Below are positions 1 through 53,752 of a DNA stretch of 53,752 nucleotides, one piece after another. Position numbers and translations under genes: made by a program. The notes beneath the pieces are model-generated. The model worked only from the letters and a program-made list of their open reading frames with translations, made no database searches and was not told where the DNA came from. Within the stretch, counting starts at the first letter, position 1. Every line of letters begins with the position of its first letter. This DNA comes from Phycisphaerae bacterium. GTDB lineage: Bacteria > Planctomycetota > Phycisphaerae > Sedimentisphaerales > Anaerobacaceae. The DNA lies in NCBI GenBank assembly GCA_028714255.1, contig JAQTMR010000014.1, positions 1 through 53,752 on the forward strand, given 5' to 3'.

Positions 1-226
1 CTTTAGTGACCGGCTGTTCGATAATCGTTGTTCGCAGGCCCACACGCTTGAGATACCTTTTCCGCAGTTGTTCGGGGTCGATTTTCAAGAAATCAGCGAC
101 GAGTTTAATCTCCGGCGAGGTAATCCATATAAAACCTTCCCCCGGCCCGGAGCAGCACCCGCCGCACTGCTGACACTCGAAATGCAAACCACCAATATAC
201 CACGGAGTTTTATTTTTATTTGCCAC
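1..226 (-). CDS. YkgJ-family cysteine-cluster protein (3' part outside window)
   Basis: The reverse strand reads open from a GTG at 226 to the window edge, giving about 75 residues of the N-terminus. The start region contains PWYIGGLHFECQQCGGCC followed by SGPGEGFIWITSPEI. This matches the CxxCGxCC cluster and the following G-G-F/Y-I/V-W-V/I-T pattern of the YkgJ (Fe/Zn-chelating cysteine cluster) family. The family is thought to bind metal through these cysteines; its substrate is not known. No good Shine-Dalgarno precedes the GTG, and the start codon lies inside a CACAGAG-type intergenic repeat, so the exact start is uncertain. The cysteine motif is seen directly and the family call follows from it; the C-terminal half is missing. 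Confidence 0.72.
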   Translation of the reverse strand, partial: MANKNKTPWYIGGLHFECQQCGGCCSGPGEGFIWITSPEIKLVADFLKIDPEQLRKRYLKRVGLRTTIIEQPVTK

Positions 227-354
227 AGAGTTCACCGAGAACACAGAGAATATAATTTATATTTTTGGACACTGATTTACACCAATTGTCATTCCATCGC
301 AAGCGGGAATCCAGTTTTTAACCTTCTGGATTCCGGCTCAAGGCCGGAATGACA
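222..354. repeat. Composite of three dispersed repeat families
   Basis: Three kinds of repeat lie next to each other in the gap between the YkgJ-like gene and the HNH gene. Positions 222-249 are a CACAGAG-type unit. Positions 264-288 are a diverged ATCCGTG/ACGGATT-type unit. Positions 288-354 are an imperfect palindrome whose arms, about 28 bases each, run from TGTCATTCC to GAATCCAG and back from CTGGATTCC to GGAATGACA around an 11-base centre. Relatives of the first two occur elsewhere in the window, at 22049-22116, 36401-37509, 38654-38728 and 42123-43305. The rest of the gap up to 428 shows no gene. Confidence 0.7.
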
Positions 355-428
355 ACGTCTATAGATAAACTTTTCTAAAAATGGGATTTTACCTACAAAG
401 ATGACGCATACCCACTACTATTATCCAT

Positions 429-1100
429 TCACAAATTACTTTTACCGATATTGCACCGCTTACAGAGCGTTTGAAGATTTTCCAGTGCTGTTTCTCCACC
501 TTTAGTCCAAGCTTTTATATGATCTACGTGAAGAGTTGTCCCTGGTTTTATCGCTGGACTTGTACCACATATTTTACACTTAAAGTCATCCCTGCGCATT
601 ACTAAAAAACGCAATCGCCAATTTATGGTTCTGGACGTTCTGTGTTTTGTCGTTGGTCCAATTTTTAAACTTTTAATCCCTGCTTCTGAAGAAATAGTTC
701 CTTCCTTGTTAACATACACTACAAACTTCTCTAATGCCTTTTGCCAAGAGCCAAAATATCTTCCATAGCGGTTTGGCCCATATTTTGATATCGAAGATCG
801 CATCTCCCGCCATCTTGGTTGACGACCTAATTTAACCCACACTTCCTCAAGATTTTCAAAAAGCTCTTCTTCGGCCACCCCTTTAAGTTGTTGTCTTGTT
901 GCTTTGAAGCCAGCTTTTTCAATGGCTCTAATCCAAGTACCAAATCTCCTTATAATTGTATCAGCAGAAAACTTACCATGTTTGCTGTATTGTCTTATAG
1001 TTAGAAAATTATGTTTTGTTCCAGCGGCGACTTGCTTTATATCATTGATTAATGCTTCATCAGATATATTACGGTGAAAATCCTCAAGCTCAAACTTCAT
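429..1100 (-). CDS. HNH endonuclease with homing-endonuclease-associated repeats
   Basis: A 223-residue protein. The C-terminus (about 160-223) is a zinc-bound HNH nuclease domain: C175-x2-C178, then HVDH at 191-194 carrying the catalytic His, a GG spacer, ENLQTLC, and C213-x2-C216 followed by N and K. The N-terminal part has two copies of a helical repeat with RRFGTWIRAIEKAGF (about 52-65) and YFGSWQKALEKF (about 115-126). This is typical of the repeats attached to HNH homing or putative restriction nucleases. Such proteins cut DNA; the target here cannot be told. An AAGGAAG ribosome site stands 6 bases before the ATG. It lies downstream of ilvD on the same strand, between ilvD and a repeat-rich gap, and is visibly AT-richer than ilvD, so it is probably an accessory gene gained by transfer. 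Confidence 0.85.
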   Translation of the reverse strand: MKFELEDFHRNISDEALINDIKQVAAGTKHNFLTIRQYSKHGKFSADTIIRRFGTWIRAIEKAGFKATRQQLKGVAEEELFENLEEVWVKLGRQPRWREMRSSISKYGPNRYGRYFGSWQKALEKFVVYVNKEGTISSEAGIKSLKIGPTTKHRTSRTINWRLRFLVMRRDDFKCKICGTSPAIKPGTTLHVDHIKAWTKGGETALENLQTLCKRCNIGKSNL

Positions 1101-1117
1101 TATTCTTCCTTTTTATT

Positions 1118-2785
1118 CTACCACTTCAGAACGGCTCCGGTGTCTGCGCTTGTCGCCATTGAGGCGTATTTCGCGAGGCAGCCTTTTGTAATCCGCGGCT
1201 TTGGCGCTTTCCAGTTCTTTTTGCGCTCGGCTAATTGCTCATCGGAAAGTTTTACGCTTATTTTATTGCTCGGAATATCGATTTCAATGATGTCGCCGTC
1301 TTTCAGCAAACCTATGGGGCCGCCTACCGCCGCTTCGGGACTGATGTGGCCGATGCAGGCGCCTTTTGTTCCGCCGCTGAACCTGCCGTCCGTAATCAGG
1401 GCGACGGATTCGCCGAGGCCTGCGCCTATGACGTAGCTTGTCGGGCTTAACATTTCCTGCATGCCCGGTCCGCCCTTGGGGCCTTCGTTGCGAATCACAA
1501 CAACGTCACCTGATTTCGCTTTTCCCGCCAAAATACCTTCGCAGGCGTCTTCCTGACTCTCGAAAATAACCGCGGGGCCTGTGTGTTTTAGCATTTCTTT
1601 GGCGACACCGGCGGTCTTCACCACGCAGCCGTTGGGAGCAAGGTTGCCTTTGAGGATGGCAAGCCCGCCGACCTTGGAATAGGCGTTCTCGATAGTGTGT
1701 ATGCAGTCGGTATTCTTGATTTTCGCATCGGCGATATTTTCGCCTAACGTTTTTCCCGTAACGGTAAGGCAATCCAGATTAAGCAGCCCCTTGATTTTGC
1801 TTACTTCATTGAGAATCGCGCTTATCCCGCCTGCGGCGTCAACGTCTTCCATATGCCACGCACTCGATGGGGACACCTTGCAGATATTCGGGCATCTTTT
1901 TGAAACAGCGTTGATGCGTTCGAGGTCGTATTTGATGCCGGCCTCATTGGCGACCGCCATTCCGTGCAGGACGGTATTTGTCGAGCCGCCCATCGCCATA
2001 TCCAGAACGTAGGCGTTATCGAGCGATTTTTCGCTGATTATATCGAGCGGCTTGATGTCCCTTTCGATGAGCGTCAGAATTTGTTTACCTGCCGATTTGT
2101 AAAGCTCCTGCCGTTTCGGATTAATCGCCAGTATTGTCCCGTTGCCGGGCAGCGCCATCCCGATAGCCTCGCAAAGGCAGTTCATCGAATTAGCCGTGAA
2201 CATTCCCGAACAGCTCCCCTGCGACGGGCAGGCGGTACGCTCAAGCTCTTTCAATTGTTCTTCGTTAATCTTTCCTGCGCTTAACTGCGCGACGCCCTCG
2301 AATATACTGATAAGGTCAACGGCTTTTCCATCTTTTGTTTTTCCTGCCGCCATAGGCCCGCCCGATACGAAAATTGTCGGGATATTCAGCCTGACCGCGG
2401 CCATCAACATACCCGGTATGATTTTATCGCAGTTGGGAATACAAATCAGGCCGTCAAAACAGTGGGCCCTGCCCATAGTTTCGACGGAATCGGCGATGAT
2501 TTCACGAGAGGCCAGCGAATACTTCATACCGGTATGGGCCATAGCGATTCCGTCGCAGACCGCTATCGTATTAAACTCGAAAGCAGCCCCGCCGGCGTCA
2601 CGAACGGCCTGCTTGACGGTCTGAGCAACTTTATTGAGGTGAACGTGGCCCGGGACTATCTCGCAAAAGCTGTTGGCGACACCGATAAACGGCTTATTCA
2701 TATCGGCATCGCTCAATCCGCAGGCGTGAAGCAGACCCCTGTGCGGAGCCCGCTGGAAACCTTTTTTAATCGTATCGCTTTTCAT
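1118..2785 (-). CDS. ilvD: Dihydroxy-acid dehydratase
   Basis: Converts 2,3-dihydroxy-isovalerate (or 3-methylvalerate) to the 2-keto acid, the third common step of valine, isoleucine and leucine synthesis. The protein has about 555 residues, the usual length. Visible motifs are [10 protein letters not shown], the [12 protein letters not shown] box with the Fe-S cysteine and the lysine near the metal, the [16 protein letters not shown] box with another cluster cysteine, [11 protein letters not shown], and GRFSGGTKG near the C-terminus with the catalytic serine. The reading frame opens 7 codons further upstream, but GGAGAAACCGGATT directly before the ATG at 2785 makes MKSDTIKKG the likely start. 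No other branched-chain genes are adjacent. It is divergent from the lipoprotein pair that begins at 2978. Confidence 0.97.
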
Positions 2786-2977
2786 AATCCGGTTTCTCCA
2801 AAACAATTTGACAAATTACCCGAAAGTCCCAAAAACGTGATTTTAACCGCTAATTGAATATACATAAAGAAAAATCAGTTGTTTTTGGCAAAACGAAACA
2901 TATAATTATAATTCAAATGGGGTTTCGTCCTATGGGGCCCCAATCTGTCACAAAATCTAAACTTTCAAGGAGTACCG

Positions 2978-3982
2978 ATGATGAGACAAGTCAAAATTTT
3001 CAGGTGGCTGGCAAGTGCGGCTGTTTGCTTGATTATTCTGGCGGCAGGTTGCGCCCCTACCGGCGAAGGAGCCGCTAAAATGCCGAAAGCCGGGGCGAAA
3101 AAAGTTGCCGTGGCGCTGAAGTTCAGCCCCAAAGATTCGACCTCGTACAAGCTGGCAATCGAAGCCGGACGAAGCATTAAATGGGAAGGCCCACTGCCGG
3201 ACAAACCTTCCTTCAAAACCAGCGCCAATACTACCAAACTCGAAATGGCTTTCGACGAGGAAATTCAAAGCGTTGACGCAAATGGCAATGCACTGGCGAA
3301 AATCACCATCAAAGAGTTGAAATACTCCTCCATAGTTAAAGACGTTCCCGTTGTAGAGTTCGACAGCTCCGAGCCAAAAGACCCGAACTATCCGCTGGCA
3401 AAGCTAATCGGGCAAAGTTACACCATAAAAATCGCACCTACCGGCGAAGTCGTAGAAGTTGTCGATACAAAAGAAGCGGACCTCGCCGTGAGAAAAGGTT
3501 CCGTGCCTCCGACGACTGCTTTGAGACTGCTTGACCCTGAGGCAATAAAGGAGCGGCACGGAATTTTAGTCCTGCCGGACGCCGGCAAAAATCAACTGCG
3601 CACAGGGGACAACTGGAGCAGTACAAAGACCTTTTCCTTCGGCTCAATGGGGTCGGAATCATATGAAAAAGTCTATACTCTAAACAAAATCACAGACATC
3701 GACAATCAGCAGGTTGCTGTTATAGAGATGAATGCTATTCCCGCATCGGAAGCGCTAAAAGGAAAAACAGAAAGCGAGCTTACAAAAAATTTCGACAACA
3801 CCAAAACATATACCGGCCGGCTGGAGTTTGATTCAACCACCGGCAAAGTCGAGAAATACCTCGAAGACCTCCAGTTGGATTGGACTATCGCACTGCCGCC
3901 GGCTAAACAAGACCCGAACCAGGGGCCTGCCATCCTGACAATGAGCGCAACCAATCACTACCGTCTTGAAAAAATTGATTAG
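2978..3982 (+). CDS. Lipoprotein of unknown function, first of a tandem pair
   Basis: A 334-residue exported protein. The N-terminus is a lipoprotein signal peptide with a hydrophobic stretch and LAAGC as the lipobox (Cys about residue 25), followed by a Pro/Gly/Lys linker. The rest is rich in beta-strand-like segments, with no enzyme motif that I recognise; it resembles DUF6263-type bacterial lipoproteins, a weak assignment. An AAGGAG site at 2967-2972 fits either ATG at 2978 or, with better spacing, the ATG at 2981. The next gene encodes a paralogue: both share a YK..SR.I..W-type opening, a G(Q/K)S(Y/F)T...I..(T/A)G segment near residue 150, and a GxxW segment followed by a (V/I)YTL strand. 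The pair probably forms one envelope-located operon. Confidence 0.8.
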   Translation: MMRQVKIFRWLASAAVCLIILAAGCAPTGEGAAKMPKAGAKKVAVALKFSPKDSTSYKLAIEAGRSIKWEGPLPDKPSFKTSANTTKLEMAFDEEIQSVDANGNALAKITIKELKYSSIVKDVPVVEFDSSEPKDPNYPLAKLIGQSYTIKIAPTGEVVEVVDTKEADLAVRKGSVPPTTALRLLDPEAIKERHGILVLPDAGKNQLRTGDNWSSTKTFSFGSMGSESYEKVYTLNKITDIDNQQVAVIEMNAIPASEALKGKTESELTKNFDNTKTYTGRLEFDSTTGKVEKYLEDLQLDWTIALPPAKQDPNQGPAILTMSATNHYRLEKID

Positions 3983-4004
3983 AACCCAGTCAAAAGGAGT
4001 GAAT

Positions 4005-4985
4005 TTGAAAAACGCTTTAACCGTTTTCGCGGCCGTGCTGATGATTATTCCCGCAGGATGTTTGCCGACAGTCGGAGGAGAAAAATCAACGCTGCTGACC
4101 GTGGATTTCCAGCAGGGCCGGACTCTGCAGTATAAATTCGTCTCCAGCAGGGACATCGAGGTTGACTGGGCAATGGCGACCAACAACAACGCTAAAAAAG
4201 GCGGCAGCAAGGTCGATAAATCCTCCGAGTTAATGGAGATGGTCGTGGCCTACACGCCTGTCGAAGTGGCCCCCTACGGCCTTACAACCATCGAAGCAAC
4301 CTGCAAATCGGTAAAAACATCAGGAAAAGGCCGAGCGGGTACTACTGGAAACGCCGTAGAAACTCTTTCAGGGAAAAGCTTCACGTTCACCATTGATGCT
4401 GCCGGCAGGATTGAGGATTATTCACAATTAGAGAAGTTAATCAAAGAGGCCGGCGAAAAAGCCTTCCGGCCGGAAGGCAAGGCAGGAAGAATTAAAGAAC
4501 CTGATATGATAAGCGATTTTATCGCTACGCAATGGTTCCTGTGGGATTCGGTCTCCAGTATAAAAAAAGCCGCCAAAGGTGTCCGCATAGGACAAAGCTG
4601 GAAGTCTGAACTTTCCATTCCGACACCGATGATAATACGAAAAGCAAGAAACGTTACCTATACGCTCGATGAAGTCCGCCAAACCGAAAAAGGGCAAATC
4701 GCCGTGATACGCAGTTCTTACTCACCTGCCGAGTCTGTCCCCGCCAGTTGGCCGAAACCCTACTCCGGCAGCTTCCAAATGAGCGGCAGGTTCGGGTTCC
4801 TGACGAACTATAGATTTATAGATTTACAGGGTCAGGGTGAGGAACTGTTCAATATCGACGCCGGCCGAACCGAGAAATACAGTCAGCAATACAAGGTACA
4901 GTTCGACGCTTCTTTCCCGATGGGTATTAATATCAGGCCCAAAATAACTATCGAGCAAAATTTGACAATGGAGCTTATCGAATAA
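4005..4985 (+). CDS. Lipoprotein of unknown function, second of a tandem pair
   Basis: About 326 residues. The open frame begins at 3966 inside the previous gene, but an AAAGGAG site at 3994-4000 lies just before a TTG at 4005. That start gives MKNALTVFAAVLMIIPAGC, a clean lipoprotein signal peptide with lipobox IPAGC. Starting at 4005 also avoids overlap with the upstream gene. The mature part is beta-rich and aligns by eye with the gene before it: a FTIDAAGRIEDYS-like segment matches IKIAPTGEVVEVVD, and GQSWKS matches GDNWSS. No catalytic motif was found. It is probably an outer- or inner-membrane lipoprotein acting with its paralogue. Confidence 0.8.
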   Translation: MKNALTVFAAVLMIIPAGCLPTVGGEKSTLLTVDFQQGRTLQYKFVSSRDIEVDWAMATNNNAKKGGSKVDKSSELMEMVVAYTPVEVAPYGLTTIEATCKSVKTSGKGRAGTTGNAVETLSGKSFTFTIDAAGRIEDYSQLEKLIKEAGEKAFRPEGKAGRIKEPDMISDFIATQWFLWDSVSSIKKAAKGVRIGQSWKSELSIPTPMIIRKARNVTYTLDEVRQTEKGQIAVIRSSYSPAESVPASWPKPYSGSFQMSGRFGFLTNYRFIDLQGQGEELFNIDAGRTEKYSQQYKVQFDASFPMGINIRPKITIEQNLTMELIE

Positions 4986-4995
4986 CCGGCGATTA

Positions 4996-5030
4996 GTAAT
5001 TGGTAAGTAAAGTCGCCATTTACCAATTAC
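4996..5030. repeat. Perfect 11-bp inverted repeat
   Basis: GTAATTGGTAA at 4996-5006 is exactly complementary to TTACCAATTAC at 5020-5030, with a 13-base loop. It lies just after the second lipoprotein gene. No T-run follows on the plus strand, so it is not a classic intrinsic terminator. It may be an RNA-stabilising hairpin or one of the AATTGGTAA-type dispersed repeats; related AT-rich sequence is seen around 27182-27236. Confidence 0.6.
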
Positions 5031-5066
5031 CGATTAATAGCTACCATCAGTGGAGGTAATTGCACA

Positions 5067-5579
5067 TTGGACACACGCAAAAATTTATGGGCGCCGTGGC
5101 GGGCCGAATATATCCAGGGTTTGAGTAAAAGCAGCGATTGTTTTATCTGTGATGATTTGAAAAAACCGCAGGACAACGATGAAAACCTCGTGCTATGGCG
5201 CTGCGACAAAAGCATCGTAGTAATGAATCGTTTCCCGTACAACAACGGCCATTTACTGATAGCCCCGGCTCGGCATATCTCCGACATCGAAGAAGCGAGC
5301 GACGAAGAGCTGCTCGAATTGACCAAGTTAATCAGGGAATCGAAAAAGGCCCTTTCGCTGGCGATAAAACCACACGGCTTCAACGTGGGAATGAACTTCG
5401 GCAGATGCGCCGGAGCGGGACTGCCAGGCCATCTCCACATCCATGTCGTTCCGCGATGGGACGGGGACACAAATTTTATAAATGTGTGCACCGACACAAA
5501 TGTTGTCAGCCAGAGTCTTATCGAACTTCTGGCGCAATTAAAACAGATAAGCAAAGAACATAACCTTCCCCACCTATAA
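5067..5579 (+). CDS. HIT-family nucleotide hydrolase or phosphorylase
   Basis: A 170-residue histidine-triad protein. The signature HLHIHVVPR (about residues 128-136) carries the nucleophilic central histidine. Upstream are N-terminal WAPWRAEYI, a CFIC zinc-type pair, and the strand NRFPYNNGHLLIAPARH, all as in the Ap4A phosphorylase-like branch of the HIT superfamily. Proteins of this branch split dinucleoside polyphosphates or related nucleotides; the exact substrate is inferred. It starts at a TTG with GGAGG at 5052-5056. It stands alone between two lipoprotein genes and a convergent HAD operon. Confidence 0.88.
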   Translation: MDTRKNLWAPWRAEYIQGLSKSSDCFICDDLKKPQDNDENLVLWRCDKSIVVMNRFPYNNGHLLIAPARHISDIEEASDEELLELTKLIRESKKALSLAIKPHGFNVGMNFGRCAGAGLPGHLHIHVVPRWDGDTNFINVCTDTNVVSQSLIELLAQLKQISKEHNLPHL

Positions 5580-5612
5580 CCCCATAATGCCTTTGAATTT
5601 TATCTGCACGAA

Positions 5613-5783
5613 TTATGCCTTTCCTCTTTTGGAAGTTCCGGTAGTTGCTGCCTTCGTTATTCTTCTGGATTGGGTTCCTGCGCTTTTGCCAGAATTAAAA
5701 TTGCTCTTTCCTTTTTTATCGGCAAAGCATTCCATATATAAACTTGCATGAAGCTGTGTAGGAGTTCGATACTTCATCAGCAT
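5613..5783 (-). CDS. Small basic protein, hypothetical
   Basis: A 56-codon frame (54 codons if the second ATG is used) directly after the HAD gene on the same strand. A GAGAGG ribosome site follows the HAD stop codon, and the ATG is 10 bases past that stop, which is good operon spacing. It fits the second ATG slightly better. The protein is rich in Lys, Arg, Ser and Thr in its second half and ends TSKRGKA. It has no hydrophobic segment and no motif I recognise. The tail is loosely histone-H1-like, but that is only composition. It could also be a chance frame; the ribosome site and spacing are the main support. Confidence 0.45.
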   Translation of the reverse strand: MLMKYRTPTQLHASLYMECFADKKGKSNFNSGKSAGTQSRRITKAATTGTSKRGKA

Positions 5784-5792
5784 GTCCTCTCT

Positions 5793-6665
5793 TTATGAAC
5801 GATATTTTTTCGATTGCTTAAAGGATTCTCGACCATACCGGATCCCTTCAACAATATTTCCTAATAACAATTTTATCAAATTATCAAGCTCGGTTCCACT
5901 TTTATAATCCGCCTTAGCAATAAAATCTACCCTGTTGGCTTTTAATAACTCCTTACATGTTCTCTTGCCGGGCAAGCTATGAGATTTATAAACAGCAATA
6001 GCATATCCGCCATTTTTTCTGATTACTGTCATACATGGAACATCTGTTAAGCCATCACCAATGTACATAATATTTTGAAACGGTATAGGCCTCAAAGGCA
6101 TAGGCATATGCAAATTAATGTTCTCATTCAAGTTTTCTTTACCTTTATTAATTCTAAAAATGAACTGGGTTTTTAAAGTATCGTTCACTATTACATTCGG
6201 GAAAGTGGCTGCGCCATATTCATCATAATAATATTCTGAAGCAAATACTTTATAAAAATATTTGGCTATGGCGGAACCTGATATTATCTCCTTTAAGCCT
6301 GCTGAAATTATGTAATGTCTAAGCTCTATACTTTTGCCAAATTTTCCATCAACATAATTGTTTATTCTTTCAAAATATGTCTGGACACCTGGAAAATAAT
6401 TGATTTTTTTAGCCAATTCCCCTAATCTTTGCGCAGTAACCGGAAAATGCTTAGACTTGGATTTTTCAAGCATCAAACGCATGTAAGTCACAATCGCCTC
6501 ACCATTCGTTCGTGCCGACTCTTCATTCACTTGACTCCAAAACTTCCCGCCATCCTTGATTCCAAGTTCAGGCAAAACGGTATATTCCTGCATGGGCTGT
6601 GGAGTCAGCGTGCCATCGAAGTCATAAACAACTGCAACAACATTATGCTTAAACGCTTTGCTCAT
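5793..6665 (-). CDS. HAD-superfamily phosphatase-like protein
   Basis: About 290 residues from the ATG at 6665; the frame is open to 6764 but the extension has no better start and precedes the HAD core. Motif I is YDFDGTLTP (nucleophile and acid Asp about residues 15 and 17), motif II is ISAG, and motif IV is GDGLTDVPCM with the metal-binding Asp pair. This fits a haloacid-dehalogenase-like phosphohydrolase with an inserted helical cap; the substrate is unknown. The gene is AT-richer than the housekeeping genes around it, has a small basic ORF downstream, and is divergent from pgpA. Confidence 0.78.
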   Translation of the reverse strand: MSKAFKHNVVAVVYDFDGTLTPQPMQEYTVLPELGIKDGGKFWSQVNEESARTNGEAIVTYMRLMLEKSKSKHFPVTAQRLGELAKKINYFPGVQTYFERINNYVDGKFGKSIELRHYIISAGLKEIISGSAIAKYFYKVFASEYYYDEYGAATFPNVIVNDTLKTQFIFRINKGKENLNENINLHMPMPLRPIPFQNIMYIGDGLTDVPCMTVIRKNGGYAIAVYKSHSLPGKRTCKELLKANRVDFIAKADYKSGTELDNLIKLLLGNIVEGIRYGRESFKQSKKYRS

Positions 6666-6877
6666 ACCAAACAACCGCCCGTCCCGCTGATTGAGTTGCC
6701 CGTAAATAAATAATTTCCAGAACACAGGCATTATCCGTCTTTGGGTTGATTTGTCAAATAACATCTCCCAAAAAGCTCAAGACGGTTGAATTTTATAACA
6801 ATCTGCGTTATCCTGACAGCTATGAAATACTGCGAATCAAAGTTGAGATTTCTTATCTACGAAACATAACACAAATT

Positions 6878-7375
6878 ATGAAAAGATTACTCGCATCGTG
6901 TTTTGGTCTTGGCAGGCTGCCTGTCGCCCCGGGCTCGTGGGGCTCGCTGCCGCCGGTGGTGCTCTTCGCCCTGATGTCAGGCTTGGGTTTATCAGCCGCT
7001 GCGGTATCGGTCGTAATGGCAATTTGCGTTTTACTCGGCTCTGTAATCTGCATAAAGTTTGCCCCATTTGTAATCGCAGCGACGGGCAAAACCGACCCAT
7101 CGGAAGTAGTCATTGACGAATTCGCAGGCCAGGCGGTTACGTTTTTATTCATAGCGTCGGCGCCTATAAAAAACTTTTGGACCGCTGCGATGCTCGGCTT
7201 TTTGTTTTTCAGATTTTTCGATATTCTAAAACCCTGGCCAATCCGCAAACTCGAAAAACTTCACGCGGGCTGGGGCATCCTCGCCGACGACTTGTTGGCG
7301 GGAGTATTCGCAGGAATCACCTCGTTGTTTTGTCTGATTGGGTGGAGTAATTTGCGTTTAGCCGGAGAACTTTGA
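6878..7375 (+). CDS. pgpA: Phosphatidylglycerophosphatase A
   Basis: A 165-residue membrane protein. PgpA removes the terminal phosphate of phosphatidylglycerophosphate to give phosphatidylglycerol. The family motifs are LGRLPVAPGSWGS near the N-terminus, DPSEVVIDEFAGQ with the acidic metal site, FFRFFDILKPWPI, and GWGILADDLLAG. The open frame begins at 6746, but the ATG at 6878 gives the normal N-terminus MKRLLASCFGLG. The stop TGA overlaps the ATG of the next gene (TGATG), so the two are translationally coupled. Confidence 0.92.
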   Translation: MKRLLASCFGLGRLPVAPGSWGSLPPVVLFALMSGLGLSAAAVSVVMAICVLLGSVICIKFAPFVIAATGKTDPSEVVIDEFAGQAVTFLFIASAPIKNFWTAAMLGFLFFRFFDILKPWPIRKLEKLHAGWGILADDLLAGVFAGITSLFCLIGWSNLRLAGEL

Positions 7376-9849
7376 TGACCGTAGAATATTCCGTCAACAC
7401 TTGCAAAGAGTTGGAGAAGAAATGCCGTCTCGCGGATTTGCATCGTCCAATTCGGATTGCCCGCTACGAAAGCGGAACCGAATTAGTCTATGATGTCACC
7501 GGGGTTGCACAGCCAAACACGGCGAAAGTGCGTCTGGTCGTCGAAGATTTTGTAGGCGGAGGATTCGCGGGCCAGGTTTACAAGATAAAGATACTGGCTC
7601 TCGAAGGCGGCCCGATAGAAGGCCTCGAAGTCGCCGGCGTTTACGCGATGAAGATTCTCATTCCCCCCTCCGGCAACGCCAAGCTGTTCCGCAATATGTT
7701 GTATTGGGTCGGCTTCCAGGGGCCTTTTCAGCCGCAGCTCAACCCCGCGGCAGCCAGGGCCGGCGCCCTTTGGCAGAAATTTATCCGCCGAGCCGCGAAA
7801 ATTCAATTCGGCAGTGAAACATCTGTCGTCAATATCCACGCAACATTCGTTGATGATACGCTCGGCAGTTGCGGCGAATTGAGCGAATGGGTTAACGGGC
7901 GCACCTGGCGGATGGAGGTCGATGACCGGCTGGATTTGCTGAAGAAATGGCGCCGCGGCAAATTAACCGGCGGCCAACAACCCGGCTCACCGGAATATCG
8001 AACAAAAAGACTATTTATGCAGGACTTCGTAAGCCTGCTGCACAACATAGGGGCATACGAATTCGCAAGGCAATATGAATGGTCAACCTGCAAAAGTCAG
8101 CCGAACTGCCTCAAACGCAAAGACTCCGAGGACAACCCTTTAGCCGGCTTGACGGCCGTCGATTTCAGGGCCGGACTTGCCCTGCTGCCGTTTTTGCCGA
8201 TGAGCCCCGGCGATTTCAAATTGATAATCAACGGAATTACACGAGGCTCTCTCGTACAGTTCGACCGCGGAGATATAAATAAACTGCAAACCTTCGTCAA
8301 CGCACACAGCGACCAGTTCGCGGATATGCGCGAGATGCTCGAGAGATTAAAGGCCGATGAACAGGTCTATCGAGATTCGCTGCCTGATATTACACACAAT
8401 CATATTCGGCTGCTCTACACTAAGAAACTATGGTCAACAATTCTCGACAGCGCAGTAACCGGCTGGAAAGTACGGAACTTAGTTGACGAAGAACATGAGC
8501 AAAAGTTGCGAAACAGTAAAATTCTGACGCTTCTGTTTTTCGCGCTCGGGCTGATACCTTTTTTGGGCCGATTCGTCCGTCGGCTCTGGGCCCGGCCGGA
8601 CTGGCGAAAACATTACGCCGCAATGCTGACAAGCGGGAAATACTTATTAAAGGCATTCCGGACAAAAATTACCGAAAAGGCCGTCGCATGGCACAGGTCA
8701 GGACGCATTAGCGAAAAGCAGACCCTCAAACTTGCTGAGCAGCCCTGGCGATATTTTTACCATCTGCCTTTTTTGATTTTGATTTTCCCCGGCCTGCATA
8801 GATTCCTGACCGACTCGGCATTCTTCAAAGATAAACTTCATTATCTTTTCATTCGACCAATCAAACTTTACTTCAGCACAGAGCTTCGCGAAGACTGGCT
8901 CCGTGACATGGTCAGCGAGGGCAAAAAAAAGCACATCCTCACCAATCAGGACGCCGAGACGATACTCTCTCAACTGCACGAACCATACATCCAGCGATAC
9001 CTCGTTAGTTTAGTTGTGCATCTTATGACGTTACCGCTAACGCAGATTGTATCAGTTATTTTAGCCTGGATATATTGGCGAAGAACCGGCGACGAACTCG
9101 GAGCCGGCGGCATACTGGTTTTGTTCCAGGTAATGCCCCTTTCGCCCGGCTCACTTGCCAGAGGTTTCTACGCGGTCGGAATCGCGATTTACGACCGCAG
9201 CTTCAAGGACTACAACATCGCTGTATTTCTCAGTTTTCTAAAATACATCGGCTATCTCGCGTTTCCCATTCAAATGACATACCGCTACCCGGAACTTGCG
9301 CGATTTATGGCGGCCCACTGGGCGACCGAAGCGGTGCATACTGTCCCTGTCTTCGGCGAAAGAGGCGCACTGCTCGAGCACTGGGTATTTAACCTGTTCT
9401 ACAACTGGCCTTTGACGATACGCCGCCGGATGCGCAAGCGCGCCCAGATTCGAACATCGATGAAGCCGAGATATTGGCACGTCGGTTGCTGCGCAATCGC
9501 TGCCGCATTGATATTTGGGTTCATCGACTTTCTGTATCTCAGAAGCACTGGAGAATTGCCGGGCCTCAAAGATATCTGGTGGCCCGTTGTAACTGTGCCA
9601 TTTCTTTGCGGAATGGCAACAACCCTCGGCTGCCGGGGAGCGGCTTTGAGCAGGCGAATTATCGCCTCGGCCGTCTGCGGCGTCGCCGCTGGCGCACTTT
9701 ACACGTTATTTTCCGTAATATTGGGCCGCGGCAGCGGAATTGAGGCTCATAACCCTATGATAATCTTTACCTGGCGGGCATTCGTCTTCGCGGTTTTTTC
9801 GACTGCGGCAACATTGCTTACAGAACTCAATTTGCCTGAACCGGACTAA
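7375..9849 (+). CDS. Large membrane protein with a protein-kinase-like N-terminal domain
   Basis: About 824 residues. I do not recognise a named family. The N-terminal 300 residues resemble a protein kinase fold: a glycine-rich loop VGGGFAGQVYKIKI (about 60-73), a VYAMKI segment with a possible VAIK lysine at 93, a hinge-like LSEWVNGRTW (about 169-178), a CKSQPNCLKR stretch (about 239-248) in the place of a catalytic loop, and AVDFRAG (about 261-267) where DFG would stand. The usual HRD is absent, so it could be an atypical or inactive kinase. After about residue 380 come several hydrophobic segments, mostly between 384-405, 460-480, 545-620 and 700-820. It starts at an ATG overlapping the pgpA stop, with GGAG 8 bases upstream. 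The fusion and the coupling to pgpA suggest an envelope or lipid role (inference). Confidence 0.75.
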   Translation: MTVEYSVNTCKELEKKCRLADLHRPIRIARYESGTELVYDVTGVAQPNTAKVRLVVEDFVGGGFAGQVYKIKILALEGGPIEGLEVAGVYAMKILIPPSGNAKLFRNMLYWVGFQGPFQPQLNPAAARAGALWQKFIRRAAKIQFGSETSVVNIHATFVDDTLGSCGELSEWVNGRTWRMEVDDRLDLLKKWRRGKLTGGQQPGSPEYRTKRLFMQDFVSLLHNIGAYEFARQYEWSTCKSQPNCLKRKDSEDNPLAGLTAVDFRAGLALLPFLPMSPGDFKLIINGITRGSLVQFDRGDINKLQTFVNAHSDQFADMREMLERLKADEQVYRDSLPDITHNHIRLLYTKKLWSTILDSAVTGWKVRNLVDEEHEQKLRNSKILTLLFFALGLIPFLGRFVRRLWARPDWRKHYAAMLTSGKYLLKAFRTKITEKAVAWHRSGRISEKQTLKLAEQPWRYFYHLPFLILIFPGLHRFLTDSAFFKDKLHYLFIRPIKLYFSTELREDWLRDMVSEGKKKHILTNQDAETILSQLHEPYIQRYLVSLVVHLMTLPLTQIVSVILAWIYWRRTGDELGAGGILVLFQVMPLSPGSLARGFYAVGIAIYDRSFKDYNIAVFLSFLKYIGYLAFPIQMTYRYPELARFMAAHWATEAVHTVPVFGERGALLEHWVFNLFYNWPLTIRRRMRKRAQIRTSMKPRYWHVGCCAIAAALIFGFIDFLYLRSTGELPGLKDIWWPVVTVPFLCGMATTLGCRGAALSRRIIASAVCGVAAGALYTLFSVILGRGSGIEAHNPMIIFTWRAFVFAVFSTAATLLTELNLPEPD

Positions 9850-9899
9850 AAATAATTTTGGGCTTTTTTCCTTGAGATAAACCAGAATTTGTGCAACAA

Positions 9900-9928
9900 T
9901 TGAAACCCGACCAGTTGTTAAATATTAC
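9900..9928 (+). promoter_or_regulatory. Candidate sigma-70-type promoter
   Basis: TTGAAA at 9900-9905 and TATTAC at 9923-9928 are separated by 17 bases, in the 145-base gap before the 9995 gene. Five of six and four of six bases match the consensus. Not tested. Confidence 0.35.
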
Positions 9929-9994
9929 TACTTGTTAAGGATTTTGGCTGAACAGGGAGGTTAGAAAAACTGTTTTGGAGGATTTCTCCTAATT

Positions 9995-10753
9995 ATGTCA
10001 AGTAGTTACATTTCCCTGTGCGATGATTTTTATATCGATATGCACATCAACACCAAACTGCCCCTGCCGAGGCAGCGCGATACTCTTTTAGCATTTTTCG
10101 AGCGGATACAAAAACAGTTCCCTTCTATGGGCTGTTTCTCCAAAGGCGAAAACAATGAGTACTGCCTCGAAGAAGAACGAAACGACGGCCAGTGCCGATG
10201 GATTACTCTCGAAAAAGACCGTATCGGCTCCGGAGTGGTCAATCCCTCAACCTTCGAAGATGCCTACCAGCAGGACAACCTGATAATTGAGCTGGCGCCG
10301 TATATGCTCAGCGTAAGTCACCTCGATATCGATTCGCTGGATGTCACCTTCACTATGGATTTTGATTACGCCGGCAGCCACGATGAGGTCATCGCCGAAG
10401 CTCTGTTCGGTTCGACCGCCTTTAACTGCCTACTCGATTTACCTGCGGTAAAACCCGTCGCCTTTTCCCCCACTGTGGTGGTGGCGCTGTCCGAAGACTG
10501 CCTTACACAGGGGAAAATAAGCGTAGAGTCAAAAACAAGCGTTTATGAGCCAAGGGGGAAAAGACAGACGACAGACGAGGCGATAAGTTTGTCTTTTACG
10601 ATTCGCCAATTCCCCTCAAGCTCGGAAAATTTCGATGCACGAAAATCATTTGAGAATCAACATCGGCTGGTTGAGGAGCTAATGGCTGAAAAAATAGTCC
10701 CGAACTTCGTCCAGCCGCTGATTAACGTAATTGCGCAGAAACGATTAACCTGA
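9995..10753 (+). CDS. Conserved-looking hypothetical protein
   Basis: 252 residues, no signal peptide and no membrane segment. It begins MSSSYISLCDDFYIDMHINTKL and has regular alternating strand and helix segments, including the acidic LDIDSLDVTFTMDFDYAGSHDE (about 110-131). I do not recognise a family or catalytic motif. GGAGGA at 9977-9982 is 12 bases before the ATG, and a candidate promoter is present at 9900-9928. It is followed after 19 bases by a small membrane protein gene that has its own GGGAGG site, so the two likely form a unit ending at the terminator at 11266. Confidence 0.7.
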   Translation: MSSSYISLCDDFYIDMHINTKLPLPRQRDTLLAFFERIQKQFPSMGCFSKGENNEYCLEEERNDGQCRWITLEKDRIGSGVVNPSTFEDAYQQDNLIIELAPYMLSVSHLDIDSLDVTFTMDFDYAGSHDEVIAEALFGSTAFNCLLDLPAVKPVAFSPTVVVALSEDCLTQGKISVESKTSVYEPRGKRQTTDEAISLSFTIRQFPSSSENFDARKSFENQHRLVEELMAEKIVPNFVQPLINVIAQKRLT

Positions 10754-10772
10754 ACTACCGGGAGGCCGTTTA

Positions 10773-11231
10773 ATGACTATCGAAGCGCCGCTCAGCAAAT
10801 CCAAAAAAAATAATCTTAAAATCTATATTTTCGTTTGTATTCTCATCGGGGTTTGGTTCGGATACGATGGCTATTTCAGCGAAAAGTTCATACAAAAACA
10901 CACAAATAACGATAAACCGGACAGCACGCTGGTCTTCAATCGAAAATCGCCGCCGTTTTTCATTGCCGCAGGAGTGCTTTTAGGCGTGTATTTACTCGCA
11001 ATCAAAAATAAAAAGCTCGTCGCAGATGAGAATGAGTTTGTAATCGGCAGCAAAGAAAAAATTCCATATAGCGCCATACAAAAAATAAACAAAACCAACT
11101 TTGACTCGAAGGGCTTCTTTCTCATTACATACAAAAACAACAATGGCAGCGAAATTAATCGCAAAATAAGCGACAGAACCTACGATAACCTGGCAGCGGT
11201 ACTGGATAAACTCGTGGCAAAAATTAGTTGA
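10773..11231 (+). CDS. Two-TM membrane protein with PH-like tail, hypothetical
   Basis: 152 residues. Two hydrophobic helices are visible, at about 17-31 and 60-77, separated by a polar loop. The C-terminal 65 residues alternate strand-like segments (NEFVIGSKEKIPYSAIQKIN and GFFLITYKNNNG) and end in a helix. That layout is seen in bacterial PH-like membrane proteins, but the match is by pattern only. GGGAGG precedes the ATG. It is the last gene before an intrinsic terminator. Confidence 0.68.
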   Translation: MTIEAPLSKSKKNNLKIYIFVCILIGVWFGYDGYFSEKFIQKHTNNDKPDSTLVFNRKSPPFFIAAGVLLGVYLLAIKNKKLVADENEFVIGSKEKIPYSAIQKINKTNFDSKGFFLITYKNNNGSEINRKISDRTYDNLAAVLDKLVAKIS

Positions 11232-11265
11232 ATTCACCGCAATAAACCCTAAAATCCCGTTAGTT

Positions 11266-11307
11266 AACCGCAATAGATTATGCTGCTAAGCTGTTGCGGT
11301 TTATTTT
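11266..11307 (+). terminator. Intrinsic terminator
   Basis: AACCGCAA at 11266-11273 pairs with TTGCGGTT at 11294-11301, extended by TAG/CTG, then TATTTTT. It ends the 9995-11231 unit 35 bases after its last stop codon and separates it from purA. Confidence 0.75.
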
Positions 11308-11345
11308 TGGGGATATAGGAAACATATTTTGAAAAGTGGGTATAA

Positions 11346-12620
11346 ATGAACTCTTGTATCGTAGGATTGCAATGGGGCGACGAAGGCAAAGGCAAAGTTA
11401 TAGATATACTTGCCGAGAAAAGCGATATAGTCGTCAGATATAACGGCGGCGCAAACGCAGGCCATACCGTTGTCATAGCAGGTGACAAGTTCGCTTTGCA
11501 TCTTCTGCCCAGCGGCTCGGTTCGCCCGAATATCTTCTGCGTAATCACAAACGCAGTGGTAATCGACGCCGACTGCATCCTCCAGGAAATTGACGCCCTG
11601 GCCCAAAAAGGAATTACGTTAAAGAACAGGTTCCTCATAAGTGAAAATGCCCACGTTGTCCTCGATTATCATAAAAAAGAGGACCAACTGCGCGAAGATT
11701 CGCTCGGCAAAAACAAAATCGGAACAACAATCCGAGGCATTGGCCCCTGTTATGCCGACAAGGCAGGCAGAAGCCACGCCATCCGTATGGCCGACTTCAG
11801 AAACCTCGAACAGCTTAAAGACAAGCTGCAAGCAATAGTTGAATACAAAAACAAAGTCTTCACGGCTCTCTATAACGCAGAGCCCGTAAACGCAGACGAA
11901 ATCTTCGAAAAGTGCAAATTTTACGCCGACAAACTTCTGCCGTTTGTTACCGACACGACCGAATTTCTGCACAAATCGATTGCCGCCGGCAAATCCATTC
12001 TCTTCGAAGGAGCGCAAGGCTCGCTGTTGGACCTCGACCACGGCACTTTCCCCTATGTAACCAGCTCGAACTCAAGCGCGCTGGGTATGTCGGTCGGCAG
12101 CGGTGTACCCGCTAAAATGGTCGATAAATTCATCGGCATAGCCAAGGCCTACACAACAAGAGTCGGCGCAGGTCCATTTCCAACAGAACAGGAGAACGAA
12201 ATCGGCCAATATATCCGCGACAAAGGACACGAATACGGCACCACCACGGGCAGGCCTCGCCGATGCGGCTGGTTCGACGCCGTGGCGGTATCCTACACCG
12301 TGACCATAGGAGCTATCGATGCCATAGCCTTGATGCACCTCGATACACTCGCGGGCCTGAAAGAAATAAAACTCTGCAGGGCGTATAAAATTGATGGAAA
12401 AGAAACGACCTTCTTTCCCGCCAATATTGACAGGCTTTCGAAGGCAACTCCGATTTATGAAACCGTCCCCGGCTGGGACAAGGACATTACCGAAGTAAAT
12501 GACTTTTACGATTTGCCCGCTAACGCACAAAACTTCATTTGCCTTATTGAAGAAATGGTCAAGATACCCGTCACGATTATCGGGGTCGGACCGAAACGAA
12601 CACAAACAATATTCAGATAA
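11346..12620 (+). CDS. purA: Adenylosuccinate synthase
   Basis: Joins IMP and aspartate using GTP to form adenylosuccinate, the first committed step to AMP. 424 residues, the usual length. The GTP-binding motif QWGDEGKGK is at 9-17 with the catalytic Asp12, NAGHTV follows near 38-43 with the catalytic His, GTTIRGIGPCYADKAGR is present, FEGAQGSLLDLDHGTFPYVTSS is near residue 220, and TTTGRPRRCGWFD is near residue 300. It begins the long co-directional run that continues through uppS, cdsA, phoH, the HD protein, ybeY and recO. It has only a weak ribosome site and follows a terminator, so it probably has its own promoter. Confidence 0.97.
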   Translation: MNSCIVGLQWGDEGKGKVIDILAEKSDIVVRYNGGANAGHTVVIAGDKFALHLLPSGSVRPNIFCVITNAVVIDADCILQEIDALAQKGITLKNRFLISENAHVVLDYHKKEDQLREDSLGKNKIGTTIRGIGPCYADKAGRSHAIRMADFRNLEQLKDKLQAIVEYKNKVFTALYNAEPVNADEIFEKCKFYADKLLPFVTDTTEFLHKSIAAGKSILFEGAQGSLLDLDHGTFPYVTSSNSSALGMSVGSGVPAKMVDKFIGIAKAYTTRVGAGPFPTEQENEIGQYIRDKGHEYGTTTGRPRRCGWFDAVAVSYTVTIGAIDAIALMHLDTLAGLKEIKLCRAYKIDGKETTFFPANIDRLSKATPIYETVPGWDKDITEVNDFYDLPANAQNFICLIEEMVKIPVTIIGVGPKRTQTIFR

Positions 12621-12663
12621 TTTCAGTTAGGCTGCAACTGCGATACGCCAATCGCTATATACT

Positions 12664-13431
12664 ATGGAAAGCTTCGAAGAAAAGCTTGAAGAAACCGCTA
12701 AACGCCTCGGCTTAACAACCCCGCAGATACCCCGTCACCTCGCCATCATTATGGACGGCAACGGCCGATGGGCAGAGGGGAAAAACTTGCCGAGAGTCTT
12801 CGGCCATCGCCAGGGTGCGATAACCGTAGAAAAAATAGCTCAATTCTGCGTTGACTTCGGTATCGAATCTTTGACCTTATACTCCTTCAGTATAGAAAAC
12901 TGGAAAAGACCAAAAACAGAAGTCAATTCCCTGATGCACCTCTATACCCAATACCTAATCGAGATTCGCCCCACGCTTATGAAAAACAACGTCAAGCTCG
13001 TGCACCTCGGACGACTGGACCAGCTGCCGCCGGAGGTAAAAAAAGAGCTCGCGAAGACTATGGAACTAACCGCCGTCAACACAGGTATGATACTTGCCCT
13101 GGCGCTAAACTACGGAGGCAGGGTCGAGATAATAGACGCGGCAAAAAAAATAGCTCAAAAATGTAAAGATGGGCAGCTCAATATCGAAGATATTGATGAA
13201 CAGTGCATAAGCCGGCACCTGTACACCGCCGGCCTGGCTGAACCGGACCTGCTGATACGCACCGCGAACGAAATGAGAATCAGCAACTTCCTGCTCTGGC
13301 AAATTTCTTACAGCGAATTCTATGTTACAGAAACTCTTTGGCCGGATTTCAAACAGTCAGATTTGGAAAAGGCGATACTCGCTTACGCAAAGCGAACCAG
13401 GCGATTCGGCGATATCAAAAAAAACATTTGA
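12664..13431 (+). CDS. uppS: Isoprenyl transferase (undecaprenyl diphosphate synthase)
   Basis: Extends farnesyl diphosphate with isopentenyl units in cis to make the carrier lipid for peptidoglycan and other glycans. 255 residues. Motifs: HLAIIMDGNGRWA with the catalytic Asp31, LPRVFGHRQGA, TLYSFSIENWKRP, ALNYGGRVEI, and near the C-terminus EPDLLIRTANEMRISNFLLWQ, matching the family's RTSGE-type box (here RTANE), then YSEFYVTETLWPDF. The N-terminus has about 20 extra residues. It lies between purA and cdsA, which is its usual partner. Confidence 0.96.
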   Translation: MESFEEKLEETAKRLGLTTPQIPRHLAIIMDGNGRWAEGKNLPRVFGHRQGAITVEKIAQFCVDFGIESLTLYSFSIENWKRPKTEVNSLMHLYTQYLIEIRPTLMKNNVKLVHLGRLDQLPPEVKKELAKTMELTAVNTGMILALALNYGGRVEIIDAAKKIAQKCKDGQLNIEDIDEQCISRHLYTAGLAEPDLLIRTANEMRISNFLLWQISYSEFYVTETLWPDFKQSDLEKAILAYAKRTRRFGDIKKNI

Positions 13432-13467
13432 CAACAACCGGACAGGCCTGACAGACCACTAACAATT

Positions 13468-14328
13468 ATGCTCAAATACAGATTGATTTTCGGCACATTG
13501 ATGACGGCATTCTTTGCCGCCGTAATCGTCTTCGACGGCTGGTTGGACGGAACACTCACCGCCTCGGCTGCCGATGATGGCTCGGTGCAGGCAACTATCC
13601 TTTGTATTCTCGCCGCCCTGCTAATAATACCTGCCAATCTCGAACTATCGAAACTTGCCGCGGCAAAAAATCTGAAGATTTTCACTCCCATCACAATCAT
13701 AGCCTCGATTTTATTCGCAACCAGCTTGTATTGGCCCCAGTTGCTCATAATCTCGCCGGAGCTTTACTTGTTACTCATCTCAGCCTTTTCGCTGTTAGCA
13801 TTGCTTCTTTATCAATATATCCGCTACGGCACATCAGATGTCCTGGCCAATTGCGGAGCGAGCTATTTTTCCATTATTTATCTCGGAATTTTAGCCGCCT
13901 TCGTAGTCGCCCTGCGCATTGACTTCGGCCCGTGGCATCTGCTGATGTTTATTTTTGTCATAAAATCCGCCGACATAGGAGCTTACTCGTTCGGAACCCT
14001 CTTCGGCAAACACAAATTCTCGCCCAAAATCAGCCCCGGCAAAACATGGGAGGGTATGGCTGGAGCCGTAGCCGCTGCGATTATAGTCGCTATTTTCTTT
14101 GCCGTAACTTGTGATATAATGGCCTGGTGGTCAGCCGTAATCTTTGGCTTTTGTTTTGCCTTCATCGGACAGATGGGCGACTTGGCAGAATCCATGCTGA
14201 AGAGGGACGCAAAGCAAAAAGATTCGGCAAACAATGTCCCGGGCTTCGGCGGAATACTCGACATCCTTGACTCACTGTTGCCGGCGACGCCGTTCGCGTA
14301 CTTGTTCTTTATGCTTAATTCGCAATAG
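13468..14328 (+). CDS. cdsA: Phosphatidate cytidylyltransferase
   Basis: Makes CDP-diacylglycerol from CTP and phosphatidate, the branch point of phospholipid synthesis. 286 residues with about seven membrane helices. The C-terminal signature runs from GDLAESMLKRDAKQKDS to VPGFGGILDILDSLL; the usual GHGG is GFGG here, and the metal-binding Asp residues are kept. It directly follows uppS and precedes phoH by 10 bases. It supplies precursor for the pathway that pgpA, coded about 6 kb upstream, completes. Confidence 0.94.
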   Translation: MLKYRLIFGTLMTAFFAAVIVFDGWLDGTLTASAADDGSVQATILCILAALLIIPANLELSKLAAAKNLKIFTPITIIASILFATSLYWPQLLIISPELYLLLISAFSLLALLLYQYIRYGTSDVLANCGASYFSIIYLGILAAFVVALRIDFGPWHLLMFIFVIKSADIGAYSFGTLFGKHKFSPKISPGKTWEGMAGAVAAAIIVAIFFAVTCDIMAWWSAVIFGFCFAFIGQMGDLAESMLKRDAKQKDSANNVPGFGGILDILDSLLPATPFAYLFFMLNSQ

Positions 14329-14338
14329 GGGAAAGCTT

Positions 14339-15283
14339 TTGGAAGTTACCATACAATTAGATTCGACCAACAAGCAGCTTGAGTTGTTCGGCCCGGGTGA
14401 CAGCCACCTTCGACTTCTGCGACAGGCCCTCGACATCCAGATTACCGCCCGGCAGTCCAACCTGATAATCACCGGCAAAGCAGAAAACGTCAACAAGGCC
14501 GCTGAAATCATAGACAAGTTGGATAAACGATTACTCAAATACGGCTCACTTACCATTAGCGATGTAAACGACATGCTCGCCGCTCAGGACGATTTGGCCG
14601 ATACCAGCGAGGCCATCGCCGTATATTCCCACAAAAAGGTCATCGAGCCGTCAACAAATGGGCAGCTAAAGTACGTCGAAGAAATGCTGGCCAACGACCT
14701 TACATTTTGTATAGGACCGGCCGGGACAGGAAAAACATATCTGGCCGTCGCTGTTGCGGTTTCAATGCTCAGAAAAAAACAAGTCAGAAAATTAATCCTC
14801 GCACGCCCTGCCGTAGAAGCGGGCGAAAGGCTCGGTTTCCTGCCCGGAGATTTGCAGGCTAAGGTAAACCCCTATCTTCGCCCGCTCTTCGACGCACTCG
14901 AAGATATGATGGATTTCGGCCAGATGAGAAAATTTATGGAACTCGACGTTATCGAAATCATTCCGCTTGCCTTTATGCGGGGCCGAACCCTCAACGAAGC
15001 CGTCATCATCTGCGACGAGGCACAAAACACCTCCGCACTGCAAATGCTGATGGTATTGACCAGATTGGGCCATGGCTCTAAAATGATAGTAACAGGCGAC
15101 ATAACTCAAATCGACCTGGCCGACGGACAAAAAAGCGGATTGGTCGAAGCCATCGCAACGCTCAAGCATATCAAAGGCATAGGTTTCGCCGAACTGTCAC
15201 ATAAAGATATCGTCCGGCACAGACTCGTTCAAAATATCGTGCGAGCATACAAAAAAAATACGAAAGCAGGAAAAATAAAATAA
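14339..15283 (+). CDS. phoH: PhoH-like ATPase
   Basis: About 314 residues. The frame is open from 14234, but that would overlap cdsA; a GGGGA site stands 8 bases before a TTG at 14339 that yields MEVTIQLDSTN. An N-terminal KH-like segment (about 10-60) is followed by a RecA-type ATPase with Walker A GPAGTGKTYLAVAV, the RPAVEAGERLGFLPGDL segment, Walker B VIICDEAQNT, and GDITQIDL. PhoH proteins are RNA-linked ATPases or helicases. They are often next to ybeY and a membrane HD protein, as here, suggesting a role in ribosome and RNA quality control. Confidence 0.95.
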   Translation: MEVTIQLDSTNKQLELFGPGDSHLRLLRQALDIQITARQSNLIITGKAENVNKAAEIIDKLDKRLLKYGSLTISDVNDMLAAQDDLADTSEAIAVYSHKKVIEPSTNGQLKYVEEMLANDLTFCIGPAGTGKTYLAVAVAVSMLRKKQVRKLILARPAVEAGERLGFLPGDLQAKVNPYLRPLFDALEDMMDFGQMRKFMELDVIEIIPLAFMRGRTLNEAVIICDEAQNTSALQMLMVLTRLGHGSKMIVTGDITQIDLADGQKSGLVEAIATLKHIKGIGFAELSHKDIVRHRLVQNIVRAYKKNTKAGKIK

Positions 15284-16972
15284 ATGTGGTTCGTTAAAAA
15301 AACAAGCCCAAGACGAAGCCAGGTACGCAGGAAGAAAGCCAGTGAACGGCTCGCTCAAATAAGCCGGTTCGCCAGCACCGACCGTTTAATCTCTATCCTG
15401 CTAACGGCCATTTTTATCGTTTTCTTCGTCTTTATTATCTCATTCGAACTAATGCGCCCGGTTAATTACTTTGACCTGGTACCCAGAACCATCATAGCAG
15501 TGCTGATTTCTCTCGGCGCAGCTTTCTACATCCATCGTTACCAGAAACAAATAATAAAAAATCATACCAGGACCCTTGCGCTGGCCGGTATGTTTATCTT
15601 ATTGTTGGCTGCAACCAAATTTGGCGTACTGTTCGCGAACCAAACCTCCTGGGCCACAGGCACCGCCGTCACCGCTGCTATAATTTTAACTATCGCCTAT
15701 GACCAGCGGTTCGCAATAGGTATGAGTATGTTCTATTGCTTTTTTGCCTATTTCGCCGCAAGTCCATACTCGAATATTAATCTGTTTTTGACGATGGCCG
15801 CCGGCACTTTCACCTGTTGCCTTGCCCTGAGAGAAATCCGAACGAGAATGAAACTGCTCGAGGTCAGCATCCTCGCAGCGGCTGTAGTATTCATAATGGC
15901 AGCTTCCCTGGATTTCTTTTCCGAAAGCCGACCCGAAAAACTCAGTCGCATCTTCAGCAACGCGGGCAATCACGCAGGCGTCACGCTTATAATCGGCGTA
16001 CTTATTCAGGGTCTGCTGCCGCTTATCGAAAAAATCTTCCGCATAGCCACAAGTATGACGCTGCTGGACTACAGCGATGCGAGCCAGCCCCTGCTGAAAA
16101 GACTCGCTATGGAAGCGCCCGGCACGTTCAGCCACAGCCTGATGGTAGGTACTATCGCCGAGGCCGCCGCCGAAACAATCGGATGCAACGGCCTGTTGTG
16201 CAGAGTCGGAGCATACTACCACGACATCGGAAAAATCAACAAGCCCAGCTACTTCACCGAAAACGAAATGGGTTTCACCAGCCGACATAAAGAACTCTCC
16301 CCGGCTATGAGCCAGCTAATCATCGTAGGGCACGTAAAAGACGGAATCGAAATGGCCAGAGAATACAGCCTGCCCGTCGTACTGCGGCAATTCATCGAAA
16401 CCCATCACGGCACAACCCTGATTGAATACTTCTACAACGAGGCAAAAAAGAAATACGAGGCCAAAGACTCCGAGGACTCCGCCGCGCCTTCCGAAGGCGA
16501 ATTCAGATACACCGGCCCGAAGCCGAGGACAAAAGAAGCCGCCATCGTAATGCTCTCCGACGTCGCGGAAGGAACTGTCAGGTCACTGGGCGAACCAACG
16601 CCGACAAAAATAGAAGCCACCGTACACAATATGGCTATGAAGCGACTGCAGGACGGACAATTCGACGAATGCGATATGTCCCTGCGTGAGTTGAGCCTGA
16701 TAGAAACGAGCATCGCCAAAAGCCTTGCCGCGCACTATCACGGCCGGGTCGCATATCCCAAATCCGCTTCCGAACTCAAGCCGGCCCGTCCCGCGAAAGA
16801 ACAGCAAAATAATAAACCGGCGAATAATAACAAAACGCAAGACCCGGAAGAATTGCAGCAGCAAACTCAACCCGAAGACAAACCTGTAAATGAAGATGAA
16901 GAACAAACGCCTGAGCCGCCTGAACAACCGGAACAGGAAACCAATGGTTCGACAGACTCACCACAGAGTTGA
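15284..16972 (+). CDS. 7TM HD-domain phosphodiesterase, PgpH-like
   Basis: 562 residues. The N-terminus is basic and has one membrane helix at about 36-56, then about six more up to residue 250. The HD phosphohydrolase domain follows: H284, H313-D314 in YYHDIGK, H350, H374-H375 and D426, all metal-ligand positions of the HD superfamily. Its closest known relatives are the membrane HD proteins such as Listeria PgpH, which hydrolyse cyclic di-AMP; that substrate is inferred here. The large extracellular domain (about 250 residues) that relatives carry between TM1 and TM2 is absent. The tail after about residue 500 is low-complexity, rich in Pro, Gln and Glu. Its last codons include a dispersed repeat (16946-16966). 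It starts right after phoH. Confidence 0.88.
   Translation: MWFVKKTSPRRSQVRRKKASERLAQISRFASTDRLISILLTAIFIVFFVFIISFELMRPVNYFDLVPRTIIAVLISLGAAFYIHRYQKQIIKNHTRTLALAGMFILLLAATKFGVLFANQTSWATGTAVTAAIILTIAYDQRFAIGMSMFYCFFAYFAASPYSNINLFLTMAAGTFTCCLALREIRTRMKLLEVSILAAAVVFIMAASLDFFSESRPEKLSRIFSNAGNHAGVTLIIGVLIQGLLPLIEKIFRIATSMTLLDYSDASQPLLKRLAMEAPGTFSHSLMVGTIAEAAAETIGCNGLLCRVGAYYHDIGKINKPSYFTENEMGFTSRHKELSPAMSQLIIVGHVKDGIEMAREYSLPVVLRQFIETHHGTTLIEYFYNEAKKKYEAKDSEDSAAPSEGEFRYTGPKPRTKEAAIVMLSDVAEGTVRSLGEPTPTKIEATVHNMAMKRLQDGQFDECDMSLRELSLIETSIAKSLAAHYHGRVAYPKSASELKPARPAKEQQNNKPANNNKTQDPEELQQQTQPEDKPVNEDEEQTPEPPEQPEQETNGSTDSPQS
16946..16966 (+). repeat. GTTCGACA...CTCACCACAG dispersed repeat
   Basis: A 21-base unit that differs at two positions from 47333-47353. 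Here it forms the last codons of the HD protein gene, coding GSTDSPQ. Repeats of this kind are common between genes in many bacterial genomes; here one has become part of a coding end. Confidence 0.7.
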
Positions 16973-16977
16973 AAATT

Positions 16978-17454
16978 ATGGCTCCTGTCAAACAACCACG
17001 AAATATAGCCGTTCAAATCGCTGAAAATTTCGAAGATATAAACATCCGTCCGCTGAGGCTGAAAAAATTAGTCAAAGCCATCTGCAACCGCTTCAAACTC
17101 TCCAACGCAACTATCAGCATAGCAATAGTCAACGACTGGCAAATCCGAAAACTAAACAAACAGTTTTTAAATAAGAACCGCCCCACCGATTGCCTCAGCT
17201 TCAACTTATCCGACAACGATACGAAATCATTCGAGCTTGTCGTCAATGGCGAAATGGCCGTCAAAAAAGCAAATCGCAAGGGTCACTCCGCCGAGGCCGA
17301 ATTGGCACTTTACATAACCCATGGCCTTCTGCACAACCTCGGATTCGATGACTCAACAAAAAAACACGCCGAGAAAATGCACAACACCGAAGACGAAATC
17401 TTACAGCGACTCGGCTACGGCCGAGTATATAACGCCCCGAAGAACAAGAAATAA
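16978..17454 (+). CDS. ybeY: Endoribonuclease YbeY
   Basis: About 158 residues. YbeY is a zinc-dependent single-strand endoribonuclease for 16S rRNA 3'-end maturation and ribosome quality control. The zinc site is seen as ALYITHGLLHNLGFDD with the following K-K-H-A-E-K-M-H, giving the H-x3-H-x5-H-type arrangement. The central strand RPTDCLSFNLSD is typical. The ORF opens at a TTG overlapping the previous stop, but the ATG at 16978 gives the likely start. It is co-directional with phoH and the HD protein, the usual neighbourhood. Confidence 0.93.
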   Translation: MAPVKQPRNIAVQIAENFEDINIRPLRLKKLVKAICNRFKLSNATISIAIVNDWQIRKLNKQFLNKNRPTDCLSFNLSDNDTKSFELVVNGEMAVKKANRKGHSAEAELALYITHGLLHNLGFDDSTKKHAEKMHNTEDEILQRLGYGRVYNAPKNKK

Positions 17455-17459
17455 ACCAA

Positions 17460-18215
17460 ATGCTTATCAAGGACACCGCAATCTGCCTGCGAACAACGGA
17501 CTACTCCGAAACATCCCAGATAGTCACCCTCTTCACCAGAACAACCGGCAAAATCTCCGCCATCGCCAAAGGCGCAAAACGCCCCAAATCAGCATTCGAT
17601 GGCCCCATAGAAATCCTCTCTTTCGGCCAGATTGTATTCTCCGACACCGGCGGAGACAAACTCGCCACCCTTACCGAATTCCAGCAAAAATCTCTTTTTA
17701 CCTGCACGACAAATAATCTCTTCGCCCTGAATTGCTCCCTCTTCGCCGCCGAATTGCTAAACAGCCTGACACACGACTACGACCCGCATCCGGAACTATT
17801 CGACAGCTTCCTGCGATTCCTGCAGCATACCAACGAGATGCGAGATGCGAAATACGAGCAACGAGAATTGTTATCCCTGCTCATACTATTTCAATTAACT
17901 CTGCTCAGGGAAATCGGCTTAATGCCCGTCCTGAACGCCTGCGTAAATTGCAGAACGAGTCACCAGCCACCGGTTACGGGCGACAAAATTTACTTTAGTA
18001 GTTCCGCCAATGGCCTTGTGTGCGGAGATTGCGAAGCGAGCTTCCCCGACAGAATTGGACTATCCAAAAACGCGATTGACTGCTTCACCAATACCAGGCT
18101 CATTGCGCAGGCACAGGATGGAACTCTGAAAGAAATCGAAAAAGCCCTGATTCATCACTTCACGGAAATCCTCCACAAACCGCCTAAAATGGCAAAACAT
18201 ATCCTGAAAAGCTAA
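17460..18215 (+). CDS. recO: DNA repair protein RecO
   Basis: 251 residues. RecO loads RecA onto SSB-coated DNA together with RecR. The N-terminal OB fold includes LRTTDYSETSQIVTLFTRTTGKISAIAKGAKRPKS, and the C-terminal helical domain carries a zinc finger with C-x2-C at about 161-164 (ACVNC) and C-x2-C at about 189-192 (VCGDC). The ATG is 5 bases after the ybeY stop. RecF and RecR are not in the window; ruvC, ruvA and ruvB are about 14 kb away. Confidence 0.93.
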   Translation: MLIKDTAICLRTTDYSETSQIVTLFTRTTGKISAIAKGAKRPKSAFDGPIEILSFGQIVFSDTGGDKLATLTEFQQKSLFTCTTNNLFALNCSLFAAELLNSLTHDYDPHPELFDSFLRFLQHTNEMRDAKYEQRELLSLLILFQLTLLREIGLMPVLNACVNCRTSHQPPVTGDKIYFSSSANGLVCGDCEASFPDRIGLSKNAIDCFTNTRLIAQAQDGTLKEIEKALIHHFTEILHKPPKMAKHILKS

Positions 18216-18268
18216 GCTTGAAACAAATTCAGCTTATCTTATCAATCTTAACAGCCGATTTATTTATT

Positions 18269-18643
18269 ATGGAATGGACGATTGATTATCTGGAAGCCGA
18301 AGGCATTATCCGCGTAAAAGCGTCAGGCGTTATGGACTGGGACGAGCACAAAAGATTCGCCGAGGAACTGTATCCCTTGGCAAGCAAGCATGGCGTGCAC
18401 AAGTTCCTTATCGACTTTCGCGAAATGGTGCCGAAATTTACCATCCCGCAGATTGGCGACTTGCCCGATATGCTCAGGAAAGTCGGCGTAGAGCCGGGAT
18501 TCAAAATCGCTTCCGTTTATAACCCCGATACATCTTACGGCCACGAATTCAGGTTCTTCAGTAACGTGGCTAAATTTCTGTCCATGAGAGTCCAGCAATT
18601 CGAGACCTTCGACGAGGCCCTCGCCTGGCTCAAATCCGATTAG
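18269..18643 (+). CDS. SpoIIAA-like (STAS-related) domain protein
   Basis: About 124 residues from the ATG at 18269; an open frame begins at a TTG at 18218 that overlaps the recO gene end but has no ribosome site. The protein is a single domain that looks like a SpoIIAA-like alpha/beta fold: a first strand and loop IDYLEAEGIIRVKASGVM, a helix, the strand HKFLIDFREM, and a second strand-helix pair FKIASVYNPD with SYGHEFRFF. Similar proteins are soluble and of unknown role. It is the last gene of the recO run and precedes the candidate promoter of the mscS-like gene. Confidence 0.66.
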   Translation: MEWTIDYLEAEGIIRVKASGVMDWDEHKRFAEELYPLASKHGVHKFLIDFREMVPKFTIPQIGDLPDMLRKVGVEPGFKIASVYNPDTSYGHEFRFFSNVAKFLSMRVQQFETFDEALAWLKSD

Positions 18644-18672
18644 AAAGACTTTGCTTCAGTTAGCCCCGTTGC

Positions 18673-18701
18673 TTGCTTATTGGATTGTTTCTTGTTAAAA
18701 T
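18673..18701 (+). promoter_or_regulatory. Candidate promoter for the MscS-like gene
   Basis: TTGCTT at 18673-18678 and TAAAAT at 18696-18701 with a 17-base spacer, 20 bases before the ATG at 18722. The -10 element matches five of six consensus bases; the -35 only three. Confidence 0.35.
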
Positions 18702-18721
18702 CCCTCACAAGGGGAAATTTT

Positions 18722-20119
18722 ATGAAAAAAGAACGATTAATTACTGCCATATCTATTGTTTGTCTTTTTACCCTTTGGAATTGTTCATGCACCCCTGCAA
18801 ATGCCATGTCTGCGAAAGAAAAAACACCGGCTAAAGAATCTCCCGCAGTAATAAGCATCGACCCAAATGCCCCCTCCGAAGCATCCATTAAAAACTCCGA
18901 GGAGCAGAAACAGATTAAAGAAGCCCAGGAAAAGGCCGAGCAAACCAAAACCGAGGCCGAAACCGCCAAAAAAGAGGCCCTGATCCAGGAAAAAGTAGTA
19001 GAGCTTGAAAAGAAAAAGGCGGAACAAAAGCACAAAGAAGCAGAGTTGGCAAAAAAAGAAGTCGTCGCCATAAAAGAAACTGCGAAAAGCAAAACAGAAG
19101 TTGATGAAGCTGTCGCAAAAGCTCAGCAAATGGAGAAAGATGCCTTAGCCGCCAAAGAAAAAGTGACACTTGCCGAGGAGAAGAAGCTCACTACTCAGAA
19201 AAGGGTAGAGATTACAGAAGAAGAACTAAAATTGGCTATGGAAAGAGCCGCCGTCGCCGAAGCCAAAATTACCGAAAATCTCAAGACCACCTACAAAAAA
19301 CTGCTTCAAACAGGCCTGATTGTTCTGATTGGATATTTGCTGCTTTTTATCCTCGTGCGGGTCATAAACCGCCGCGTCGAAAACCTCAAAGCCAGACACC
19401 TCGCGAGAAGAAATGCTATTTACATTCTCAACGCTTTAATTATCCTCTATATCACCTTTCTTTGGGTGCAAAATATCGGCGCCATAACCATATTTATTAG
19501 TGTCACTAGCGCAGGCCTTGTATTGGTCCTTCAGGATGTCATACTTTCCATAGTGGGCTGGTTCTATATCCTCGTGCACAAACCGTTTGAGGTCGGCGAT
19601 AGAATCGAGATGGGTGCCGTCAAGGGCGATGTAATGGATATCTCGCTTTTCCAGACATCCCTGCTCGAGATAGGCAACTGGGTGGACGCCGACCAAAGCA
19701 CCGGCAGGATAGTTAATGTCCCCAACAGTGCCGTATTTAAGAAAGAAACCTACAACTACAGCAGAGGTTTCGAATTCATCTGGAACGAGATAAAGATTCT
19801 GGTCACCTTCGAGAGCGATTGGAAACGAGCCGAGAAAGTTATGCTCAATTACGGCACAGCACAATCCGAAGAAATGGCCGAAGTCGTAAAAAGAAAAATT
19901 AAAAAGATGACGATGCATTATATGATTTATTACGAGAAATTGACGCCGATAGTATATGTCAATATCAAGGACAGCGGCGTCGAATTGACTCTTCGTTATC
20001 TGACTGAAGCCCGGAAAAGACGCACTACCCAGGATGCCCTTTGCCGGATGATATTGGAAGACTTTGAAAAAGAGCAAAATGTCAGCTTCGCTTACCCCAC
20101 TTACAGAATCGTAAAGTAA
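18722..20119 (+). CDS. MscS-family mechanosensitive channel with long coiled coil
   Basis: 465 residues from the ATG at 18722, which has AAGGGG 9 bases upstream. It begins with a signal peptide, then about 130 residues (58-185) of Ala/Glu/Lys/Gln-rich heptad-like sequence, a long coiled coil. Three membrane helices follow at about 198-214, 233-252 and 254-285. The last is the pore helix, with the MscS motif VLQDVILSIVGWFYILVHKPFEVGDRIE and the beta domain VNVPNSAVFKKETYNYSRGF. MscS channels release solutes on sudden osmotic downshift. The coiled coil probably lies in the periplasm (inference). It is alone, with its own candidate promoter. Confidence 0.88.
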   Translation: MKKERLITAISIVCLFTLWNCSCTPANAMSAKEKTPAKESPAVISIDPNAPSEASIKNSEEQKQIKEAQEKAEQTKTEAETAKKEALIQEKVVELEKKKAEQKHKEAELAKKEVVAIKETAKSKTEVDEAVAKAQQMEKDALAAKEKVTLAEEKKLTTQKRVEITEEELKLAMERAAVAEAKITENLKTTYKKLLQTGLIVLIGYLLLFILVRVINRRVENLKARHLARRNAIYILNALIILYITFLWVQNIGAITIFISVTSAGLVLVLQDVILSIVGWFYILVHKPFEVGDRIEMGAVKGDVMDISLFQTSLLEIGNWVDADQSTGRIVNVPNSAVFKKETYNYSRGFEFIWNEIKILVTFESDWKRAEKVMLNYGTAQSEEMAEVVKRKIKKMTMHYMIYYEKLTPIVYVNIKDSGVELTLRYLTEARKRRTTQDALCRMILEDFEKEQNVSFAYPTYRIVK

Positions 20120-20142
20120 GTTTACCCCCGGCGACGCGTTTT

Positions 20143-20169
20143 GTCATTGCGAGCGAAGCGCGGCAATCT
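20143..20169 (+). repeat. CATTGCGAGCGAAGCG-type dispersed repeat
   Basis: A 27-base unit of the kind common between genes in many environmental bacterial genomes (CATTGCGAGCGAAGCG ... GGCAATC). It sits in the 285-base gap between the MscS-like gene and the TIR gene. No gene was found in that gap. Confidence 0.65.
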
Positions 20170-20404
20170 AAACTAAAATCATAAATCGCAAATAATAAAT
20201 AATAAATTGAAACCCCCTTTCGCACTTTTCCCACCCTTCACACCTTCTCTCCTGCTCACCTGTTCAACTTTCTCCGCCTCAGCGATCTCATAAGGGCATT
20301 TCATCGGTACTGCTTCTCCAGCCTGTTATAAGTTTATCCAGAGCTTACTGTAAGGGATAAAGAATTCTAATAAAAAATATATCATGATTTATCAGCCTAT
20401 CGAA

Positions 20405-21895
20405 TCACTGGTTAAGCTTTGGAAGACAAGATTTGAGTTGAGTCTTCCTTTTTAAAAAGTGTCCTTGGTGCAAGCGCAAAGGCAAGGGAAGTTCTCTTGG
20501 ATCCACTCCTATCATTACAGGAATCAGCTTTCTTTTCTGCTTTTCAGTCATCATAAGTAGATGGAAAGCGCTCCATTCAAATTCGACAAATGGTTTCGTA
20601 ATGTTGTTGATACTGGTTCCTACGAGAATTAACTTTTCAGCAGATTCCAACGCACGATTAATTTGATTAGCCCAATTTCCATCATGCAGAGTAGTCTCGC
20701 TGAAGAAGATGCGTTTGTTGGAGTTTTGTGATAAATATTTGTAAACACTACGTGCGGTTAACCTGTCCTCCGAAGCAAAACTGATAAAAACGTCAAATTC
20801 TCTTCTCTTCTTTAAAGTCAGCGTCGCCATATATCGCTGAACAATCCTTCGAGTCACTGGACACAAACCAAACGGCCAAGGTGCTTTCTTATATTGTTTA
20901 AGAACCTGGGAACGACGATATTGATCAATTCGGTGCAGGTAATGGGTTAAAACTTGGTTTATTTCCGCAGATCCATTCTCGTATTTCTTCGCGTTGTAAA
21001 AAAATATATCCGGCAAAAAATCCGATTCGCCCTTTTCTATAAGATTATGAAATCTTCCTATTTCAAACAAGCCAACAGGGCTATTTATCACTGTCCCGCC
21101 AGGGCTTTCTCCATCAATGAGAATAGTATGAGGGTCCATTGTGATATAACCAACTTTGTCAACTTCAATCCCGAAATCTTCGGCATTGACATTGATAAAA
21201 CATCCTTTTGTTTTTAAGGCACTATCTTTTGCAAAACTGACATAAAGCTTATCTGGGCCATCTAACCACTTTAATGGAACTTTGGACATTTTTTTGAAAT
21301 TAAGATGAGGAAACTGGTTGCTTATAATTTTTCGAACTGCACGCATCTCCAGGCGATCTATTATCTCGCCCTTTACTGCTTCAAGTAAAAGCCACTCCTT
21401 GCGACTGGGATTGAATGCTATCAATTCTTCTCGCAATTCACGTTCTATTGTATCCGAAGGATTCAATAGCTCATGTATCGAATCACATCCACCATTGGCA
21501 ATATTCCAGCCGATGGGGTAAATATCTCTATAGAAAAAACAGTAATACTCCTCGTGACCGTAACGAATTATAGGAAGTGTCCCCCCGCTCGCATAACGAA
21601 AGGGAAATTTCTTATCCGAAAAAGAATATACTTTTTCTTTATCTTTACCTGTTAGCAAAAAATCATCCAGCTTTTTTTGATAGATCTTTGATTTTCTTTT
21701 AAAGTTAGGTATCTTCTTCTGAACATCTCGTTTGCCACCATCATCCCAAACAGCAAGATTCCGATCATTGAATTCTACGCCTAAACGACACCCCTTTTTT
21801 AATTTTTTCAACAAAAATTCCGTAACAAGTACTTGAAGAAATCTGTGATTTGCCTTTTCTAATGGCAGTATCCTATCTGATTGAATCGTTTTCAT
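20405..21895 (-). CDS. Nudix-box-like and TIR-domain fusion protein
   Basis: 496 residues, no membrane segment. About residues 100-175 carry a near-Nudix box: G136, E142 in GGCDSIHE, then R152-E153-L154-R155-E156-E157, matching GX5EX(7-9)REUXEE. Here the gap between the first Glu and REUXEE is 9 instead of 7, and the last Gly is absent. Residues about 366-485 form a TIR domain: FDVFISFASEDR (box 1), KRIFFSETTLHDGNWANQI (BB loop), KLILVGTS, KPFVEFEWSAFH with Glu440 as the likely NADase residue, and KRKLIPVMIG. TIR domains of bacterial defence systems cleave NAD+ and Nudix enzymes hydrolyse nucleoside diphosphate derivatives, so a role in anti-phage response or NAD metabolism is inferred. The gene is AT-rich, stands alone and is bracketed by dispersed repeats (20143-20169, 22049-22116). 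The TIR call is firm; the Nudix call is weaker. Confidence 0.82.
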   Translation of the reverse strand: MKTIQSDRILPLEKANHRFLQVLVTEFLLKKLKKGCRLGVEFNDRNLAVWDDGGKRDVQKKIPNFKRKSKIYQKKLDDFLLTGKDKEKVYSFSDKKFPFRYASGGTLPIIRYGHEEYYCFFYRDIYPIGWNIANGGCDSIHELLNPSDTIERELREELIAFNPSRKEWLLLEAVKGEIIDRLEMRAVRKIISNQFPHLNFKKMSKVPLKWLDGPDKLYVSFAKDSALKTKGCFINVNAEDFGIEVDKVGYITMDPHTILIDGESPGGTVINSPVGLFEIGRFHNLIEKGESDFLPDIFFYNAKKYENGSAEINQVLTHYLHRIDQYRRSQVLKQYKKAPWPFGLCPVTRRIVQRYMATLTLKKRREFDVFISFASEDRLTARSVYKYLSQNSNKRIFFSETTLHDGNWANQINRALESAEKLILVGTSINNITKPFVEFEWSAFHLLMMTEKQKRKLIPVMIGVDPRELPLPLRLHQGHFLKRKTQLKSCLPKLNQ

Positions 21896-22452
21896 TTGCC
21901 TGCCCAGCCTATATTCAATTTAACAAAAATATGAAACCATACTTCCAACCAACTAAATATCAAAAACGCATGACTAACCCTGCGATGCTTCCTCCCAAAA
22001 GTTGCTCAATCAATTGTCCCCTAAATCTCCCTATCCGTCCATCAAAAACTCCGTGTAAATCCGTGCTAATCCGTGGTTAATTTTTCTCTGCGTTCTCCGC
22101 GCACTCTGCGGTAAAATTTCCGTCGGCGAGATACCCTTCACGCTTCACAAGATACAACTTGTTCGTTTCGCACAATTCGCGCAGGGGGGGTGCAAAATCG
22201 TTGTAAATTTGGCGCTAGTTTTGCAAATTTAGCACAAGTTTGGACATAGTTTGTGTAAATTTGTGTAAGTCTTTGCACGTTTCACAGCGCGAACTTGCGC
22301 AAATGATGCTACCCTATTTTTACCCAAATACCCAGCTTAACAACACTGCTATGACAATTTCTGCTGTAATTAGCCTCTGCAAGCCGAAAATAAACTCTGG
22401 TAAACCCCTTTTAGGTTTTGTAATCGATTTTGTATAACTATATTATAGATAA
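21896..22452. other. 557-base region without a recognised gene
   Basis: Between the TIR gene and ftsW. It contains, at 22049-22116, an ATCCGTG-type unit followed by a CACAGAG/GCGGAG-type unit. A run of GTAAATTTG/GTTTGTGTAA-like words follows near 22196-22275. Short open frames here look random. An ftsW promoter must lie in it or upstream; no strong sigma-70 box was identified. Confidence 0.6.
22049..22116 (+). repeat. Composite ATCCGTG and GCGGAG-type repeat
   Basis: Positions 22049-22080 hold three CCGTG words spaced as in the repeats at 37487-37509. Positions 22085-22116 hold a TCTCTGCG...CTCTGCGG unit like those at 38702-38728. Two repeat families are fused in one place. Confidence 0.65.
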
Positions 22453-23616
22453 GTGCTTACGACAACAGAGAACAACTCGCTCGCCCGCAATATCGAAGCG
22501 GTCGTCATTTTATTAATGGCTATCGGCACGGTCTTTGTCTTTTCCGCAAGCGCTAATATCAGTCAGGAGCTCGACTTACAGCGATTTTACGACTTCCCCG
22601 CCTTACGTCAGCTCGTCTTTTTCCCCCTTGCCTGTGCGCTCCTTTATGCAGTCTCTTTTTTCAATTATCGCAGGCTTTCTTTCGCCGCCGGCCTTTTTAA
22701 GTCCCCACTTGTTTATCTATTAGTCATTAGTATAGCGTTACTTATACTCGTTTTGTTCCCGCAGTTCGGCACCGAAATCAACCAGGCCCGCCGATGGCTG
22801 CGAATCCCGGCCGGGCCAATAACCATAAGTTTCCAGCCATCCGAGCTGGCAAAATGGACAATCGTTTTTTTCATCGCCGCGTTTTGCGATAAGTACTCTG
22901 ACTGCCTAAAGTTATATTGGAAAGGTTTTGTCCCGATTTGTGTAATTATAGCTTTAGTTGCCGGGCTGGTACTTATGGAAGATTTGGGCACAGCAGCATT
23001 TATATCACTTTTAAGTTTTTTGATATTAATAATCGCCGGCGTCCGGTGGTGGCACGTTCTAACTCCAGTTCCGTTCGGCATAATCGCTTTTTGTGCCGTC
23101 CTGCTGCGTTCTCCCGGCCGACTATTGCGAATCACAGCTTTTCTAAAACCCAACGAACTGGCTGATTCAGCCAACTATCAGTCGAATCAATCGCTGATTG
23201 CGCTCGGCTCCGGCGGACTGTGGGGCAAAGGACTCGGCAGAGGAATTTGCAAGTATGGTCATTTGCCGGAAGACACGACAGATTTTATCTTCGCGATTAT
23301 AGGCGAAGAGCTTGGCTTTATTGGAACTTTGGCGGTAATCGCGCTATTCATTATTTTTATTTGGCTGGGAATCCTTGTGGTTGTGCGATGCCGAGACCCT
23401 CTCGGCCGACTGTTAGCCGCCGGGATTGTTTTGGCGGTAGGTATTCAGGCGGCACTGAACATCGGGGTGGTAACAGTCGTGCTGCCGACAAAGGGAATAC
23501 CGTTGCCATTCGTAAGCGCAGGCGGGACAAGTATGCTGCTGTCAGCGGTTGCGGTTGGTGTGCTGCTCAATATCGCCAAACAATGCCCCAAGCCAATCAA
23601 GGGAGAGAAGAAATAA
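22453..23616 (+). CDS. ftsW: FtsW/RodA/SpoVE-family septal peptidoglycan polymerase
   Basis: 387 residues starting at a GTG. About ten membrane helices are visible. Motifs: FQPSELAKW, the RITAFLKPNE region, YQSNQSLIALGSGGLWGKGLG, LPEDTTDFIFAIIGEELGF with the catalytic-type Asp, and PTKGIPLPFVSAGGTS. These fix the SEDS family; placement next to murG supports FtsW rather than RodA. FtsW polymerises lipid II at the division septum. The stop TAA overlaps the ATG of murG. Confidence 0.92.
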   Translation: MLTTTENNSLARNIEAVVILLMAIGTVFVFSASANISQELDLQRFYDFPALRQLVFFPLACALLYAVSFFNYRRLSFAAGLFKSPLVYLLVISIALLILVLFPQFGTEINQARRWLRIPAGPITISFQPSELAKWTIVFFIAAFCDKYSDCLKLYWKGFVPICVIIALVAGLVLMEDLGTAAFISLLSFLILIIAGVRWWHVLTPVPFGIIAFCAVLLRSPGRLLRITAFLKPNELADSANYQSNQSLIALGSGGLWGKGLGRGICKYGHLPEDTTDFIFAIIGEELGFIGTLAVIALFIIFIWLGILVVVRCRDPLGRLLAAGIVLAVGIQAALNIGVVTVVLPTKGIPLPFVSAGGTSMLLSAVAVGVLLNIAKQCPKPIKGEKK

Positions 23617-24797
23617 TGAGCGGAAAATGTTTTTTCTTTGCCGGCGGCGGAACTGGGGGACATATCTATCCCGCTATCGCGATAGCGGAAAGAATGGCTA
23701 AGCTTGAGCCTGAAGTTAAAGTGCGTTTTTTCTGCAGCAATCGCAGCGTCGATTTGCGAATCCTTGCCAAGACCGATTTCGTACACGCGAGCCTGCCGGT
23801 TCATAAGTTTTCTCTCAAACCTGTCGAACTAATCAAGTTTTGCACTTCATTTTTAGAAAGCTTCAGAATCGCCAGGCGGGCATTTATTGAAAACAAAGAC
23901 TCAATTGTAATCGGGGTCGGCGGCTTTGTGTCGGCGCCGGTTTGTCTGGCCGCCCGCAAACTCAATATCCCTATCGTTCTTTTGAATGTCGATATTGTAC
24001 CGGGACGGGCAAACAAGATAATAGCCCGCTGGGCAGATGAGATTTTCGTGCAGTTCGAAGATACGAGAAAATGCTTCGCCAAAAAGAAAGCTAAAGTGAA
24101 CGTCCTCGGCTGTCCGCTACGAAGCGGTTTTGACAATCCCCATCCTGAAAAGGCGATAGAGCAATTGGGTCTTGATAAAAACAAAAAGACTTTGCTTATA
24201 ACCGGAGCATCAAGCGGGTCGGAGAGCATCAACGCAGCGATATGTTCGCTTCTGGAAAATTTGAATGCTTTCACGAACGATTGGCAGATAGTTCATTTGA
24301 CAGGACGAGCGAATTTCGAAAACGTGCAGAAGAGATACATCGGCGCCAAAATCAGCCATAAAGTTATAGACTATTTCGACGATATGCCGGACTTATTGTC
24401 GGCTGCGGATTTGGTCATCGGTAGAAGCGGAGCAGTAAGCGCAGCGGAATATGCCGCAGCCGGTGTGCCGAGCATCTGCATACCTTATCCGTATCACAGG
24501 GACAGGCATCAATACTTGAACGCAGGCAAGCTTGTGCAGGCGGGAGCCGCAGTTATAGTAGATGACCAGCCAAAGCACAAGGATATGGGCGGTCGGCTGT
24601 GGGCGGTACTGGAGGAACTGATGAAAAATGATGAGAAGCGAAATAAGCTGGCGGAGAACTGCAAGACAATTGCAAAGACTCAGGCCAGCTTTAAAATCGC
24701 AGAGAAATTATTAAAGATTGGCATTGCGCCGCAGAAGGCCGCGGATTACAAGGGAGACACCGACAGCAAAAAGAATTGCAGCAACACCAAAGTATGA
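23616..24797 (+). CDS. murG: UDP-N-acetylglucosamine:lipid I transferase MurG
   Basis: 393 residues, using the ATG that overlaps the ftsW stop (TAATG) with GGGAGAGAAG upstream. MurG adds GlcNAc to lipid I to give lipid II at the inner membrane face. The GGGTGGH motif is near residue 8, VIGVGGFVSAPV is near 90, LITGASSGSESINAA near 193, and the acceptor-side motif LLSAADLVIGRSGAVSAAEYAAAGVPSICIPYP near 265. The C-terminus is about 20 residues longer than usual and overlaps the convergent gene at 24711 by 87 bases. Confidence 0.95.
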   Translation: MSGKCFFFAGGGTGGHIYPAIAIAERMAKLEPEVKVRFFCSNRSVDLRILAKTDFVHASLPVHKFSLKPVELIKFCTSFLESFRIARRAFIENKDSIVIGVGGFVSAPVCLAARKLNIPIVLLNVDIVPGRANKIIARWADEIFVQFEDTRKCFAKKKAKVNVLGCPLRSGFDNPHPEKAIEQLGLDKNKKTLLITGASSGSESINAAICSLLENLNAFTNDWQIVHLTGRANFENVQKRYIGAKISHKVIDYFDDMPDLLSAADLVIGRSGAVSAAEYAAAGVPSICIPYPYHRDRHQYLNAGKLVQAGAAVIVDDQPKHKDMGGRLWAVLEELMKNDEKRNKLAENCKTIAKTQASFKIAEKLLKIGIAPQKAADYKGDTDSKKNCSNTKV

Positions 24798-25094
24798 GGC
24801 TTGTGGTTCGCCATAGTCGCCGGAATATCCTAATAATGGTATGCAAATAAATGCCGCTGCGATGATAAGCACAGCAATGCCGGAGGTAAGATTTTTTATC
24901 CAAAGCTGACCGATTGGCTCGGGAGGCCTCAACTCCGACAGAGGGGTACCCTTTTCGATAGCTGCTATAATCTGTTTGTGCTCAAGGCGTTTCTTAAGAT
25001 AGTAAATCAGGCCTATAGTGATTATGGGACTCGATAAACCAAGGAAAATCAAAAACACTTTAATACCTTCTGAGATATCATTCTGCCAAAACAT
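24711..25094 (-). CDS. DUF6249-like two-TM membrane protein
   Basis: About 127 residues from the ATG at 25094, which has AAAGG 7-8 bases upstream; an earlier ATG at 25109 is in frame. Helices at about 12-35 and 72-92 frame a short basic loop containing KRLEHKQIIAAIEKGTPLSEL. This arrangement is typical of small bacterial DUF6249 proteins, whose function is unknown. It follows the DUF4097-like gene within a few bases, so it belongs to the ECF-controlled operon. Its 3' end runs 87 bases into murG. Confidence 0.62.
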   Translation of the reverse strand: MFWQNDISEGIKVFLIFLGLSSPIITIGLIYYLKKRLEHKQIIAAIEKGTPLSELRPPEPIGQLWIKNLTSGIAVLIIAAAFICIPLLGYSGDYGEPQASYFGVAAILFAVGVSLVIRGLLRRNANL

Positions 25095-25116
25095 TTTTAA
25101 GCCTTTCATTTAAGAG

Positions 25117-26019
25117 TTATTTTATCTTTATTGAGCCGTTATATGTTTCGAGATAGAGTTTGCCTTCGCCGGTGCCGATTGTTCCGGTAAGCTTTTTTTT
25201 GCTGACTTTTCCTATTACAGTTACCGGCAAATCGGTATTTACCGAACCATTGTGCGTTTCAGCTTCGATTTTAGCCGACAGATTCGGCGGAGTGGTCAGA
25301 TTTATCCAGTTATTGTAAGTGACTATCGAGATATCGCATACCGGCGGAGCGGTTGGGGAGTAAACCACTTTTACGCTGCCGTTGTGGGTCAGCAGTTTTA
25401 TATCGCCGGAGACTTCTTCGCAATTCAGCTGGCCGTTATGTGTTTTAAGCTCCGTATTGCCCGAAATCCCTTTGCAGGTGATTTCTCCGTTATGCGTTTT
25501 AAGTTTGGTTGTTCCGGATATTTTCTCCATGACGACCTTACCGTTATGCGTTATGCCATTGAGCTGACCGGTTAGATTTTTGATTGTTAGAGCACCGTTG
25601 TGGGAGAGAATATCGGCGCTTGTTTGGCCGGGGACGGTCGCATCGAAGTTGACACCAATGGATTCGCCACGGGCCAATCTCGGCTTTTCGATTTTCGTGG
25701 CGAGACCGCTGTCGGAAGGAACAAGTTTTATTTCTACCGCTTCGGCGATTCTTTGCGCATCTTCGACGGTTTCGGCCAATGCGGTAATTGCAGCAGTGAG
25801 ACTGCACTGGTCAACATCGGCGCCGGTAACGTTTATATAGCCATTATGGGTTTGGACTTTGAAGAGATTGTCCGCCTGCATAGGGGCGGAAACATGGACG
25901 GTCCTTTCGTATTTCTTCCTCGGCTTATAACTGCTTGCCATACAGAAACACTCCGAAGCAGCTACCAGCAAACACAGCAAGGAAACCATAGAACATTTAA
26001 GCAAATTTTTCTTACTCAT
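25117..26019 (-). CDS. DUF4097-like exported protein with (T/S)HNG repeats
   Basis: 300 residues with an N-terminal signal peptide. The mature part holds repeating units of about 17-20 residues with the words THNGYINV, SHNGALTI, THNGKVVM, THNGEITC, THNGQLNC, THNGSVKV, THNGSVNT and TYNGSIKI, which would form a right-handed beta-helix. DUF4097 and related proteins are often found in envelope-stress regulons. An AGGAG site is 7 bases before the ATG. The gene is divergent from the sigma-factor gene and has a TGAAAC-N17-CGACTA promoter at 26084-26112. Confidence 0.85.
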   Translation of the reverse strand: MSKKNLLKCSMVSLLCLLVAASECFCMASSYKPRKKYERTVHVSAPMQADNLFKVQTHNGYINVTGADVDQCSLTAAITALAETVEDAQRIAEAVEIKLVPSDSGLATKIEKPRLARGESIGVNFDATVPGQTSADILSHNGALTIKNLTGQLNGITHNGKVVMEKISGTTKLKTHNGEITCKGISGNTELKTHNGQLNCEEVSGDIKLLTHNGSVKVVYSPTAPPVCDISIVTYNNWINLTTPPNLSAKIEAETHNGSVNTDLPVTVIGKVSKKKLTGTIGTGEGKLYLETYNGSIKIK

Positions 26020-26083
26020 TTTAATTCTCCTAAAATTGTTTCGTTTTTGCTTTATTCTAAGGTTTTGTTTCCTTTTTGTCTAT

Positions 26084-26112
26084 TAGTCGCTTATTTCATA
26101 CAATAGGTTTCA
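26084..26112 (-). promoter_or_regulatory. ECF-type promoter for the DUF4097-like operon
   Basis: On the minus strand: -35 TGAAAC (complement of 26107-26112), a 17-base spacer, and -10 CGACTA (complement of 26084-26089). Its boxes are identical to those of the facing promoter at 26120-26148. The -35 lies in a shared palindrome, GTTTCA-N7-TGAAAC. A 5' leader of about 58 bases to the ATG at 26019 follows. Confidence 0.7.
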
Positions 26113-26119
26113 AAATTTA

Positions 26120-26148
26120 TGAAACTTTTCGAGGTTCCGCTGCGACTA
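26120..26148 (+). promoter_or_regulatory. ECF-type promoter for the sigma factor gene
   Basis: TGAAAC at 26120-26125, a 17-base spacer, CGACTA at 26143-26148. It resembles ECF consensus boxes such as TGAAAC...CGT. It suggests that the sigma factor drives its own gene as well as the divergent operon. The expected start of transcription would fall close to the ribosome site at 26152-26160, giving a very short leader, which weakens this assignment somewhat. Confidence 0.6.
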
Positions 26149-26167
26149 AATAAGGAAAGGACTATTT

Positions 26168-26722
26168 TTGACAGACAAGGTAAATGAAAAATGGTTAGGT
26201 AAGCTGCTGGCTGGTGACCACGAGGCATTTGCCGGGTTTGTCGATAAATACAAGGAAACGGTGTTTTTATGCTGTCGGCTGCTTGGGTTGAGAGAGGATG
26301 AGATTGAGGACGCGGCGAGCGAGACATTTATGGCAGCTTACAAGGGGATAAGACAATACAAAGGTCAGGCGGAATTGAGCACCTGGCTTTGGACAATCGC
26401 ATACCGCAAGGGAGTAAATTACATCCGTAAAGAGTCCAAAGTACGGCAAATGTCTCTGTCTGCCGAAGACGGTGATATAACGCCATCCGCAAGAGACTTT
26501 ACAGCCGAAGAAAAGGAGCAGGCTGAGCTTGTGTGGGAGACTGTAAGTCGGCTGCCGGGGTTGTGGGCGATGGCGATAGTTTTGTTCTACCGTGAAGAGA
26601 AAGATTTAAAAGAGATTGCAAAAATAATGCGAGTGGGACAAAATACAGTTAAAACGTATTTGTTCAGGGGCCGAAAAAGATTGAAAGAGCATTTAGCCGG
26701 CGTTATAAAGGAAGATGTCTGA
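26168..26722 (+). CDS. ECF-type sigma-70 family sigma factor
   Basis: 184 residues, starting at a TTG with AAGGAAAGG at 26152-26160. Region 2 spans about 25-95: FVDKYKETVFLCCRLLG, EIEDAASETFMAAYKGIRQY, ELSTWLWTIAYRKGVNYIR. Region 4 is about 130-180 with DLKEIAKIMRVGQNTVKTYLFRGRKRLKEHL, a helix-turn-helix for the -35 box. No other domain is present. The stop overlaps the ATG of the next gene, typical for a sigma/anti-sigma pair. Target promoters are proposed at 26084-26112 and 26120-26148. Confidence 0.93.
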   Translation: MTDKVNEKWLGKLLAGDHEAFAGFVDKYKETVFLCCRLLGLREDEIEDAASETFMAAYKGIRQYKGQAELSTWLWTIAYRKGVNYIRKESKVRQMSLSAEDGDITPSARDFTAEEKEQAELVWETVSRLPGLWAMAIVLFYREEKDLKEIAKIMRVGQNTVKTYLFRGRKRLKEHLAGVIKEDV

Positions 26723-27108
26723 TGAGTAAAGATTCGGAAGCAAAATTCGATGAAATGTTATTTAGAGTATTAAAGAGACATTCGGAGCCGGTGCCGGCTG
26801 ATTTTGCTGACAAGATGTTAAGGCAAATTAAAAAAACCGAAAACGAAAAGACTCTGGCGCGTGTTATTATGCAGGAAAGGCTTGCTCTGGTTGGTTGTAT
26901 CGTTTTGGGTATTATAACGATTGTTGCGGTATTGGTCTTTCCGGGTACTACTATAAATTTTACGGAATTAGCGGAAACCTCTGCTGATAAGATTACCCAA
27001 ACTATAGAAGCCGCCCGTTACAACTGGCGGTTATATGCGGTCTTTGCGGGGGTGTTCTTATTTACTGCTTACAGCTTTGCGGCGTTGTTAGTAAACGATA
27101 GCCGATGA
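26722..27108 (+). CDS. Putative anti-sigma factor (small membrane protein)
   Basis: 128 residues. The N-terminal 50 residues are charged and helical (DEMLFRVLKRHSEPVPADFADKMLRQI), as in the cytoplasmic part of many anti-sigma factors. Two membrane helices follow at about 54-76 and 104-124. There is no zinc-binding HxxxCxxC motif. The ATG overlaps the sigma-factor stop (TGATG). The function is inferred from position and topology. Confidence 0.65.
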   Translation: MSKDSEAKFDEMLFRVLKRHSEPVPADFADKMLRQIKKTENEKTLARVIMQERLALVGCIVLGIITIVAVLVFPGTTINFTELAETSADKITQTIEAARYNWRLYAVFAGVFLFTAYSFAALLVNDSR

Positions 27109-27275
27109 CAGTCTTTTTCCAATGGGGAAACCCTCCAATCCACGAGATATTTTTTTCCGTGTTTGCTCTTGACGGGCAACTGAATAATTGATAATTGGTA
27201 ATGCTGGTAACTGATAAATGTTAATTTGGTTAATATAGCCGCCAGTTGCTATTATAGTTGAAAGGAGGCCATTAT

Positions 27276-28052
27276 ATGGCAAGGACGATATTGATTTTAC
27301 TGTTAGTAATCTTATCGAGCGTATTGACGGGTTGCTACGGACCGGATAGCGGCAGGAGCCAATTTCTGCCGACCCCAATGAAGACTGTTTCGGTGGTTGA
27401 CGCCAAAGAGACCGATATTATCGAGCATATGGCTACTAATCGCCTGGCATATCGGCAATATCTCGAATCGCTGACGGTATATTACAAGAAAAGCGGCGAT
27501 AATATGAAATTGAATTGGGCTGAAGATGAGCTGAAAAGGCTAAACGAGATACCGCAGTACAACTACATCATTGAGGCGAATTTGGCAGGGCCCGACTTGA
27601 AGGCGAAAGATTCGAACAATGCGGCCAACTATTTGTATGACGAAGCTTACCGGATTGAAAAAATCGCCAGGAGACTGATAGTTATTGCAGATGAAGATTT
27701 ACTGCGGCTGTCCCTGGATAAGTACAATCAGGTGATAAAACAATATCCTACTTGCGATAAAATTGACGATGCGGCATACAGAGCCGGTGGAATTTTTGAA
27801 TACTTCAAGGACTATACGATAGCTCTCTTATACTACCAGAGGACTTATCAGTGGGACCCTGCCACGATTCATCCCGCGAGGTTCAAGGCGGCGTATATTT
27901 GTGACGAATATCTGGCTCGCAGGGCAGAGGCGCTGGAGCTTTATCAGCAGGCCATAGAAAAGGAAAACCTCGATAAGAAGCAGAAGGAACTGGCGGAAAA
28001 ACGAATCGCCGAGCTGACCAAGAGTGACGAAACAATTAAAGAAGACAAATGA
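27276..28052 (+). CDS. TPR-like lipoprotein
   Basis: 258 residues from the ATG at 27276, 8 bases after AAGGAGG. The signal peptide ends in LTGC (lipobox). The mature protein is helical, with YDEAYRIEKIARRLI, SLDKYNQVIKQYPTCDKIDDAAYRAGGIFEYFKDYTIALLYYQRTYQWDP and RAEALELYQQAIEKE, each looking like a TPR unit. It resembles BamD/YbgF-type periplasmic tetratricopeptide proteins, but the sequence does not fix the partner. It is terminated by the hairpin at 28118-28150. Confidence 0.8.
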   Translation: MARTILILLLVILSSVLTGCYGPDSGRSQFLPTPMKTVSVVDAKETDIIEHMATNRLAYRQYLESLTVYYKKSGDNMKLNWAEDELKRLNEIPQYNYIIEANLAGPDLKAKDSNNAANYLYDEAYRIEKIARRLIVIADEDLLRLSLDKYNQVIKQYPTCDKIDDAAYRAGGIFEYFKDYTIALLYYQRTYQWDPATIHPARFKAAYICDEYLARRAEALELYQQAIEKENLDKKQKELAEKRIAELTKSDETIKEDK

Positions 28053-28117
28053 TGTTTGTAGAAAGCTCTTGCCTGCTGCGACGCATCGCGGCGAGTTAGC
28101 TTTTCGTGACAGAATCC

Positions 28118-28150
28118 CGGGCCTGACTGAATATCAGGCCCGTTTTTTTT
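28118..28150 (+). terminator. Intrinsic terminator
   Basis: CGGGCCTGA at 28118-28126 pairs perfectly with TCAGGCCCG at 28134-28142, with a 7-base loop, followed by eight T at 28143-28150. It ends the TPR lipoprotein gene 66 bases past its stop and sits only 10 bases before the tilS start. Confidence 0.92.
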
Positions 28151-28160
28151 ATGCATAAAA

Positions 28161-29597
28161 ATGCTGTTGGAATTCGAAAAAAAAGTGGCCGGCTTTATCA
28201 AAACGAACACTTCTTTTGGTTCGGCGGATAACGTTTTGTTGGCAGTTTCGGGCGGAGCCGACTCGACCGCCCTTTTGCACACTTTGTGCGCGCTAAAAGC
28301 CGAGAATATTTTAGGCGGCGATATTTTATGCGCACACTTTAATCATCAGCTAAGAGGTTCGGAAAGTGACGGTGACGAAGCCTTCGTCATTGCTCAGGCG
28401 GATAAACTAAAACTGGCCGTAACAACAAGGCGGTTAGACGTACGAGGCTTTGCCGGTGAAAATAAATTGTCAATCGAAACTGCCGCCCGCAAATTGCGAA
28501 TGGAAAGTCTGCTCGATATCGCAAAGGCCAATAACTGCAAACAGATAGCGACGGCCCATCATAAAGATGACAATGCTGAAACGGTCATACAGCGATTGGT
28601 CCGTGGAACGGGATTTCGCGGCCTTGCGGGCATCTGGCCCATGCGGACCTTTGACGATATCCATTTTATAAGGCCCCTACTCTGCGTCACTCGGGATGAG
28701 ATTATAGATTATTTAAATAAACGCGGCCTGGAATGGCGAATAGACCGGACAAACGACGACTGCTGTTTCAGACGAAACTTTATTCGTCATCGACTGCTTC
28801 CGGCGCTGCAGCGGCAGTGCGACTGTTCTATCGCGGAGCAATTATCAGAGCTGTCCCTGTCGGCCCAAAAGTTTTACAGTTTGGTTTGCAGCAGCACAGA
28901 GGAAATCTGGCCTGAACTGGCTGATTGTTCCACTGATAATATTACGCTGGATTTAGAGAAATTCCTGGCCCAGCCGCCGGCAGTAAAAGTTGAAATAATC
29001 CGGCGGAGTTTAACTAATTTGGGCAGCGGCGAAAAAGATTTAACATACGAGCACTATGAAAACGTATTGCAGTTAGCTCAGCAGAAAACAAGCGGCAGGA
29101 AACTCGAGTTGCCGGGTGGTCTTATGGCCCGGCGTGAATATGGGAATCTGATTTTTACCCGCCGGCAAAAAGGCCTTGCTGTCAAAAAGTCTGCCGAGAA
29201 AATAGTCGAGTTACAAGTCCCGGGGCAAACACGATTCGGCAGTTTCCTGATAGAGGCAACTATTCTGGAAGCAGACAAGAGGCGATTCGAAAAGTTCAAA
29301 CAGGACAAATCGGATTTTGTCGAGTGGTTCGATTTGGACAAGGTAAAGCTGCCTTTAGTTGTTCGTTTTCGCAAGGATGGGGACAGATTTATTCCACTTG
29401 GTCTGGCATCAGACAAAAAGGTCGGCAAATTTTTAACTGACGAGAAAGTGCCTGAAGAAATCAGGCGGAAAATACTTATTATTGCCGATGCCGAGAAGAT
29501 AATCTGGCTCTGGCCGATTCGGATAAGTGAGCAGGCCAAAGTTACAGAGGAACCCCGAAGAATTCTTCAGTTGAAAATAGGGCAGAGTAGTGTTTAA
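28161..29597 (+). CDS. tilS: tRNA(Ile)-lysidine synthase
   Basis: 478 residues. TilS attaches lysine to C34 of the CAU-anticodon tRNA(Ile) so that it reads AUA. The PP-loop SGGADSTALLH (about 30-40) binds ATP. The ATAHHKDDNAETVIQRLVRGTGFRGLAGI segment (about 133-160) and RRNFIRHRLLPAL are family marks. The C-terminal lysine-tRNA binding domain is present (VRFRKDGDRFIPLG at about 395-410, then KVGKFLTDEKVP). It begins just after an intrinsic terminator and must have a promoter within or beside that hairpin. Confidence 0.95.
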   Translation: MLLEFEKKVAGFIKTNTSFGSADNVLLAVSGGADSTALLHTLCALKAENILGGDILCAHFNHQLRGSESDGDEAFVIAQADKLKLAVTTRRLDVRGFAGENKLSIETAARKLRMESLLDIAKANNCKQIATAHHKDDNAETVIQRLVRGTGFRGLAGIWPMRTFDDIHFIRPLLCVTRDEIIDYLNKRGLEWRIDRTNDDCCFRRNFIRHRLLPALQRQCDCSIAEQLSELSLSAQKFYSLVCSSTEEIWPELADCSTDNITLDLEKFLAQPPAVKVEIIRRSLTNLGSGEKDLTYEHYENVLQLAQQKTSGRKLELPGGLMARREYGNLIFTRRQKGLAVKKSAEKIVELQVPGQTRFGSFLIEATILEADKRRFEKFKQDKSDFVEWFDLDKVKLPLVVRFRKDGDRFIPLGLASDKKVGKFLTDEKVPEEIRRKILIIADAEKIIWLWPIRISEQAKVTEEPRRILQLKIGQSSV

Positions 29598-29654
29598 CAG
29601 AACCTTCGCCTACACGGCCGAGAATTTTGTTGGGACAGAAATCGTTATTACTCG

Positions 29655-30320
29655 TCAGCGCCTTTGAGACGGTGTCCACCCGGAACAGTTATGTGGGCAT
29701 TGCTTACCATGTTTATGCTTATGCTTATTTTTATCATGGCACCCGTCGCCATCGTCATCTGGCGGGAGATTACTATCGCCGGGTTGAGCAATCGTAAAGC
29801 CATCAAGAAGTGTTAAGTCCCAAATGGTAGTAGGAGTACATTGGGCAAATTCCACGTGTACATCCCATTTTCCAAAATTAGCATCTTCGGGTATATCAAA
29901 GAGTGCATAGAATAATCCGTCATAAAGCGGCCATCCACGAATCCAATCGATAGTCGAACTGCCCTGAGAAAGCCAGACATCTGCAACAGTCGTCGGAGTA
30001 CCCTGCTCTGGAATGGTAGGAGTACCCTGCCCTGAATTGGTCGGAGTACATTGCAGAAACATATCGCCACCTGTCCATGTTGCCTGCCCGAAACGAGTGC
30101 CCGAGCCGGTGATTACTACAGTTAAAGACTGCCCCTGCTCGGTAACATTGGGGGTTATGGAGGTAAGAATGCCGGGGTCCGTAATGGTGCCCTGAGCAAA
30201 AATAGCATCCTCGCCTGTAATACCCACATCCAGATACTCATCTTGTTGGCCCAAAGTGGGCATTGCAGGCATAACAAACAAGACAACCATCAATAGAAAG
30301 CATTTAGTAGTTGTTTTCAT
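29655..30320 (-). CDS. Exported protein with IPT-like domain and His-rich tail
   Basis: About 221 residues from the ATG at 30320 (GGAAGGAG 8 bases upstream), giving a clean signal peptide. One domain (about 45-190) resembles IPT/TIG-like folds: SITPNVTEQGQSLTVVITGSG..F, and later DIPEDANFGKWDVHVEF. It contains a short tandem of GTPT words (about 95-115). After DDDGDGCHD the tail is rich in His and Lys (KHKHKHGKQCPHNC). That tail may bind metal ions (inference). It follows the O-antigen ligase gene on the same strand. Confidence 0.68.
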   Translation of the reverse strand: MKTTTKCFLLMVVLFVMPAMPTLGQQDEYLDVGITGEDAIFAQGTITDPGILTSITPNVTEQGQSLTVVITGSGTRFGQATWTGGDMFLQCTPTNSGQGTPTIPEQGTPTTVADVWLSQGSSTIDWIRGWPLYDGLFYALFDIPEDANFGKWDVHVEFAQCTPTTIWDLTLLDGFTIAQPGDSNLPPDDDGDGCHDKNKHKHKHGKQCPHNCSGWTPSQRR

Positions 30321-30376
30321 GACAATAACTCCTTCCTTTTTTCCTCTTTTTTGATTTGACTTCAGGCCATGGATTA

Positions 30377-32269
30377 TCAAAAGTTTTTATCCTTGTCAAG
30401 TTTTTTTCCACAAAATTCTAAATATTTTCCCAATCTCGGGTCTTTCGTATTTGGGTCGCAGCGCAATAGTGTATCATACGCTTGTTCGTATCTACCTGTG
30501 TTATAATATGTTGCGCCTAAATTAATCAGTGTTTCATCAAATTGGGGATGGATTTTGAGGGCCTTATTATAGTACCTAATCGCCTGGTCGTGACGGCCCT
30601 GCATTTCATAGCAGGTGGCGAGATTATTTAATACGTGAATATGAAAGGGATGGGCCTTGTAGGCTTTTTCATAATCAATAAGCGCCTGCGGGACATTATT
30701 CATTAAAAAATTGGCTTCCCCTCTATACCACTGCAGCGGAGTTGACATGGGGTCGAGTGCTGCGAATACCGAATAGCCTTTGTCTATTTCCAAGATGACT
30801 ACCGGCCAGTTCTGGGCCGCTCGTGCAGCGTAAGCTCTTTTTGTGTAAATTTCGGCGTTTAGGCGAATATATCCAACTGCTATTGCAAATAATAATAGAG
30901 CAAAAGAAGGAACAACTAACACGGACATAAACCAGCGGGGAACGGTTTTCTTACAGCCAAAGGCCTGGTGATATATAGACACAATAACAGCCATCATCAA
31001 CAGCAGAAACATGGAATGGAAAATTCTTTCCTTCGGAAAACAAAAGGAAGCATCAATCATATACCCGACAATGCCAAAAAACATAAAGAGCGAGAACAGT
31101 TTATGATTTCTATCAGGGTCTCGAACGATGACTTTGAATATATAGAAAAATGTTACTACAAATAATGACATATAAAACATAAAACCGAATATGCCGGTCT
31201 CGAACAGTACCCAGATATAATCATTGTGCGGACGCTGTAAGTGAACTTTTTTGAAAGAGCGCGGCGTAAGATCTTCCAGACCATAGGAAGGAAAACCAAT
31301 TCTCCAGTTGCCGGGGCCATAACCTAAAAACAAATTGTCCTTAACCTCCATCAAAGATTGTTTCCACATCAGGGCCCGTTCTATATTGAGCGGGTGTTCA
31401 GCAGAGGTCAAAGATTCAAGTCTGCCCGCAAGGAAATCTATGGAATCAGATTTCGAATAAAGAAAGCTGAAGATTAAGACAACCGTTACCAACAATATCA
31501 CGATGAGCAGAAAACCCCTCAAAAATGCCTTTTTAGATATTTGCAGCTTTCTGCGAAAAAACCCCGCAACAATAACTGTCGCAACTGTTGACAGCACAAG
31601 CGCCAGCCAAACTGAACGGCTTTGAACAAGCAAAATAATCAGCAGGCCCAGTATGATTGGGATAACACTGATAATCTTCCAATACTTGTTGGCTGTGAAG
31701 AAAACATATAAACAAAATGGAAGTGTTAAAAAAAGAGCAGAAGACAACAGGTTTTTATGTGCCATCGTCCCACTTACCAAAAGCAAAACTTCGACCCCGG
31801 GCTTTCGAAAAGCGTATAGAAAATACTGGCAGAGGGCGATTAAGGATAGAATCGCAGCCATTATTATTATAGCCCTGGCTAAAATCGAGTAGTAGTTTTT
31901 ATTCCTACTCAGAACTATGGCTGCAAGGAGCAAGTACACAAGAGAAACAAAAATTTTCAATGTCTCGTAAATACCCTCTGTAACATTTACCGCTTTGGCG
32001 AGTGAAATTAAGGAGAATAAAAAATAACCGAGAAATAAAGGGTAAATCACTCGCCTTAAAATGCTGCAATCCCATCTTTCTGGATTTTTACAAAGCTGCA
32101 CTGTAAAAGAAATCAATAGAATAAAAGTTATAACGCTCCATGCCAGGAATTGAGGAGCCAGCACGGGGTCGATAGATAAGTTTGTTCCGAGAAATGGTAT
32201 AAAAAAGACTGAAGCGACAAGCAGAACAAAAAAAATCAGATGGTGAGAAATTGTTTCGTTAAACTTCAT
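30377..32269 (-). CDS. O-antigen ligase/polymerase-family membrane protein with TPR tail
   Basis: 630 residues. About 11-12 membrane helices fill residues 10-470, with the Wzy/O-antigen ligase loop LGYGPGNWRIGFPSYGLEDLTPRSFKKVHLQRPHNDYIWVLFETGIFGF near 310-370. The C-terminal 120 residues hold about three TPR units: ALIDYEKAYKAHPFHIHVLNNLATCYEMQ, AIRYYNKALKIHPQFDETLINLGATYYNT, YEQAYDTLL. Such proteins join or polymerise lipid-linked glycans. It starts 12 bases after the ruvB stop, so it is in the same transcription unit. Confidence 0.86.
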   Translation of the reverse strand: MKFNETISHHLIFFVLLVASVFFIPFLGTNLSIDPVLAPQFLAWSVITFILLISFTVQLCKNPERWDCSILRRVIYPLFLGYFLFSLISLAKAVNVTEGIYETLKIFVSLVYLLLAAIVLSRNKNYYSILARAIIIMAAILSLIALCQYFLYAFRKPGVEVLLLVSGTMAHKNLLSSALFLTLPFCLYVFFTANKYWKIISVIPIILGLLIILLVQSRSVWLALVLSTVATVIVAGFFRRKLQISKKAFLRGFLLIVILLVTVVLIFSFLYSKSDSIDFLAGRLESLTSAEHPLNIERALMWKQSLMEVKDNLFLGYGPGNWRIGFPSYGLEDLTPRSFKKVHLQRPHNDYIWVLFETGIFGFMFYMSLFVVTFFYIFKVIVRDPDRNHKLFSLFMFFGIVGYMIDASFCFPKERIFHSMFLLLMMAVIVSIYHQAFGCKKTVPRWFMSVLVVPSFALLLFAIAVGYIRLNAEIYTKRAYAARAAQNWPVVILEIDKGYSVFAALDPMSTPLQWYRGEANFLMNNVPQALIDYEKAYKAHPFHIHVLNNLATCYEMQGRHDQAIRYYNKALKIHPQFDETLINLGATYYNTGRYEQAYDTLLRCDPNTKDPRLGKYLEFCGKKLDKDKNF

Positions 32270-32281
32270 ATATAAAAGCTA

Positions 32282-33331
32282 TTATTTACCCTGTTCAAAG
32301 AGGTCAGCTTGGTCGGAGGCATTTTTTTCTTCGCGGCATTTCAAGCCCAAATGTTCGCAGGCCTTTGCGGTGATTTCGCGGCCGCGTTTTGTTCGGCGCA
32401 AGAAGCCTATCTGCAAAAGATACGGCTCAACCACATCTTCGAGTGTGTCCCTCTCTTCGCCGAGCGTGGCAGCGATGGCATCTATACCTGCGGGGCCGCC
32501 GTCATAAACATTAACCAATGCACGAATAAAGGACCTGTCTAATTCATCGAGGCCGAGCGGGTCAATCTGTTCCATCTTGAGGGCGCTTTCGACTATTTTG
32601 GAGGTGAGGACACCTTCGCCTTTTACCTGAGCGTAATCGCGGACGCGCTTTAAGAGACGATTGGCGGTTCGAGGTGCGCCGCGGGAGCGGGCAGCAATTA
32701 ATTTCAAAGTCTGGTCTTCGCAATGCAGGTTCAATAACTTCGCGGAACGTTCTAAAATAGCAGTTAGCTCCTCGGCACTGTAAAATTCCAAATGATACAA
32801 CATCCCGAATCGGCCGCGAAGAGGCGCGCTGAGCAGGCCTGCTCGGGTCGTTGCACCGATTAGCGTGAAACGTTTGAGTGGAAAATTAATTGTCTTTGCG
32901 TGCAGGCCGCTATCGACGGTGAAGTCAACCTTGAACTCTTCCATCGCCGGGTAAATAAATTCTTCGACGGGGGTACTGAGTCGGTGAATCTCGTCGATGA
33001 AGAGGACATCGCCGGTATTGACATTACTCAAAAGGCCCATTACGTCACCGGCCTTTGTAAGGGCAGGACCTGACGAGCAGCGGAGTCTTGCGCCCATTTC
33101 GTTTGCAACGACGTTGGCCAGCGTTGTCTTGCCGAGGCCGGGCGGGCCATAGAAAAGAATGTGCTCCAAAGGTTCGGACCTTTTTTGGGCGGCGGCGATG
33201 GCGATGGCAAGCTTGTCCTTGACATTGCGCTGGCCGATGCATTCGTCCAGCAGCTTTGGACGAAGAGAAACGTTAAACTTCTCTTCTGTTTCATTTAACG
33301 ACTGAGCGCTTATGACCCTGTTTATTGCCAT
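32282..33331 (-). CDS. ruvB: Holliday junction branch migration ATPase RuvB
   Basis: 349 residues. The AAA+ motor of the RuvAB complex that moves Holliday junctions. Walker A GPPGLGKTTLANVVANE (about 65), Walker B VLFIDEIHRLS (about 110), the sensor segment LIGATTRAGLLSAPLRGRFG (about 155-172), and a C-terminal winged-helix with GPAGIDAIAATLGEERDTLEDVVEPYL. The start ATG is one base after the ruvA stop. Confidence 0.97.
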   Translation of the reverse strand: MAINRVISAQSLNETEEKFNVSLRPKLLDECIGQRNVKDKLAIAIAAAQKRSEPLEHILFYGPPGLGKTTLANVVANEMGARLRCSSGPALTKAGDVMGLLSNVNTGDVLFIDEIHRLSTPVEEFIYPAMEEFKVDFTVDSGLHAKTINFPLKRFTLIGATTRAGLLSAPLRGRFGMLYHLEFYSAEELTAILERSAKLLNLHCEDQTLKLIAARSRGAPRTANRLLKRVRDYAQVKGEGVLTSKIVESALKMEQIDPLGLDELDRSFIRALVNVYDGGPAGIDAIAATLGEERDTLEDVVEPYLLQIGFLRRTKRGREITAKACEHLGLKCREEKNASDQADLFEQGK

Positions 33332-33332
33332 T

Positions 33333-33959
33333 TCAGACTTCTACACCCTGTTTTAATCTATACACCAGCGGCACAAGCTCCTCGGCGGATTTTATGTCGG
33401 GATGTTTCCTGCAGGCCAGCTCGACAAGCTCGATTGCTTCGTTTCTTTTTTCTCCCCAGGCGATAAGAATCTCCAAAGCCTGTGCCTGGAACGGTTTAAA
33501 TGCCGAGCTTGCCGCGGCCTGTTCGACGCCCACGGCGAAGCCGCCCAATTTGCCTTTCAGCCCTACAATAATCTGCTGGGCCATTTTTTTTCCGATTCCG
33601 TCGAGCGCCATCAGCATTTTTTCGTCGCCCGCCTCGATTGCCGAGGCGATATTAGCTATCGGTATATTCAGCGAGCGCAGAGCTTTGCGGATGCCGATGC
33701 CTTTTACGCTCGTGAACTTCTTAAAAAAGTCACGCTCGGTGTCACTGAGGAAACCAATAATCCTTGGTATGAGATTGCTGCCGCCCAAAGAGCCTTCGTA
33801 ATATTCCATCGTGCAGAATGTAATGTCCGAACCGATGCTGCCGGACAAAGCGCCGACGCAATAGCTGGGCAGCATTACCTCGTAAGCTACCGCGCCAACC
33901 TGCACAAGAGCGCTTTCGGTATCGAGCCTAACAAGTTTTCCTTCAATTCGAGCTATCAT
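33333..33959 (-). CDS. ruvA: Holliday junction DNA helicase RuvA
   Basis: 208 residues from the ATG at 33959 (MIARIEGKLV); an upstream frame to 33980 exists but lacks support. Family features: N-terminal OB fold (IARIEGKLVRLDTESALVQVGAVAYEV), GFLSDTERDFFKKFTSVKGIGIRKAL (HhH) and ALDGIGKKMAQQIIVGLKGKL. A C-terminal helical domain binds RuvB. It starts inside the 3' end of the C_GCAxxG_C_C gene. Confidence 0.95.
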   Translation of the reverse strand: MIARIEGKLVRLDTESALVQVGAVAYEVMLPSYCVGALSGSIGSDITFCTMEYYEGSLGGSNLIPRIIGFLSDTERDFFKKFTSVKGIGIRKALRSLNIPIANIASAIEAGDEKMLMALDGIGKKMAQQIIVGLKGKLGGFAVGVEQAAASSAFKPFQAQALEILIAWGEKRNEAIELVELACRKHPDIKSAEELVPLVYRLKQGVEV

Positions 33960-34395
33960 TGGTTCGACCCTGCTCACCATTATCTGCGAGCATCTCTTCC
34001 AGAATTTCAGCGGAATCTTTGACTAATTTCGAACAAATACTTCTGAAACGCCCTTCTTTTGTGGCTTTATCCATTCCTTCTTTGGTGCGTATGTCGCAGC
34101 CGAGCAGGGCCTGGCAATTCGTCGATTTGTTCTTTTGGCAAAAAGCCTCTGCGAATTTTATAATCTTATCATAGGGCTTGTCTTTTCCCTTTGCGAATTT
34201 CAATCCGAGAACCATAAACGCACCTGTAACAACGCCACAGGTACCATCGATGCGCATCCCGCCGCCGAAACCAGAGGTGATTTTAAGCGCCTGTTCGAGC
34301 GGAACGCCGAAATCCGGGGCGTATGTGGCAAATACGGCCTGCGAACAGTTATAGCCGTCTTCGAAACATTTAACTACTTTTTCTACTTTACTCAT
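33943..34395 (-). CDS. C_GCAxxG_C_C family protein
   Basis: 150 residues. The family pattern is plain: GYNCSQAVF near residue 14, SGFGGGMRIDGTCGVVTGA (about 41-59), FCQKNKSTNCQALLGCD (about 85-101) and a later Cys. Such small proteins are thought to bind metal or redox groups through the cysteines; no function is proven. It lies between ruvC and ruvA with 1- and 17-base overlaps, an unusual insertion in a conserved DNA-repair operon. It may have been recruited by transfer or be co-regulated by chance. Confidence 0.85.
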   Translation of the reverse strand: MSKVEKVVKCFEDGYNCSQAVFATYAPDFGVPLEQALKITSGFGGGMRIDGTCGVVTGAFMVLGLKFAKGKDKPYDKIIKFAEAFCQKNKSTNCQALLGCDIRTKEGMDKATKEGRFRSICSKLVKDSAEILEEMLADNGEQGRTNDSSN

Positions 34396-34871
34396 TATAA
34401 ATTTCCTACTAACTGCTTATTATTCGCACAGCACAGAGCAGTGGCTATTGCGTCGGCGACATCGGGCGGCTCCGGCAAATCGGGCAGACGCAAAATCGTT
34501 TGAATCGTCCGCTGCATCTGCTCCTTCGACGCCCTGCCGTTGCCGGTAAGCGATTTTTTTATGCGCGTCGCGCTGAAGCTTTTAACTTCGATACCCGCTG
34601 CTGCACAGCTTCGCAGTATAACGCCTCTTGCGTGCCCCATCAATATCGCCGTTCTCGGATGCGCGTAGTGCGAATACAACTGCTCTACCGCAACAATCTC
34701 CGGCTTAAATTTTTCCAGCAGGGACTCGATGTCTTCTGCTATCTGGTTTAATTTTATTTCAATCGCCGCCTTGGTATCAGTCCGAATGGCGCCTGCTTCG
34801 AGCAAATCATCCCCATCCACGACCGCATAGCCGCATATCTGCAAACCCGGGTCTATGCCGAGAATTCTCAT
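34395..34871 (-). CDS. ruvC: Holliday junction resolvase RuvC
   Basis: 158 residues, the usual size. RuvC cleaves junctions symmetrically. The four acidic metal ligands are visible: D7 in LGIDPGL, E63 in VAVEQLY, and D137 and D140 in PPDVADAIATAL. The ATG overlaps the cysS stop. Confidence 0.95.
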   Translation of the reverse strand: MRILGIDPGLQICGYAVVDGDDLLEAGAIRTDTKAAIEIKLNQIAEDIESLLEKFKPEIVAVEQLYSHYAHPRTAILMGHARGVILRSCAAAGIEVKSFSATRIKKSLTGNGRASKEQMQRTIQTILRLPDLPEPPDVADAIATALCCANNKQLVGNL

Positions 34872-36346
34872 TTGAACCTCCAGCCGGTAACTCCGCCGGG
34901 TTTATCTTCGAGGACAATGCCCGCTTCTTCGAGTTTTTTCCGCAGGGCATCGGCTGCGGCAAAATCCTTCTTTTGTTTCGCAGCGTTTCGCTGTTCGATG
35001 ATAACGCCTATGAGTTTGTCGAGGGTCTCCGAATCAGCCTCACCCTGTCGGCCGTATTCGTCCTTTACAAGTCCCAATACGTCACCGCCGAGTTTTACAA
35101 ACATATCCTCAATTGCTTTCAGTGTTTCGCTCGTCGCGTTTTTGGTAATCTGGTCGTTGGCAAAACTTGCAAGTTCGAACATCACCGATAAAGCTATTGC
35201 GGTATTGAGGTCATCGTTCATCGCCGATTCGAACTTTTCCTTCAGCTCCTTCAGTCGCAACTCGATGTCACCGCTAATCACACCGGCAGACGCATTTTTG
35301 ATTTGCTTTCTTAACGCCAGGACAGCACTTGTCAGTTTTTCGTAACCACTCTGGGCGGCGAAGAGCGCAGCATCGGAGAAATCAATGGGGCTTCGATAGT
35401 GGCTGTTTAAAACCAGTTGTCTGATAGCCAATGGGTCATAGGCTCTGGCTAATTTTTCGTGAGAGCCGGAGAAGGCCTGTTTTAGGGTAATAAAATTATT
35501 CAGGCTTTTGCCCATTTTCTGGCCATCAACGGTGACCATATTATTATGTATCCAGTATTTGGCAAACTGTTTGCCTTCGGCGGCTTCGGCCTGGGCAATT
35601 TCACATTCGTGGTGCGGGAACTGGTTTTCTATTCCGCCACCGTGGATGTCGAATGGCTGACCAAGGTACTTTGTGCTCATCACGGAGCATTCGAGATGCC
35701 AGCCGGGGAAACCCATCCCCCATGGGCTGGGCCACTGCATAATATGGTTCTGCTCGGCTTTTTTCCAAAGCGCGAAATCAGCGGGATGTTTTTTATCAGG
35801 TGAAACTTCCACCCGAGCGCCGGCCTGCATATCCTCGATATTTCTGCCGGAGAGTTTGCCGTAATCTTCGAATTTGGAAATATCGAAATACACCGAGCCT
35901 TTGACTTCGTAGGCACAGCCTTTTTCCAAAAGTGTTTTAGCCAGCTCGATTTGCTCGACAATATGGCCGCTTGCCCGCGGACTAATATCCGGCCTGACGC
36001 AGTTCAAGGCGTCCATATCCTCGAAGTAACTGCGTGTATAACTTTCTGCCAGCGCCATCGGGTGCTTTTTCTCTTTCGCCGCGGCCTTTGAAATTTTGTC
36101 TTCGCCCTGGTCGGCATCGTCGGTCAGATGCCCTACATCGGTTATATTCTGAACATAAGTAACATTGTAGTCGAGGTAACGCAGGTATCGCACGAGGATA
36201 TCGAAGCTGACGTAGCTTTTTGCGTGTCCGAGATGGGCGTGGCCATAGACGGTCGGCCCGCAGACATAGATTCCAACCCGGCCTTTTTCCAACGGCTCAA
36301 ATTCTTCTTTTTTTCTCGTCAAACTGTTATATAGCTTCAATCCCAT
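34868..36346 (-). CDS. cysS: Cysteine--tRNA ligase
   Basis: 492 residues. Class I synthetase with [17 protein letters not shown] (HIGH-like) near 29-45 and [10 protein letters not shown] (KMSKS-like) near 277. The zinc ligands are C29 plus those in WHLECSVMS and PHHECEIAQ. The C-terminal DALR-type domain follows. It opens the operon that continues to ruvC and ruvB. No tRNA-Cys gene is in the window. Confidence 0.97.
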
Positions 36347-36400
36347 CTTCGATACCTTATCAAAATCAGATACAGATTTACACCGTTTTATTTTTTGAAA

Positions 36401-36423
36401 TTAGACACGGATTTACACGGATT
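36401..36423 (+). repeat. Left inverted repeat of cassette 1
   Basis: A 23-base sequence, TTAGACACGG then ATTTACACGG then ATT, that is an exact reverse complement of 37487-37509. It is 54 bases upstream of cysS and 24 bases past the end of the 188-residue gene. Confidence 0.85.
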
Positions 36424-36447
36424 TAAATTGTATTTTATTATTCCATT

Positions 36448-37014
36448 TTAACTTTGTTTTGCAATATCTCTGATATCTTCAACAAATTTTTTAATATACT
36501 TTATATCGAACTCTTGGAGACAAACTTTGACAGGGTAGTTAGAAGTCACAGATAAGGACAATGGAATATATCTTTCCTTCACCATTAATTTGTAGTCATC
36601 TTGACATAACTTGATGGCGCTTATGAGCCAATCATAGGAAAAATCCAGAAAATTCTTTGAAAATATGTTTCCCTCTTTATCTTTGCAGTCATTGTAAATA
36701 TCGCTATAAATTTGCAATCTTAAATAGCACAAATCTAATAGCTCGCTGGATATTTCACTTTGTAGTTTTTTAAGATTTCTTTCAAAAAATATTTGCCTGA
36801 TATTTGGATTCGATGAATTCTGGAGCAAAAAATCCGCTCTAAACAAAAGATAAAGAGCAAGTTCTAATTTGCAAGCATGTTCAAAAGCCACACCTTTTTT
36901 GCTATAGATTTCCTTTAATGCTCTGTAGTATTTTTGAAAAATATCATAAAATCTATCATCAGAGATAATATTTTTACCTCTGTAAGCAATCTTTCTGAAA
37001 AAGCCAAAAACCAT
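36448..37014 (-). CDS. Predicted helical protein of unknown function (cassette 1)
   Basis: 188 residues, AT-rich, with no signal or membrane segment. The sequence reads as a bundle of helices (FYDIFQKYYRALKEIYSKKG, LELALYLLFRADFLLQNS, NLKKLQSEISSELLDLCYLRL, FSYDWLISAIKLCQDDYKL). I do not recognise a family. AAAGG stands 8 bases before the ATG. It is the second gene of a two-gene unit, 68 bases behind the GxxExxY gene, with a repeat copy at 37043-37074 in between. The function is unknown; it could be a partner or target-recognition protein for the GxxExxY protein. Confidence 0.6.
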   Translation of the reverse strand: MVFGFFRKIAYRGKNIISDDRFYDIFQKYYRALKEIYSKKGVAFEHACKLELALYLLFRADFLLQNSSNPNIRQIFFERNLKKLQSEISSELLDLCYLRLQIYSDIYNDCKDKEGNIFSKNFLDFSYDWLISAIKLCQDDYKLMVKERYIPLSLSVTSNYPVKVCLQEFDIKYIKKFVEDIRDIAKQS

Positions 37015-37042
37015 TTTCGCCTTTTTGAAATATTCTCAAGCC

Positions 37043-37074
37043 GTGTTAATCTGCGTTAATCCGTGTCTAAAAAT
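37043..37074 (+). repeat. Internal repeat of cassette 1
   Basis: A 32-base unit that differs at only three positions from 37481-37512 and has the same orientation. It lies between the two cassette genes. Confidence 0.8.
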
Positions 37075-37082
37075 ATTTAATA

Positions 37083-37472
37083 TCAATCCTCATCAGCATC
37101 GTAACCAAAGACGCGGCGTTTTACTTTGACGGATTGTCCGAAGTTAATCAACAAGCCAACGTGCAATCCTGTCGCCTTTAAATAGTTTACCAACTGCACT
37201 TCGTGAATCGGCTCAAGGTCGCTTACGGCCTTAGTCTCGACAATTATTTTATCTTCTATAATCATATCAGCATAATAATCACCCACTGTTTTCCCGTGGT
37301 AGAGCACTCTAAGCGGAACTTCAACAGCACATTTTATGCCGACCTCTCCCAATTCAATCGCAAGGGCATTTTTATATACTTTCTCGACGAAGCCATACCC
37401 AAGCTCCTTATGTACCGTAAAAGCCGCAGCTATGATTTTCTCTGATAGTTCTTTATGTTTTAGTACTACCAT
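37083..37472 (-). CDS. GxxExxY protein (PD-(D/E)XK-like) (cassette 1)
   Basis: 129 residues. The family name motif is G27-F28-V29-E30-K31-V32-Y33. The later strand YYADMIIEDKIIVETKAV carries D69, E79 and K81, a plausible D-(D/E)-x-K nuclease active site. The N-terminus ELSEKIIAAAFTVHKELG is the usual helix. GxxExxY proteins (PF13366-like) have no established function; the nuclease fold is known from the family. It ends at a DEDADE-like tail and is followed by the 188-residue gene. No clear ribosome site. Confidence 0.85.
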   Translation of the reverse strand: MVVLKHKELSEKIIAAAFTVHKELGYGFVEKVYKNALAIELGEVGIKCAVEVPLRVLYHGKTVGDYYADMIIEDKIIVETKAVSDLEPIHEVQLVNYLKATGLHVGLLINFGQSVKVKRRVFGYDADED

Positions 37473-37486
37473 ACTGCAACAGTGTT

Positions 37487-37509
37487 AATCCGTGTAAATC
37501 CGTGTCTAA
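37487..37509 (+). repeat. Right inverted repeat of cassette 1
   Basis: A 23-base exact inverted match of 36401-36423, located 15 bases upstream of the GxxExxY gene start and 26 bases past the ispF stop. Confidence 0.85.
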
Positions 37510-37534
37510 AAATCTTCGGTGTTAAACCGCGTCT

Positions 37535-38047
37535 CTAAAGTGTTCTTCTGAATTTCTTTTTCAAAAGGGCTATTGCGGTCGCCGCTATGGCGTCACCTGC
37601 GCCGACGTCGCCGAAGCCGTTGTCTGTTTTTGCCTTGACGTTCACAACACCAAAATCAATTCCCAAAAGCTCGGCAACGCATCTTTTCATTTGTCCCTTG
37701 AACGGCTCCAGACGCGGCTGGTCCGCATGTATTATCACATCGATGTTGGCTATCTCCCAGTCTTTTTCTTCGAGCCTTTCTTTGACAATAACCAAAAGCT
37801 CCCTGCTGTCGGCGTCTTTCCACCTTTGGTCGTCATCGGGAAACAATGTCCCTATATCACCCATCGCCGCTGCGCCGAGCAGGGCATCTATAACTGCGTG
37901 CAAACCGACATCGCCGTCGCTGTGCCCGGCCAATCCGGTCGGATGGGGGACATGAATGCCGCAGAGCATAAGCTTTCTGCCGACAACCAGCTCGTGGATA
38001 TCGGTGCCGATTCCGCTGCGATATTCGGGCTTGGGGCGCTCAATCAC
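37535..38047 (-). CDS. ispF: 2-C-methyl-D-erythritol 2,4-cyclodiphosphate synthase
   Basis: 170 residues. Closes the cyclic diphosphate in the MEP isoprenoid route, feeding uppS. Motifs: SGIGTDIHEL with the zinc Asp and His, GHSDGDVGLHAVIDALLGAAAMGDIGTLFPD, and AKTDNGFGDVGAGDAIAATA near the end. The ATG overlaps the hisB stop, so it is co-translated with hisB. Confidence 0.96.
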   Translation of the reverse strand: MIERPKPEYRSGIGTDIHELVVGRKLMLCGIHVPHPTGLAGHSDGDVGLHAVIDALLGAAAMGDIGTLFPDDDQRWKDADSRELLVIVKERLEEKDWEIANIDVIIHADQPRLEPFKGQMKRCVAELLGIDFGVVNVKAKTDNGFGDVGAGDAIAATAIALLKKKFRRTL

Positions 38048-38628
38048 AATATCCCCTTTGTGCTCGGTACATCTTTGCCGACGATTTTGACTGCCTCGGC
38101 AAGGGACTGGCCTAATGCCTTGAAAATTGCCTCGGCAATATGATGACTGTTCGTGCCGTAAGGTACGTTTATATGCAAATTGAATTTACCGTTGTTGGAA
38201 AAGCTGCGCAGCATTTCTTCGAGACACTCGACGTCGAAATCACCGATTTTATCCGTTCGATATTCCACGTTATAGACGCAGCTGCTCCTTCCGGACAAAT
38301 CCACGGAGACATTTGCCATCGCCTCTTCCATCGGGACGGAACTATGGCCATACCGGGCAATACCTTTTTTATCACCGAGGGCCTTGACCAGGCATTCGCC
38401 CAGGCATATCGCTATATCCTCGACCGTGTGGTGCGCATCGACATCCAAATCACCTTTAGCCTTTAACGTCAGGTCGATTTTGCCGTGCTTGGCTAAGTGA
38501 CTTAGCATATGGTCCAGAAAGCCGACGCCGGTATCAATTTGATATTTGCCGAGGCCGTCGAGGTTGAGCGACAGGTTTATATCGGTTTCTTTGGTCTTCC
38601 TGTGAATTTTAGCTGTTCTCGCTGCCAT
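38044..38628 (-). CDS. hisB: Imidazoleglycerol-phosphate dehydratase
   Basis: About 194 residues from the ATG at 38628 (GAGG 9 bases upstream); an earlier in-frame ATG is at 38655. It dehydrates IGP in histidine synthesis. The two manganese sites are seen as HHTVEDIAICLGE and SHHIAEAIFKALG; DTGVGFLDHMLSHLAKHG is near residue 33. Only the dehydratase half is present, not the bifunctional enzyme. It follows hisC in transcription order. Confidence 0.95.
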   Translation of the reverse strand: MAARTAKIHRKTKETDINLSLNLDGLGKYQIDTGVGFLDHMLSHLAKHGKIDLTLKAKGDLDVDAHHTVEDIAICLGECLVKALGDKKGIARYGHSSVPMEEAMANVSVDLSGRSSCVYNVEYRTDKIGDFDVECLEEMLRSFSNNGKFNLHINVPYGTNSHHIAEAIFKALGQSLAEAVKIVGKDVPSTKGIL

Positions 38629-38653
38629 AAAAATGTCCTCATTGTGTTTTTTC

Positions 38654-38728
38654 ACCGCCGAGATCGCAGAGAACGCTGAGTTTTTTTATATTCAACTATT
38701 TCTCTGCGTGCTCCGCGTGCCCTGCGGT
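38654..38728. repeat. Empty inverted repeat pair between hisC and hisB
   Basis: Positions 38654-38680 (ACCGCCGAGATCGCAGAGAA to CGCTGAG) and 38702-38728 are inverted copies (about 20 of 27 bases alike), with 21 bases between them. No gene lies inside. They are of the CACAGAG/GCGGAG family seen around cassette 2. The outer end of the right copy supplies the hisC stop codon. Confidence 0.65.
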
Positions 38729-39774
38729 TAATCCTTTACAATTTCTTTTAATGCCGAAAGTAGTTTATCATTTTGTTCGGTCGTGCCAATAGTGATTCTC
38801 AATTTATCTTCGAGTCCCGTGCAGGTGAAATATCTGACGAAGATACTTCGCCTTGTTAATTTTTTATAAATTTCCGCCGCCCCGCCGGTTTTGCATTTTG
38901 CCAGGACGAAGTTCGAGCTGCTGAGCGGAACATCAAAACCGAGGCCTCTTAGCTGCTCGGTCAGTCTTTTGCGTTCGGCTTTTATTTTTTCGACCGTCTT
39001 TCGCAGATAATCCTGGTCGCGGATAGCCTCGGCGGCAACGGTGATAGCAACCGCATCGACATTGTAGGAATCCTTGAGCTTACCAAGGTCTTTTATTAAA
39101 GCCGGCTGTGCAATTGCGTATCCGAATCGAATCCCTGCGAGCGAATATCCCTTACTCATCGAGCGCAGTATAATGACATTATCGAAATCCCTGACCAAAG
39201 CTATGCAATTTTTCTCCGCGAAATCAACGTAGGCCTCATCAATCAATAATACGCCGGTGATTTCATCAGCCAGGCTGGCCAGTTCGCTGACATTTATAAA
39301 GCTGCCGCTCGGCGCATTCGGATTGCAGACAATTGTTAAGGCTGCGCCGCTGCCGGCTAACTTGGCAGGCAGATTAAATTCGTTGTCGAACGGAAATTCA
39401 ATGGCTTTGCAATTCTGCAATTTGGCCAATACCGGATAAAGTGTATAACTCGGAACCGGGTAGGCAACGGGCCGATTCTCATCACAAAAAGCCTGAAAAG
39501 CCATTCTTAGCAGTTCGTCTCCGCCATTGCAGCACATAATATAATCCGGCTCAACGCCATTAACTTCCGCAGCCGCCTGGCGAAAGACGCTTCCCGTCGG
39601 GTCAGGATACCGGCGAAGCTGCTCGGGACTTATCTCGGACAAAACCATGGCCACATTAGGCGAGGGCGGATAGGGATTCTCATTGGTATTGAGCTTTACT
39701 ACATTGCTGTCTTTCGGCTGAAAGCCCGGCTCATACCCCTCTGCTTTTTCGATGTTTTCTCTGAAATAGCCCAT
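38728..39774 (-). CDS. hisC: Histidinol-phosphate aminotransferase
   Basis: 348 residues. PLP enzyme (class I/II aminotransferase fold) that transaminates imidazole acetol-phosphate. KLNTNENPYPPSP near residue 27, LRRYPDPTG (about 55), CNPNAPSG, LLIDEAYVDFAE, and ILRSMSKGYSLAGIRFGY with the PLP lysine. The stop TAA at 38728-38730 sits at the edge of the repeat noted above. First gene of a hisC-hisB-ispF unit. Confidence 0.94.
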   Translation of the reverse strand: MGYFRENIEKAEGYEPGFQPKDSNVVKLNTNENPYPPSPNVAMVLSEISPEQLRRYPDPTGSVFRQAAAEVNGVEPDYIMCCNGGDELLRMAFQAFCDENRPVAYPVPSYTLYPVLAKLQNCKAIEFPFDNEFNLPAKLAGSGAALTIVCNPNAPSGSFINVSELASLADEITGVLLIDEAYVDFAEKNCIALVRDFDNVIILRSMSKGYSLAGIRFGYAIAQPALIKDLGKLKDSYNVDAVAITVAAEAIRDQDYLRKTVEKIKAERKRLTEQLRGLGFDVPLSSSNFVLAKCKTGGAAEIYKKLTRRSIFVRYFTCTGLEDKLRITIGTTEQNDKLLSALKEIVKD

Positions 39775-39955
39775 AACAATTGATTAGCAATTATTGATAA
39801 ATGATATTATCCGCAGATTATACGGATATTCCGCTGAAAGTGAAAGGGAGATTTTTACAGATAATCGTCCCAAAGCCTGTGGGCCCGAAATAACTCTGGC
39901 GTGCTGTACGGAAGGTTAGGACGAACTGTGCCGACGGAATGATTTCCTGATTATA

Positions 39956-40255
39956 TCAGGAGAGTTCCTGGGCCCCATCAGAAAAACAGTGGGAATTTAA
40001 CAAACAAGAACTCGGCTGTGTATCCGATTTGGAGACAACTACGACCTCCATCAATTCGCTAAGAGACATATTAAAGTAATCTTCCTGCTGGTTCAACGCA
40101 TTCGTATAAGCTGTCGGATGGGTTACTATACGAACTATTATCTGATGCTCCATGTAAAATTGCACATTAACGGCACAAACTAACAGGCATAAAAAGGTAA
40201 GTGCGATAACCATATGAATCTGGGTGTTTTTTTGTTTTCCTTTTATCCCGAACAT
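39956..40255 (-). CDS. Small exported protein resembling the start of a TonB-dependent receptor
   Basis: About 99 residues from the ATG at 40255, with AGGAGG 8 bases upstream. The N-terminus is basic and then hydrophobic (MVIALTFLCLLVCAVNVQ, about 15-32). A later stretch FNMSLSELMEVVVVSKS resembles the segment (SLEELMNVEV-like) found near the N-terminus of TonB-dependent receptors; the barrel and plug are missing. It may be a relic of a truncated receptor or a short protein of its own. The strong ribosome site argues that it is translated. Confidence 0.5.
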   Translation of the reverse strand: MFGIKGKQKNTQIHMVIALTFLCLLVCAVNVQFYMEHQIIVRIVTHPTAYTNALNQQEDYFNMSLSELMEVVVVSKSDTQPSSCLLNSHCFSDGAQELS

Positions 40256-40516
40256 CACCGAATCCTCCTGGAACAATAAGCCGTAAAAATCTTCTACCTA
40301 AAATATACAAAACATATCCTCTGAAACAAAATTTGATAATATCATCGAGAATAATATCAACCTCCATAATGTCACTACCTGTTATTTCTCCCCATTAAAT
40401 AGCAAAAACGCCTGTCTTATTGGACCCTTAGGCTTGCTTTGTGGGAAATTTGATAATTCTAAAAGATTTGTATGTTATCGAACCTGAAAATTGGCTGCAC
40501 GGCCTGCTTTTTCGAG

Positions 40517-41386
40517 CTATTTTTTGCAGTAGTCAATGAGCCTTGCGATTTCACGCCGAAGGTCCCTTCGGTGGACAATCATATCGATAAAGCCGTGCTC
40601 AAGCATAAACTCGGCCGTCTGAAATCCCTCCGGCAGTTCGACTTTTATGGTCTCGGCAATGGTTCGCCGGCCGGCAAAGCCAATCATAGCGCCGGGTTCA
40701 GCTATTATACAATCACCCAACATCGCAAAGCTCGCGGTAACCCCGCCGGTAGTAGGGTCGGTCAGGACTGAAATGAAAAGTCCGCCGGCATCATCGTATT
40801 TAGCCAATGCTGCGCTGGTCTTAGCCATCTGGCCGAGCGAAACAACGCCTTCGTGCATTCTCGCCCCGCCGGAGCAGCTAACCACTATTAGGGGCAGATT
40901 TTCCTCCATCGCCTTATCCACTGCTGCGCAAAATTTTTCGCCGACGACAGAACCCATAGAGCCCATCAGAAAATTCGGTTCCATCACGCCGAGAATAACG
41001 CCTCTTCCCTTGATAAAGGCCTTGCCGATTCGTATAGCTTCTTTGACGCCACTTTTTTCTTCATCGGCCTTGAGACGTTCTTTATAAGTAGTGCCCCTGA
41101 ACTTAAAGGCAAGCGGGTCATCAGTCGTCATGTCACTTAGGACTTCCTGAAAGGAACCCTCGTCAACAAGATACTTAATCCGAATCTCGGCCCCGATACG
41201 AAAATGATGACTGCACTCCGGGCAGATGTTCATATTCTGCTCGACAGCGCTTTTATAGAGCATATGCTCGCAGGCCGGACATCGCATCCAAAGCCCTTCG
41301 GGCATATCTCTTTTGGGCTTCAGTGAGAAGCCGTCCCACTTTTTTTTGGTCGGTTTTGCCATAGTTATATTATTATTGGTGTGCAT
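40517..41386 (-). CDS. accD: Acetyl-CoA carboxylase carboxyltransferase subunit beta
   Basis: 289 residues. With AccA it transfers carboxyl groups from biotin to acetyl-CoA, giving malonyl-CoA. The N-terminal zinc ribbon is C36-x2-C39 and C55-x2-C58. The catalytic part has IVVSCSGGARMHEGVVSLGQMAKTSAAL, LTDPTTGGVTASFAMLGD and MIGFAGRRTIAETI. A second ATG at 41362 may be the true start; neither has a good ribosome site. It follows rpe on the same strand. Confidence 0.96.
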   Translation of the reverse strand: MHTNNNITMAKPTKKKWDGFSLKPKRDMPEGLWMRCPACEHMLYKSAVEQNMNICPECSHHFRIGAEIRIKYLVDEGSFQEVLSDMTTDDPLAFKFRGTTYKERLKADEEKSGVKEAIRIGKAFIKGRGVILGVMEPNFLMGSMGSVVGEKFCAAVDKAMEENLPLIVVSCSGGARMHEGVVSLGQMAKTSAALAKYDDAGGLFISVLTDPTTGGVTASFAMLGDCIIAEPGAMIGFAGRRTIAETIKVELPEGFQTAEFMLEHGFIDMIVHRRDLRREIARLIDYCKK

Positions 41387-41419
41387 TTTACCAAATATCC
41401 GCCGATTAGACTATTAAAA

Positions 41420-42097
41420 TCACCTTTTGCAGGCCTGCCGAATGGCCTCTATCGCAGCGATACGGTCTGGCTTTGAAAATATTGCGTTGCCGGCTACGAA
41501 AGTATCGCCGCCGTAGGAAACCGCCAACGGTGCGGTTTCAACGCTTATCCCGCCATCGACCTCCACGCGAATATCAGGGCCCACAATCTCCCTGACCTTA
41601 ATAATTTTCTTCGCCGCCTCCGGCATGAACTTCTGCGCGCCGAAACCCGGATGAACCGTCATCACTAAAATCATATCACAAAGACAGGCGAACTTTTCTA
41701 TCGCGTCCACGGGCGTTTCAGGATTCAGACACACGCCTGCCGAGACGCCCATATCGTGAAGCATCTTTATCAGGTCAGCCGGGTTTTTCTCTACCTCGAT
41801 ATGGAACGTTAAATGGTTTGCACCTGCTTCGATGAAAGGACGAGCGTACTTTCGCGGGTCGGTAATCATCAGGTGGCAATCGAAGAAAAGACTGCTGTAC
41901 TTGCGAAGTTTGGCGATTACCGGTGGACCCATTGTAATATTGTTGACGAAGTGGCCGTCCATAACATCAAGATGCACCATTTTCACGCCTGCTTTTTCAA
42001 TAACAGCAAGCTCGTCGGCCAATCGCGCAAAGTCCGCGCTCAATATCGACGGCGCAATCTCGATTGTTCCAGCTTTGGGTAATTTTCTGTCAGCCAC
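41420..42097 (-). CDS. rpe: Ribulose-phosphate 3-epimerase
   Basis: 225 residues. Interconverts ribulose-5-P and xylulose-5-P. The (beta/alpha)8 barrel has APSILSADFARLADEL, MVHLDVMDGHFVNNITMGPPV, LMITDPRKY, MILVMTVHPGFGAQKF and RVEVDGGISVETAP. It lies between accD and cassette 2. Confidence 0.96.
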   Translation of the reverse strand: MADRKLPKAGTIEIAPSILSADFARLADELAVIEKAGVKMVHLDVMDGHFVNNITMGPPVIAKLRKYSSLFFDCHLMITDPRKYARPFIEAGANHLTFHIEVEKNPADLIKMLHDMGVSAGVCLNPETPVDAIEKFACLCDMILVMTVHPGFGAQKFMPEAAKKIIKVREIVGPDIRVEVDGGISVETAPLAVSYGGDTFVAGNAIFSKPDRIAAIEAIRQACKR

Positions 42098-42122
42098 AGA
42101 GTTTTTTCCTTAAATTATTTTT

Positions 42123-42151
42123 AGCCACAGAGAACACAGAGGTCGCAGAGA
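42123..42151 (+). repeat. Left inverted repeat of cassette 2
   Basis: A 29-base CACAGAG-type unit that is an inverted match (25 of 29) of 43277-43305. It starts 25 bases upstream of the rpe start codon. Confidence 0.8.
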
Positions 42152-42152
42152 A

Positions 42153-42902
42153 TCATTTTTTCATTTCCTTAATTATAATTCGATATTCACTTTTTAGATG
42201 TTCATATGGCCAGCCGTAAAATTGTCTGACAAGCATATTAATATCACAAGAAATACTCAATAACGTTCCAAGTTCGTCAGTTTGTTCAAAATCATTTTTG
42301 TAAAAAATAGTTTTTTCGTTGCTATCGTAAACAACCAAATCTCTGACAATACTCATGTCTAAATGCACTGCCCTATTATAATACAGATAATATTTGGCGT
42401 ATATTTTAATCCAGTCTTTATCTTGCTCTTTGGCAAGCTCTTCAAATATATCTCTTTTCCCAAGTAGGCATTTAATACCACGTTTTTGATATGTAGCGAC
42501 TTGTTCTTCAAGTTTTCTAATATCATTTGTATATTGGTTGATATCCAAAATTTCAAGAAGTTTTTTATGCTCTTTCGCGCGCAAAAAATCCCATTTTTGA
42601 AATCTGTTATGAACCTGCTGTTTTTTATCATCTTCTTCTCTGTGAGGTGCAATGCACCACATTAGAACAGCATAAATTTCTAAAAGAACTCTTAGCAAGG
42701 CCTGAGCAGGTATAATATGCTTATTCTTCATTAAGTCTGATACCGCCAGAGAATATTTGCGGCAAGCCAGTAAAATTGCGGCCACTATCAAGTCGACTTC
42801 GTTCCGTTTTGATGTTTTAAGTTTAACAAAAGTTTCATCAAACCATTGGTTAATTTTATTTGATACAATATTTATATTCTCTGTGTTCTCTGTGGCCTTC
42901 AT
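42153..42902 (-). CDS. Predicted helical protein, DUF5677-like (cassette 2)
   Basis: 249 residues, AT-rich, no signal or membrane segment. It reads as long helices: VDLIVAAILLACRKYSLAVSDLMKNKHIIPAQALLRVLLEIYAVLMWCIA (about 40-90) and NRAVHLDMSIVRDLVVY (about 175-191). The L-R-x-L-L-E-x-x-A-x-x-x-W pattern resembles DUF5677, a family of unknown function; that is a weak match. The first codons, MKATENTENI, are read from a CACAGAG-type repeat. The ATG overlaps the stop of the GxxExxY gene (ATGA). Confidence 0.6.
   Translation of the reverse strand: MKATENTENINIVSNKINQWFDETFVKLKTSKRNEVDLIVAAILLACRKYSLAVSDLMKNKHIIPAQALLRVLLEIYAVLMWCIAPHREEDDKKQQVHNRFQKWDFLRAKEHKKLLEILDINQYTNDIRKLEEQVATYQKRGIKCLLGKRDIFEELAKEQDKDWIKIYAKYYLYYNRAVHLDMSIVRDLVVYDSNEKTIFYKNDFEQTDELGTLLSISCDINMLVRQFYGWPYEHLKSEYRIIIKEMKK
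42877..42897 (+). repeat. Internal repeat of cassette 2
   Basis: A 21-base CACAGAG-type unit in the same orientation as 43277-43305. On the minus strand it lies inside the first codons of the 249-residue gene. Confidence 0.8.
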
Positions 42903-43261
42903 AAAAATACTCGTTTTATGCCATCAACCAAGCGTTTTTCTCCGAAGTTTATTATCAAGCCTCTTTTGAGGTTCGTAGCTTTAAGATAGGAGAGAGTTTG
43001 TGCCAATGCGACTTCCGGCATTTTAGAAAGCGATTTAACTTCTATGACCACTTCATTTTCGACAAGCAAATCAAGTTTCTGGCCTTTAACAGTATGCCCT
43101 TTATAAATAATATCGCATTCAACTTGTTTTGGGTATTTGATGCTGCGAAGGTCAAATTCACAACATAGAGCTTCTTCGTATATTGACTCAAGCAAACCGG
43201 GGCCGAGTATGCTATGTACTTCAATCGCAGCCCCGATTATCTTTTCTGTCAACTCATCCAT
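42899..43261 (-). CDS. GxxExxY protein (PD-(D/E)XK-like) (cassette 2)
   Basis: 120 residues. Motif G22-L23-L24-E25-S26-I27-Y28; putative nuclease residues D64 in KLDLLVENE, then E74 and K76 in VVIEVKSL. The N-terminal helix DELTEKIIGAAIEVHSILG and the tail LKRGLIINFGEKRL are family hallmarks. It is clearly different from the copy at 37083 (a different subgroup), so it is not a recent duplicate. It is coupled to the downstream 249-residue gene by an ATGA overlap. Confidence 0.86.
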   Translation of the reverse strand: MDELTEKIIGAAIEVHSILGPGLLESIYEEALCCEFDLRSIKYPKQVECDIIYKGHTVKGQKLDLLVENEVVIEVKSLSKMPEVALAQTLSYLKATNLKRGLIINFGEKRLVDGIKRVFL

Positions 43262-43276
43262 GACATTCTTTTTATA

Positions 43277-43305
43277 TCTCTGTGTCCTCTGTGACCTCTG
43301 TGGCT
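43277..43305 (+). repeat. Right inverted repeat of cassette 2
   Basis: A 29-base unit, the inverted partner of 42123-42151. It begins 15 bases upstream of the GxxExxY gene start and ends one base before the pgk stop codon. Confidence 0.8.
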
Positions 43306-43306
43306 A

Positions 43307-44539
43307 TTATTTTTCATCGAGGACTTCGAGGCAGACGAATTTTTTGCCTTCGAGAAATTCCAGCGATGCGCCACCGCCTGTGGAAACGTGGCTTACACGT
43401 CTGGAAAGGCCGAGCTTCTTTATCGCGCTTGCGCTGTCACCGCCTCCGATAACGCTTGTAGCGCCCGCATCGGTAGCTTTCGCTACCGCCTGTGCGACCG
43501 CTTTAGTGCCTTCATCGAAGGGCGGCATTTCGAAAACGCCCATCGGTCCGTTCCATACGACTGTTTTTGCGCCTTCGAGCTTTTTGACAAAAAGCTTTAT
43601 CGTCTCCGGCCCAATATCGACTCCCTGCCAGCCGTCGGGAATATTTCCCGCAACGACTTTATTCGCAGCGTTCGCTTCGAGTTTCTGCGAGATTACCGTA
43701 TCGACCGGCAGAACTAATTCGCATTTCTTGGCGCCGGCCATAAGCTCCTTCGCCTTATCGACAAAGTCATTTTCGCAAAGACTATTTCCGACTGTTAACC
43801 CCCTGGCTTTGAAGAATGTGTAAGCCATGGCGCCGCCGATGAGGATGCGGTCAACCTTTTGCATAAGGCTTTCGATGACTTTCAGTTTATCGGAAACCTT
43901 TGCCCCGCCGAGGATTGCGACGAAAGGCTTTTTGGGATTATCGAGGGTCTCGCCAAGGAATTTAAGTTCTTTTTCAAGGAGAAAGCCTGCAACACGGTCT
44001 TTGCCCTTCATCATAACCGGGACGGTGTACATCGAAGCATTATCGCGGTGAGCAGTTCCGAATGCGTCGTCAACATATACATCGCCTAACTCGGCTATTT
44101 GTTTTGCGAAGTCGTCCTTGGCCTTCCGCAGGGCAGGATTTTCCTTCGCGTTTTTGTCCTTTATTTCTTCTTCCTTGTGGAATCTTACATTTTCAAGCAG
44201 CAGACAATCGCCGGGTTTCATAGCAGAGGTTTTTTTCTTTACTTCCGGCCCGATGCAGTCGCTTGCGAAAGAGACGGGGTTTTTCAACAACTCACCTAAT
44301 TTTTTCGCGACGGGAGCGAGCGAATACTTGGCGACTTTTTCACCGTCGGGTCTGCCGAGGTGACTCATCAGGATAACGCAGCCGCCTTTGTCGAGAATTG
44401 TTTTTATTGTCGGCAGAGCCGCGACGATTCTCGTATCGCTGGTGATATTGCAATTTTCATCGAGCGGGACATTGAAATCGACCCGCATAAGGACTTTTTT
44501 CCCTTTTACGTTTATATCGGCAACTGTTTTTTTAGCCAT
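43307..44539 (-). CDS. pgk: Phosphoglycerate kinase
   Basis: 410 residues. Second ATP-yielding step after GAPDH. LMRVDFNVPLDENCNITSDTRI near residue 16, LMSHLGRPDGEK, the nucleotide region FVAILGGAKVSDKLKVIESL (about 198-217), VVWNGPMGVFEMPPFDEGTKA and the GGGDSA loop near the C-terminus are all seen. It is about 15 residues longer than typical. It follows gap on the same strand, separated from it by a terminator. Confidence 0.96.
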   Translation of the reverse strand: MAKKTVADINVKGKKVLMRVDFNVPLDENCNITSDTRIVAALPTIKTILDKGGCVILMSHLGRPDGEKVAKYSLAPVAKKLGELLKNPVSFASDCIGPEVKKKTSAMKPGDCLLLENVRFHKEEEIKDKNAKENPALRKAKDDFAKQIAELGDVYVDDAFGTAHRDNASMYTVPVMMKGKDRVAGFLLEKELKFLGETLDNPKKPFVAILGGAKVSDKLKVIESLMQKVDRILIGGAMAYTFFKARGLTVGNSLCENDFVDKAKELMAGAKKCELVLPVDTVISQKLEANAANKVVAGNIPDGWQGVDIGPETIKLFVKKLEGAKTVVWNGPMGVFEMPPFDEGTKAVAQAVAKATDAGATSVIGGGDSASAIKKLGLSRRVSHVSTGGGASLEFLEGKKFVCLEVLDEK

Positions 44540-44571
44540 ACCTTACCTGCCTTGTAAAAAGAATTGATAAT

Positions 44572-44605
44572 AAAAAACAGGGTCCCGAATTTCCTGTCGG
44601 GACCC
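44572..44605 (-). terminator. Intrinsic terminator after gap
   Basis: On the minus strand GGGTCCCGA pairs with TCGGGACCC (9 bp, loop of 8 bases), followed by a run of T (complement of 44572-44578). It is about 11 bases past the gap stop and reduces read-through into pgk. Confidence 0.85.
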
Positions 44606-44615
44606 TTTGATTTAC

Positions 44616-45632
44616 TTAACCGAGTTTCGCCATTTTTTCCATAATATCTACGGTGCGGTTCGAATAGCCCCACTCATTGTCATACCAGCTTATCACCTTG
44701 ACCGTTTTGCCCTTGACCATTGTCAAAAGCGAATCGAAGATGCTCGAAGCTGGGTTATTGACAATGTCGCTGCTGACGATTGGCTCATCGCAATATACGA
44801 GAACGCCTTTCATCGGGCCATCGGCGGCCTTCTTCATCGCGGCGTTTACGGCGGCGACTGTGACGTCCTTTTTGACGTTGACGACGAGGTCAACGATGCT
44901 TCCGACCGGAATCGGAACACGAACCGCGAAGCCATCGAGCTTGCCGTCAAGCTCAGGGACAACTTTTCCGATTGCCTTGGCGGCGCCGGTGCTTGTGGGA
45001 ATCATATTGGCAGCCGCGGCCCTGGCCCTGCGAAGGTCACTGTGAATCTGGTCGGCGACCTTCTGGTCGTTGGTATATGCGTGAATTGTTGTCATAACTC
45101 CGCTTTCGATACCGAACGTATCGTTGAGTACCTTTGAAATCGGGGCAAGACAGTTCGTCGTGCAGCTTGCGTTCGAGACGCACTTGACATCTTTGGTAAG
45201 CGTGTTGTCATTGACGCCCATCACGATTGTCGCATCGATATTGTCCTTTGCAGGGACAGTCAGTACGACTTTCTTGGCGCCGGCTTTGATATGGTCGCCG
45301 TAGCCGCCCTTCTCGGACGATACCTTCGTGAATATGCCCGTCGATTCGACAACAATATCAACGCCCATACTCTTCCATGGCAGTTCCGCCGGGCTTCTCA
45401 CAGCCAGCACCTTGATGGTCTTGCCGTTTATCACGAGGTCAGTACCCTTTGCTTCTACTGTGCCCTGCCATTTGCCCTCAACCGTGTCATACTTGAACAG
45501 ATGCGCCAAGCTTTTGGCGTCCGACAAATCATTAATAGCGACCAGTTCGAGGTTGGTCTTGCGGGACATCAGAATTCTCGTTACGGCTCTGCCGATTCGG
45601 CCGAAACCGTTTATTGCAACCTTTGTTGCCAT
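44616..45632 (-). CDS. gap: Glyceraldehyde-3-phosphate dehydrogenase
   Basis: 338 residues. NAD-dependent phosphorylating GAPDH. GFGRIGR at 9-15, INDLSD with Asp35 (NAD preference), SNASCTTNCLAP with the catalytic Cys157, and a final region KVISWYDNEWGYSNRTVDI. A candidate promoter is at 45710-45738. It precedes pgk in transcription order. Confidence 0.97.
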   Translation of the reverse strand: MATKVAINGFGRIGRAVTRILMSRKTNLELVAINDLSDAKSLAHLFKYDTVEGKWQGTVEAKGTDLVINGKTIKVLAVRSPAELPWKSMGVDIVVESTGIFTKVSSEKGGYGDHIKAGAKKVVLTVPAKDNIDATIVMGVNDNTLTKDVKCVSNASCTTNCLAPISKVLNDTFGIESGVMTTIHAYTNDQKVADQIHSDLRRARAAAANMIPTSTGAAKAIGKVVPELDGKLDGFAVRVPIPVGSIVDLVVNVKKDVTVAAVNAAMKKAADGPMKGVLVYCDEPIVSSDIVNNPASSIFDSLLTMVKGKTVKVISWYDNEWGYSNRTVDIMEKMAKLG

Positions 45633-45709
45633 TCGTAAATCTCCTTTTCTTAATACTGTAAATGCGGTTTTTTGCTTGTTTATGCTGTTTTACAACAAAC
45701 GAAACAGCT

Positions 45710-45738
45710 ACTTTATTTATAATCATCCCTCTTGTCAA
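45710..45738 (-). promoter_or_regulatory. Candidate promoter for gap
   Basis: On the minus strand TTGACA (complement of 45733-45738), a 17-base spacer, and TAAAGT (complement of 45710-45715). The -35 matches the consensus fully and the -10 in four of six bases. A leader of about 70 bases to the gap start follows. Confidence 0.5.
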
Positions 45739-45835
45739 GAATTTATTGCCGACAATCGCCAAACCGGCCTAAAACACGGTTTTAAGGCTAAATATCCGTT
45801 AAAACAGAAATCTTTCCGGTCCGACGGCCCGGCCT

Positions 45836-47209
45836 TTATATATCCCGCTTGAAAAAGCGGGAAACAGAACGCGTAATTCCCAGCGAGAGGTTGAACCTCG
45901 GATTGAAAATCAATCTTTCCATCGTCGTAAATTTTTCAGGCGGTTCTTCTATCTTTATTTTCTGCAGCATAATTGCCGGAACAATTCTTATCAGAACGCT
46001 TACAATAAAAATAGACTGAAGCCGGTACGCTGCGACAGTCGGCAGATGCGGGCCGAGCAGTCCGCCTAACGTGGAGCCGGCAAAGACACAGAAAAAGTTA
46101 ATGGCGTTGAAATATGAAATACTGCTTATGCGGATAACGTGTCCCTGATAATTAAGATAGTAAACGAAGACGGCAAGATTGTAGCCCGCCCAGCAAAAGC
46201 CGGCCAGCGCCTGAACAAACATCAGTACCCAGAAATTACCCGTTATTACCCATGGCAGCGGCAACAGGGTAATTCCGAGTGCGCAGAAACGTATCGGAGC
46301 AATCGCGCCGAGCCGGCCGATTACCCTGCCCCACAAACCCAAAAAACCAACAGTCGTTACTATCACCGTCACCGTCAATATAGTATATTCGAAGTAACTT
46401 AATTGCAGATTCTTGAGCATATGCACCGCGAAAAAAGGCGAGGCAAAGTTCACGCCCAGGCTCAATAGACCTGTCGCCAAAGTAAAGGTGCCGAAATTTG
46501 TCTTTGGTAAATCCTTAACAAAGGCGATGAAGCCGCTGGCATGTTTATACATTTTCGTTGTTGTCGGCGGCTCGTATGTCATGGCCAGCAGCAAACCGGA
46601 AACGGCCCTTGCTATGAAACAAGCCAGCCAAATCCAGGAAAACATCCATATAACCTTGGCGGAGCGGTCGAGAAGGACGCCGGCTAAGATGGCAACGACA
46701 ATCTGAATAAGACTTAAAACCCGGTTTCGGCCGGCAAAATATTTTCCGTGCCACTTCTTCGGAACAATATTGCCCATCCAGTCGGCCCATGAAGACGCGC
46801 CGAGATTTCCCGCGCTGGACAGCAGAACATAAAAACCTATGGCTGCCCAAACAGCCGTATTCCTGCTGTGAAAATGAGAGGCCAGCGCGAAAGGAATAAA
46901 GCCTATCGCCTGAAAAAAAACTGTAAGAGTAACCAGCTTTTTACGGCTGCCGACCTGCTGCAAAGCCGTCGGGCTATAGATATGAATCAGCGATGCTGCC
47001 AGAGCGGGCAAACTGGCGGCAAGCCCTATCTGGAGTGTGCCTGCGCCCAGCGCATTGAGATAGGGGATGTAGAAGGCCTCAATTATGGCAATCATAACCA
47101 TTGCAAATGAGCCTTCCACAAGGGAAATCTGCATCGCCTTGAGCCGCTTCTTCCGTCCGCCTACGACAGTATCATCGGGCGTCAGCAAATCGTATTCATT
47201 ATCCGGCAT
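45836..47209 (-). CDS. MFS transporter
   Basis: 457 residues with about 11-12 membrane helices. The cytoplasmic loop between helices 2 and 3 (QQVGSRKKLVTLTVF) and charged loop segments fit the major facilitator fold. The N-terminal 20 residues are charged and precede the first helix. The substrate cannot be read from the sequence. It lies upstream of gap on the same strand, separated by about 200 bases, with no obvious link to it. Confidence 0.84.
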   Translation of the reverse strand: MPDNEYDLLTPDDTVVGGRKKRLKAMQISLVEGSFAMVMIAIIEAFYIPYLNALGAGTLQIGLAASLPALAASLIHIYSPTALQQVGSRKKLVTLTVFFQAIGFIPFALASHFHSRNTAVWAAIGFYVLLSSAGNLGASSWADWMGNIVPKKWHGKYFAGRNRVLSLIQIVVAILAGVLLDRSAKVIWMFSWIWLACFIARAVSGLLLAMTYEPPTTTKMYKHASGFIAFVKDLPKTNFGTFTLATGLLSLGVNFASPFFAVHMLKNLQLSYFEYTILTVTVIVTTVGFLGLWGRVIGRLGAIAPIRFCALGITLLPLPWVITGNFWVLMFVQALAGFCWAGYNLAVFVYYLNYQGHVIRISSISYFNAINFFCVFAGSTLGGLLGPHLPTVAAYRLQSIFIVSVLIRIVPAIMLQKIKIEEPPEKFTTMERLIFNPRFNLSLGITRSVSRFFKRDI

Positions 47210-47332
47210 AGTGTTTTCGTTTTCTTCACAATTACAAAAACTACTATTGTAACAAGTTTAACTGTTCTTTTCAAGAACTGTAAGAACAATCACCGCTTTG
47301 AAAAGCATTATTCGACAGGAAACGGATTATTG

Positions 47333-47353
47333 GGTTCGACAAGCTCACCACAG
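47333..47353 (+). repeat. GTTCGACA...CTCACCACAG dispersed repeat
   Basis: A 21-base copy of the unit at 16946-16966 with two differences. Here it lies just before rlmN, within the in-frame upstream extension of the ORF. It ends 10 bases before the likely ATG. Confidence 0.7.
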
Positions 47354-47362
47354 GTTCGTAAA

Positions 47363-48424
47363 ATGGCGGTTATGGACAAGGACCTGAAAAACAATACGTT
47401 CCGCGAACTCGAGAATATAGTTGAAAATTTTGGTCAGAAGAAATACTTAGCCAAATATATTTTCACGTTCATCCACTGCAAGGGAGCCGTTGACATATCA
47501 GATATAAGCCAATTGAGCAAGGTCTTTCGCACCGAGCTGGCTAAGCAGGGTTATTACATCTCTGGCTTGAAAACCGTGCGGACTTTAGCGGACACCGATG
47601 GCACTAAAAAATATCTTTTCGAACTGGGCGACGGCAATCGAATCGAGACGGTTCTTTTACTCGACGGCGACCGCAAAACGCTATGCGTTTCGACACAGGC
47701 GGGCTGTTCGATGGACTGCGCATTCTGCGCTACTGCGAAACTGAAATTCCAAAGAAACCTCACCGCTGCCGAGATTGCCGACCAGGTAAATGTCGCCGAG
47801 GCGGACAACGGCAAAATAAACAATGTTGTTTATATGGGAATGGGTGAGCCGATGCTGAATTACGAGGCGGTTCTGAAATCGGTGCGAATACTGAACAATC
47901 CCCAGGGGAAAAACATCGGAATTCGTCATTTGACAATCAGCACCTGCGGAGAAACCAAGGGCATCCGAAAACTGGCAGAAGAAGATGTTCGTCCGCGACT
48001 GGCCATATCGCTGAATGCACCTATCGATTCGCTGCGAAGTAAAATTATGCCCATAAATAAAAAGTATCCCATCGCAGCTTTGCTGGATGCGGTGAAGGAT
48101 TACCAGATAAAAACAGCAGAGCGGGTAACTTTCGAATACGTATTGATGAAGGACACAAACGACTCCTCGCTGCACGCCCAAATGCTCGCCAAACTGCTGC
48201 GATATGTGAAATGCAATGTGAACCTGATTGAGTATAATCCCCATCCGTACTGCCTGTTCGAGGCGAGTGACAGGGTGGCCATAAAACGGTTCAAACAGAC
48301 GCTGGAAGACGCCGGTATAGAAACAATAATTCGCTTCAAAAAGGGACGCAAAATAAAGGCGGCCTGCGGCCAACTGGGCGCGGATATGATAGAAAATAAA
48401 CCGCAGGACAAACGCGGAAGTTAA
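47363..48424 (+). CDS. rlmN: 23S rRNA/tRNA adenine C2-methyltransferase RlmN
   Basis: About 353 residues from the ATG at 47363 (MAVMDKDLKN); a TTG extension to 47330 and a later ATG at 47372 exist. It methylates A2503 in 23S rRNA and A37 in some tRNAs by a radical-SAM mechanism. The cluster cysteines are in VSTQAGCSMDCAFCATA; GMGEPMLNYEAV, ISTCGE and VNLIEYNPH follow; the C-terminal cysteine of the radical chemistry is in AACGQL. Confidence 0.94.
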   Translation: MAVMDKDLKNNTFRELENIVENFGQKKYLAKYIFTFIHCKGAVDISDISQLSKVFRTELAKQGYYISGLKTVRTLADTDGTKKYLFELGDGNRIETVLLLDGDRKTLCVSTQAGCSMDCAFCATAKLKFQRNLTAAEIADQVNVAEADNGKINNVVYMGMGEPMLNYEAVLKSVRILNNPQGKNIGIRHLTISTCGETKGIRKLAEEDVRPRLAISLNAPIDSLRSKIMPINKKYPIAALLDAVKDYQIKTAERVTFEYVLMKDTNDSSLHAQMLAKLLRYVKCNVNLIEYNPHPYCLFEASDRVAIKRFKQTLEDAGIETIIRFKKGRKIKAACGQLGADMIENKPQDKRGS

Positions 48425-48507
48425 CTGCAAATTACCACTTGACTAATCAGACCGGCATTCATAAACTCGCTCTTTTATTTGAATGGGATTTAAGGATGGT
48501 CGGACAG

Positions 48508-49386
48508 ATGAAAGAAGCAATTATAAAAGCAGACGCCCTGATAGAAGCGATGGAATATATCCGGCGGTTTCGCGGCAAAATCGTGGTCGTAAAACTGGGC
48601 GGAAGTATCCTCGATGATATCTGTCTGCAAAAAAAACTCCTGACCGATATCGCGTTCATGGCTACCGTCGGGATTCGTCCTATTATCGTCCACGGAGGCG
48701 GAAAGGCGATTACAAAGGCAATGAACGAAGCGGGCCTCGAGGCGGTCTGGGTGCAGGGTCGGCGATATACCGACGAGCGGACACTGACCATAGTGGAGCA
48801 CACACTCGTGCAGGAAGTCAATATGCCGATTTGCAATATGCTTACGGAGCTTAACTGCAAGGTGATGCCGCTGCATTCTTTGAGCAGCTGTGTACTGTTC
48901 GCGGAAGTACTGCGACTGCCCGGCGAAAATGGACGAAAAATCGACCTCGGGCTGGTCGGCGAAGTTACTGAAGTAAATTCTGAATTGCTAAAGACGCTTT
49001 GTGCCGACGGGATTATACCGGTTATCGCACCGGTAGCCAAAGACGGAGCCGGCGGAAGATTAAACGTCAACGCCGACAGCGCAGCGGGCAAGATTGCCGG
49101 CGGGGTCGGCGCAGAGAAGCTTGTTGTTGTCAGCGATACGCACGGGATACGAACCGACATCAACGACCCTGAAAGCCGGGTGTCGAGTCTTAATGAGGCA
49201 CAAATTAAAGATATGATTGACACCGGCATTATAGGCGATGCGATGCTGCCCAAGGTCGAAGCGTGCCTGATGGCGCTGGAGGCAGGGGTCAAGAAGGCAC
49301 ATATTATCGACGGCAGGATACCGCATTCGCTGCTGTTGGAAATTTATACAGACAAGGGCGTTGGAACAGAGATTATTAAGAATTGA
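48508..49386 (+). CDS. argB: Acetylglutamate kinase
   Basis: 292 residues from the ATG at 48508, 8 bases after AAGGATGG; the open frame reaches back to a TTG at 48439. It phosphorylates N-acetylglutamate in arginine synthesis. VVVKLGGSILDD, IIVHGGGKAITKAM, GLVGEVTEVN, INADSAAGKIA-like (VNADSAAGKIAGGVGA) and MLPKVEACLMALEAGV are seen. First gene of argB-argD-argF. Confidence 0.94.
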   Translation: MKEAIIKADALIEAMEYIRRFRGKIVVVKLGGSILDDICLQKKLLTDIAFMATVGIRPIIVHGGGKAITKAMNEAGLEAVWVQGRRYTDERTLTIVEHTLVQEVNMPICNMLTELNCKVMPLHSLSSCVLFAEVLRLPGENGRKIDLGLVGEVTEVNSELLKTLCADGIIPVIAPVAKDGAGGRLNVNADSAAGKIAGGVGAEKLVVVSDTHGIRTDINDPESRVSSLNEAQIKDMIDTGIIGDAMLPKVEACLMALEAGVKKAHIIDGRIPHSLLLEIYTDKGVGTEIIKN

Positions 49387-49394
49387 GAGCAATT

Positions 49395-50579
49395 ATGACT
49401 ACAGAAGAAACTATCGCTTTGTTTGACAAATACGTCATCGCTAATTACAGTCGCCTGCGGCGCGTCATTGTAAAGGGCCAGGGCAGCTACTGCTTTGATG
49501 CCGAAGGAAATAAAATCCTGGATATGTTTCCCGGCTGGGCCGTCAGCGGAATTGGTCACTGCCATCCGAAGGTAGTTGCTGCCGTCCAAAAACAGGCCGG
49601 CGAACTGCTGCACGTCGATAATACATTTTATACCGAACAACAGGGACTGCTTGCAAAGCTGCTCAGCGAACGGGCGTTCGGCGGCAAAAGTTTTTTCTGC
49701 AACAGCGGCGCCGAAGCCAACGAGGCTGCACTGAAACTGGCTCGGCTGTCCACATCGAGCGAAAAGTATAAATTTATCACCGCAGAAGGCAGCTTCCACG
49801 GCCGGACTTTTGCTGCCGTCACGGCGACCGCCCAGCCGAAATATCACGAAGGCTTTTTGCCGCTGGTGCCGGGTTTTGTATATGTGCCGTTCAACGATAT
49901 CAAGGCTCTGGAGTCAGCGTTCACCGATGAGGTCGCCGCGGTTATGGTCGAGCCGATTCAGGGTGAAGGCGGAATAAATGTCGCCCAAAAGGAGTACCTG
50001 CAGGCGATTCGGCAATTATGCGATGAAAAAGGTGCGGTAATGATTCTCGACGAGGTACAAACGGGAATGGGCCGGACAGGTAAATGGTTCGCGTACCAGC
50101 ATTTCGACGTCGAGCCGGATATTATGACTCTGGCAAAGGCGCTAGGAGGCGGAGTAGCCATCGGGGCGATGATGGCACGGGAAGAACTGGCGGCAAAGCT
50201 GGTTCCGGGCAAACACGCCTCGACGTTCGGCGGAAACTGTTTGGCGTGCGCAGCAGGTGTCGCGGTAATCGAAGCGATAGAAGAAGATAATCTCCTCGAA
50301 AACGCGGTCGAGATGGGACAATACGCCAATGAAAAACTAAACGAGCTGAAACAAAAACATTTCATCATAGACCACGTCCGTGGAATCGGCTTGATGATTG
50401 GCATCCAACTGAAAGGCCCCGGCGCACAGATAGTTCAGAAATGCCTCGATAAAGGGCTGCGGATAAACTGTACCCACGACAGCGTCCTGCGGATGATGCC
50501 GGGGATGATTGTTACTAAAGAACAGATTGACCAGGCTGTCGATATTATCGACAGCGTTTTAACTGAAAGCGGAAAATGA
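49395..50579 (+). CDS. argD: Acetylornithine aminotransferase
   Basis: 394 residues from the ATG at 49395; an earlier TTG overlaps the argB stop. Class III PLP aminotransferase: FPGWAVSGIGHCHPKVV, FCNSGAEANEAALKLAR, GSFHGRTFAAVTAT, VMILDEVQTGMGRTGKWFAYQHF and ADKALGGG-like DIMTLAKALGGGVAIGA with the PLP lysine, then KHASTFGGNCLACAAG. It follows argB and its stop overlaps the argF ATG. Confidence 0.93.
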   Translation: MTTEETIALFDKYVIANYSRLRRVIVKGQGSYCFDAEGNKILDMFPGWAVSGIGHCHPKVVAAVQKQAGELLHVDNTFYTEQQGLLAKLLSERAFGGKSFFCNSGAEANEAALKLARLSTSSEKYKFITAEGSFHGRTFAAVTATAQPKYHEGFLPLVPGFVYVPFNDIKALESAFTDEVAAVMVEPIQGEGGINVAQKEYLQAIRQLCDEKGAVMILDEVQTGMGRTGKWFAYQHFDVEPDIMTLAKALGGGVAIGAMMAREELAAKLVPGKHASTFGGNCLACAAGVAVIEAIEEDNLLENAVEMGQYANEKLNELKQKHFIIDHVRGIGLMIGIQLKGPGAQIVQKCLDKGLRINCTHDSVLRMMPGMIVTKEQIDQAVDIIDSVLTESGK

Positions 50580-51487
50580 AACATTTCCTGTCAATAAACG
50601 ATTGTTCTACGAAAGATTTGAACGCCCTGCTTGATTTGAGCGCTTCGCTTAAAAAACTCTACAAAAGCGGCAAGCGGGACCTCTGCCTTGCCGGCAAGGT
50701 GCTGGCGATGCTGTTCGAGAAGCCCAGCCTGCGGACACGAATCAGCTTTCACGTCGCGATGACCGACCTCGGCGGAAGTGCTATTTACGTCAAGCCCGAA
50801 GACATCGGCGGCATCGGCAAACGCGAACCAATTAAGGATATGGCACGGGTACTGAGCCGATATGTGGACGGCATAATGGCGCGGACATTCGAGCACCGAG
50901 TCGTTGTCGAGCTGGCGCAGTTCGCAACTGTACCGGTGATAAACGCGCTGACGGACTGGTCGCATCCCTGCCAGGCGATGGCGGACGTGCTGACGATAAA
51001 GGAACATCTCAGCCGATTAAAGGGCGTTAAGGTCGCCTATGTCGGCGACGGGAATAACGTGGCTCGGTCGCTTGCGTTCGCCGCAGCTAAATTGGCAATG
51101 AAACTCGTCGTCGCATCACCTAAAGGCTACGAACTCGACAAAGAGACAATCAAGACAGCCAATCGGATTTCCGCCGACAGCGTCTCGCAGGTAAACGAAC
51201 CGAAAAAGGCTGTTGACGGCGCAGATATTATCTACACCGATACATGGACAAGTATGGGACAGGAAGATGAAAAGAAAAAACGCATCAAGGCCTTTAAGGA
51301 TTTTCAGGTCAATGCCAAATTAGTCAAACTTGCAGGAAGCAACGTTAAAATTATGCACTGCCTGCCGGCGTATCGCGGGCTTGAAATCACCGACGAGGTC
51401 GTCGAATCGAAAAATTCTATTATCCTCGACCAGTCCGAGAACCGCCTTCACTTCCAGCGGGCGCTTTTGAAAAAACTTTTAAGCTGA
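50576..51487 (+). CDS. argF: Ornithine carbamoyltransferase
   Basis: 303 residues. Joins carbamoyl phosphate and ornithine to citrulline. The carbamoyl-phosphate motif is FEKPSLRTRISF (the common STRTR is SLRTR here), then MARTFEH, WSHPCQAMADVLT, VAYVGDGNNVARSL and IMHCLPAYRG with the ornithine-site cysteine. Its ATG overlaps the argD stop (ATGA). Confidence 0.94.
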   Translation: MKHFLSINDCSTKDLNALLDLSASLKKLYKSGKRDLCLAGKVLAMLFEKPSLRTRISFHVAMTDLGGSAIYVKPEDIGGIGKREPIKDMARVLSRYVDGIMARTFEHRVVVELAQFATVPVINALTDWSHPCQAMADVLTIKEHLSRLKGVKVAYVGDGNNVARSLAFAAAKLAMKLVVASPKGYELDKETIKTANRISADSVSQVNEPKKAVDGADIIYTDTWTSMGQEDEKKKRIKAFKDFQVNAKLVKLAGSNVKIMHCLPAYRGLEITDEVVESKNSIILDQSENRLHFQRALLKKLLS

Positions 51488-51502
51488 CAAAATACCAATT
51501 CG

Positions 51503-52120
51503 ATGAAACGAAAAATTCTCGTCGCGACTACGAATCCGGGCAAGGTTGCCGAGCTAAGGGCAATGTTAGATTTGGACATCGAGTGGGCGGGGCTTTCCGA
51601 TTTTCCGAACATTCAGGAAATTGATGAGGATGGAAAAACCTTCGCCGAGAACGCCCGCAAAAAAGCCCTTGGATATGCGAAGCAAACAGGTCTTTGGACG
51701 ATTGCCGATGATTCAGGTTTGGTAGTCGATGCGCTGGCAGGTGAGCCGGGGGTAAAAAGTGCGAGATTTTCCGGCGCCAAAGATAAAGAAAGGACCCTGC
51801 TCGACCATAAGAATATGGCCAAGGTTTTAAAGCTTCTTAAGGCAGTGCCAGAAGAAAAAAGAACAGCGATATTTATGTGCTGCCTGTGTTTGGCCAGTCC
51901 TGATAAAGTTTTAATTGAGACAGAAGGAAAGCTCCAAGGCGTTATCGCAGAAGAGGAAACAGGGACCAACGGTTTCGGCTATGACCCGATTTTTTTTGTG
52001 CCGGGATTGAACAAAACCGTCGCGCAACTGACAAGTGAAGAAAAAAATGCGATTTCTCACCGCGGCGGCGCAATTCGAAAATTAAAACCGCCTCTGGAGC
52101 AACTCTTAGAGAGTATCTGA
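51503..52120 (+). CDS. rdgB: Non-canonical purine NTP pyrophosphatase (RdgB/HAM1)
   Basis: 205 residues. Removes dITP, XTP and similar from the nucleotide pool. ILVATTNPGKVAELRAML at the N-terminus, FAENARKKALGYAKQTGLWTIADDSGLVVDAL with the active-site acids, GTNGFGYDPIFFVPG, and EKNAISHRGGAIRKL near the end. It starts 15 bases after argF and is likely co-transcribed. Confidence 0.95.
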   Translation: MKRKILVATTNPGKVAELRAMLDLDIEWAGLSDFPNIQEIDEDGKTFAENARKKALGYAKQTGLWTIADDSGLVVDALAGEPGVKSARFSGAKDKERTLLDHKNMAKVLKLLKAVPEEKRTAIFMCCLCLASPDKVLIETEGKLQGVIAEEETGTNGFGYDPIFFVPGLNKTVAQLTSEEKNAISHRGGAIRKLKPPLEQLLESI

Positions 52121-52141
52121 AAAGACAAAAGTTGTTTTTTC

Positions 52142-52168
52142 TTGACAATCCTTCAGGTTATCTATATT
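52142..52168 (+). promoter_or_regulatory. Candidate promoter for topA
   Basis: TTGACA at 52142-52147 and TATATT at 52163-52168 with a 15-base spacer, shorter than the usual 17. About 114 bases before the topA ATG. Confidence 0.4.
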
Positions 52169-52235
52169 TGTCCATGCTTTGGCGCCGCCAGCTGCGGCTG
52201 AGCCATTTCCAAATTTTGTTAAGGAATCATCGACT

Positions 52236-52257
52236 AATACTCGATAAAAGGAGTATT
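52236..52257 (+). promoter_or_regulatory. Hairpin in the topA leader
   Basis: AATACTC at 52236-52242 pairs perfectly with GAGTATT at 52251-52257, with an 8-base loop and no T-run. It lies 24 bases before the topA start. The ribosome site AAAGGAG lies in the loop and 3' arm, so folding could hide it. Confidence 0.5.
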
Positions 52258-52281
52258 CGGTAGCTTAAAAGCAAGTTCTAT

Positions 52282-53752
52282 ATGGCAAAAACGAACAACA
52301 AGAAGTCATTGGTGATTGTGGAATCACCAGCCAAGGCCAAGACGATAAATAAATATCTCGGCTCCGACTTCGATGTGCAAGCATCGATGGGACACATCCG
52401 TGACCTGCCTTCGAAGGGACTAAGCGTAGATATAGAGCACGATTTTGAGCCGACCTACGAGATAACACCGAACAGAAAAAAGACAGTGGCAACCTTAAAG
52501 GCCGCGGCAAAGGGCTGCCAAAATCTTTATCTCGCAACCGACCTTGACCGCGAAGGCGAAGCCATCGCCTGGCACCTTGCGCAGGTCCTCGGCGTGCCGG
52601 AAGACAGAACTTACCGCGTGATTTTCAATTCCATAACGCAATCGGCGATAAAGCAGGCCTTTGCCGAGCCGGGCAGAATCGATATGGACAAGGTCATGGC
52701 CCAGCAGGCCCGGCGAATCCTCGACCGAATAGTCGGCTACCAGATAAGCCCCCTGCTCTGGAAAAAAGTCACACGCGGACTTTCCGCAGGACGCGTCCAG
52801 TCAGTCGCGGTCAAAATCGTCGTCGAAAAAGAGAGGGAAATTCAGGCTTTCAAAGCGAAGGAATACTGGCTCATCCCGGCGGTTTTTACCTCTGATTTAC
52901 AAAACGACTACCATCAGCAATGGATGGATTTAATAACGCCAAAAACCGAAACCGACAAGCCCGCTACTATCGTCGAACAAAACGAATGGCTGGAAAAGCA
53001 TAATGCCTTTAAGGCAGAACTCATCAAGGTCGGTGATGAGAAATTCACCGCATCAGCAGGCCAGGATGCGGAGAAAATATTCGGCGCGTTAAAAGACGCA
53101 AAGTTCAAAGTCTCTGACATAGAGCAGAAGGAATCGTCATCGCACCCGCCGGCGCCTTTTATAACTTCCACGCTTCAGCAGGCGGCCGCAAACCTGTTGG
53201 GATTCGCAACCAAGAGAACGATGCGCGTCGCACAGCAATTATACGAAGGTATTGATTTAGGGTCGATGGGACATCTCGGCCTTATCACCTATATGCGAAC
53301 AGACAGCACGCATCTGTCCGGCGAAGCCGTAAAAGAAGTGCGCAATTATATCGGCAAGCATCTCGGCGATAAGTATCTGCCCGAAAAAGCGAATTTCTAC
53401 ACATCCAAAAAAGGCGCCCAACAGGCACACGAAGCCATCCGTCCGACGGACGTTGACTTTGCGCCGTCGGATGTAAAACAATTTTTAACGGTGGAGCAAT
53501 ATAAACTCTATGACATTGTTTGGCGGCGGTTCGTAGCGTGCCAGATGGCCTCGGCCAGGTGGGAGCAAACAACCCTGAACATTTCCGCCGATACCTCCAT
53601 CGGGCAGTGCTGGTACAGAGCTACCGGCCGGGTACTTATCTTCGACGGCTTTACTAAACTATGGGGAACGCCCTCGAACCTCCAGCAATTGCCTCCTTTG
53701 AAACAAGGCCAGAGCCTGGCGACGGTAGATGTAAAGGCCGAGCAGCATTTTA
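52282..53752 (+). CDS. topA: DNA topoisomerase I (3' part outside window)
   Basis: 490 codons are visible from the ATG at 52282. Type IA topoisomerase that relaxes negative supercoils. TOPRIM: VIVESPAKAKTINKYLG near residue 11 and LATDLDREGEAIAWHLA near 86; RRILDRIVGYQISPLLWKKV and GLSAGRVQSVAVKIVVEKE; SSHPPAPFITSTLQQAAANLLGF; and the catalytic-tyrosine segment MGHLGLITYMRTDST. The C-terminal zinc fingers lie beyond the window edge. Confidence 0.97.
   Translation, partial: MAKTNNKKSLVIVESPAKAKTINKYLGSDFDVQASMGHIRDLPSKGLSVDIEHDFEPTYEITPNRKKTVATLKAAAKGCQNLYLATDLDREGEAIAWHLAQVLGVPEDRTYRVIFNSITQSAIKQAFAEPGRIDMDKVMAQQARRILDRIVGYQISPLLWKKVTRGLSAGRVQSVAVKIVVEKEREIQAFKAKEYWLIPAVFTSDLQNDYHQQWMDLITPKTETDKPATIVEQNEWLEKHNAFKAELIKVGDEKFTASAGQDAEKIFGALKDAKFKVSDIEQKESSSHPPAPFITSTLQQAAANLLGFATKRTMRVAQQLYEGIDLGSMGHLGLITYMRTDSTHLSGEAVKEVRNYIGKHLGDKYLPEKANFYTSKKGAQQAHEAIRPTDVDFAPSDVKQFLTVEQYKLYDIVWRRFVACQMASARWEQTTLNISADTSIGQCWYRATGRVLIFDGFTKLWGTPSNLQQLPPLKQGQSLATVDVKAEQHF

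Follow-up and report, generated by a model that had tools for sequence, protein, structure and literature searches.

An ECF sigma factor of a Phycisphaerae bacterium very probably drives its own operon and a divergent DUF4097 membrane operon from back-to-back promoters

In a contig of a Phycisphaerae bacterium, the gap between an ECF sigma factor operon and a divergently oriented operon headed by a DUF4097 (Toastrack) gene carries the same promoter-like motif on both strands. This raised the question of whether one sigma factor controls both itself and its neighbours, and whether its control extends beyond this locus. The whole stretch of DNA analysed (53,752 nucleotides) is referred to below as the window; it belongs to a genome of 2.41 Mb in 39 contigs, 98.9% complete.

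The first-pass annotation had reported TGAAAC-N17-CGACTA on both strands, and this proved exact: the plus-strand copy reads TGAAACTTTTCGAGGTTCCGCTGCGACTA and the minus-strand copy (26112 to 26084) TGAAACCTATTGTATGAAATAAGCGACTA, both with N17 spacers. The reported palindrome of -35 boxes was also exact (GTTTCA at 26107-26112, TGAAAC at 26120-26125) and was restricted to the two boxes alone, since the intervening 7 bp lack palindromic symmetry. The two promoters had been described as facing, which is the wrong orientation: the -35 boxes are inner and the -10 boxes outer, so that the promoters point apart, back to back. The start sites proposed at 26077 and 26155 lie at the usual distance from the -10 boxes predicted here. 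When spacers of 15 to 19 nucleotides were allowed on both strands, the window contained 3 matches against a shuffle mean of 0.05, and the occurrence of two sites within one 65-bp gap was far above the chance expectation for the window. The third exact match (51504-51530, N15 spacer) overlaps the start codon of an unrelated ORF (51503-52120, MKRKILVATT...) and was judged a coincidence. As read from the sequence, region 26084-26148 is with high confidence the divergent double promoter of the adjacent ECF sigma factor, driving both operons (Table 1).

Table 1. Features of the sigma factor locus, in window coordinates
Feature	Position	Strand	Evidence
ECF sigma factor, 184 aa, TTG start	26168..26722	+	Pfam Sigma70_r2, r4_2; NCBIfam SigW best but below cut-off; PDB SigW 5wuq
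128-aa membrane protein, probable anti-sigma factor	26722..27108	+	Position, 1-nt overlap, conserved N-terminal region, membrane segments
DUF4097 (Toastrack) protein, first gene of divergent operon	25117..26019	-	PF13349 E 3e-7, over cut-off
DUF6249-like small membrane protein, second gene of divergent operon	24711..25109	-	PF19762 E 4e-6; below gathering score
Predicted ECF promoter of sigma operon, TGAAAC-N17-CGACTA	26120..26148	+	Exact motif; 30/30 usable orthologous loci, <=1 mismatch
Predicted divergent ECF promoter of DUF4097 operon, TGAAAC-N17-CGACTA	26084..26112	-	Exact motif; 29/30 usable loci, <=2 mismatches
-35-box palindrome GTTTCA-N7-TGAAAC	26107..26125	.	Sequence; gap 6-9 bp in 19 cases, 71-89 bp in 11
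Possible housekeeping (sigma-70-like) promoter TTGTCT-N17-TACAAT	26076..26104	+	9/12 consensus matches; towards sigma gene, inside divergent promoter

The sigma factor displayed only the sigma2 and sigma4 regions, without sigma1.1 or sigma3, as in group IV (ECF) factors, and it scored above the cut-offs of both Pfam regions and of TIGR02937 (sigma70-ECF). Its apparent start codon is TTG, in the window as in most orthologues, and the leader predicted for the window's gene is only some 13 nt long. The gene of the 128-aa membrane protein shares one base with the sigma stop codon. This protein is a probable anti-sigma factor, an assignment that relies on position, overlap and membrane segments, given that searches by family and by structure yielded little: it matched the NCBIfam antisigma model poorly (E 0.005), a profile search of solved structures returned no known anti-sigma fold, and its AlphaFold model was of low confidence (mean pLDDT 58.5). 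In the divergent operon, the DUF4097 protein has a signal-peptide-like N-terminus and exceeded the PF13349 gathering score (30.5 bits vs 22.9), whereas its small membrane partner fell under that of PF19762 (27.1 bits vs 33) and is hence called DUF6249-like only. Elsewhere in the window (20405-21895, minus strand), a 496-aa protein with a C-terminal TIR domain (PF13676) weakly matched candidate defence model PDC-S66; its N-terminus looked Nudix-like by eye only.

Among characterised proteins, the sigma factor was closest to B. subtilis SigW (with the related SigX/SigM group). SigW reads its -35 consensus, TGAAACxTTT, via K170, T171 and R175 (PMC6713349). In a phmmer alignment these main base-reading residues are kept as K162, T163 and R167 of the window's factor; K and R were conserved in 30/30 orthologues and T in 23, the other 7 having I or V. 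Backbone contact R172 of SigW is replaced by Y164, and H174 by F166. The -35 consensus is likewise shared, the window's group displaying TGAAAC[CT]TnTT. The -10 box differs, being CGACTA here, whereas SigW prefers CGTA and SigX CGAC. The window's factor also scored far below the SigW equivalog cut-offs (102.6 bits against 209, 93.5 against 243), its membrane partner is not recognisably akin to a known anti-sigma family, and its regulon, unlike that of SigW, is apparently one locus. By these comparisons it is SigW-like at the -35 box, yet it is not classed as SigW.

Orthologues were surveyed in 161 genomes of the same order, 31 of which carried the sigma factor and 30 the DUF6249-like gene. Both occurred together in 27 genomes, the sigma factor alone in 4, the partner alone in 3 and neither in 127 (Fisher p 3e-23, relatedness ignored). 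Two of the sigma-only cases (G015, G036) lie on short contigs ending near the gene, and one partner-only genome (G066) showed a partial sigma match. Genome G001, from the window's genus, retains the same neighbouring genes and a 62% identical DUF4097 gene; the sigma orthologue, the DUF6249-like partner and the motif (within two mismatches) are all absent. As far as these sequences tell, G001 offers a comparison made by nature: promoter and sigma factor are missing together. Such observations bear on the view that the sites are real ECF promoters read mainly by another ECF factor, the adjacent one having other targets. About nine further sigma-factor relatives are encoded in the genome and ECF promoter specificities can overlap, but motif and adjacent sigma factor were present together and absent together, and the three other ECF factors with an alignable helix lack K-T-x-x-x-R (the rest not being alignable there). 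We regard this explanation as very unlikely.

Promoter conservation was compared across 30 genomes, each contributing one usable upstream region; these regions do not amount to 30 independent events because some genomes are closely related (L016 and L070 are identical here). The sigma-side promoter was found at 30/30 loci (26 exact, 4 with one mismatch) and the divergent one at 29/30 (22 exact, 5 with one mismatch, 2 with two), while the thirtieth locus (L005) has a divergent copy with two mismatches farther off. Some loci displayed two divergent-side copies. Information per position reached 1.94 bits in the boxes on the sigma side and 1.86 on the divergent side, against 0.73 and 0.68 in the spacers. 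A conserved promoter of the factor's own, with AAC in the -35 box and a CG-type -10 box, as sought in autoregulated ECF factors, was present at all 30 loci. The gap between -35 boxes was bimodal, 6-9 bp or 71-89 bp, plus two more distant cases, and both promoters stayed whole at separations of 71-191 bp. Within the separated loci L006, L007, L012, L013, L069, L072, L073, L075, L076 and L079, the gap was nearly always 85-89 bp; this recurrence may stem from shared ancestry or from constraint.

The bimodal gap is what decides against reading the palindrome as an operator, bound by a repressor or activator dimer and similar to -35 boxes only by accident. Operators typically look like this, a perfect 6+6 inverted repeat lying between divergent genes, and the short gap recurs in 19 cases. 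However, in 11 cases the halves lie 71-89 bp apart, each with its own -10 box 16-17 bp away; the -10 boxes are conserved as strongly as the -35 boxes, and the short gap is non-palindromic and differs in length by 3 bp among loci. That every -35 box of the separated loci keeps its own -10 box speaks for the palindrome being two promoters rather than an operator, and the operator reading was rejected as highly improbable. The full double promoter occurred in 9/397 genomes of the class, every time beside the sigma gene. Outside the order, absence of the sigma factor is only indicative, because the phylum-wide search scored only 8 candidates per genome. That the motifs are functionless chance matches draws on the expectation of a single match about once or twice in a genome of this size (2 with the reversed-pattern control), but is already refuted by conservation at some 30 loci with drifting spacers and by 0 matches of the reversed double promoter in the 397 genomes.

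Control of both its own operon and the divergent one by a single sigma factor was thereby strongly supported, through the 30 conserved loci, the co-occurrence with the partner, the promoters remaining whole at 71-191 bp and the SigW-type -35-reading residues. As judged from sequence, this stress-type sigma factor very probably activates both the operon that encodes it and the membrane-protein operon next door. An envelope signal would be the input: the factor would be released, presumably from the adjacent membrane protein, and the sigma-RNA polymerase complex would bind TGAAAC/CGACTA on either strand. Rightward transcription would yield the sigma factor and the probable anti-sigma factor, i.e. 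positive autoregulation, and leftward transcription would co-express the DUF4097 and DUF6249-like membrane operon. Owing to the 7-bp gap between -35 boxes, two polymerases are probably mutually exclusive, so that the two promoters would compete.

A sigma-70-like match directed towards the sigma gene lies inside the divergent promoter (Table 1) and in some lineages may serve as a housekeeping promoter for basal expression, a lead suggested by its sequence. Matches of this quality (9/12, against a shuffle mean near 6) were present in 7/19 close-spaced loci (two of them identical), others being without one. A second sigma-70-like match, TAGACA-N17-TAGAAT (26082-26054, minus strand), points towards the DUF4097 gene and overlaps the ECF pair, and a TATAAT-like sequence is recurrent in the divergent spacer of several relatives. 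A more elaborate scheme appears rather doubtful: loci with a 6-9 bp gap would act as a one-polymerase bidirectional switch, and in part of the group a nested housekeeping promoter would provide basal sigma factor and interfere with the divergent side, all for a single-locus regulon.

In the window's genome, the exact pattern was found only in the promoter pair and the coincidental match at 51504. One-mismatch and refined patterns gave no more matches than the reversed-pattern control, and a match at C28:2241 was rejected as a target since it is antisense within an ORF. No DUF4097 gene was found in this genome apart from that of the sigma locus. With no extra site above chance, the regulon is probably the sigma locus alone, as far as a scan that weak sites would escape can indicate. 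The first-pass annotation had taken the lack of other copies as a refutation, and only two sites did rise above control; this demand was too strict, because a purely local regulon leaves no other copies to find. Its expectation that the consensus would reveal the rest of the regulon failed in the genome itself and held in relatives, where further likely targets were encountered. In G047 an unlinked DUF4097 gene was preceded by the promoter, with a counterpart in G003 (a near-match, -10 box CGACAA; no sigma orthologue was detected in this 84% complete genome). These two sites, from genomes that belong to a single genus, were located at L170 2414-2442 and L171 2337-2365. G017 displayed the promoter before a second DUF6249-like gene, where again a divergent pair is present, separated by 87 bp; the gap at this unlinked locus (L173 2011-2155) is of the same 85-89 bp class as above. 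Further sites preceded a small membrane ORF whose start resembles DUF6249-like proteins (G054) and DUF4097 genes within longer operons (L226, L227). Most unlinked DUF4097 genes of sigma-bearing relatives were without a promoter site, and off-locus matches in G037 and G018, with no DUF4097 or DUF6249-like neighbour, were taken as chance.

ECF sigma factors are typically co-transcribed with their anti-sigma factors, and autoregulation is predicted for about 55% of them (PMC8103513). The locus most likely represents ordinary ECF autoregulation, a mode of gene control that is well known. The EcfG/PhyR general stress locus of Alphaproteobacteria likewise displays own-sigma promoters for the sigma operon and a divergent unit (PMC8103513). 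Yet no PhyR/NepR partner-switching genes were present here, and EcfG regulons are large, in contrast to that of the window's factor. Operonically linked sigma factors have been mentioned for Toastrack/DUF4097 neighbourhoods (PMC11237479). Toastrack/Lia-like envelope-stress neighbourhoods also associate DUF4097 and a small membrane partner with a transcription regulator; unlike in these, the membrane partner here is DUF6249-like, and the genes immediately around it include no recognisable PspA, PspC, LiaF-type protein or two-component system. No report of back-to-back ECF promoters of such form was found in the part of the literature covered. What the analysis adds is the promoter consensus, the tie to the DUF4097/DUF6249-like module and the apparently single-locus regulon.

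This planctomycete ECF group gains a well-supported consensus, TGAAAC[CT]TnTT...GCGACTAA, with 16-17 bp between boxes. The locus is a clean case from nature of an ECF sigma factor that apparently controls little beyond its own locus, an unusually small target set. The DUF4097/DUF6249-like membrane module is tied to this ECF group as its apparently near-exclusive target, which makes the signal and the function of the module testable.

Follow-up and report, generated by a model that had tools for sequence, protein, structure and literature searches.

Between ispF and cysS of a planctomycete genome (G000; Planctomycetota, 2.41 Mb), a gene of the GxxExxY family and an open reading frame of 188 codons (ORF188) are enclosed by inverted copies of a short repeat, which raises the question of what kind of unit these repeats delimit. 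The window analysed here is the whole 53,752-nt stretch of DNA that contains this locus (Table 1). An earlier note on the window had described a two-gene cassette with exact 23-bp inverted ends, and sequence comparison bore out its coordinates: positions 36401-36423 and 37487-37509 are identical as inverted repeats, which are 31 nt long at 90% identity; a third copy does lie between the genes, at 37048-37070, with three differences (87% complementary to 36401-36423); and GxxExxY and ORF188 are the only genes between the ends, where no transposase was found. The element ends are double, a degenerate copy of the repeat lying outside each exact 23-mer.

Table 1. Elements, genes and arrays of the window (positions within the window; array direction given as strand).
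Feature	Position	Strand	Remarks
GxxExxY gene, 129 aa	37083..37472	-	TIGR04256, PF13366; predicted PD-(D/E)XK nuclease
Inner left end	37479..37514	-	array pointing at the gene; includes exact 23-mer 37487-37509
Outer left end	about 37514..37537	-	degenerate second copy, right after the ispF stop
Middle array, between GxxExxY and ORF188	37037..37070	-	same direction as left end; '> gx > cargo <' grammar
ORF188	36448..37014	-	188-aa orphan helical cargo gene
Inner right end	36401..36431	+	inverted copy of left end
Outer right end	about 36365..36390	+	degenerate second copy
Block missing in same-genus G001	36349..37535		cysS and ispF alignments 16 bp apart there
Two solo arrays	22049..22110	-	unlike unit types, head to tail
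Gene-less inverted array pair, hisB-hisC gap	38649..38732		CGCNGAG units; absent from G001
Second GxxExxY gene, 120 aa, pgk-rpe gap	42899..43261	-	AG-type clade
Second element, left end	43278..43302	-	CACAGAG units
Second element, middle array	42879..42894	-	
Second element, cargo ORF249, 249 aa	42153..42902	-	DUF5677 protein; PF18928 E 1.4e-10
Second element, right end	42126..42150	+	

Comparison with relatives supports the view that these repeats are real element ends. The block is missing between cysS and ispF in two genomes of the same genus, where the two genes are separated by 21 bp (G001) and 15 bp (G002). In G001, which is about 80% identical at the nucleotide level, the absence is clean, and the gaps are too diverged for junctions to be placed at base level. 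The earlier note had expected such an absence to be accompanied by a target-site duplication, and this part did not hold: short direct repeats (2-9 bp) beside the ends of 83 elements were no commoner than in mismatched pairs.

The reading of 36401-37509 as one two-gene cassette also had to be given up. ORF188 is present in G000 alone among the 61 genomes searched. Related GxxExxY genes lie 3' of ispF in three other genomes of the same family (G009, G019 and G027) and in one from a different family of the order (G055); all four share the double left end at this site, and the first three have the double right end as well. In G027 (L073), GxxExxY stands between a simple pair of ends without cargo; in G009 and G019 it is accompanied by a cargo gene other than ORF188, and a truncated gene of that same type is found in G055 (L281). 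Because the same GxxExxY follows ispF in four other genera, with other cargo or with none, GxxExxY and ORF188 are, by this comparison, separate modules. Given that GxxExxY occupies the site in several genera and ORF188 occurs in one genome, the element after ispF would be old or faithful to its site, and its cargo recent. Presence in several genera and absence from G001 and G002 can also be read as loss. Between G000 and G055, which share the site across two families, the GxxExxY proteins are 76.7% identical and the IspF proteins only 60.0%, which suggests lateral movement at this one site; within the family, the GxxExxY and IspF identities to G000 are 72.7 and 75.9% (G009), 74.6 and 71.4% (G019), and 70.5 and 69.4% (G027). 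Profile searches placed ORF188 in no family above cut-off; weak matches to UpxZ and Ribul_P_3_epim, both under cut-off, were put aside.

The repeat itself is far from confined to the locus. The notion that the 23-mer is private to the cassette was dropped: ACACGGATTNACACGGATT at up to 3 mismatches has 127 matches in the G000 genome, as compared to 3 for the reversed pattern. Nor can the repeats be cassette-specific ends, as had been supposed, since hundreds of gene-less arrays exist; the stricter pattern CRCNGATTNACRCNGATT has 63 matches in the G000 genome and identifies 802 arrays across the 61 genomes of relatives, with no match for the reversed control in either search. Same-genus G001 has only 7 strict-pattern matches against the 63 of G000, indicating that array copy number changes fast. 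The arrays are built of 8-11-bp units, the main types being CRCNGATTNA (that of the window's 23-mer), CRCNGAGNN and CNCNAAG; TTAGACACGGATTTACACGGATT is not self-complementary, and the array repeat is non-palindromic.

Intergenic regions are mosaics of these arrays: in 258 kb, 166 of 204 arrays are intergenic or at gene edges. Most are unpaired, and adjacent arrays run head to tail (84 versus 2, any type), including those of different type within 60 bp of one another (same direction, 68 versus 1). Gene-less inverted pairs also occur; the pair in the hisB-hisC gap (about 75-85 bp) is MITE-like, a short unit without a gene whose inverted ends match those of a putatively autonomous element. Several contig ends of G000 (contigs C3, C5, C10, C12 and C39) coincide with arrays or lie close to them, and arrays may therefore interrupt assemblies and be under-counted. 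At another locus (L115), identical array contexts at 4404-4432 and 6461-6489 share one direction at a spacing of 2,057 bp, and the stretch between them looks like a tandem duplication.

We examined the relation of the arrays to GxxExxY with 166 distinct GxxExxY genes, drawn from the relatives and from a set of 80 loci spread over many bacterial phyla and the Methanosarcinales, by comparing the 200 bp upstream with the 200 bp downstream of each gene for an inverted or direct array (score of at least 14). Matched arrays flank 67% of 164 GxxExxY genes, as compared to 4.6% of 304 similar-sized other ORFs at the same loci and about 2-3% of flanks paired across different loci (~2% inverted, ~1% direct). 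The arrays sit close to the start and stop codons of GxxExxY, and their units are oriented inward to the gene (CACGGAT, 52 versus 13 opposite). The earlier note had held that random combinations of genes and repeats in related genomes would speak against the repeats as ends; other combinations do occur, but they are non-random, the arrays being strictly inward around GxxExxY.

The unit type of the arrays follows the protein. With 93 loci labelled GAT and 30 labelled AG (GAG/AAG), the label changes once on the GxxExxY tree, at a branch with support 99; 500 shuffles of the labels averaged 27 changes, and none of the 500 was as low as one. This single change suggests that the ends travel and change with the protein, and the match of subclade to unit type makes it unlikely that GxxExxY is a passenger moved in trans by an unrelated transposase, as the earlier note had considered. 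Across the 43 of 61 genomes that could be typed well enough, the correlations within a class are rho 0.59 (GAT-type genes and GAT arrays) and rho 0.56 (AG-type genes and AG arrays), and the cross-class correlations are lower (rho 0.30 and 0.36), all without correction for phylogeny; the ratio of GAT to AG arrays differs between genomes with GAT-type genes only (n = 14) and those with AG-type genes only (n = 4; p = 0.022). Some genomes, among them G017 with 55 GAT and 93 AG arrays, are rich in arrays and have no detected GxxExxY gene; the assemblies are incomplete. On the strength of the matched-flank enrichment and of a unit type that tracks the GxxExxY tree, we take the arrays to be the ends of the GxxExxY element, and GxxExxY is probably their cognate enzyme; unit type and protein clade could also have changed together through shared descent of gene and ends instead of recognition.

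The protein has the hallmarks of a nuclease. The window's GxxExxY scores 141.8 bits against TIGR04256 (cut-off 35) and 140.7 against PF13366 (PDDEXK_3; cut-off 22), and G27xxE30xxY33, D69, E79xK81 and Q93 are invariant in 76 sequences, with Y97 nearly so. Foldseek searches with an AlphaFold2 model (pLDDT 92.7) returned as nearest solved folds 4ic1 (SSO0001, Cas4-type), LHK-Exo (an alkaline exonuclease), lambda exonuclease and Hjc (a Holliday-junction resolvase); the match to 4ic1 (E 6.8e-05, Z 9.6) is the sole one clear of the tool's background. The modelled fold together with the D...ExK residues places GxxExxY in the PD-(D/E)XK superfamily, as a predicted nuclease.

Writing the direction of an array as > or < and GxxExxY as gx, the commonest grammar is '> gx <', with GxxExxY alone inside about 0.5 kb (77 of 180 loci). 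Another 21 of the 180 read '> gx >', and 17 of these are closed by '<' past a stretch of cargo; a recognisable array is absent at 40, about a fifth. Cargo families recur, and cargo is swappable and often defence-like: HEPN_AbiU2-like proteins (one with E 1.5e-05, under the gathering score, and a second that is weaker) and genes with weak HNH and SIR2 matches are among them. The window contains a second element of the same architecture as the one at ispF and of another unit type, in which the first codons of ORF249 fall inside the middle array. A block comprising it (42082-43305) has no counterpart in G001, in which 29 bp separate the flanking alignments; all three window units (36401-37509, 42126-43302 and 38649-38732) are thus missing at orthologous places in that genome. 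The window also has a 661-bp segment with a 106-aa ORF and no recognised arrays (39857-40517), in the orthologous place of which G001 has ~45 bp. Elsewhere, an inverted array pair without GxxExxY (L110, 597-2586) surrounds a gene that resembles, by eye, a DpnI-type restriction enzyme.

GxxExxY genes recur within genomes, with 1 to 16 matches per genome in 14 genomes that belong to other orders than the window and were picked as carriers. The other GxxExxY genes of G000 share only about 40-55% identity with that of the window, and there is thus no sign of recent gene duplication in this genome; pairs of GxxExxY elements within one genome are at best 79-83% identical, and in one pair of same-genome paralogues (L050 and L268) DNA similarity is confined to the element. 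Two loci with orthologous flanks, L034 of G000 and L076 of G002, differ in which way GxxExxY faces between its arrays, a difference that is either an in-place inversion or a reinsertion. In Flavobacterium, GxxExxY directly follows bioF at 9 of 30 bioF loci, and the 30 bioF-bioD loci include occupied, empty and one-ended states, with no near-identical pair among them. Loci among them without GxxExxY (L344, L354, L362, L365 and L368) often carry solo CGCAAAG-type arrays just before bioD; other Flavobacterium bioF-bioD gaps hold a small conserved gene instead. A search for near-identical empty sites gave 8 scattered records among plasmids and none among phage records. Two IMG/VR viral contigs (L371 and L372) carry GxxExxY with matching inverted arrays, the unit types being GAT and AAG. 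In a deltaproteobacterial MAG (L178), GxxExxY lies between long direct repeats that contain arrays (score 205, ~214 bp).

What process could have produced these patterns? We think it probable that the region is a small, widespread selfish module, a GxxExxY nuclease with inverted arrays that it likely recognises, which has no other conserved gene and spreads via break and repair. From the association, inward orientation, class match and insertion polymorphism that we observe for arrays and GxxExxY, we infer binding, cutting, mobility and a role for repair. GxxExxY would bind and break DNA at arrays, and the breaks would be repaired against other arrays by short-homology recombination, in a homing-like manner. 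Such array-to-array repair would spread the arrays, could exchange or add cargo beside existing ones and could invert segments between them; in the window, ORF188 would be a later gain of the old GxxExxY element that lies 3' of ispF, received between its middle array and its right end. This model provides the best fit to the lack of target-site duplication and of a transposase, the head-to-tail arrays, the exchange of cargo and the in-place inversion, and it also fits elements that have long stayed at one place, as on the 3' side of ispF. More tentatively, and with the balance tilting slightly against it, these elements may form a previously unrecognised mobile class in bacteria and archaea, in which a ~125-residue PD-(D/E)XK nuclease and host repair would suffice to spread array ends and shuffle small defence-like cargo. 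On this reading, the S23/TIGR02436 four-helix protein with its arrays of 7-bp period would found a parallel class.

The main rival to break and repair assigns GxxExxY a direct role as transposase: a compact transposon would act on iterated ends and move the whole unit without target duplication, and solo arrays and gene-less pairs would be its MITE-like offspring. Inverted ends that are exact over 33 bp (L177) or 46 bp (L206), the loss of similarity at the element's borders in the L050/L268 paralogues, the gene-less pair missing in G001 and the scatter of several copies over different loci of one genome are all consistent with it. We nevertheless regard it as unlikely, since target-site duplication and any DDE, HUH, tyrosine or serine recombinase are absent from the units, arrays are mostly single with a head-to-tail build-up atypical of transposons, and the elements have resided long at the same sites. 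Less probable again is a passive passenger, in which a different enzyme, or recombination by itself, disperses the arrays, and GxxExxY, like other small genes, is trapped between copies. The arrays are many times more numerous than GxxExxY genes, they also bound other genes (L103; array pairs), and Y1_Tnp genes (PF01797) are present in most relatives; against this, the flank enrichment is specific to GxxExxY, the unit type tracks its tree, and the four-helix genes of TIGR02436 have another repeat type. That nothing here is mobile, the arrays being operators or transcript ends and GxxExxY a defence or housekeeping nuclease, is very improbable, for although arrays lie near GxxExxY start and stop codons and several loci have defence-like cargo, hundreds of arrays stand apart from any GxxExxY gene, whole units are present or absent between genomes, and PADLOC gave no match for GxxExxY, ORF188 or ORF249. 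Mismatches between the arms show no G-U-compatible excess (97 to 81, p = 0.26) and hence give no hint that an RNA stem has been selected for, and the arrays had no match in Rfam.

The GxxExxY family is curated without an assigned function, and the class-matched arrays, as a candidate DNA target, allow a direct test of what it does. The arrays also suggest where the short interspersed repeats crowding the intergenic regions of such genomes come from, and how small accessory genes, frequently defence-like, are exchanged at constant positions in the chromosome. Should the nuclease drive spread by itself, these would be among the simplest mobile elements known, and the simple ~0.5 kb '> gx <' form among the smallest autonomous ones.

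Set beside known systems, GxxExxY with its arrays appears to be a very small mobile element of a kind not described before. In a body of literature with few subscription papers and no preprints, searches for GxxExxY, PF13366, TIGR04256 and PDDEXK_3 returned nothing on mobility, and those for the array sequences no description; novelty is meant relative to that literature. Insertion sequences and MITEs share the terminal inverted ends and the coexistence of gene-bearing units with gene-less pairs, but here there is no transposase of known type, no target-site duplication, and the ends consist of iterated units. PD-(D/E)XK homing endonucleases and free-standing intergenic homing genes are likewise small nuclease genes; GxxExxY resembles them in that distant genomes, of five genera, have it at one site, 3' of ispF, and in being closer than its neighbours between families, and differs in its inverted repeat ends, dispersed copies and cargo. 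Integron cassettes are promiscuous single-gene cargo arranged head to tail via short recognition sites, and in the GxxExxY unit, too, single-gene cargo is joined through short sites, albeit without an integrase.

In REP/RAYT systems (REPINs), REPs are palindromic and RAYTs are HUH/Y1 enzymes (PMC3116915, PMC2817692). As there, short extragenic repeats are dispersed, related copies flank one small gene of nuclease type with a low copy number, and paired repeats act as, or resemble, the spreading unit. By contrast, the repeat-flanked gene here is a PD-(D/E)XK GxxExxY, the unit contains no Y1/HUH RAYT (Y1_Tnp genes lie elsewhere in the genomes), in place of a palindrome the repeat is an array of 8-11-bp units, neighbouring arrays run head to tail, and cargo is carried; as enzyme and repeat both differ, the element is not a REP/RAYT member. 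The S23/IVS four-helix elements (TIGR02436), known as 23S rRNA intervening sequences (PMC4990558), are also tiny selfish one-gene elements, but the GxxExxY protein and its repeat type are unrelated to them. In G000, the TIGR02436 genes (L036-L047) have inverted arrays of ~7-bp period, with 6 of 12 matched flanks as compared to 0 of 132 mismatched ones; flanking units such as (TAAATGG)n, (TAGTTTT)n and (AATTCTA)n possibly represent a second protein-repeat partnership.
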